Shown here: positions 1 through 28,574 of the stretch, piece by piece | Position numbering within the stretch: position 1 is the first letter of the stretch | How the letters are laid out: each line of letters begins with the position of its first letter | Virus record (IMG/VR): IMGVR_UViG_3300030012_000631 | Span: 1 to 28,574 of that record | DNA from: a virus | Direction: 5' to 3' (one strand) | DNA length: 28,574 nucleotides | The notes under the pieces: model-generated | What the model saw: only the letters and a program-made list of their open reading frames with translations | What the model was told of the DNA's origin: nothing | Database searches by the model: none | Program-made: the position numbers and the translations under genes

Positions 1-97
1 TGCCATAACTAACCTTACAAACTGGACAATATCCATTAGTTATTGCAACTTTATGGATATAACATATTTCAAATTTTGAATTGTCTTGTTGTGACAT
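1..97 (-). CDS. Small zinc-finger-like protein (partial, runs off window)
   Basis: The reading frame is open from an ATG for 32 codons and is cut by the window edge, so its C-terminus is not seen. The visible part has C12, H15, C24 and C27 in a Cx2H-x8-CPxC arrangement, which suggests a small zinc-binding knuckle. It would be the last visible gene of the leftward early operon, 54 bases after the stop of the DUF6362-like gene. No strong Shine-Dalgarno sequence precedes it. The function is unknown and the call rests on an open frame plus the Cys/His pattern. Confidence 0.45.
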   Translation of the reverse strand, partial: MSQQDNSKFEICYIHKVAITNGYCPVCKVSYG

Positions 98-151
98 ACA
101 ACTACATCTAGTGCTATTTTAACTTAAATATACCTAATTTTGATACATTCG

Positions 152-544
152 TCATTTTTTATTTAACTTATAATACAATTTTATCAATGCATCCTGATAT
201 CTACGCTTTACAATTCTAGGATCATTTAGGCGTAATATCCTAGCAATCTTAGACCATTGAACACCTCTATCACGGTACGCAGCTGAATGTGCAACTGCCC
301 AAACTAACTTTCTATCTTTCTCTTCCATCAACGATAGGTAATCAGCAATCTTATCATATCTATCTATCTCAGCATTTGTAGCTGACAATCTCATTTCGGA
401 CTTACCATCCCATCCATAACTATTCCAATCTTTTACATAATCGACCCAAAATGCCATTTTAGTCTTTCTAACAACAGAAGGTAGCTTTCTATCTGTTTCA
501 GCTGCTTCTAGGAACTGATCATGTAATGCTGTTATGTTGGGCAA
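152..544 (-). CDS. DUF6362-like phage protein with C-terminal HTH character
   Basis: This 130-aa protein resembles the DUF6362 family of alphaproteobacterial phages and prophages: a WVDYVKDW stretch near residue 33, a central helix, then a helix-turn-helix-like segment around residues 92-118 (VQWSKIARILRL followed by a basic RIVKRRYQDAL). The family has no established role; DNA binding is inferred. It starts with TTG, because the first ATG is at residue 30, inside the conserved region. The start overlaps the end of the upstream gene by 26 bases. It belongs to the leftward operon that begins at the Cro-like gene. Confidence 0.7.
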   Translation of the reverse strand: MPNITALHDQFLEAAETDRKLPSVVRKTKMAFWVDYVKDWNSYGWDGKSEMRLSATNAEIDRYDKIADYLSLMEEKDRKLVWAVAHSAAYRDRGVQWSKIARILRLNDPRIVKRRYQDALIKLYYKLNKK

Positions 545-941
545 GTGTCTTTTCCATTTCTATTATAAAATCATATTTCTCATAAAACGATGCTTCCTGG
601 AGATTTCTCAGCAGCTGCATATAATTTTGTTCTGAATAATTAGGACGTATTTTGCGCAGTATTCTATCTAAACGGAACTGCATATCATCAGTTCTTCTAC
701 GCTCTTTAGCATTACGATAATTTACATTAAAATTTTTGGTGGTTTTACTTACAATAGATTTGATGGCGTTCTGCTTGGCAGTAAAGTTTACAGTAAAGTT
801 TGCCGCATCGTTTACTTTGTTTTCTTTACTAATATTTTTTACTTGGAGTTTGTCTATACTGTTAGCTAGGGTGTGACGTAAACTTTGCTGTATAGACTGT
901 CTAATAACGATTTTATCTTTTGATTTTTTTTCGTCAATCAT
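519..941 (-). CDS. Hypothetical basic early protein
   Basis: Not recognised. The protein has about 140 residues, is rich in Lys, Arg, Asn and Gln, and looks low-complexity in its N-terminal half (repeated NFTVNFTAK-like segments). Its more helical C-terminal half has a basic patch (NAKERRRTDD). I chose the internal ATG because GGAAG lies six bases upstream of it and it overlaps the stop of the preceding gene by only eight bases. A longer form starting at 959 is possible but has a poor ribosome binding site. Its place between DUF6378-like and DUF6362-like genes makes it an early gene of the Cro operon. A nucleic-acid-binding role is possible from composition alone. Confidence 0.7.
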   Translation of the reverse strand: MIDEKKSKDKIVIRQSIQQSLRHTLANSIDKLQVKNISKENKVNDAANFTVNFTAKQNAIKSIVSKTTKNFNVNYRNAKERRRTDDMQFRLDRILRKIRPNYSEQNYMQLLRNLQEASFYEKYDFIIEMEKTLAQHNSIT

Positions 942-1215
942 TTTTTTCTTCCAATGCACCAGCTATAAATTTATAATTCCCACCGTCTACCGCGTGATCC
1001 CTTTTGTATCCCCCTACATCCCACCGAGTACCTTTTAATTCATCTAAAATTCTTGCACCTTCAGCTGGTGTTACATCCTCTTTTAGCTTTCTTGCCAGGA
1101 CTAAACTGATTCGTGCAGCAAAATTTATAAACACCTCTTCATAATTTCCATAATTCTTGCCACGCTGTTCAAGTATGCTTGCAGCTTCTTTTGCTAGTTG
1201 TTGTGGTTTAATCAA
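934..1215 (-). CDS. DUF6378-like phage protein
   Basis: This 93-aa protein matches the general pattern of DUF6378, a family common in alphaproteobacterial phages: an N-terminal ASILEQRGKNYGNYEE segment (RGxxYG), a central VTPAEGARIL helix and a C-terminal Asp-rich segment ending in a helix. The family has no proven function. It starts with TTG; AAGGAG lies seven bases upstream and no better ATG exists, so the start is well supported. The start overlaps the stop of the zinc-ribbon gene by eight bases, which indicates translational coupling. The family assignment is from memory of the pattern. Confidence 0.7.
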   Translation of the reverse strand: MIKPQQLAKEAASILEQRGKNYGNYEEVFINFAARISLVLARKLKEDVTPAEGARILDELKGTRWDVGGYKRDHAVDGGNYKFIAGALEEKND

Positions 1216-1519
1216 TGCCTAACTCCTTCAAATCTATAATTTCATCATCATCAAACTGCTCAAACTCATCATACCTTGTTCTAGGCTCCTGGCGCCTTAC
1301 TGGTAATACCTTCTTTTTACCAGGTCTAATCATACCACTGGTAACCTGATTGACCCCTCTACGGAGCTTATTTACGTTTATTTTTTCTACTTCCCTTGTC
1401 TCCAGGGTATAAAATGAGAATTTACAGCTGGTACACACTCTTCTGCGTCTGACCTGGTTATCTTCATAAGCTCGACTATCTTTTACCTGGGTAGATTTTT
1501 TACACATTGGACAATTCAT
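1208..1519 (-). CDS. NrdR-type zinc-ribbon protein lacking the ATP-cone
   Basis: The first 40 of 103 residues closely follow the zinc ribbon of bacterial NrdR, the ribonucleotide reductase repressor: CPMC at C3/C6, the TQVKDSR box, a run of four arginines (24-27), C29/C32, then FYTLE. Cellular NrdR continues into an ATP-cone of roughly 90 residues. Here that is replaced by about 60 residues with a basic segment and an acidic tail (EQFDDDEIIDL). The DNA-binding half is therefore kept without the nucleotide-sensing half. A phage-encoded transcription regulator is the likely role; binding to NrdR boxes of the host is possible but unproven. It overlaps its neighbours by 4 and 8 bases. Confidence 0.75.
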   Translation of the reverse strand: MNCPMCKKSTQVKDSRAYEDNQVRRRRVCTSCKFSFYTLETREVEKINVNKLRRGVNQVTSGMIRPGKKKVLPVRRQEPRTRYDEFEQFDDDEIIDLKELGID

Positions 1520-1737
1520 TGAAACAAATCCATTTGTGCTTTTACAAACTCTCGATGTTTGTTTTTATTATAATTAATGACAGTTCCATAATTTACACGC
1601 CAAATTTCATCCATAAGTAAATGAAACTCTCTTGGGTTTTTCTCTTTTAATTTATTATACAATTCCAACAAATTATGATGCCCATCCTTTTCTAATCTTT
1701 TAAACCAGGTTTTCCACCAATCTTGATCGACCTTCAT
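1516..1737 (-). CDS. Hypothetical small early protein
   Basis: Not recognised. The 73-aa protein is rich in Trp, Lys and Asn, begins MKVDQDWWKTWFKRLEKDG and appears mainly helical, with no membrane segment. It sits between the VRR-NUC nuclease and the zinc-ribbon gene and overlaps both by ATGA-type junctions, so it is part of the tightly coupled leftward operon. Small proteins at this position in early phage operons often act on host or replication proteins, but nothing in the sequence shows that. Confidence 0.75.
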   Translation of the reverse strand: MKVDQDWWKTWFKRLEKDGHHNLLELYNKLKEKNPREFHLLMDEIWRVNYGTVINYNKNKHREFVKAQMDLFQ

Positions 1738-2144
1738 GCCCCAAGCTCCTTGGCAAGTTTCTCGATCATCTGCATTTGTGTGTTGTCTTTTAACTCAATC
1801 AAGTTTGATAAAAATAATTTCATCTTTGAAAAGTTATCTATTACAGCTACAGCTGCACCAGCTTCTATCAGCTGTTCATGCATCTTCTTTTGTGAAGGTG
1901 TAGTTCTACCGCCTGGTCTTTTAAGCTCCAGGAATATACTGCACGGCACGCCATCCCAAAAGTAACGCTGCGGTACAAATATGCATAGATCAGGAAACCC
2001 AGCCTTCATACCCATAGCTTTCATTTTGACATGATAGTTTACATGGCGCTTACCTTCATTCGGTGAATGATGATATATAGCGCCCCTGGGTAGTGCAGCA
2101 TCTAACCAATCCACAACCATTTTATGAAATTGGTATTCCTTCAT
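1734..2144 (-). CDS. VRR-NUC domain nuclease
   Basis: This 136-aa protein is a single VRR-NUC domain, a PD-(D/E)XK-type nuclease fold that phages often encode alone. The catalytic pattern is visible: KAGFPD with D52, then FLELKRPGG with E73 and K75, followed by the family's TTPSQKKMHEQLIEAGAAVAV segment with Q85. Known members cut structured DNA, and stand-alone phage versions probably act in replication or recombination. It follows the Cro-like gene by one base. No strong ribosome binding site is seen, so coupling to the upstream gene is likely. Confidence 0.88.
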   Translation of the reverse strand: MKEYQFHKMVVDWLDAALPRGAIYHHSPNEGKRHVNYHVKMKAMGMKAGFPDLCIFVPQRYFWDGVPCSIFLELKRPGGRTTPSQKKMHEQLIEAGAAVAVIDNFSKMKLFLSNLIELKDNTQMQMIEKLAKELGA

Positions 2145-2145
2145 G

Positions 2146-2355
2146 CTAATCTACACGATAAAAATCGTTAGGCGTAACAGCTCCGTCAGTTACTGTCATG
2201 ATTGCAGCCATATACTTTGCGCTTGGTATCATCCTATCTTTATGTGTTCTAGGAAGACAAAAACGCCTGGCAATCGTTGCATGACTAGCACCTATCATTG
2301 CAGCTAACTTGGCATAGCTCATTTTATTTTGATCTTTAAATTCTCGTAATGTCAT
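2146..2355 (-). CDS. cro: Cro-like HTH regulator
   Basis: The 69-aa protein has a Cro/CI-type helix-turn-helix at about residues 12-35 (SYAKLAAMIGASHATIARRF) and nothing beyond a short C-terminal strand region. It is divergent from the larger CI-like repressor across a 106-base region with operators, the classical position of cro. It is the first gene of the leftward early operon and probably lets the phage commit to lytic growth by blocking the repressor promoter. Its -10 box ends only seven bases before the ATG, so the main transcript is likely leaderless. The symbol reflects position and fold, not close sequence identity. Confidence 0.82.
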   Translation of the reverse strand: MTLREFKDQNKMSYAKLAAMIGASHATIARRFCLPRTHKDRMIPSAKYMAAIMTVTDGAVTPNDFYRVD

Positions 2356-2362
2356 GCCCTGG

Positions 2363-2390
2363 ATTATATATAATTGACAGTATCGGTCAA
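2363..2390 (-). promoter_or_regulatory. Promoter of the leftward (cro) operon
   Basis: On the minus strand TTGACC (2385-2390) and a perfect TATAAT (2363-2368) are separated by 16 bases, a strong sigma-70-type promoter. The operator at 2373-2391 covers the -35 box and spacer, so bound repressor would block it. Only seven bases lie between TATAAT and the cro ATG, so transcription should start at or next to the start codon. Confidence 0.75.
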
Positions 2391-2391
2391 T
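2373..2391. promoter_or_regulatory. Operator for the CI/Cro regulators
   Basis: The arms ATTGACAG and CGGTCAAT form an 8-bp inverted repeat with one mismatch around a 3-base centre. A second overlapping symmetry pairs TTGACAGTAT with ATACTGTTAA across six bases (2374-2399). Two half-sites, TATGACA at about 2415 and 2425, lie further toward cI. The same TGACA/TGTCA half-sites recur upstream of the recombination and integrase operons. Confidence 0.65.
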
Positions 2392-2402
2392 ACTGTTAAT
2401 TA
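2374..2402 (+). promoter_or_regulatory. Putative cI promoter
   Basis: TTGACA (2374-2379) is followed after 17 bases by TAATTA (2397-2402), a plausible but weak -10. The -35 lies inside the operator, which allows autoregulation. The leader would be about 50 bases, with a GAGG Shine-Dalgarno near 2451 ahead of the repressor ATG. Confidence 0.45.
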
Positions 2403-2461
2403 CTTAATTTGCATTATGACAGAATATGACATATCATTATTTTTAACAATGAGGTACAACA

Positions 2462-3127
2462 ATGAACAATAGAATTTCAAATTATAGAAATATGCTCTTG
2501 GGGGATCATTATCGTTATATGACGTCTAATTTGAAGAAATACATACAGCTATCAGGAATGAGCCATGCTGAGGTTGCAGCTGCTAAAGGTATAGCGCCTG
2601 AAAGCCTTAGTAGGCATATATCAGGAAGGTCGCAATTCAGTATCCAGGATGCTATTGATTATGCTGAAATATTACAAATAGACCCAACTGCTATCTTGTT
2701 TGATCCTTGTAGAGTTAAAGTGTACGGCAATATAATTAATGGATTTAGTGTCAATATGGTTAATTCCAGTGAAAAAGAAAAATATGTTTATACATCTAAT
2801 ATCCGATTCGCTAGTCATGTTGGTGCATTTACTAATCAAAGATCTGAATTTAATACTTATTTTGATGGCGCTATTACCTGGGCAGATATGCGCCCAATAC
2901 AATTAGAAACAATACCCCAGGACGCTTTGAGTAGGTGCTGTATATATAAATGCGCAAAGACAAAAACTATAACTCAAGCCGTTTTGCACAAGCAACAAAG
3001 CGGTAAATTCACCATAGAACCTCTTGAACATGGACACTCTATAATGACAGATGTTGATGTTGTATGGGCGTGTCCAGTTTTAGGAAGAGCTGAACGACCT
3101 GATTTGTTAGGTTTAGAAATAAAATAA
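2462..3127 (+). CDS. CI-like phage repressor, HTH plus non-canonical C-terminal domain
   Basis: The 221-aa protein has a Cro/CI helix-turn-helix at about residues 24-78 (MSHAEVAAAKGIAPESLSRHI). A beta-rich C-terminal region starts at VKVYGNIINGFSV, which recalls the first strands of LexA/CI domains. The S24 catalytic serine motif (GDSM-like) and the matching lysine are not evident, so RecA-stimulated self-cleavage is doubtful. The C-terminal part more likely serves in oligomerisation. It is divergent from cro, has a GAGG ribosome binding site, and is followed by a perfect TGACA palindrome ahead of the recombination operon. It is the probable lysogeny repressor. Confidence 0.8.
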   Translation: MNNRISNYRNMLLGDHYRYMTSNLKKYIQLSGMSHAEVAAAKGIAPESLSRHISGRSQFSIQDAIDYAEILQIDPTAILFDPCRVKVYGNIINGFSVNMVNSSEKEKYVYTSNIRFASHVGAFTNQRSEFNTYFDGAITWADMRPIQLETIPQDALSRCCIYKCAKTKTITQAVLHKQQSGKFTIEPLEHGHSIMTDVDVVWACPVLGRAERPDLLGLEIK

Positions 3128-3133
3128 ATATAT

Positions 3134-3154
3134 AATTGACAAGTACTGTCAATT
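3134..3154. promoter_or_regulatory. Operator ahead of the recombination operon
   Basis: AATTGACA and TGTCAATT form a perfect 8-bp inverted repeat around AGTAC. In the frame of the other operators this reads arm, GTA, arm with one mismatch. It overlaps the -35 of the promoter at 3136-3164 and matches the half-sites of the cro/cI operator. Confidence 0.7.
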
Positions 3155-3164
3155 TCTATCTAAT
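3136..3164 (+). promoter_or_regulatory. Promoter of the recombination operon
   Basis: A consensus TTGACA (3136-3141) is followed after 17 bases by TCTAAT (3159-3164). Transcription should start near 3171. The -35 is embedded in the operator palindrome, so the operon is probably repressed in the lysogen. Confidence 0.65.
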
Positions 3165-3191
3165 CCCATCTAGTAGATAACAGATGGGGTT
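3162..3191 (+). promoter_or_regulatory. Hairpin that would hide the exonuclease ribosome binding site
   Basis: AATCCCATCT (3162-3171) can pair with AGATGGGGTT (3182-3191), a 10-bp stem with one G-U pair and a 10-base loop. The GGGG Shine-Dalgarno of the exonuclease gene, eight bases before its ATG, lies in the 3' arm. The 5' arm lies within or just after the -10 box, so only transcripts reading through from cI would carry the whole hairpin. No U-tract follows, so it is not a terminator. Confidence 0.55.
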
Positions 3192-3197
3192 AATTAT

Positions 3198-4124
3198 ATG
3201 GAGTTCCCAACACTGCCCAACTGGGCAACACAAAAAAACTACTTATGGCATTCTAATCCTGAAAGTAGACCAGTATGTAGAACATACTTTGATAAATGTA
3301 TTATAAGACCAAAGCTAGATATAGCTTGGTCTATAGTCAAAGGCGAAAAGGACGGTGATAAAAATCACGCCTTAGAACAAATCAAAAAATATACTAATGA
3401 TGCAGCTAAAATGACAGCTGGTCGAGTTGTTCAAACTTTAATTGAAGATTATAGAATCAATAACAAAGCAGATACCATTGAAGATTGTATCGATGCTGGT
3501 AAAGAAATGTTTGCCGAATACAAACCTAAGACCTGGGATGATGGCAAGGATGCATTGCAACTTGATCTATGCGTCAATAGTTTTGCTGATGTATTTAAGA
3601 ATGCATTAGAAGGTTTAGATGAAGCGCAGAATAAAATGCGTATCAATAAACTAGAAGGCGAACGTAATTATATGTTCAATGTACCAGGTTTAACATTGGA
3701 GTATAACGGCAAGCCTGATTTTAACGGTCAAATAGAACTCAAAACCACCTGGGCAAGTGTAGCTAATACTAAATCAGGTAAAAGATCAGCTAGTTTACCA
3801 ACACAACCCAGCTGGTCGCATTTGTGCCAGGTTGCTGGATACTGGGCATTTAAACATGAACCACAATCAATTGTATATGCCAATGAGACTAGCTTCAGGG
3901 TTTTTACTGAAGAGAACTGCGAAAAACTAGCGCCTGAAGCATTAAAAAATATTTGGAATCATATTGTAGCTAAATGTCGTATCCGTGAAAACCAGCTTAA
4001 ATCAGCTGAAACAGTGAATGATTTAATACAGCTGGTTGAACCTGACTTTAGCCATATGTTTGCCTGGGATATTCATCCTGACGTTTTATCAGAAGCAAAA
4101 CTTTTATGGGGATTTGTACAATGA
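3198..4124 (+). CDS. PD-(D/E)XK exonuclease (RecB/Cas4-like), probable recombination nuclease
   Basis: This 308-aa protein carries the RecB-type nuclease pattern: KLEGER (residues 151-156), KPDF with D174, IELKT with E180 and K182, and QVAGYW with Q211 and Y215, the QxxxY motif of RecB, AddB and Cas4 nucleases. The length suits phage 5'-3' exonucleases that resect double-stranded ends and feed a partner annealing protein. A candidate partner lies two genes downstream in the same operon. Its start overlaps a hairpin that may limit translation from read-through RNA, and its end overlaps a tiny membrane-protein gene by ATGA. The nuclease fold is well supported; the polarity is inferred. Confidence 0.82.
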   Translation: MEFPTLPNWATQKNYLWHSNPESRPVCRTYFDKCIIRPKLDIAWSIVKGEKDGDKNHALEQIKKYTNDAAKMTAGRVVQTLIEDYRINNKADTIEDCIDAGKEMFAEYKPKTWDDGKDALQLDLCVNSFADVFKNALEGLDEAQNKMRINKLEGERNYMFNVPGLTLEYNGKPDFNGQIELKTTWASVANTKSGKRSASLPTQPSWSHLCQVAGYWAFKHEPQSIVYANETSFRVFTEENCEKLAPEALKNIWNHIVAKCRIRENQLKSAETVNDLIQLVEPDFSHMFAWDIHPDVLSEAKLLWGFVQ

Positions 4125-4258
4125 ATAAATATTTAAAAATGCATATTGCAAAAGCAACACCTAAAAATAATTCATATACGTTTTGGTATACCCTGATACA
4201 TTTTTTAGGCTTTTGTAGTTTCACTGTATTTATGATTTTTCTACTGGTGATACTATGA
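4121..4258 (+). CDS. Tiny single-span membrane protein
   Basis: This 45-aa reading frame has a basic N-terminus (MNKYLKMHIAKATPKNN) followed by a hydrophobic stretch of about 22 residues reaching the C-terminus (residues 24-45). That suggests one inner-membrane span. It fills the gap between the exonuclease and the next gene exactly, overlapping both by ATGA. This is strong evidence that it is translated by coupling. The function is not known; superinfection exclusion or host membrane modulation would be guesses. Confidence 0.65.
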   Translation: MNKYLKMHIAKATPKNNSYTFWYTLIHFLGFCSFTVFMIFLLVIL

Positions 4259-4593
4259 TTCAAACCAATATGTTCGATAGATTAGATGTGCCTAGAAACG
4301 TCCGTGAAGCACGCTTTTTAGAGTTTCATAAACAATACCCAATAGTTTATAGGCTATGGGATAGGTTTACCAGGGAATGCATTGACAAAGGCATGACGAA
4401 AGTAGGCACTGCTCTTATCATGGAGCGCATACGCTGGGAAACAAGCGTAGCCATACAAGACACAACCAACAAAAACAAAAAACTTAAAATTAATGATCAT
4501 CACAAACCTTATTATTCAAGGCTGTGGATGAAGAACAACCCTCAATACAAAGGTGTATTTGAGATAAGAGGAGTAGAAGGTAGTAATGATTGA
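4255..4593 (+). CDS. Conserved phage protein of unknown function
   Basis: The 112-aa protein follows the pattern of a small family seen in many phages: FLEFHKQYPIVYRLWDRFTRE near the N-terminus, then ALIMERIRWETSVA in the middle (ERIRWE is the hallmark) and a C-terminal KPYYSRLWMKNNPQYKGVFEIR. The family has no assigned role but is often found near recombination or replication genes. Here it sits between the exonuclease and a candidate annealing protein, and overlaps neighbours by 4 and 8 bases. It is predicted cytoplasmic, with no catalytic motif visible. Confidence 0.78.
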   Translation: MIQTNMFDRLDVPRNVREARFLEFHKQYPIVYRLWDRFTRECIDKGMTKVGTALIMERIRWETSVAIQDTTNKNKKLKINDHHKPYYSRLWMKNNPQYKGVFEIRGVEGSND

Positions 4594-5233
4594 AACGGAT
4601 ATATTACATAATATTATTGAAGATATAAAAAAAGCACCAGCTGTAGAAATTCATAAAAAGAAATACACAACTGTAGCTACAAGATTAGAAATATTTAGAA
4701 AACATACTGGTTTTAAATACGGTATCAACACTGACATTGTTACATATGGATCACAACCAGGTGAAAAGATTGTCATCAAGGCAACCATATCTACTGACCA
4801 GGGATTTGTTTTAGCTAGTGGTACAGCTGAAGAGATTATTGGCAGCGGAAATATAAACAAAACATCAGCACTAGAGAATTGTGAGAGCAGCGCCTGGGGG
4901 CGTGCTTTGGGCAGCCTAGGCATACATGGTGGTGAGTTTCCTAGTTACGAAGAAATAGAAATAGCAGAAGGGAAGAAAGAAAAGTTGGATAAAAATACAA
5001 AACGCAAATCTACAGATGCGGACTATGAAAACCAAGAAGATAAACTTGCAGCTGCTGAGAAATATGTAGAACAGCAGATAAAAGCAATTCAAACAATGAA
5101 CCAAAATGCGCTCACTGTTTGGACACAACAAGAATCAGACAACTTAAAATCGTTAGCTGATTTAAATAAAAATCTACATACAAAATTATTTAACGCTTAC
5201 AAGGAAAGGAAACAAAATGCCGTCAGCGCCTAA
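4586..5233 (+). CDS. Candidate single-strand annealing protein (Rad52/ERF-like)
   Basis: The 215-aa protein has the pattern of phage annealing proteins: YTTVATRLEIFRKHTGFKYGI, a beta region (KIVIKATISTDQGFVLASGTAEE), then NKTSALENCESSAWGRALGSLGIHGG at about residues 90-115. The NKTSALENCExSAxGRAL block is typical of a family found next to phage exonucleases. A charged linker and helical tail of about 90 residues follow. It would anneal ends resected by the upstream nuclease and support recombination-dependent replication. AAGG lies six bases before the ATG. The annealing role is inferred from pattern and pairing. Confidence 0.65.
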   Translation: MIETDILHNIIEDIKKAPAVEIHKKKYTTVATRLEIFRKHTGFKYGINTDIVTYGSQPGEKIVIKATISTDQGFVLASGTAEEIIGSGNINKTSALENCESSAWGRALGSLGIHGGEFPSYEEIEIAEGKKEKLDKNTKRKSTDADYENQEDKLAAAEKYVEQQIKAIQTMNQNALTVWTQQESDNLKSLADLNKNLHTKLFNAYKERKQNAVSA

Positions 5234-5513
5234 TATGAAAAATAGTAAATTAAGATTAAATGGATCTATAAATGCAACAGATCAAATATCAGTAGGATTT
5301 TGGTTTAACATTGATGACCCTGATTTAGTTGACCAGCTAGAAAAGTACTACGCTATAGCTAATAAATCACCGTCAATACAGCTGCAAAGAAAAGAGATTG
5401 ATACATATACAACAATGGGTAGCGCCAATCTATTCTTGCCTGATGAGCGTAAGACTATGTTGCAAAGCAACTCAACACCAATAGGAGATGATGATGGCTT
5501 CCCTGGAAGGTAG
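5217..5513 (+). CDS. Hypothetical protein of the recombination operon
   Basis: Not recognised. The 98-aa protein begins with a basic, strand-like region (KLRLNGSINATDQISVGFWFNI) and has a polar C-terminal half. It has no membrane span or known catalytic motif. It has a good ribosome binding site (AAGGAAAGG) and overlaps the annealing-protein gene by 17 bases and the excisionase-like gene by 20. Its place next to an annealing protein would suit a small single-strand-binding or accessory recombination protein, but no OB-fold signature is evident. Confidence 0.7.
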   Translation: MPSAPNMKNSKLRLNGSINATDQISVGFWFNIDDPDLVDQLEKYYAIANKSPSIQLQRKEIDTYTTMGSANLFLPDERKTMLQSNSTPIGDDDGFPGR

Positions 5514-5697
5514 AACTTTATTAAGACCTAAAGAAGTAGCCATAAGATTGTTTGGTGATTTTGGTGATACTAATCGTAAAAGAATTTATCGCTGGATACA
5601 TAACAAAAAAATAAAATCTATAAAAGATAATAGAGTGTACTTTATACCTAAATCTGAAATACACCGTATTGAATCAGAAATGGAAATGGCGGATTAG
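5494..5697 (+). CDS. xis: Excisionase-like winged-helix/HTH protein
   Basis: The 67-aa protein has the layout of MerR-like excisionases: LLRPKEVAIRLFGD (helix), NRKRIYRWIHNKKIKSIKDNR (recognition helix and wing) and YFIPKSEIHRIE (final helix). It is the last gene of the recombination operon and converges on the integrase gene, overlapping it by four bases. This fits a recombination directionality factor expressed with lytic functions. Three ATGs are in tandem at 5488, 5491 and 5494; GGAG at 5484-5487 is best spaced for the third. An operon regulator is the alternative. The symbol is by fold and position. Confidence 0.65.
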   Translation: MASLEGRTLLRPKEVAIRLFGDFGDTNRKRIYRWIHNKKIKSIKDNRVYFIPKSEIHRIESEMEMAD

Positions 5698-5707
5698 TTT
5701 CCGCCAT
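5686..5707. other. Hairpin at the convergent xis/int junction
   Basis: ATGGCGGA and TCCGCCAT form a perfect 8-bp inverted repeat around the 6-base loop TTAGTT. The stop codons of both convergent genes lie in that loop. No clear U-tract follows on either strand, so it is either a weak bidirectional terminator or an mRNA 3'-end structure. Confidence 0.6.
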
Positions 5708-6842
5708 ACATTGCTGAAGCAGCTGCTTGTCTTGCCTTCGCTTGCTTTCTTTCATTCTTAACAAAGTGACCATACTGCTTGTAAGTAAAGTTAGAGTTTG
5801 AATGCCCCATAAGAGCAGCTACTTCCGCCCAATCTTCACCCAGGCTAGATAACTGTACTGATGCATAAAAGTGTCTCATATCGCCCCATAGGATAGGTTT
5901 TACACCAGCTCTTTCACAAACTCTTTTGATTAATTTGATCAATATCTTTTGTACTTTTGGTGTACCGTTGGAGCTTGCAAAAACAATGTCACCAGGTGCG
6001 CTAAACTTTGATGCAATCTTTAGCTCTTTAAGTTTCTTCATAGTAGATGCATCAATAGGTATTTCTCTTCTACCTCTTTTAGTTTTAGTGTCACCAATAA
6101 TCATTGTGCCATGCTTCACTGCACCCTCGATACGAATTGTATCATTATTAAAATCAATGTTGCCCCACTTCAATGCACGCAGTTCACCTTGTCTCATGCC
6201 GCTTGCAAGAGCTGTAAGAACCATACACTGATCATAAAGAGTTTCAGATGGTAATCCGTCACTAACAATCTTTTGAATTGTCTCAGGCTGTATTCTTGGC
6301 GCCCTATCCCCAAGCTCTGATGACATACCTAATGATACTTTATCAAGAGGGTTGATCGTAATCCAACCTTTAAGATCACAATAATTTAAAAACATTTTTA
6401 ATACTTTAATTCTTTTCTCAGCTGTAGCTTTTGATTTACCTTCGTCAGTAATACCTTTTACAAAAGCTGTAACTAATTCAGATTTGTTTTCTCTTTTAAT
6501 AATATCAAAACTTTGATCTAAAAATTTCTTACCATCAATCTTTATATCCAAACAATAACTTAATGATTTTTTAATCTCTTTGAAAAATGAAACAGACAAT
6601 TCTTTATTGTCTATTCTAGTTGTTTGGTAATGATAAAATTTATCTACTGCCTGAGATACTTTTACTACGTCAACTTTTTCTGCAATAGCACCAGTAATAA
6701 ATTTAGCTTTGAGTAATTCAGCTTCTTTCAGAGCAGCTGCTTTTGATGGATAGTTACCGTACCTATTGTTAAAACCAATACGCCTTGCATCAATAACCCA
6801 TTGCTTTCTTTTTTCCCAGTACCTTACTTTAAGATCTTTCAT
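5694..6842 (-). CDS. int: Tyrosine-family phage integrase
   Basis: This 382-aa protein catalyses site-specific recombination between attP and a host tRNA gene. Residues 1-50 look like an AP2-type arm-binding domain (YWEKRKQWVIDARRIG), residues 60-170 like the SAM-like core-binding domain and residues 180-375 like the catalytic domain. The visible active site is R217 (ASGMRQGELRALKW), a lysine in the TKTKRGRREIPI hairpin, R323 (GDMRHFYAS), H347 (MGHSNSNFT) and the nucleophile Y357 (KQYGHF). The first residue of the HxxR box is Gly320 instead of His, a variation worth noting. It follows the 100-aa gene by a TAATG overlap and lies about 470 bases from the attP core. Confidence 0.92.
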   Translation of the reverse strand: MKDLKVRYWEKRKQWVIDARRIGFNNRYGNYPSKAAALKEAELLKAKFITGAIAEKVDVVKVSQAVDKFYHYQTTRIDNKELSVSFFKEIKKSLSYCLDIKIDGKKFLDQSFDIIKRENKSELVTAFVKGITDEGKSKATAEKRIKVLKMFLNYCDLKGWITINPLDKVSLGMSSELGDRAPRIQPETIQKIVSDGLPSETLYDQCMVLTALASGMRQGELRALKWGNIDFNNDTIRIEGAVKHGTMIIGDTKTKRGRREIPIDASTMKKLKELKIASKFSAPGDIVFASSNGTPKVQKILIKLIKRVCERAGVKPILWGDMRHFYASVQLSSLGEDWAEVAALMGHSNSNFTYKQYGHFVKNERKQAKARQAAASAMYGGN

Positions 6843-7144
6843 TATACTATCCCCTTCGCCAGGTATTTAAAAAAGTCATAAACATCACCGTTTAGAAAAT
6901 CTATTTTTACAAATGTTGATTTAATTTTATTTTTTGTTTTTAGATCAACACCTTTGATATAAGATATTACATTTGAAAGTTCTATTAAGTGTAGCTCTTC
7001 ATTTTTCTCAATTTCAAAAGTAAAATTAATATCAAGATCTTTTTCCTCAACAAAGGTATCAATCCATTTATTAAAAGAATACCATTCAGGTTGTAACCAA
7101 TCATGTGATTTGTAATGTGATCCGATTTGTTTGTGAACATCCAT
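6842..7144 (-). CDS. Hypothetical protein upstream of integrase
   Basis: Not recognised. The 100-aa protein is acidic and soluble-looking, Trp-rich near the N-terminus (HDWLQPEWYSFNKWID), with a strand-rich middle and a C-terminal helix. It has a clear GGAGAG ribosome binding site and is the first gene of the integrase transcript, just after an operator. Its TAATG junction with int means integrase translation is probably coupled to it. The position suggests a role in integration or its control, but no HTH is visible. Confidence 0.72.
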   Translation of the reverse strand: MDVHKQIGSHYKSHDWLQPEWYSFNKWIDTFVEEKDLDINFTFEIEKNEELHLIELSNVISYIKGVDLKTKNKIKSTFVKIDFLNGDVYDFFKYLAKGIV

Positions 7145-7167
7145 TTTTCTCTCCGCTTTGTTAACAT

Positions 7168-7206
7168 CTTATACAATATATATAACAGCTACTGTCATAT
7201 TTGCAA
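7168..7206 (-). promoter_or_regulatory. Putative integrase operon promoter
   Basis: On the minus strand a TATAAG -10 (7168-7173) has TGACAG about 18 bases upstream as a weak -35. An alternative is TTGCAA with a TATATA -10 inside the same stretch. Both overlap the operator at 7180-7200. The predicted leader before the 100-aa gene is about 15-20 bases and includes GGAGAG. Confidence 0.45.
7180..7200. promoter_or_regulatory. Operator at the integrase promoter
   Basis: ATATAACAG and CTGTCATAT form a 9-bp inverted repeat with one mismatch around CTA. The half-site matches those of the cro/cI operator and of the recombination-operon operator. The same repressor therefore probably controls integrase expression. 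Confidence 0.6.
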
Positions 7207-7224
7207 GAGCAGAACAGAAAAAAA

Positions 7225-7244
7225 TGTGTACAAAATGTGTACAA
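7225..7244. repeat. Arm-type direct repeat pair, int-proximal side of attP
   Basis: Two TGTGTACA units start 11 bases apart (7225 and 7236), one helical turn. The same 20-base block recurs in the same orientation at 7445-7464, on the other side of the tRNA-like core. Paired repeats flanking a core are what arm-type integrase sites look like. Confidence 0.65.
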
Positions 7245-7312
7245 GCTAAATTTATAATAGTTTTGGAATAGGTCTTGTGGGGGATAAGCCATTGATATTA
7301 CTAGAAATATAA

Positions 7313-7357
7313 TGGCGAGAGTGACGAGACTCGAACTCGCGACCTCCGACGTGACAG
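7313..7357 (-). other. attP: attP core: 3' half of a tRNA-Asp(GUC) gene
   Basis: Read on the minus strand, these 45 bases match tRNA-Asp from position 32 to the 3' end. They comprise the anticodon loop CTGTCAC (anticodon GTC), the 3' anticodon arm GTCGG, the variable loop, the T-stem GCGAG/CTCGT around TTCGAGT, the acceptor strand CACTCTC, discriminator G and encoded CCA. The 5' half is absent: the bases before CTGTCAC cannot form the anticodon stem. The core would restore the host tRNA gene after integration, so the attachment site is very probably a host tRNA-Asp gene. The strand is the same as int. Confidence 0.85.
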
Positions 7358-7444
7358 TTCGTAAAAAACCTATGCGTGGGGTGTAAAGAGGTAGGTATTC
7401 AGGGAAATACGGCTACAGAGTTCCCACCGATTCCCTCGAAAAAG
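7358..7444. other. Non-coding attP segment between core and distal arm repeats
   Basis: No gene is seen here. The segment is less AT-rich than its surroundings and has a small inverted repeat (GTATT/AATAC at 7395-7410) and GGGAA/TTCCC segments that could pair. Accessory sites for IHF or excisionase would be expected in such a segment, but none can be named with confidence. Confidence 0.4.
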
Positions 7445-7464
7445 TGTGTACAAAATGTGTACAA
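7445..7464. repeat. Arm-type direct repeat pair, late-gene side of attP
   Basis: This is the second copy of the two-unit TGTGTACA block, with units at 7445 and 7456 and the same 11-base spacing. It lies exactly 220 bases from the first copy and ends immediately before the stop codon of the last late gene. Together with the first copy it brackets the tRNA-like core. Confidence 0.65.
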
Positions 7465-7569
7465 TTAGGATTTATATTTACCCATAATAGATTTCTTTTT
7501 TTTACCATCTTTTTTAATAGGCTTTTTCTTTGTATCCATTTTCTTACCGTATGATGATTTGCCGTACAT
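7465..7569 (-). CDS. Very small Lys-rich protein
   Basis: A 34-aa reading frame in which 14 residues are lysine, beginning MYGKSSYGKKMD. Its ATG overlaps the stop of the preceding gene as TAATG, and its stop abuts the arm-type repeats of attP. It continues the series of tiny basic genes upstream, which supports it as real. Such a basic peptide would bind nucleic acid; no family is recognised. Confidence 0.55.
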   Translation of the reverse strand: MYGKSSYGKKMDTKKKPIKKDGKKKKSIMGKYKS

Positions 7570-7763
7570 TATTTTTTTCCTTTCATTTTTTTCATTAATG
7601 ACATTGCTTTTGATTGAGCTGCTTTTGGTAGATCCTTTGAGTGAAATACTTGCTTTGAACTAGCGTTATGTGTCTTGCCAGTATGTATCTGACCGTTTGG
7701 CATTTTGTGTACGTCACCTCTATAAGGTTTACCATCCTTAAAAAAATGTATTCCTGGCGCCAT
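7569..7763 (-). CDS. Small basic phage protein
   Basis: The 64-aa protein begins MAPGIHFFKDGKPYRGDVHKMPNG, a beta-turn-rich, histidine-containing segment, and ends in a Lys/Met-rich helix (AMSLMKKMKGKK). Similar short proteins with a KPYxGxVHKMPNGxxHTGKTH-like centre occur in marine phages, without known function. A good ribosome binding site (GGGAG) precedes the ATG. It is one of several small, mostly basic proteins between the lysis genes and attP; a DNA-condensing or capsid-associated role is possible but only inferred from charge. Confidence 0.75.
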   Translation of the reverse strand: MAPGIHFFKDGKPYRGDVHKMPNGQIHTGKTHNASSKQVFHSKDLPKAAQSKAMSLMKKMKGKK

Positions 7764-7778
7764 TCTATTCTCCCTTCA

Positions 7779-8060
7779 TTAACTCCATTTAGTTTTGTCT
7801 GCCCAGTAAGCAGCTGACATTTTACCCTTGGCTATATTCTTTGCGTGTCTAGCCTTGAAACTTTTACGTTTGTTTTTCATCCTATCACTTTCACCCTTCT
7901 TTGGCGCACCAGCTGTATTAGCTCCTTGCTGACCAAATCTAATTGTCTTAATTTTTTCACCTACCTTGGCAACAACAACATGACTTTTTGTAGGATGATT
8001 AGGTGTACGCTTTGGTTTGTTAAAACCACTTACCTTCATTCTTTTTAGAATGCTGCTCAT
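7779..8060 (-). CDS. Conserved small basic phage protein (RFGQQG / KSFKARHAKNI family)
   Basis: The 93-aa protein has two blocks recurrent in phage genomes: VGEKIKTIRFGQQG in the middle and RKSFKARHAKNIAKGKMSAAYWADKTKW at the C-terminus (residues about 65-92). Relatives are widespread in tailed phages, including cyanophages, but have no demonstrated function. The protein is highly basic and probably binds nucleic acid or acts in the virion. It overlaps the preceding small gene by ATGA, showing coupled translation. Confidence 0.78.
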   Translation of the reverse strand: MSSILKRMKVSGFNKPKRTPNHPTKSHVVVAKVGEKIKTIRFGQQGANTAGAPKKGESDRMKNKRKSFKARHAKNIAKGKMSAAYWADKTKWS

Positions 8061-8227
8061 GAAGATCTAACGGAACCCATCTTTGATGCTTTGTTAGCAA
8101 ACTTATCCCCACCTATCTTTGTCATTGTACCGTACACATAACTATCAGCAGCTTTGCCCTTCAAACCTTTTGCTTTGGCTTTTGCCATCAAAGATCTTTC
8201 TAATTTTTCTTTTAAAAGTCCTGGCAT
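8057..8227 (-). CDS. Small basic phage protein
   Basis: A 56-aa reading frame beginning MPGLLKEKLERSLMAKAKAKGLKGK with YVYGTMTKIGGDK in the middle. Similar short sequences occur in phages and the central YxYGTMTKIG pattern looks conserved, but no function is known. A perfect AGGAGG lies inside the end of the upstream gene, six bases before the ATG. The start overlaps the upstream stop (TAATG) and the end overlaps the next gene (ATGA). The junctions and ribosome binding site make it a confident gene. Confidence 0.75.
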   Translation of the reverse strand: MPGLLKEKLERSLMAKAKAKGLKGKAADSYVYGTMTKIGGDKFANKASKMGSVRSS

Positions 8228-8472
8228 TATATCCTCCTAAATTGTCTTGTTTTTTTCATTATTGATTCAGGTTGTTTTGAAAACTGTTTACCAGCTTTCT
8301 TTGACTTTCTTTTAGCAGCTGTAGTTGCAGCATACTCAGCTGGTGTTAGAGCTTTTATTGCTTTCTCAGGCAAATAACGTTCACCAGTAACACTGGATTT
8401 TTTACCTGACTTAGTGCGCCATTTCTGTTTACCCCAGCTCTTCAGGCTTTGTTGCGACTTGGCTAGGCTCAT
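8227..8472 (-). CDS. DUF5872-like small basic protein
   Basis: The 81-aa protein closely follows the DUF5872 pattern: SLKSWGKQKWRTKSGKKSS, GERYLPEKAIKAL, TPAEYAATTAAKRKS and GKQFSKQP in order. The family is found in phages, giant viruses and some cells, with no established role. The protein is strongly basic. Its end doubles as the ribosome binding site of the next gene. It is one of six tiny coupled genes between the endolysin and attP. Confidence 0.82.
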   Translation of the reverse strand: MSLAKSQQSLKSWGKQKWRTKSGKKSSVTGERYLPEKAIKALTPAEYAATTAAKRKSKKAGKQFSKQPESIMKKTRQFRRI

Positions 8473-8636
8473 TTATAACCACCACCTCTTGCCTTGTAAG
8501 TTTTGGCAAGTAATTGCGCTTTCCTGGCTGACCATTTACCAGCAGCTGTACCGTGAGTAGCTCGACCTAATATAGATTTATATAACCGTTTTCTCATATT
8601 TGGTTTTGTATAATTACCAGCTGCATTAACCGCCAT
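8469..8636 (-). CDS. Small basic phage protein (WSARKAQxLAKxY family)
   Basis: A 55-aa reading frame with the recurrent phage pattern KPNMRKRLYKSI, AGKWSARKAQLLAKTYKARGGGYK. I recognise this C-terminal block from many uncharacterised phage proteins, where the linker before WSARKAQ is usually Gly-rich. The gene overlaps the end of the M15 peptidase by 11 bases and the start of the DUF5872-like gene by ATGA. The function is unknown; the net charge is strongly positive. Confidence 0.75.
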   Translation of the reverse strand: MAVNAAGNYTKPNMRKRLYKSILGRATHGTAAGKWSARKAQLLAKTYKARGGGYK

Positions 8637-9075
8637 GTAACAATCCCTTTCTATATCCTTCTGATCTATTGTAGGTCAGTGTTTCTTTTCTACCATCAGG
8701 TATGTATGAGCAGTGTATCCAGCCGCTGTTACCGCCCTGGAAACATTCTAATATCAATTGATCAAATGGTAGGTTTTCTTCTATCCATGTAGCTAACTTA
8801 TAATTACTTACACCAGCTACCTCAAAATCTGCCGCTTCACCTTTTGCGTGTTGGCTGGTTGCCTTTGATCCAATAGCTTCACAAAGTTCAGGTGATCGAT
8901 ATCCACTTGAAACTATAAATGATCCAAACTCATTTCGTATTGGCTGTAATATATTTTCACACAATGCTGTAAGATTATAAATGTGATCAGCTGTTGGTGT
9001 ATTTGGTATACCTTTTCTTTCAGCTGTCTGACTTTTTGTAAGTTCAGCTAGAGAAAAGTTTTTTGATAACATCAT
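8626..9075 (-). CDS. M15-family peptidase endolysin
   Basis: This 149-aa protein is a single peptidase M15 (VanY/M15_3-like) zinc domain that should cleave peptidoglycan cross-links for lysis. Zinc ligands are visible as H76 and D83 in SQHAKGEAADF and H121 in GWIHCSY, with a glutamate before them at E110 as the candidate catalytic base. FIVSSGYRSPELCEAIGSKATS is the typical preceding block. No signal peptide is seen, so export depends on a holin. It overlaps the holin gene by ATGA. The full length suits phage M15 endolysins. Confidence 0.88.
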   Translation of the reverse strand: MMLSKNFSLAELTKSQTAERKGIPNTPTADHIYNLTALCENILQPIRNEFGSFIVSSGYRSPELCEAIGSKATSQHAKGEAADFEVAGVSNYKLATWIEENLPFDQLILECFQGGNSGWIHCSYIPDGRKETLTYNRSEGYRKGLLHGG

Positions 9076-9452
9076 TTTCTATTCCTGAATTTATCTACGC
9101 CTTTCAATCCTAGTCCAGCTAAAATTGTGACGTATAAAACATTCTGATACCAATCAGGTAACTCGTTTAATCTATCAAATCCTTGTTTAACTATATCTTC
9201 CATACCAGGGATAAAAACCAAGATCACTGGTATCAAAACAATCACAGTAATTATTTCGTCTTTCCAAGAACCCTGGGTACTCTGCGCCATGATGAGTTCC
9301 CATTTGCTATCATGGGTTGCAGCTGTCTTCATGACTTCTGCTTCAGCTTCCGCCTTTGCTTTTGCCACAGCGCCTTTTGCTTTTGTCTGCTCTATCTTTG
9401 ATTCCATAAAGCTAGATGCTAGGGATGCAAGCGGTGTTAGAAATTGTAACAT
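9072..9452 (-). CDS. Holin, GTA-holin/3TM-like
   Basis: The 126-aa protein has an N-terminal amphipathic Ala/Lys/Glu-rich helix (residues 15-50), the SWKDEIITVIVLIPVILVFIPGM span (about 62-84), and a second hydrophobic segment (WYQNVLYVTILAGLGLKGV, 102-120). The SWKDE...IP...FIPG pattern is that of the holin family first described in gene transfer agents. It would permeabilise the inner membrane for the adjacent endolysin. The AGGA ribosome binding site lies in the end of the upstream gene. It is coupled to the peptidase by ATGA. Confidence 0.78.
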   Translation of the reverse strand: MLQFLTPLASLASSFMESKIEQTKAKGAVAKAKAEAEAEVMKTAATHDSKWELIMAQSTQGSWKDEIITVIVLIPVILVFIPGMEDIVKQGFDRLNELPDWYQNVLYVTILAGLGLKGVDKFRNRK

Positions 9453-9454
9453 TA

Positions 9455-9769
9455 TTATTTCCTATTCATAAAAGCTGAAGCTCCCATATAAGCAGCAACG
9501 ATGCCACCGCCAGTGATATAAAAAAGATTAGATATATCGGCAAGTGCCTTAACTCTTTCGAGATCGACAAAGAACATAGCACCAGTAAATACACCCATAG
9601 CAACCAGGCTTGCAGTTGCCATACGTCTTTGCGCCCTTTGTTTTCGTAGATCATGTTCAAGTTTTTTTATTTCAGTAACATGACTTAGTTCTTCATCTGA
9701 AACTATGCCATCACCATCTTCATCGTACTCGGCGTATATTGATTCTTTCTGTAACTTTTTCTGCATCAT
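9455..9769 (-). CDS. Membrane protein with EF-hand loop, lysis cassette
   Basis: The 104-aa protein has a canonical 12-residue EF-hand loop, DEDGDGIVSDEE (residues 16-27, ligands D16, D18, D20, E27). A charged helix (31-50) and two hydrophobic spans (about 51-69 and 81-100) follow. A calcium-binding motif ahead of holin-like spans is unusual. It might act as a second holin or antiholin responsive to cations, but that is inference. It overlaps the upstream gene by ATGA and lies two bases before the 3TM holin gene. Confidence 0.7.
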   Translation of the reverse strand: MMQKKLQKESIYAEYDEDGDGIVSDEELSHVTEIKKLEHDLRKQRAQRRMATASLVAMGVFTGAMFFVDLERVKALADISNLFYITGGGIVAAYMGASAFMNRK

Positions 9770-10236
9770 ATGATACCTTTTTTCTTAGCAATAATTGCCA
9801 GGACAGTTACTACACCAGCACACAAAGCAGTTATCATAATACCCAAAATTACTTTCAATATGATGTCCTGGATTTTTTCTTTTCTTTTCTTTGCAGCTAT
9901 TGCGGCTTCTTTTCTTTTCTTCCTGGCTTCAGAACAAAAAGCTAAATAATCAGGATATAAATTTGCCCTACCATATAACTGCATAAACTCACGCAGCTGG
10001 TCTTGTTTCTTTTTAATTTGCTCTAGTGCCATAAACTCTTCTAGGTCTGTATCTTGTTTACCTAAAAAGTTTGTCCAAATACTATTTTTCTTTTTGTGTA
10101 AATCCGCTCTTAGCTGATCTTCAGCTGCACAAAATTTAGAGATCGAACTTGCAGCTTGTGTTACATCTCTTGTATTTTCTATAGTTTTCTTGATGACCGC
10201 AAAAGCGCTATTTGCGGCAATAAGCATTTCCAGCAT
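9766..10236 (-). CDS. Coiled-coil protein with C-terminal membrane anchor, lysis cassette
   Basis: The 156-aa protein has a long helical, charged N-terminal part (residues 1-125), with coiled-coil-like segments and a basic KKRKEAAIAAKKRKEK stretch. One C-terminal span follows (about 128-149), ending in a Lys-rich tail. Proteins of this layout occur beside holins in marine and other phages. A spanin-like or antiholin function is possible, but no lipobox or periplasmic partner is visible. It lies between the 55-aa XhlA-like gene and the EF-hand protein. Confidence 0.65.
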   Translation of the reverse strand: MLEMLIAANSAFAVIKKTIENTRDVTQAASSISKFCAAEDQLRADLHKKKNSIWTNFLGKQDTDLEEFMALEQIKKKQDQLREFMQLYGRANLYPDYLAFCSEARKKRKEAAIAAKKRKEKIQDIILKVILGIMITALCAGVVTVLAIIAKKKGII

Positions 10237-10248
10237 GACATGATAAAC

Positions 10249-10416
10249 CTATTTAATAATTATTGATACAAGTAGTAGTAAACTTGCCGCAGCAGTTGAG
10301 ATCATTATTGCTTCTAATCTTTTTATACGATTTATTGTTTCTATCCAGCGTTCATCAGATACAGCGATATGCTTTTCTAGGGTTACATGAATTTCTTGTA
10401 GATTAGGTTTTGCCAT
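10249..10416 (-). CDS. Small XhlA-like membrane protein
   Basis: A 55-aa reading frame with an N-terminal helical region of heptad character (residues 5-35, LEKHIAVSDERWIETINRIKRLE) and one C-terminal span (37-54). This is the layout of the hemolysin XhlA family, small phage membrane proteins that assist holin-endolysin lysis. Its ATG overlaps the stop of the last tail-tip gene as TAATG, and it leads into the lysis cassette. The role is inferred from layout and position. Confidence 0.65.
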   Translation of the reverse strand: MAKPNLQEIHVTLEKHIAVSDERWIETINRIKRLEAIMISTAAASLLLLVSIIIK

Positions 10417-10913
10417 TATCCAGCTATCTCCATTAAAGCCACTAGCATTTGACCGTTAGCTTCACCTATTGTTACTGTTCCAGCATATCTTCTTGCTTCC
10501 ATTTTGTAAGTTATCTGACTTGTTGTTGATGGACTGTCTAAATGGAAATTCGTGCTAGTACTTCTGTAATCAAACCAACCACCATTTTCGTAATTATAAT
10601 CGTGATAATTAGTTGCAGTATTATATACACGAACTTCTGTGCCACCAATATCTCTCTTAATCCCCCATCCAACACCAGAATCGCCACTGGCACTATGAAG
10701 TCTAAAATATGGTGTATATAAAATAAAAATTTTATTAGATGTAGAACTTGGTGTTATATTAGCATTTAATCCAATTTCAGTAAAACCAGTTCCTGATAAA
10801 GTTATAGGTGAATAACTAAGTTCTGCATGAACAACTTGCAATACACTACCAGTTGGCATATTAGCTGAAGGAACATTAGGCTGACCAGTAAAGTTTAATT
10901 TTGTTAATGCCAT
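10416..10913 (-). CDS. Tail-tip/receptor-binding protein, beta-rich family A
   Basis: The 165-aa protein begins MALTKLNFTG, then SVLQVVHAELS, NITPSSTSNKIFILYTPYF and ends with LDSPSTTSQITYKME and LVALMEIAG. The same blocks, in the same order, occur in the protein encoded at 13136-13624, so the two are paralogues. They resemble C-terminal fibre domains common in marine phages. It is probably an adhesion protein at the tail tip. It is the last gene of the fibre cassette before the lysis genes. Confidence 0.7.
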   Translation of the reverse strand: MALTKLNFTGQPNVPSANMPTGSVLQVVHAELSYSPITLSGTGFTEIGLNANITPSSTSNKIFILYTPYFRLHSASGDSGVGWGIKRDIGGTEVRVYNTATNYHDYNYENGGWFDYRSTSTNFHLDSPSTTSQITYKMEARRYAGTVTIGEANGQMLVALMEIAG

Positions 10914-10922
10914 GCCGCCCTC

Positions 10923-11426
10923 CTAACCTACTAACCTAACAGTAAATGATGAGTAGCTCCCATCACTATTAATGTAAATATTTCCACTATTTAAGTGTAC
11001 TGTAAAATAATCTCCAACATTACAATCAACTAAGCAATGAGTAACAAGTTGCACATGCTCATTACTAGTACTATTAAATGACCTATGTATAATCACATCA
11101 TTTTTTCTTAAGTGTGTAGAATGGTCTGAAGATGTATCATTATTAGTTATAAAAAAGTTTTGAACTTCATAAATCCCAGCTACTGGAACAGTAATTCTTC
11201 CAGTACTTTCACTGTAACAATTTCCTTGATTAGTAATTATCTTGTCAAATCGTATATCAGTATTAGTTGTTGTGTAAGGATTACTAGTATCTTGTGCATT
11301 AGATGTAGTTAATTGAACAAAACAACATGGGATTTGAGGTTGTGTAACACGACCACTACTATCGATAGATAATGCAGAAGTACCACTAGCATTTTGTATA
11401 TTGTCTACTTTAAGTATGCTTGTCAT
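10923..11426 (-). CDS. C1q-like tail-tip protein
   Basis: The 167-aa protein has a short anchor motif (MTSILKVDNIQNASGTSALSI) followed by a C1q/TNF-like jelly-roll pattern: F at the first strand, CYSESTGRITVPVAGIYEVQ, a variable middle and a GDYFTVHLN...SSFTVRLVG end. C1q-like domains are trimeric binding modules, so a receptor-binding role at the tail tip is the natural inference. The anchor is shared with the two genes upstream. Cysteines are unusually many for this cassette. It is separated from its neighbours by nine bases on each side. Confidence 0.75.
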   Translation of the reverse strand: MTSILKVDNIQNASGTSALSIDSSGRVTQPQIPCCFVQLTTSNAQDTSNPYTTTNTDIRFDKIITNQGNCYSESTGRITVPVAGIYEVQNFFITNNDTSSDHSTHLRKNDVIIHRSFNSTSNEHVQLVTHCLVDCNVGDYFTVHLNSGNIYINSDGSYSSFTVRLVG

Positions 11427-11435
11427 GCTATGCTC

Positions 11436-11924
11436 CTATCCTATAAAATGACCTGAAAAGTTGATACCCTCACCAGTACTTCCAGCCCAAAAATCATCAT
11501 CTGCTGTTGCTATAGTAATATAATCATTAGCAGCTAGTTGTACGATTATGGAAACATAACATCTTGCACGACCTCCATTATTTAGAACATATTGGTTAGC
11601 TATTTGAGTAGTTCCATTCTTATAAATTAATATTCTTCCTGAGTGTGAATCTGTAGTTTGTCTATGACCAGAGGACTCAAATCTATATACACCAGCCTTT
11701 GGAGCAGTAAATCTACCAGTAGATGTACTATAATGTGACCCAATATTTAGGGTTTCTACATTAAAAATTACTGGATCTTTTGGAGTCATAGTAGCATCAT
11801 CAGTTTTTTTAACATGAAAAGCTATTACATCTGTTTGAAAAGTTATTTTTCCATCAGTTGCTATAGTAATGGCATTAGTTCCGTTGGTATGTGCTATGTT
11901 TTCTACGCCTAGTTTACTGCTCAT
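11436..11924 (-). CDS. C1q-like tail-tip protein
   Basis: The 162-aa protein starts MSSKLGVENIAHTNGTNAITI, the anchor motif also found at 10923-11426. It then has a C1q-like pattern: HYSTSTGRFTAPKAGVYRFES, RILIYKNGT and a NDYITIATAD...INFSGHFIG end. I chose the ATG that gives this anchor: it overlaps the preceding stop by ATGA and has GGAG seven bases upstream. A frame nine codons longer exists but overlaps the neighbour more. It is a probable trimeric receptor-binding protein. Confidence 0.75.
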   Translation of the reverse strand: MSSKLGVENIAHTNGTNAITIATDGKITFQTDVIAFHVKKTDDATMTPKDPVIFNVETLNIGSHYSTSTGRFTAPKAGVYRFESSGHRQTTDSHSGRILIYKNGTTQIANQYVLNNGGRARCYVSIIVQLAANDYITIATADDDFWAGSTGEGINFSGHFIG

Positions 11925-12382
11925 ACTGTTGCTCCTATTAAATATCCACAAAAAGTACTATATAACCCTGTACCACCATAAAGACCACCACCACCTGATA
12001 CATGAACATGAACAACTTGATTTGCAGTTAACGTTGCAATCACAGTTACAGATATAGAATTATGAACTGAAGATGATGCGTTTTGCCTTGCTTGTGCAAC
12101 ATTTGTATCATCTACTCTTATTTGCAAATCATTTGCTCCATTGTTAGAAGTAGTTAAACAAGTTGTATTAAAAAAATATGTACCTGATACTGGTGCTGTA
12201 AACTTACCAGTAGTTGTATTAAAACCATTTCCTATATTTACAGTTGTGCTTGTAAATATAAAAACGCCACTTGATATATCTCCACCACCATTTCTATGTG
12301 CATTAAAAGATACTTGAGATGGTATGCTTACAATACCACCAGTAGTTTTAGGCTGTATCTCGTCAACGAATAATTTAGACAA
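11921..12382 (-). CDS. C1q-like tail-tip protein
   Basis: The 153-aa protein begins MSKLFVDEIQPKTTGGIVSI, a variant of the short anchor motif, followed by GFNTTTGKFTAPVSGTYFFNTT, a middle with LQIRVDDTNVA, and NQVVHVHVSGGGGLYGGTGLYSTFCGYLIG. The TGKFTAPVSGTYFF block is the clearest C1q signature in the cassette. It overlaps both neighbours by 4 and 8 bases. It is a likely adhesin subunit or alternative receptor-binding protein. Confidence 0.78.
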   Translation of the reverse strand: MSKLFVDEIQPKTTGGIVSIPSQVSFNAHRNGGGDISSGVFIFTSTTVNIGNGFNTTTGKFTAPVSGTYFFNTTCLTTSNNGANDLQIRVDDTNVAQARQNASSSVHNSISVTVIATLTANQVVHVHVSGGGGLYGGTGLYSTFCGYLIGATV

Positions 12383-12842
12383 TGGTCAATACTCCATTAA
12401 CTGTTAATGTTTTGTTTGTAGGTATAGTATAATCCCCAGCTACCATTGCTCTTTCTCCACTAGCAATCGTTACATTATCTGTAGCCTGGCTACCATTTAT
12501 CCTAATGCCATCTCTAAAAACTGTAGAGCTTAACTTAGCACCAGTAACAGAACCATCTGTAGGTACTACTGAATTACCAACCTCTCCAAGAGATACTATG
12601 TAATCTATTGTGTCTGATGTAGTCAGGTTCTCTGTAAATATTATGTTTGATCCTGATACACTATAAGCATCTCTAGGTGCTTGTGTTACACCATTCACAG
12701 ATACAATTAACTGTTCTGCTGTAGCTGGAGTAAATGCAGCTGTACCTTTTGTTAATGCAAAAGTATCTGTCGTACTTGAAATTGTTATATTATCTAGCTT
12801 GTTATAGCTTCCAGCAAGTACTGGCTTTCCAATATAGGGCAT
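12375..12842 (-). CDS. Fibre adaptor protein (YIGxPV type) without C1q head
   Basis: The 155-aa protein begins MPYIGKPVLAGSYNKLDNI, then AEQLIVSVNGVTQAPRDAYSVSGSNIIFTE. The N-terminal module is shared with the protein at 13626-14429, where it is fused to a C1q-like domain. Here it ends in a short beta segment (IASGERAMVAGDYTIPTNKTLTV) with no head domain. It may be an adaptor joining separate binding proteins to the tail. The assignment as a virion protein is from module sharing and position. Confidence 0.7.
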   Translation of the reverse strand: MPYIGKPVLAGSYNKLDNITISSTTDTFALTKGTAAFTPATAEQLIVSVNGVTQAPRDAYSVSGSNIIFTENLTTSDTIDYIVSLGEVGNSVVPTDGSVTGAKLSSTVFRDGIRINGSQATDNVTIASGERAMVAGDYTIPTNKTLTVNGVLTIV

Positions 12843-12845
12843 TGT

Positions 12846-13139
12846 TTACTCCTTTGGATATTTATCTTTTACTGCTTTGATTGTTTTTTTCCAACCATCA
12901 AGTCCATTGTGATATAAATCATCTAATTGATCTTCTATAGATGGATAGGCTTCTTGTCTGTCTCTTTGATATTTATTATTATCGTAAGCAGTTTGTAATT
13001 CTTTTTGTTTAGCTAATATATCTTTTTCAGATATTGGTGTTGTGTTTTCATTCCAAACAATTTGTTTTACATCTTCTGCACTAACAGTAAATTCTGCTTT
13101 TGGATTTATAGCTAATATTGATTTAAGTATATTTGTCAT
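12846..13139 (-). CDS. Fibre-assembly-like protein (YQRDRQ..YPSIEDQLD family)
   Basis: The 97-aa protein ends with the motif YQRDRQEAYPSIEDQLDDLYHNGLDGWKKTIKAVKDKYPK (split here only by eye), typical of small proteins, some called XkdW-like or fibre chaperones, encoded within phage fibre cassettes. The N-terminal part is polar. It probably assists fibre assembly or is a minor tail part. Its start overlaps the preceding gene by ATGA. Confidence 0.7.
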   Translation of the reverse strand: MTNILKSILAINPKAEFTVSAEDVKQIVWNENTTPISEKDILAKQKELQTAYDNNKYQRDRQEAYPSIEDQLDDLYHNGLDGWKKTIKAVKDKYPKE

Positions 13140-13624
13140 GCTGAAACTTCCAATAATGTTATAGAGCCACTTAAAACAGCAACACCATCACCATCTACTA
13201 ATTTCATATATAGCTGATATAATACAGAGCTAGTGGAGCTAGGCGAATCTAAAAAATTTATTACAGTATTTGAAACTCCCAAATGTCCTGAACCACCATA
13301 ATCGTAATGTCTTATATAGTTTTCTTCTGTAATTGCTGAACCACCTCTGTAAATTACATATCGCCCTTGAGCAGAGTGACTGTTATTTTGATAGTTCTCG
13401 CAATTGTGTGATGAAAGAACTAACACCTTACTACTGGTACTTGAAGGGGTAATTGTTGCATTACTATGAGTATAATTTACATAAGAAGTAGATGCAGTTG
13501 CTTGATACGTAGTGCTACGAACTTGCACAGCTTGTAAAATTTTTCCAACACCACTTACAGCACCAGTAAAAGCAAACGTATCTGCTAGGTTCATTGATTC
13601 AGCTTGTATCTTTGATAATGCCAT
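13136..13624 (-). CDS. Tail-tip/receptor-binding protein, beta-rich family A
   Basis: The 162-aa protein is the paralogue of the protein at 10416-10913. It has an MALSKIQAESM anchor, KILQAVQVRS, ATITPSSTSSKVLVLSS, a YVIYRGG strand, then NFLDSPSSTSSVLYQLYMK and SITLLEVSA. It is predicted all-beta with no catalytic motif. Two copies separated by C1q-type genes suggest that the tail tip uses more than one binding subunit type, or that the cassette diversified by duplication and exchange. Confidence 0.7.
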   Translation of the reverse strand: MALSKIQAESMNLADTFAFTGAVSGVGKILQAVQVRSTTYQATASTSYVNYTHSNATITPSSTSSKVLVLSSHNCENYQNNSHSAQGRYVIYRGGSAITEENYIRHYDYGGSGHLGVSNTVINFLDSPSSTSSVLYQLYMKLVDGDGVAVLSGSITLLEVSA

Positions 13625-13625
13625 T

Positions 13626-14429
13626 CTAAACTCCTATTAACTTATAAGCACCAAAGTAATTACTTTTATTTCGTTCTTGAAATTTCCATTGTGCGTTAGA
13701 AGTAGTATTGCAATTTGCATATATTTCAACATAATCATTTGTATCTAAATCTATTATAGCCTGTATATGAAGTGAATTTTCATTACCATTATTAGCATTA
13801 GTTGGTCGCATTGTTGTCCATCTATATTGACTACCATTTTTGTAAATAAATAATTCTTGCACAAGAATATCAAAGTTACTTTCTGAACGAGGAATAGCAC
13901 TTGCATAAACAAGATACTTACCAGCTATTGTAGGTGTAAATCTATAATTTGAATTATCGTATTTACCATCTGAATCAAAAACTTCTGTAGATGCAGGCAT
14001 TTTAACTGCAGTGTTATCTGTTAAATTTTCAACAGTTGATGGTACATATGCTTCAAATGCTGGAGTGTTAGTTTGTGAATTACTAACTGGCAAAACTCCA
14101 GTAACTTTAGATGTAAGGTCTACTGCACTATTAGCTATCTTGGCTGTGCTTACTGATCCATCAGGTGGAACAGTTGTTTGTACTGCCCTGGCTAAATAAA
14201 TAACATAAATATCATCTGTGCCTGATACAGTTCCAGTAAGATTTACTGTAGTATTGCTTACAGTATATGCAGTTGCTGGTTCTTGTCTTACATTATTGAT
14301 ATACAATGCTATGTCATTTTCGTTAGCTACTGCATGAGATAATGTTAAAGTTTGACCACTAGCACCAGTTAAATCTTGTTTAAGTAAGCTGGTAAATGCT
14401 GTGTCTACTGGATTTCCTATATATGCCAT
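13626..14429 (-). CDS. Fibre protein: YIGxPV adaptor fused to C1q-like domain
   Basis: The 267-aa protein has an adaptor module (MAYIGNPVDTAF, then DIALYINNVRQEPATAYTVSN, residues 1-105), a linker (DGSVSTAKIANSAVDLTSKV) and a C-terminal C1q-like domain from about residue 125 (NYRFTPTIAGKYLVYASAI, ELFIYKNGSQYRW, NDYVEIYANC, YFGAYKLIGV). It links the head-less adaptor gene to the C1q genes. The start is at the ATG overlapping the upstream stop (TAATG); an extended frame ten codons longer is less likely because it lacks the conserved N-terminus. Confidence 0.75.
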   Translation of the reverse strand: MAYIGNPVDTAFTSLLKQDLTGASGQTLTLSHAVANENDIALYINNVRQEPATAYTVSNTTVNLTGTVSGTDDIYVIYLARAVQTTVPPDGSVSTAKIANSAVDLTSKVTGVLPVSNSQTNTPAFEAYVPSTVENLTDNTAVKMPASTEVFDSDGKYDNSNYRFTPTIAGKYLVYASAIPRSESNFDILVQELFIYKNGSQYRWTTMRPTNANNGNENSLHIQAIIDLDTNDYVEIYANCNTTSNAQWKFQERNKSNYFGAYKLIGV

Positions 14430-15079
14430 TAGCTTATTGCATCCACTCTTGATAACCAAACATCTAAACTTGATACTGTGTTTGATTGAAAAAACATTCT
14501 ATCACCATTTTGTGCCACCATTTTTGCACCGCCATCTAGTAGCTGCAAAGCACCACCTCTTGGTATTGGTGCATTCTTTATAATGTAATGAACATTTGTA
14601 ACTGTGATCTGACCACCATGATTTGCATGATTGCCACAATAATAATATAACGTAGTTGGCGTTGAATCCGAGACAACAACAGTTAAAGTATTTGCACTTG
14701 AATCTCTTGTTACACCAGTTGTGTATTCAGATCCACCACCATGAGTGCCATCAGATGTTGTTGATAATGAAAATGGATGTGCTGAAGGATATGTAAATAC
14801 ATAAGTAAATCCTCTAAGTAATGTAATATTTGGTCTTGTTGCACCATCAAGCAAATATTGACTTGATACTACTGTTACTGTGATTGCAAAGGGATCGCCA
14901 GTATTCCCAGTAAATGCACTACTTGTCATAAAACATGATGCTTCTATTTGATTGTCTGTAGTATTAGCCAAGTTAATACCTACTATTGTGTTATCACTTC
15001 CAAAGTCAGCACCATCAGGAATATCCTGGGGAACTGTGCCTACGCCAGTAATAAAATTTCTTTCAAAGTCTTGTGCCAT
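14429..15079 (-). CDS. Tail protein with inserted cupredoxin-like domain
   Basis: The 216-aa protein has two halves of a tail-protein family common in marine phages: NTIVGINLANT near residues 30-40, and IIKNAPIPRGGALQLLDGGAK to SSLDVWLSRVDAIS at 165-216. Between them (about 65-160) is a cupredoxin-like block: ITLLRGFTYVFTYPSAHPFSL, an EYTTGVT strand and LYYYCGNHANHGG. Candidate copper ligands are H101, C148 and H151; the usual methionine position is H154. Copper binding is not shown, since such domains may be structural. The insertion into a tail protein is the notable point. Confidence 0.75.
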   Translation of the reverse strand: MAQDFERNFITGVGTVPQDIPDGADFGSDNTIVGINLANTTDNQIEASCFMTSSAFTGNTGDPFAITVTVVSSQYLLDGATRPNITLLRGFTYVFTYPSAHPFSLSTTSDGTHGGGSEYTTGVTRDSSANTLTVVVSDSTPTTLYYYCGNHANHGGQITVTNVHYIIKNAPIPRGGALQLLDGGAKMVAQNGDRMFFQSNTVSSLDVWLSRVDAIS

Positions 15080-15091
15080 TGATTACTCCTT

Positions 15092-16429
15092 TTAAAGTGC
15101 CACAGCCATTGCAATAGCGAACCCAGCTGAAGCACCACCAGCTTCAACATTAACCCAAGCATTGCCAGTATAATATTTCAAAACACTATCACTACTGTTG
15201 AAGTACAGATCCCCAGCAGTAACTGTTCCACCAGTTGGATTTGTAGCCGATGATCCGTGATAAATATTTGAAAATTCAGTTTTAGATGCAGCAGCTTGTT
15301 CTGCATAATACCTAGCAGAAAATAAACCAGTATTTCCTACAGCTGTATTACTAGCAAAACTATTACCACCACCTAATGCCCAGTTTTTTGCAGATCCAGC
15401 ATTTATTGTAGAACCACTAATTGCATATGATTTTGAACTAAACTCACCTGAACTATCAACAGCAGTTGCGTTTATTGCCCATTCTTTTGATGCGCCAACC
15501 TGATTAGTAACGCCAGTACCACCAAGAGCGTGCGCTTCAGAACTAAATTTACCAGTTCCAGCTACAACTTCACCAGTTGTTTTGGTTGCAAAATCTTCTG
15601 CTAGTTGTACGTTTACTATTGCATTAGCAGCTGACGTTGCACTACCAGCAGCTGCGGTTGCACTATCAGCAGCTGCTGTTGCAGAATTAGCTGCGTTAGT
15701 AGCAGATGTTGTTGCACTAGCAGCATCAACTAATAAAGTGTATTTTGCACTATTAGCGTTTGTTGTAAGAGGTTGTGATCCGCTGGATGTATGAGCAGAA
15801 TTAACTATAAATATATTATTTGTGCTTGTATCTTTTACAATATCTCTTTCATCGTAAGCTGTACTAGCTGCCCAGTTACCTCTTGATGTTCCTATAGCAG
15901 TAGTGATACTTAGTTCACCAGTGCTGTCAAAAGAAAGTGTCTTGTTAGCACGATCACTAGCACTTGTAGTAAATTCAGTACTAGTTATTGTGTTTGTTCT
16001 TGAGATTTTAAGTGATCTATCAAGCTCTTCTTGCAGCTGTTGAGCTATCATAGTTATTCTATCAAGAGCGTTCTCATGGCTTTCAGCTGGGAATGGATCA
16101 TTCTCAACATAGTCTGTTCCTTGGGTAAGAGTTAAGTTTCTTCTAATAACAACAGTTTCGCCTGATTGTGGTCTTTTGTCAGATGATGAAAAATGTGCAT
16201 CATTTGAATTGCCAGTATTAAATTTAAATAAAACATTACCACCTGAAGAATTACCAGCATTTGTTACAATATAATCTGTATCTAACTGCTTCACTGTTTC
16301 TATTCCAACAGATGATCTAACAATTACACTAAGATCACCATTTGCAAATATCTTAAAACCATAAGGAAAACTATGTTGTGTTCCATTTCCTGAACCACTG
16401 CTTTTAGTTATTGCGCTAGATATTGTCAT
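15092..16429 (-). CDS. T7 gp17-type tail fibre
   Basis: The 445-aa protein begins with the T7 tail fibre N-terminal domain (residues 1-150): FPYGFKIFANGDLSVIV, TDYIVTNAG, VVIRRNLTLTQGTDYVENDPFPAESHENALDRI (blocks at 93-125). It attaches the fibre to the tail. A low-complexity Ala/Ser/Thr helix (235-270) and three degenerate repeats of about 35 residues follow (WA..., GxFSSxxYA near 275-380). It ends soon after, without an obvious receptor-binding head. Binding heads are therefore probably supplied by the separate genes downstream. AAGG precedes the ATG. Confidence 0.85.
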   Translation of the reverse strand: MTISSAITKSSGSGNGTQHSFPYGFKIFANGDLSVIVRSSVGIETVKQLDTDYIVTNAGNSSGGNVLFKFNTGNSNDAHFSSSDKRPQSGETVVIRRNLTLTQGTDYVENDPFPAESHENALDRITMIAQQLQEELDRSLKISRTNTITSTEFTTSASDRANKTLSFDSTGELSITTAIGTSRGNWAASTAYDERDIVKDTSTNNIFIVNSAHTSSGSQPLTTNANSAKYTLLVDAASATTSATNAANSATAAADSATAAAGSATSAANAIVNVQLAEDFATKTTGEVVAGTGKFSSEAHALGGTGVTNQVGASKEWAINATAVDSSGEFSSKSYAISGSTINAGSAKNWALGGGNSFASNTAVGNTGLFSARYYAEQAAASKTEFSNIYHGSSATNPTGGTVTAGDLYFNSSDSVLKYYTGNAWVNVEAGGASAGFAIAMAVAL

Positions 16430-16439
16430 TTTTAAACCT

Positions 16440-19400
16440 TTAATCTAATAAATTATTTTCAAAAAACACACGCTGTAATTCTTCATTGCCAGGCATTGCA
16501 AGCATTATTGGTAATGCAGCTTCGTAAAAATCACTTTCAGCTTTTTTAATAATTCTTATTTTCGCATCATCTTTTGCTCTTACATAAACTGGATGCACCG
16601 TAAGAACTTTAAGATAATCTCTAAATTTATACATACCGCTGCCCCTTGAACCTTGCACATTCAAACGCAGCATAACTTTATTTTTAGCTATTTCTGTAAG
16701 TTGTCCTCTTCTAATATTATCCAGGGCAACACCATTAATTCTTGCTTTTTCATCTGTTAAAGGCGCACCTAATCTAACAAGTTCAGCAAAATAAGGTTCT
16801 ATATTCTCTTCACCATATTTCATTCTAAATGGCGTAATGCTATTCCATAGAGCAAGCATTGGATTTACAGAAAAAGGAACACCACGCTCTTTTTTAAATC
16901 CAAGCATATCGTATCTATATGCATAGTTTTCTTCTACACCTTTCACATACGGTATAGTCATAACTTGCTGGTTCCATCCGTATGCAACCGTGTCATAAAA
17001 AAACGTAGCTGCTGAATCACCATCTATATTTTTTTTAGTACCAACTAATGAGTATGGTATTTCTTTAAATGGATTGTCTGTATTTTGACTATCATCATAT
17101 AATTTTCTTACATCAGCAATTGTATAATATAATTGTGGTATTGCTGGTTGTTTGCTAGGCACTATAGTGCCTTGTCCATCAACACCCTCTTCACTATCTG
17201 TTAGTTTTTTTATGTTTCTGACAGCGCTGCTATAAGGTAATGGAGCTATACCAACCATACTGCCTAACGGACTATCAATAATTAATGATGGATCTGCATA
17301 ATCATAAGCTCTTATAATAGATCCTAAACCCTGAAGAAACGGTAAGTCTCTGAAATAATCAGCAGTTGCTACAGCACCAGCTGAAATCAAATTCAACCTA
17401 TCTTCAGGATCATAAAACATAGTTTGATATTGAGCTGTACTTGCTGCAATACCTAAAAATGCACTTACTGGTTCTAAACCCTGATAACTAACATAAAGTA
17501 ATTTACCATTCGGCAACCCAGTTTTTTCATTATACATTGGCAACGGATCACCATCTTCATCCGTTGGAAAACCTTCAGCTCTAAAAACTAAACTGTAAGG
17601 CTGCCATCCTGGGGGCAACATTTTTTGCGCTGTTTTATCTCTTGGATATGATCCAGTTAGCTGACCATTAATTGCGTACTCATGAAATATAGCCAATGTC
17701 ATTGCACCCAATGACATTTTACCCATAGCTCTTTGTTGCGCCCTTGCACCATTTTGCCCAAGTAAGTTTTTTCTAATAGTGCTGCTTGGATTTAACATTG
17801 ATGCAAGAATTACCAATGGATGACCTTCGCCAACTCTTAGCATACTATTTGTTGGCGCCTTGGCAAAAGGCATCAACATTTTACCAAAAAAGTTTTTTCT
17901 AATACCCTTTGTAAATGATCCTAGTAATCCATCACCAAGATCATCTGTCATTGTTACATATCTAGCTGCGTTATCTAGTTCATCTGATTTATACTTTGGA
18001 TCTAACAAAGTCATCATAGCATCATCAACAGCTACGTCTGTTGAATTACCTTTTGCTTTTGATGCTCTAGCAGTTCTTACAGCTTGTTCATATAATTCAC
18101 CACGGCTTGAAATAACTCTCCAAAAATCATCTGCTGCTTGAAGAGCTGTACCTGGGTATCTAATTAACTTACCAATTTTATCAATAGCTTGACCAGCTGC
18201 ACCTGATATATTTAATGTTTCAGAATCAATCGCCCTATAATTAGAGTTTTCAATTTTATTTAAAACATCGGCTGGTACGCCACTTTCAAATGTTTTGCCC
18301 ATAACAACATAGGCATCTCTTAATGATTTAGAATATCCATATACCCTGGCAAACAAATCTTCAAAATAAACACCTTCAGGATTTACTTGCTTACCAACTA
18401 ATCTTTGACCAGTTCTAACGCCAGTTCCTATACTAGCTGCCAACATATCAGCCATAAGATTGTACGTCATGAATAATGGCGTAGCTAACATATTTTTAAG
18501 ATGAGTAGGCGCCCAACTTAATAAACCATTTATGTATACTTCTTGCCAAATATCACCAATCTTTTGATACCATGCACCAGCCACATATTTATTAGCATTC
18601 GCCTGACCACCAGTTTTAAGTGCGTCTAGATAACCTTTAGCCATGTCTTGTGCTAATTTAGTGCCACCAGTTTCATCTAGTATAACTTGCGCTTGAACAT
18701 CAGGAATATTAGTACCAGTTTTAATTCTAAATGATTGTAATGCCCTGGCTATTTCAGTTTGTGCGCCTTTTGCTTTCATTTGTATTCCAGCATGAATAGA
18801 CATTTGGCGCCTGAATGCTACCAGGTCATTTGGACTTGCATCACCACTTTCAACTTTTTTAGCTAACTCTTCTAATCTAGATGCTGACTTTTGTAACAAA
18901 ACTCTTACAGCTGTCATTTCTTCAGCATTTAAGAGTTGTCCTGATTTTTTATTTAGTAGTTTTTTTGTTAGACCAATTTCATCAGCAAGTAATTCTGAAG
19001 CATTTGCAAGTGTTTCTTCGTTTGTTTGTATACCTCTTTTTTCTAATTCTTGTGGGTTTTTGTATATTTCACTAATTGAATTGATAGCTCTATTTACATC
19101 ACTACCACTTTCAAAATTATTAAAATTAAAATCTAAACCAGTATCACTTGTAATTAGATCTTTTTTTCTAATTTCTAAAAAGTCTAAAGCGTCACCTTCA
19201 TTTGCAAGACCAGTTTGAAAATTTCTCATGCCTTTTTTAGCAACTGTATTTACTTCTTCATCAGCTGCTTTTTTTGCAAGATTAATTAAATCGTCTTCAG
19301 GCTCTATTGCTACTTTTGCCTGAAATCCACCCTTGGCAAATCTTTCTTGACCTTCAGGTGTTAAGACCTTTTCAGATAAATCTTTTTGTACACCTTTATA

Positions 19401-19646
19401 AGTTTCTTCACTTTTGAGTAAACCTTCAGTACTTGGTTCAGGAACTTTGTTAGTTGCGCCTGATCCTGATACACCAGTACCCATGCCGCCTTTATTTTGT
19501 CTGTTTATTATCTCACCAAACAAACCAAATATTTCTTTTCCAAGTCCAGCAGTTTGAATATTTTTGCTAACGTCAGGTCTTTTGTCGGCAAAATTAGTCA
19601 TGCCAGTAGCAGACGCATCTAGCGTTTGTTCTTCAGGTGTTGCCAT
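16440..19646 (-). CDS. Large internal virion protein (gp16 position, ejection protein)
   Basis: This 1068-aa protein occupies the T7 gene 16 place, just before the fibre. The N-terminal 250 residues are polar and helical. The centre has a block (VYINGLLSWAPTHLKNMLATPLF near residue 370) recalling the NGLLSxxxTHxxN segment of large phage-associated polyvalent proteins. The C-terminal half is long and soluble-looking, with amphipathic helices. It probably forms part of the ejectosome that enters the cell with DNA. I see no lytic transglycosylase motif. A terminator ends nine bases before its start codon, and its GAGGAT ribosome binding site follows the U-tract. Confidence 0.75.
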   Translation of the reverse strand: MATPEEQTLDASATGMTNFADKRPDVSKNIQTAGLGKEIFGLFGEIINRQNKGGMGTGVSGSGATNKVPEPSTEGLLKSEETYKGVQKDLSEKVLTPEGQERFAKGGFQAKVAIEPEDDLINLAKKAADEEVNTVAKKGMRNFQTGLANEGDALDFLEIRKKDLITSDTGLDFNFNNFESGSDVNRAINSISEIYKNPQELEKRGIQTNEETLANASELLADEIGLTKKLLNKKSGQLLNAEEMTAVRVLLQKSASRLEELAKKVESGDASPNDLVAFRRQMSIHAGIQMKAKGAQTEIARALQSFRIKTGTNIPDVQAQVILDETGGTKLAQDMAKGYLDALKTGGQANANKYVAGAWYQKIGDIWQEVYINGLLSWAPTHLKNMLATPLFMTYNLMADMLAASIGTGVRTGQRLVGKQVNPEGVYFEDLFARVYGYSKSLRDAYVVMGKTFESGVPADVLNKIENSNYRAIDSETLNISGAAGQAIDKIGKLIRYPGTALQAADDFWRVISSRGELYEQAVRTARASKAKGNSTDVAVDDAMMTLLDPKYKSDELDNAARYVTMTDDLGDGLLGSFTKGIRKNFFGKMLMPFAKAPTNSMLRVGEGHPLVILASMLNPSSTIRKNLLGQNGARAQQRAMGKMSLGAMTLAIFHEYAINGQLTGSYPRDKTAQKMLPPGWQPYSLVFRAEGFPTDEDGDPLPMYNEKTGLPNGKLLYVSYQGLEPVSAFLGIAASTAQYQTMFYDPEDRLNLISAGAVATADYFRDLPFLQGLGSIIRAYDYADPSLIIDSPLGSMVGIAPLPYSSAVRNIKKLTDSEEGVDGQGTIVPSKQPAIPQLYYTIADVRKLYDDSQNTDNPFKEIPYSLVGTKKNIDGDSAATFFYDTVAYGWNQQVMTIPYVKGVEENYAYRYDMLGFKKERGVPFSVNPMLALWNSITPFRMKYGEENIEPYFAELVRLGAPLTDEKARINGVALDNIRRGQLTEIAKNKVMLRLNVQGSRGSGMYKFRDYLKVLTVHPVYVRAKDDAKIRIIKKAESDFYEAALPIMLAMPGNEELQRVFFENNLLD

Positions 19647-19655
19647 GAGATCCTC

Positions 19656-19683
19656 AAAAAAAAAGGAGCGCCTAAAGCACTCC
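19656..19683 (-). terminator. Intrinsic terminator between ejection-protein genes
   Basis: On the minus strand GGAGTGC and GCGCTCC form a 7-bp stem (one G-U pair) around TTTAG, followed by nine U residues. The ribosome binding site of the 1068-aa protein lies directly after the U-tract, with no room for a promoter. Read-through must therefore supply the downstream genes. Confidence 0.8.
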
Positions 19684-19709
19684 CACTATATATAGTCTTC
19701 TACCATATT

Positions 19710-19892
19710 TTAGGACATTTGTGAATTTTTTTCACTTGTCGGTTTGTTTGCAGATCCACTAACATACAACTCGGCAAATCCTTTGCCTGATTTTTTTGCT
19801 TCAATTTGTCTTCTTAGGTTTTTTACAATAAAAGAATTTTCATCTTTACCTTTTTGTAATTGCCTATCTAGTTGCTGTTCCAAAGTACTCAT
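19710..19892 (-). CDS. Small hypothetical virion-region protein
   Basis: Not recognised. A 60-aa, helical, charged protein (MSTLEQQLDRQLQKGKDENSF, then LRRQIEAKKSGKGF). The ATG has GGAG nine bases upstream and overlaps the end of the 939-aa gene by 29 bases in another frame. A GTG five codons upstream is a weaker alternative. It sits just upstream of an intrinsic terminator, so it ends one transcriptional unit. It may be a small structural or assembly protein. Confidence 0.65.
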   Translation of the reverse strand: MSTLEQQLDRQLQKGKDENSFIVKNLRRQIEAKKSGKGFAELYVSGSANKPTSEKNSQMS

Positions 19893-22683
19893 CGTATGAT
19901 ACTCCACCGTTGATCCATGTTGCAGATGGGTTTTTATAAACCACGGTCTGATACTGTACTACATCTGCAAAACTTATTCCATCTATTTTTCCTATTTCTT
20001 CTATAACATCTGCAAATAAGTCTTCTTTTTCTTCAAATATTTCCTTTGCCCTAGATGGATCAAATGCTTCATCAAACTCAGGTATGTACTGAAATCTAAT
20101 ACCAGTTAATCCAGCTGTTGGTTCATTACTTAAAGACATAATGTCAGGTCTATCTTTATACCTTGCGTCAGTTATAAATGTAAAACCATCTATTCCTCTA
20201 GCTCTAAGTGTGTTGGTAATTATCTGCGCAAAGTCTACATTTTGTCTGTTTTGAAAATATATTTCTGCGCCAGGTCTAGCTCCTTCAGTTCCATCAGCAA
20301 CCACCTTTGATACAAAAACTGCATCCTGGTTGAATTTTTTGCCCATCTCAACAACTTTATCTGTCATAGCCTTGGGATTAAAATTTGTTCTTGTAACAAC
20401 CTCAAAATTCAAAGATCTTTCCAATTCACCCATAAATTCGCCATATGTGTTATTAGCTTGAAAAGCCATAACAGTATCATCATTTTTAAGAGGTGCTGTA
20501 AGTTCTGCTGACAAATCAGCTTGTTGTATGTTTGTTGGAACATTGTCAGGTCTTTCTCTAGAAATACCTATTGTTGTTCTTTCAGGTGATCCTTCCAAAG
20601 TTTTTAATTCATCTGCTGCTTTTATTTTATCAGCTTCACTTGAAGCAGAGCTATTGATAATTGATCTAAGCTCTTTTACTCTTTCAGGATTAGCTGATCC
20701 ACCATACACACTTTCAAAGTCTAATGATCCGCCTTCACCAGCTTTTGTTGTCCATCCGTTCTTAGTCCACTTTTCTTTTTCTAAAAACCAAACTACTGCC
20801 TGGAGATCATCTGCACCCATATCACCTATGTTTGGATTAAATGCTTTTATGCCACCCTCCGTATTCAATATGTTTGCAGCGTCAGAAAATACTTCTTGTC
20901 CAAAACCAAACTCAGATCCTATTTGTGGATTTTCAAAAGTACTTTTAGTTAAGTGCTTACCAGCAACAGCTTTTTCTGCTGGTGGTGGTATTCTTGGTAA
21001 TCCAGCAGCATCTCTAAGATATCTTGCCGCCCATACATCTATTGTAGCTTCATTACCAAAACCAATAAGATTTCCAGTAAAGTTAATTGTTTTAGGAGCT
21101 TTGCCAGGTTTTATTTGCCTGAACATATCAAGTAAAGCTGTAGTGGCTGCTGGACTATTATTTCCAAATAATTTACCAGCTGCATTTCTTATAAGATCAA
21201 AATCAACATTTTCATCTTTTGCCATTGCAGTAAGTCTTGTTGAACTTAAATTACCACCTTCATCGGCAATCTTTTTGTACATTTCAATTTGTTTATCAAA
21301 GTCACCACGGACAAAAGATCTTAGTACACCAACAGCATTTTCATAGTTTTGTTGTACGTTAGTCATTGCTGACGTTGCACCAATAATATCAGCAAATACA
21401 TCAGATAAACCACCAAACTCTCTTCTTAGTCTAGATCTCATTGATCTATACCAATTAGCCTGGTTAATAATATCTATTGCAGCTTGATCACCACCCTTTG
21501 CTCTTTCAAGAACAGCGTTAACATCAGTGACCATTTTGTTTACAAGATTAGATTTATGAGTTGTAACAGCTGCTGCTTTTTTATCACCCTTTAATTTGTC
21601 AAAATTTCTAACATTGGGAATATGAAAAGCATATGCTGGTTGCTGCCATCTTATATCTATTGTACCTTTTTTATCAACTTTAAATGATGGGTTTTTACTA
21701 TCAGCTGCGATATTTATTGGAAGCCATCCTTCACTTTCAGGGTATTCATTTTTTACCCTAAGAGCTTCGTCTCTAATAGTATTATATTCTTTTGTTGTCT
21801 TAGTATCTGTTTTTAACTTTGTTGTTTCTGCTCTAGACAATCTGTTAATTATATTACTAATAACACCAGCTTCAGCTTCACTTGTTGCAGCCGAACCAGC
21901 TGCTACAGTGCCGCCTTGTAAAACTCTTTTCCAAGGTATTTTTCTACCAATTCTAAATGCAGCTTCTAATAAACCACCTATGCCCATCCCCTCTAAAGAT
22001 GACTTTGCAAGTTTTACAGCTTCAGGATCATCTTCATATTTTGTAAACAAACCGACTAGCATTTCTCGTAATGCTTCTTGATCTTGTTGTTCAACACCTT
22101 CAGGGTTTGACAATAACTGACCTACTAGCGTTTGATCGTTTGCATTGAAAGCAGTAGCATCAGCTATACCGCCCCACATTAATGATCTAGTAAAAGCATT
22201 TGCATTAGTAATTAATTTAACAAAAGAAGCTGCTGGTATTGCTGTTGTGCCAAATTGAGATATAGCTTCTGTCAATGCGCCAGTAATTTGATTGTCATAT
22301 GGTTTGGAAAGATACTCATTAAATTTTACATTCAATGATTTAGGAATAAGTTCTTCTCCAAAATCTGTTATTGCCTTTACGCCGCTTTGTAAAAAATCAC
22401 TTCCCATAACTGGGTTTTGAATATCAAAGCCAATTTTATTAAGACCAGCTGTTACAATATCAACTGGCGCACCAACAATTGTTGCCAGGTTCATAGGTAG
22501 TTCTGTCATACCTTTTACCGCACCTTTTACAGTAGCTCGACCCATTGTACCTGGTATTGTTTCTTTATCATCAACAACTGGCTCTACTTTTTCTTTAGGC
22601 TTATTGACAACACCTATATTAAAAAAAGCAGCTGTGTCTGCTGCTTCATAATCATTTTCTATTTGGTCTAAATAACTTGTCAT
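19864..22683 (-). CDS. Large internal virion protein with embedded putative enzymatic domain
   Basis: This 939-aa protein lies between the gp15-like and 1068-aa genes, in T7 gene 16 territory. Residues 50-180 and 235-280 contain Gly/Ala-rich amphipathic or membrane-active segments. Residues about 340-570 look like a discrete domain: NWYRSMR near 410-416, ATSAMTNVQQNYENA (436-450), KTINFTGNLIG and TIDVWAARYL (531-556), a pattern reminiscent of DUF7178-type phage proteins. The C-terminal third is mixed alpha/beta. It is probably ejected with DNA; the embedded domain may act in the cell. Its function is unproven. Confidence 0.72.
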   Translation of the reverse strand: MTSYLDQIENDYEAADTAAFFNIGVVNKPKEKVEPVVDDKETIPGTMGRATVKGAVKGMTELPMNLATIVGAPVDIVTAGLNKIGFDIQNPVMGSDFLQSGVKAITDFGEELIPKSLNVKFNEYLSKPYDNQITGALTEAISQFGTTAIPAASFVKLITNANAFTRSLMWGGIADATAFNANDQTLVGQLLSNPEGVEQQDQEALREMLVGLFTKYEDDPEAVKLAKSSLEGMGIGGLLEAAFRIGRKIPWKRVLQGGTVAAGSAATSEAEAGVISNIINRLSRAETTKLKTDTKTTKEYNTIRDEALRVKNEYPESEGWLPINIAADSKNPSFKVDKKGTIDIRWQQPAYAFHIPNVRNFDKLKGDKKAAAVTTHKSNLVNKMVTDVNAVLERAKGGDQAAIDIINQANWYRSMRSRLRREFGGLSDVFADIIGATSAMTNVQQNYENAVGVLRSFVRGDFDKQIEMYKKIADEGGNLSSTRLTAMAKDENVDFDLIRNAAGKLFGNNSPAATTALLDMFRQIKPGKAPKTINFTGNLIGFGNEATIDVWAARYLRDAAGLPRIPPPAEKAVAGKHLTKSTFENPQIGSEFGFGQEVFSDAANILNTEGGIKAFNPNIGDMGADDLQAVVWFLEKEKWTKNGWTTKAGEGGSLDFESVYGGSANPERVKELRSIINSSASSEADKIKAADELKTLEGSPERTTIGISRERPDNVPTNIQQADLSAELTAPLKNDDTVMAFQANNTYGEFMGELERSLNFEVVTRTNFNPKAMTDKVVEMGKKFNQDAVFVSKVVADGTEGARPGAEIYFQNRQNVDFAQIITNTLRARGIDGFTFITDARYKDRPDIMSLSNEPTAGLTGIRFQYIPEFDEAFDPSRAKEIFEEKEDLFADVIEEIGKIDGISFADVVQYQTVVYKNPSATWINGGVSYDEYFGTATR

Positions 22684-24308
22684 TGTATTTCATCAATCCT
22701 AAATTTTTGATATGCCATAAGTTCTCTTCTTAAATTTTTAACTAATGGATCAGTTGCTTTAAACTTTGTTGGATTATTTTCTATGAATTTTTTAATTGAT
22801 GCGATTGGTTTATTTGAGTCATATTCAAACCCATATGTACCTTTTACTGAATCAAAAAATTCAATTGCTGATTGTTTCATAATTTTACGAAACTCTAATT
22901 CTTTTTTACCATAAATATCTTGTGCTTTGTTAATAGTTTTTGCGTATGTAATATTTTTAGTTTCTAGCTTCCATTCAAATAATAAGTTTTGTGCATCATC
23001 AAACATAAGCTGGAGAGACTTACCAGCTGCACCAGTGGTATCTGCATTTTCGTTATAACTTAATTTATTTTTGAAAAATTGTTTTGCATCTCTAAAACCA
23101 TCATCTAATTCTTTTTGAGCAGCTGATAAAAAACCTTTGTAGTCTGTATCGTTAAGTCCTGAAGAATTATTTTCAACAAGTGTAGCTGTTAAAGTATTAT
23201 TTCTATCTGCTGCTTTAAGTAACTCAATTACTGATCTATCTGATTTTTGGTTGCCCTTTGTTTCAGGCTGCCTTATTCCTAAAAATAATTCTGTTTCTCT
23301 TATTTTACTTGTAGAAGGGTAATATTTTCTTGATAGAAGTATTTGATGATTTTTCTTTGCTTCTTCTACTTGTTTTGAATCACTCAAATCAATATTTATA
23401 ACCTTTGCATAAAGACTATTATTTATACCTTCTAATTCTTTTTCTTTATCTTCTTTTTGTTGTTCACGATCTTTGTCAAACTCTTCAGCTGCTTTCAGTA
23501 TTCTGTCACGGAGTTTTGTTTTATCACCAATAAGATTTATAGCATTGTTCAAAACGACATTATCACTTTTGCCGTCAACTATTTCCATAGCCACAGCCAT
23601 AGCACTAGGTGACTTTTTCATTTCTTTTAAAACTAAACCATCCACTAGCATTTCAGCAGATTTATCAAAAGCTGTAGTGTATTCTTTTGAGCTGTAGCTG
23701 CCACCAGTGAGAGCTTTAGTTAATATACCTGGATTATTAATATTAGTAGAAAAAACTTTTTGAAAGTTTTCATTAGCTGTTCCAAAATTATCTGCATTTA
23801 TGATTGCATTTACAGCTTCATCAGTGTTGCTAGATATGGTTGCTTTGTTTACCTCAATAATTCTAGAATTGTTTTTTTTCACATAATCAATGATTGCAGA
23901 ACTATAGACCTCTTGCCCTACAGACATAAATCTAGATTGTGATTTTTTAGAACTTAGAAAGGGTTTACCAGTTGCTGGATTAATTTTAAGACCCATTTGA
24001 TACTGTTTAAGTATCTGTTTCATTTTACCCTTGGCTTCTCTTTCAGCCTGAATAGGATTTTGACTTACTAATGCATTTGACTTTTCTTGCTCAAACTCCG
24101 CAATTATAGCTTTTTTTGCTGTGTCAACTTCAGTATCAGCTTCTATTTCGAGTTTTCTCATATAGATATCAGTAAAGGCATCACCTACGTCACTTATAGC
24201 ACTTCCTACAGCTGCTGCTGCATTTGGATTTATACTAGCTGTGATGCGCTGTCCGCCACCACCACGAATACCGAAGCCAGTTTGTTGTTTATATGTAGGA
24301 ACTTTCAT
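22680..24308 (-). CDS. Internal virion protein, gp15-like position
   Basis: The 542-aa protein begins MKVPTYKQQTGFGIRGGGG and then an Ala-rich helix (AAAAVGSAISDVGDAFTDI, residues 31-49). Long charged helices with coiled-coil character run through most of the protein (Lys/Glu-rich around 265-300). This layout is typical of phage internal virion or ejection proteins that form the helical tube for DNA entry. Its order after the gp14-like gene matches T7. The preceding stop codon directly abuts its ATG. Sequence identity to T7 gp15 is not visible, so the name is positional. Confidence 0.72.
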   Translation of the reverse strand: MKVPTYKQQTGFGIRGGGGQRITASINPNAAAAVGSAISDVGDAFTDIYMRKLEIEADTEVDTAKKAIIAEFEQEKSNALVSQNPIQAEREAKGKMKQILKQYQMGLKINPATGKPFLSSKKSQSRFMSVGQEVYSSAIIDYVKKNNSRIIEVNKATISSNTDEAVNAIINADNFGTANENFQKVFSTNINNPGILTKALTGGSYSSKEYTTAFDKSAEMLVDGLVLKEMKKSPSAMAVAMEIVDGKSDNVVLNNAINLIGDKTKLRDRILKAAEEFDKDREQQKEDKEKELEGINNSLYAKVINIDLSDSKQVEEAKKNHQILLSRKYYPSTSKIRETELFLGIRQPETKGNQKSDRSVIELLKAADRNNTLTATLVENNSSGLNDTDYKGFLSAAQKELDDGFRDAKQFFKNKLSYNENADTTGAAGKSLQLMFDDAQNLLFEWKLETKNITYAKTINKAQDIYGKKELEFRKIMKQSAIEFFDSVKGTYGFEYDSNKPIASIKKFIENNPTKFKATDPLVKNLRRELMAYQKFRIDEIQ

Positions 24309-24746
24309 TTAACTTAAACCATATATAGTTGTAGCTGCTTTTCCGATAGCTCTTATCTTCATTGCTTTTGCTTGTGATCTTGCTTCAAAGTATGCAATTT
24401 CACCTCTTAGTCTTTCGTTCACTGCATTTTCTCTAAAATCACTTGCTGTAGCAGCAGCCTGGCGTCTTTGATTTTCGTTATCTATTTCAAAGTTCAAAGC
24501 ATTAGCAAGTAAAACATCAAGAGCTGATCCAGTTATAGCCACATTGTTTTTACGCATTGCCATAGCTGACGCATCATTTAATCCTCTAAAATCATTTCTA
24601 AATTTTACAGCATTCCTAGATGCATCAAACAAAGCCATTTCTGCCTTTTGTTCTGATGATTCTGCGTTTCTATCTGCTACTGCTTTATTAAATCGTCCAG
24701 CTTTTTTAACACCACTAGCGCCAACAAAATCACCAATAAATCCCAT
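24309..24746 (-). CDS. Internal virion protein, gp14-like
   Basis: The 145-aa protein begins MGFIGDFVGASGVKKAGRFNK, then an all-helical, Ala-rich body (RNAVKFRNDFRGLNDASAMAMRKNNV, blocks at 47-72, and NENQRRQAAATASDFRENAV, 93-112). This is typical of T7 gp14-type core proteins, which form the outer-membrane channel during ejection. Its place between the gp13-position GNAT gene and the gp15-like gene supports this. It overlaps the GNAT gene by one base. Confidence 0.75.
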   Translation of the reverse strand: MGFIGDFVGASGVKKAGRFNKAVADRNAESSEQKAEMALFDASRNAVKFRNDFRGLNDASAMAMRKNNVAITGSALDVLLANALNFEIDNENQRRQAAATASDFRENAVNERLRGEIAYFEARSQAKAMKIRAIGKAATTIYGLS

Positions 24747-25186
24747 TATATCACCCTACTAAATAAAATATGATCTCTACCGTCAGGACTATACTTCCTA
24801 ACAACACCTTCGACTTGCATACCTAAAACTTTGATCCATCTTTGTGCGTCTTCCCAATCATGTCTTACATATGCCTGAACTCTATGAAAACTATTAAGAT
24901 TCATAAGTTCAATTAAATATTTTTTTACAGTTTTTGTAACCTTTGTAGGATGATCAAAAATCATACTAGTTCCAAGAAACCAGGCATCTCCTACACCATC
25001 CCATATTGGATAGATACCGCCGCAAGCAATTATTTTGCCATCTTGAACGCCAGTAAAAGCAAGATTTTTTACAACCATATTTTCAACAAATTGTGATACC
25101 TCAATTGGAGGTCTAATCTTTTCATCATTTACTGAACCACCCAATATTTCTTTTGCGTGGTCAGATTTAAAATCAACTATAATCAT
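24746..25186 (-). CDS. GNAT-fold protein in the T7 gp13 position
   Basis: The 146-aa protein has a GNAT acetyltransferase pattern: a central strand (KIIACGGIYPIWDGVGDAWFLGTSM), a TKVTKTVKKYLIELMNL helix at the cofactor-binding place, then FHRVQAYVRHDWEDAQRWIKVLGMQVEGVVRKYSPDG (86-135 in blocks), the usual beta5-helix-beta6 end. T7 gp13 and its relatives are GNAT-like. The canonical RxGxG/A cofactor loop is weak, so enzymatic activity is uncertain. It may be a structural or assembly factor. It overlaps the gp12-like gene by ATGA. Confidence 0.75.
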   Translation of the reverse strand: MIIVDFKSDHAKEILGGSVNDEKIRPPIEVSQFVENMVVKNLAFTGVQDGKIIACGGIYPIWDGVGDAWFLGTSMIFDHPTKVTKTVKKYLIELMNLNSFHRVQAYVRHDWEDAQRWIKVLGMQVEGVVRKYSPDGRDHILFSRVI

Positions 25187-27444
25187 TTATCAAAAACAGA
25201 TACCGTTGGGAATATAGCTAGTATTGTCATTGGTAATGGCTGGTCTTGCTGAATAACAATCGTTGCATCATCATCGTACCCACCTCTAAATTCTACAGTT
25301 TTATCTCCAGTAAATAATGGTGTTGCAGTATCCATTGCATCTCCTGAATCTCTAAATGGTACAACGTCTAATTCACTGGTGGATGTACCAACCTTTAATC
25401 CTACTGATCTAAATAGTCTTACTGTAACTTCTGATATTCTTTTGACTTTGCCCTGGGAACTACCCAAAGAACTGCCACCGTCAACTCTTAGTGTTTCTAC
25501 CTTACTTGTAAAAGGCAAACCAATGTGTGCTTTTGTAACAGAACGCTGGAGCGTAACAGCGCCTGAACTTACAGTGACGTTTGGATGAACTGATCCATCT
25601 GCTAATACTGAAACAGTTTGACCTTCTAAATGGTCTAGACCTGATATAGTTGTTGCAGCGCTGCCTGAATATGTTAGTCCACTATCAACAAAGTATGCAT
25701 CTGTAATATCAGAGCCAAAATCAAATCCTGACATTCTTTCAACATATCTTTTTGTTGCTCCACCTATTGTCCTTTTTACAATTAAATAAACTTCATCTTC
25801 ATCTAGATCACCAGGTATAACCGCCACTGATTCAACAACAGCATTCCCTGATCCAAATGCACCACCTATGATATGTCTATGCCAAGCAACAACTTGCTCT
25901 TCTCTTCTATATGTCATGCATGATAGGACGCCGTCTGATCTCACCGTCCATGCAACGCTGTCAGGCTCTTGCTGATAAGCGAAGGCTGTGATACCGCCCT
26001 CTGTTATATGTTCAGCTAAAATAGTCATGTCAGGCGCTACATAACTATCTGATTCATTACTAAAAATTAATTCACGCAGTTTTCTTTTTGCACGCTGTAA
26101 AAACAATGTAGCATTACCAACTTGCATTGGCTGGATATCTGCTGATCCATATGTTGTTTGTTGTTTGATCTGCGTGTTGTTTGGCTTCAATGGTTCGTCA
26201 AAACCTGACGCTCTAACAATAAATTCACCACCACTAGTGCCAACTATGAGCTGCCGTCCTGATGCCAAGTATCTAATAACATTTACTTCATTAGATCCTA
26301 TCGTATAAACCAAACCGTCATCATCATTTGTGCCACGCTCAAAGTTTTCAAAATCACCGCTTTGAGAAAAGAATATTGTTTGCGGCTGATTGGCTGTTCC
26401 AGCGAATACAAGTCGCTGCTCATAAAATGCCACCGCTGCTGGAAAACCAGTTGTTTCTGAAAATGCACCTAATGAAAAATTACTATCTGCAATCAGTTCG
26501 CCAGTAATAGTGCAACTATTAGCACCTTCATTTGCCAGGTCAATGCCAGGAGCTAATGTTATAACAGTATCAGTTACATCAACTATTAATTTACCTGATC
26601 CATTATTGCTTGATGTGCCGCTTATGGTAATCTTCATACCATTTTCAAAACCTTGGGTAATAAAATTACCAGCACTATCTTCTATTCTATCATTATGCTC
26701 TAAACCAGTGCTGTCAGGATCTCCTTCATGAAATGATAGCGTAGCTGCATATGAAGGCATTAACTCTGATCTGCCATCTTCTAGCTCTTGTACCGTTGCT
26801 GTAACGGATGTGGCGCTACTAAAGTTAGTTATTTTAGCAAAACCTTTATGCAGCTTCACAAGGCGTCCTACGTCCGTAGAAACAAATGTACTTGCACTAG
26901 CGGTTATTGTTACACTACCAGTTCTACCATTAGCTGTTAATGTTGTTGTTGTTAGATTTTGATCTAACATTGCGCCACGCTGTAGATCTACTTCTGTTAC
27001 CGTCCACGCTGTATGAGCCGTCCTAGTAATCTTTCTAGGTGCATGACTTGGATGAGCTATGTACATAACGTCAGCTGTTTGAGCAAACTTAATCTGATCT
27101 AACTGCGCCGTGGTATAAGGTGTTGCAAATTCTACTGGACTACCGCCTGAAACAACAATACCACCATCTTTATAAACTCTAAAATATTGATTACCAAATT
27201 CTAATATATAGGCTTGTTCAACATTAAATTGAAAAGGTATTAGTCTTGTTTTTGCAGAGCTTGTTTTGACCTCTCTTATAAATTTAGTACCTGGTCTTCT
27301 ACCTAAACCGCCATGCGGCTGCACTAAAAAATTTTCTATTAGTTGTGCTGCGTTATCATATCGTCCTAGATCAGTTCTACCAGTTAACCTGGGTGTAATC
27401 TCACCTGACGTAAAATTTTGTTTTGCAGCTGTAATCTTTGCCAT
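25183..27444 (-). CDS. Tail tubular protein B (gp12-like)
   Basis: The 753-aa protein begins with the typical gp12/stabilisation-protein opening: KQNFTSGEITPRLTGRTDL, NAAQLIENFLVQPHGGLGRRPGTKFI. The body is beta-rich with RLIPFQFNVEQAYILEFGN and VAFYEQRLVFAGTANQPQTIFFSQSGDFENF (blocks near 70-90 and 335-365), all hallmark segments. It forms the nozzle of the short tail. The length is close to the family norm of 700-850. Its start overlaps the gp11-like stop (TAATG). Confidence 0.9.
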   Translation of the reverse strand: MAKITAAKQNFTSGEITPRLTGRTDLGRYDNAAQLIENFLVQPHGGLGRRPGTKFIREVKTSSAKTRLIPFQFNVEQAYILEFGNQYFRVYKDGGIVVSGGSPVEFATPYTTAQLDQIKFAQTADVMYIAHPSHAPRKITRTAHTAWTVTEVDLQRGAMLDQNLTTTTLTANGRTGSVTITASASTFVSTDVGRLVKLHKGFAKITNFSSATSVTATVQELEDGRSELMPSYAATLSFHEGDPDSTGLEHNDRIEDSAGNFITQGFENGMKITISGTSSNNGSGKLIVDVTDTVITLAPGIDLANEGANSCTITGELIADSNFSLGAFSETTGFPAAVAFYEQRLVFAGTANQPQTIFFSQSGDFENFERGTNDDDGLVYTIGSNEVNVIRYLASGRQLIVGTSGGEFIVRASGFDEPLKPNNTQIKQQTTYGSADIQPMQVGNATLFLQRAKRKLRELIFSNESDSYVAPDMTILAEHITEGGITAFAYQQEPDSVAWTVRSDGVLSCMTYRREEQVVAWHRHIIGGAFGSGNAVVESVAVIPGDLDEDEVYLIVKRTIGGATKRYVERMSGFDFGSDITDAYFVDSGLTYSGSAATTISGLDHLEGQTVSVLADGSVHPNVTVSSGAVTLQRSVTKAHIGLPFTSKVETLRVDGGSSLGSSQGKVKRISEVTVRLFRSVGLKVGTSTSELDVVPFRDSGDAMDTATPLFTGDKTVEFRGGYDDDATIVIQQDQPLPMTILAIFPTVSVFDK

Positions 27445-28034
27445 TACAACCTCGATGCAAGGAAGACATTACTTTCTGCTACTGTCAGACTTGATTCGTT
27501 ATTCATTGTTGCTGGTGTACCTTCATTGGCATCAACAAACCTAGCTTCAACAAGTTTAGCTTTATACATTGTGTTGAGTTGAACCATGAGATTTGCGCTA
27601 TTCACCAAAGCATAACAAATATCTGCTGCAAGTTTAGCTGATATAGCTTCTATTAACAATTGATCATATTCATTTGGATCTTCAACTCTTGCTACATACA
27701 GCATTTTTATTTCTGTTGCATTAGCTAAAATCTTACGTCCTTCAACTTTATAAACTAAATCTTGATCTTGGAGTTGTAGTACACGCAAACAAAACGGATC
27801 TGTTGGAAGGGTAAATTGATTGGAAAAATCAAAGTTTGGTGTTTCTGATTCAGGAGATAGTGTGACTCGTCTTAGAAGACAATTCCAAGGATGAGATCTA
27901 AATGTTGCATCTCTTACAAAACTATATCTTTGATTACAAATCCTAGCAGCTTTACTATCTTCAGTGAGATCTAGAATATTAGATGCACCAATTAAGTTCA
28001 AAGCTGAATTACATATATCTACAACACTAGCCAT
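27444..28034 (-). CDS. Tail tubular protein A (gp11-like)
   Basis: The 196-aa protein has the gp11 opening VDICNSALNLIGASNILDL, then SKAARICNQRYSFVRDATFRSHPWN (blocks at 26-50) and LPTDPFCLRVLQLQ. It forms the adaptor ring joining portal and tail. The length matches the family. It is directly downstream of an intrinsic terminator with only about 12 bases between the U-tract and the ATG; its AAGG ribosome binding site lies there. It therefore depends on read-through from the head genes. Confidence 0.88.
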   Translation of the reverse strand: MASVVDICNSALNLIGASNILDLTEDSKAARICNQRYSFVRDATFRSHPWNCLLRRVTLSPESETPNFDFSNQFTLPTDPFCLRVLQLQDQDLVYKVEGRKILANATEIKMLYVARVEDPNEYDQLLIEAISAKLAADICYALVNSANLMVQLNTMYKAKLVEARFVDANEGTPATMNNESSLTVAESNVFLASRL

Positions 28035-28047
28035 AATAAACCTTTTG

Positions 28048-28074
28048 AAAAAAAGGGGCAGCGTTAACTGCCCC
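28048..28074 (-). terminator. Intrinsic terminator after the head protein gene
   Basis: On the minus strand GGGGCAG and CTGCCCC form a perfect 7-bp, GC-rich stem around TTAACG, followed by seven U residues. It lies right after the stop of the 153-aa head protein, and before the gp11-like gene with no promoter space. It probably lowers tail gene expression relative to head genes. Confidence 0.85.
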
Positions 28075-28082
28075 CTTGTTAA

Positions 28083-28544
28083 TTAATCTAATGCATAGAG
28101 CATAGTTAATTCGATAGTACCAGTTGCAGCTGCACCAGCTAGTGTAACTGTTACTGGGTAACCATCCTGATTAGCATCAATCTCAATACCTGATCCTAAT
28201 GCTAATGTAGCCGCTACATCAGCTTTACCAGCTGAAGCAGACGAAGCTGCTGCCTTAAATTCATCAGCATCTAAAGCAACTGCTGTACCAGCTGCATTTG
28301 TGTATGCGCCGTGACCAACTGCTAAAGTTGTGCTTGAACCTAATGCATCATGAGCAAGAGAACCACTTATGATTCTTGCACCGTCAGGAAGGATAAACAT
28401 TTCAATGACATCACCAGCTGAAAGTGATGATGCTTCAAAAACGCCGTGAGCAATACGAACTCTGCCACCTAATTCGTTAGCTTTGTTCTTAACGGAAGGA
28501 ACTGCTCTAGCGTTAGTTCTTTGAGTAGAAAATACTGTAGCCAT
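28083..28544 (-). CDS. Head decoration or minor structural protein
   Basis: The 153-aa protein begins MATVFSTQRTNARAVPSVKN and is Ala/Gly/Ser-rich and beta-like, with GGRVRIAHGVFEASSLSAGDVIEMFILPDGARIISG (blocks at 26-61), then a GTIELTMLYALD end. Proteins of this pattern in marine phages are virion structural proteins lying between the capsid and tail genes. It is more GC-rich in codons than its neighbours, as expected for a highly expressed gene, and has a strong ribosome binding site (AGGGAGAG). The strong terminator behind it fits high-level expression. Decoration versus minor head role cannot be decided here. Confidence 0.7.
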   Translation of the reverse strand: MATVFSTQRTNARAVPSVKNKANELGGRVRIAHGVFEASSLSAGDVIEMFILPDGARIISGSLAHDALGSSTTLAVGHGAYTNAAGTAVALDADEFKAAASSASAGKADVAATLALGSGIEIDANQDGYPVTVTLAGAAATGTIELTMLYALD

Positions 28545-28574
28545 TTATCTCTCCCTTACTCTGAACACTTGATT

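Follow-up and report, generated by a model that had tools for sequence, protein, structure and literature searches.

A probable phage attachment site with a tRNA-Asp half as its core and tandem repeats that covary with the integrase N-terminal domain

The viral DNA analysed here (28,574 nucleotides; hereafter the window) carries half of a tRNA-Asp gene between two identical 20-base blocks, which raises the question of whether this is a phage attachment site (attP) and which protein would read the repeats. We consider it, with a probability of about 0.9, to be the attP of an HTVC010P-type podovirus that is temperate or at least able to integrate, and that has a lambda-type heterobivalent integrase.

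Layout of the region and of the integrase

In a repeat search the 20-mer TGTGTACAAAATGTGTACAA was found exactly twice, at 7225-7244 and 7445-7464, both on the plus strand and 220 bp apart from start to start, and between both copies lies, on the minus strand, the 45-nt 3' half of a tRNA-Asp(GUC) gene, CTGTCACGTCGGAGGTCGCGAGTTCGAGTCTCGTCACTCTCGCCA. This confirms the arrangement described in an earlier note made from the sequence alone, as well as its two units per block one helical turn apart: in the 28.6 kb window the unit TGTGTACA starts at 7225, 7236, 7445 and 7456 and nowhere else, the units of each block being 11 bp apart. The unit proposed in that note is thus present, but the true one, judged from relatives, is the minus-strand 11-mer TTGTACACATT. 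No complete tRNA gene was detected in the window by ARAGORN or Rfam, as expected because 7313-7357 is a tRNA half; the stretch over which it matches tRNA-Asp genes of alphaproteobacteria runs from the anticodon loop through the CCA end. The features, all on the minus strand, are as follows.

7223-7244, minus: probable int-proximal (P'-like) arm, two tandem 11-bp sites TTGTACACATT at 7223-7233 and 7234-7244 (repeat search, relatives' alignment, N-domain covariation)
7285-7297, minus: putative IHF-consensus site TATCAATGGCTTA (WATCARNNNNTTR) (exact consensus match in the interval between core and int-proximal arm, a lambda H'-like position)
7313-7357, minus: predicted attP core, the 45-nt tRNA-Asp(GUC) 3' half, anticodon loop to CCA (alignment of relatives and host tRNA genes)
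7443-7464, minus: probable distal (P-like) arm, two tandem 11-bp sites, 7443-7453 TTGTACACACT and 7454-7464 TTGTACACATT (repeat search, relatives)
6842-7144, minus: accessory ORF of 100 aa (phrog_6004), lying between integrase and attP in a slot whose content varies (relatives lack this ORF or have another)
5694-6842, minus: tyrosine integrase, 382 aa (domain and profile matches, predicted fold)

On the integrase side, attP is separated from the tyrosine integrase by 380 bp containing the 100-aa ORF, and the 382-aa integrase is followed by a repressor-like HTH_3 gene (2462-3127); on the other side lie small ORFs, an endolysin and virion genes. Since phage genes flank the site on both sides, it is unintegrated in the IMG/VR record, which bears out what the earlier note had claimed, and the note's description of an intact attP is supported by the adjoining tyrosine integrase and by retention of the layout in relatives. 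No excisionase (RDF) gene was recognised among the ORFs neighbouring attP in this record, which is a fragment. The tail tubular protein B is 50-58% identical to that of the HTVC010P/HTVC203P/HTVC034P group and the neighbouring structural genes are HTVC010P-like; on these genes we type the window as a fragment of a marine HTVC010P-type podovirus. The interval between attP and integrase is a variable cargo slot, with no ORF in G001, phrog_6004 in the window and another ORF in G008 and G010, so that attP and int lie about 90 to 860 bp apart in the window and the equivalents in L007-L018.

The integrase matches PF00589 (E 3e-22) and phrog_1 (E 3e-45) and consists of a putative N-terminal arm-binding domain (residues 1-50), a core-binding domain (about 62-160) and a catalytic domain (about 180-382). 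No Pfam arm-binding (AB) domain was matched in it, even at a relaxed threshold. AlphaFold, run on a 36-sequence alignment, gave a model with a mean pLDDT of 82 (about 86-90 in the N-domain), in which the N-domain is predicted to comprise strands 5-9, 14-18 and 28-31 and a helix 34-50; strand 2 ends with residue 18, and residues 25-27 immediately precede strand 3. Foldseek/VIA matched the model to Tn1549 Int, lambda Int and Cre. The best solved-structure matches of the core-binding and catalytic part were Tn1549 Int 6emy/6en2, and lambda Int 1z1b (chain A) aligns from model residue 2, that is, with the N-domain included. In the catalytic domain, inspection by eye of residues 319-324 (WGDMRH; about 5871-5888, minus strand) showed the histidine of the HxxR motif to be replaced by glycine; it is replaced family-wide (by Ser or Ala in some relatives), and the Arg, the LGH-type His and the Tyr motifs are present.

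Identity of the core and the search for a host gene

The same 20-mer occurs twice at 220-bp spacing in five other IMG/VR contigs and all closer relatives keep the arrangement, so the pair is not a product of chance. Integrase searches yielded 12 further loci and then about 80 more. Besides tRNA-Asp, the relatives' cores derive from tRNA-Glu, tRNA-Ala or probably tRNA-Trp (that of G008 reads as tRNA-Glu(UUC)), and therefore the family is not tied to tRNA-Asp; in every case the tRNA half stops precisely at CCA. The contig of G008 ends in a direct terminal overlap within its attP region, as in a circular assembly.

The core was expected to name a host tRNA-Asp gene; near-identical halves were found in alphaproteobacteria, but no exact gene. 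In two alphaproteobacterial genomes (G825 and G924) the tRNA-Asp gene is identical to the relatives' core except at one position (44/45), and among 297 genomes assigned to Pelagibacterales by their size, GC and gene content only three come within 3 mismatches of the core, the best at 43/45. Compared with its relatives, the window core carries a single additional change of its own, a C replaced by T in the anticodon stem, which would still allow pairing as G-U. Searches for the core, exact and near-exact, covered 398 genomes of Pseudomonadota, 297 of Pelagibacterales and 385 of alphaproteobacteria, and none gave an exact 45-nt match. A prophage with the window integrase beside tRNA-Asp, for which the earlier note had suggested a search, was found neither in 397 Pelagibacterales genomes, where the integrase profile gave no match to an integrase of this family, nor in the 385 alphaproteobacterial genomes, where the profile gave distant catalytic-domain matches only; no attL/attR pair was found in either set. 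Scanning genome contigs with the window integrase returned one distant match.

Covariation of the arms with the integrase N-domain

Alignment of the relatives' attP regions resolves the arm unit as an 11-bp tandem, TTGT-n5n6n7n8n9-TT, in which n5-n9 vary; a de novo search that did not presuppose the TTGT frame recovered the nine-mers common to both arms. This middle part differs between phages and is identical on both sides of the core within each phage, and arm types switch on both sides together among integrases 62-99% identical to that of the window. An integrase segment around residues 24-27 changes in step with the arm type. ACACA arms (the window and five others) go with FNNR or LNNR at residues ~24-27, AGACA (G002/G003) with YSHY, TAACA (G004) with YSVN, TTGCA (G005, and also G009-G011, whose integrases are only 62-63% identical) with YSHA, and ACCCA (G008) with LGNK. 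At distant loci, LNDR is paired with ACTAC, LDTK with CCCAG, LSVN/LTVN with TATAG, LSHS with TGTAG, MSAK/KATK with TCCAG, LQRR with GCCAC, MHQK with GTTCA and RSDK with TCAG-TCCAG.

All integrase columns were scanned against 27 nonredundant integrase/arm pairs. The best predictors of base n5 are residues 25 and 26 (conditional entropy 0.30 and 0.43 bits of 1.74) and those of n6 are residues 27 and 26 (0.18 of 1.66 bits; next column 0.72), while n8 is fully explained in the 27 pairs by residue 18, Asp going with C and Asn with A. Bases n7 and n9 were assigned to no residues, since a large number of columns tie throughout the protein and their signal cannot be told apart from phylogeny. In 86 pairs the catalytic domains are at least 75% identical. 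Of these, 58 have both different arms and different residues 25-27, and 23 agree in both; 5 differ in residues 25-27 only and 0 in the arms only. In phylogenetically independent pairs, n6=A goes with Asn27 in 5/5, and n6=C with Lys or Arg27 in 5/6 with none opposed, sign tests on these few pairs reaching p 0.06 at best. In a second clade, with TTGG-type arms, the residue-18 rule holds for GTACG, CAACG, ATACG and GGAAG; the Asp18=C rule fails in one arm type of that clade, GGAGT (TTGGGGAGT), and Lys27=C fails in L184.

Because the repeats covary with the N-terminal domain of the neighbouring integrase, they are very probably its arm sites, as the earlier note had proposed. A nearly one-residue-to-one-base code (27 to n6, 25/26 to n5, 18 to n8), switched repeatedly with all arm sites at once to serve as a private address that prevents mutual excision or rearrangement at the same tRNA, is a further possibility, which we put forward tentatively and at somewhat less than even odds.

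Several relatives show irregular attachment regions. G009-G011 (L038, L036 and L037) have a YSHA integrase and a single TTGTTTGCATT site and lack a tRNA core next to int; the full attP at this place is therefore not kept by every relative, and theirs may be deleted or located elsewhere. In G005 (L011:4001-5146; also L087 and L130) codon 10 of the integrase is an in-frame stop, and attP carries an expanded array of about eight TTGTTTGCATT sites. L180 keeps the distal arm pair TTGTTATAG and has apparently lost the int-proximal arm by deletion, possibly leaving a crippled attP. In the L108 group (RSDK, RFRADNNCYCIN) the TTGT half, fixed elsewhere, is TCAG and strand 1 of the N-domain is rewritten, which suggests that this strand reads the first half of the arm site.

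Separate modules, alternatives and relation to known systems

Comparison of whole loci separates what accompanies the arms from what accompanies the core. L098 and L100 have core-binding and catalytic domains 98% identical and a common tRNA-Ala core, and differ in N-domains and arms; the same contrast recurs between L174 and L180 with a tRNA-Glu core, on a backbone only about 24-38% identical. Conversely, the N-domain type and arms are common to L098 and L174, whose core-binding domains are 24% identical and whose cores are Ala and Glu, and L142/L137 and L133/L146 have N-domains 96-98% identical and the same arms, with core-binding domains at 52-58% and cores that differ. A tree built from residues 58-382 requires at least 23 changes of arm type, against 5 of core type. 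Thus, as read from these sequences, the arms follow the N-domain and the tRNA core follows the core-binding domain, as two separately evolving modules. The order along the DNA is distal arm, core, proximal arm, N-domain, core-binding domain, so that the two couplings interleave; simple linkage is therefore a poor explanation, and a functional one appears better.

This interleaving bears on the idea that N-domain and arms travel together merely as DNA neighbours, hitch-hiking in mosaic recombination. Phage genomes are mosaic and only 0.1-0.8 kb separate the int-proximal arm from the codons of the N-domain, but the distal arm keeps pace with the N-domain even though the core between them goes with the core-binding domain, an interleaved coupling which one block exchange does not give (L098/L100, L142/L137, L133/L146), and covariation is confined to particular residues and does not extend over the whole domain. 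We regard this explanation as very unlikely. Marginally less improbable, though still very unlikely, is that the tandem 11-bp repeats bind an excisionase and not the integrase, keeping in mind that RDF sites commonly come as direct repeats spaced by a helical turn, as for Apl of phage 186 (PMC7498355), that attP here holds direct repeats at just such an 11-bp spacing, and that an ORF annotated without a function lies upstream of int. However, the repeats are symmetric about the core and change along with particular residues of the integrase N-domain, G001 has the same repeats but not the upstream ORF, and none of the neighbouring ORFs was recognised as an RDF gene.

The least probable alternative, to which we give hardly any weight, is that the HTH_3 repressor (2462-3127) uses the repeats as operators, or that they are promoter elements, with the tRNA half being what is left of a phage tRNA gene after decay. 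A repressor-like gene is indeed present and the TGTACA in the window variant is palindromic, but the palindrome is limited to that variant and lost in relatives, and the repeats are direct, not inverted, and occur in the window only at attP. A tRNA half that always ends at CCA and is swapped among Asp, Glu, Ala and probably Trp also argues against decay. The repressor-operator reading was rejected on the confinement of the repeats to attP and the lack of conservation of the palindrome.

Returning to arm sites read by the integrase N-domain, as covariation and domain shuffling suggest, we infer from the computed layout, conservation, covariation, domain shuffling, IHF-site enrichment and predicted fold how physical binding, strand exchange and tRNA restoration would proceed. 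The core-binding and catalytic domains of the 382-aa integrase would act on the tRNA-Asp core, as in lambda Int, and the small N-domain with its three-stranded sheet would bind the four 11-bp arm sites, two in tandem per side. IHF or a similar bender would fold the DNA at 7285-7297, allowing one integrase to bridge core and arm. On the integrase side, recombination with a tRNA-Asp gene of the host would restore the tRNA, the 5' half being contributed by the host and the 3' half by the phage. Residues 25-27, in the loop into strand 3, would set n5-n6, and residue 18, at the end of strand 2, n8; arm switching probably stops cross-excision among phages with a common tRNA site.

The attP itself is of a familiar type; it is the natural arm-recognition code with covarying N-domains that goes beyond the routine. 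As in lambda Int and its attP (PMC4880445), core-binding and catalytic domains are joined to an N-domain of similar predicted fold and arms stand on both sides of the core. Unlike lambda, the window has a core derived from a tRNA gene, its 11-bp arm sites are simple direct tandems in a 2+2 arrangement, its attP showed no recognisable Xis, Fis, H1 or H2 sites, and the arm specificity of its family varies between close relatives. Lambda and HK022 have the same arms and different cores. Integrases with an AB domain of three strands and one helix are established (PMC8138268), and among those of the IntTn916/Tn1549 type Tn1549 Int offers the best solved-structure match for the core-binding and catalytic part; unlike them, the window represents a putative phage of alphaproteobacteria at tRNA genes, with no Pfam AB-domain match. 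Attachment sites with tRNA fragments, used for host prediction, are established in marine podoviruses (PMC3861242, PMC4981710, PMC6811365, PMC8776855). An integrase with a tRNA-fragment attP is likewise found in the marine podoviruses of the HTVC011P/025P group, uv-Fonsiphage-EPL, P-SSP7 and S-TIP37, with tRNA-Leu (PMC6811365, PMC8776855), and in uncultured marine phages linked to hosts by integrase and att (PMC3861242, PMC4981710). Unlike the present case, a different tRNA is involved in these pelagiphage, cyanophage and uncultured-phage reports, the core serves only for host prediction or integration tests, and their available parts describe no arm sites or arm-integrase covariation. The open-licence PMC literature yielded no report of arm-site/N-domain covariation or of a residue-to-base relation, which is weak evidence of novelty.

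Arm-site specificity of integrases has so far been studied in a few model phages. At least a dozen natural integrase/arm pairs, several in nearly identical frames and on two catalytic backbones, amount to a ready-made experiment on the way in which the N-domain recognises DNA and on how the specificity for the arms and that for the core diverge in evolution. They yield exact and cheap binding predictions, would make arm sites predictable from metagenomic integrase sequences, and suggest why phages at one common tRNA site diversify their arms.

In the lambda scheme of arms, core and IHF, the H' site lies between the core and the int-proximal arm (PMC4880445), and the IHF-consensus site of the window takes the same position by sequence match. 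An exact IHF consensus 15-17 nt beyond the CCA end was found in 18/35 attPs, compared with 0.09 expected in shuffles, and in all relatives of the window's group; about half of the attPs are without it. Between core and int-proximal arm, several sister lineages among L095, L098-L128 and L174 (e.g. L109, L128 and L174) carry a GC-rich hairpin, GCCCTCGGCC...GGCTGGGGGC-T7, resembling an intrinsic terminator and not evident in the window, which is perhaps the terminator of the rebuilt tRNA gene.
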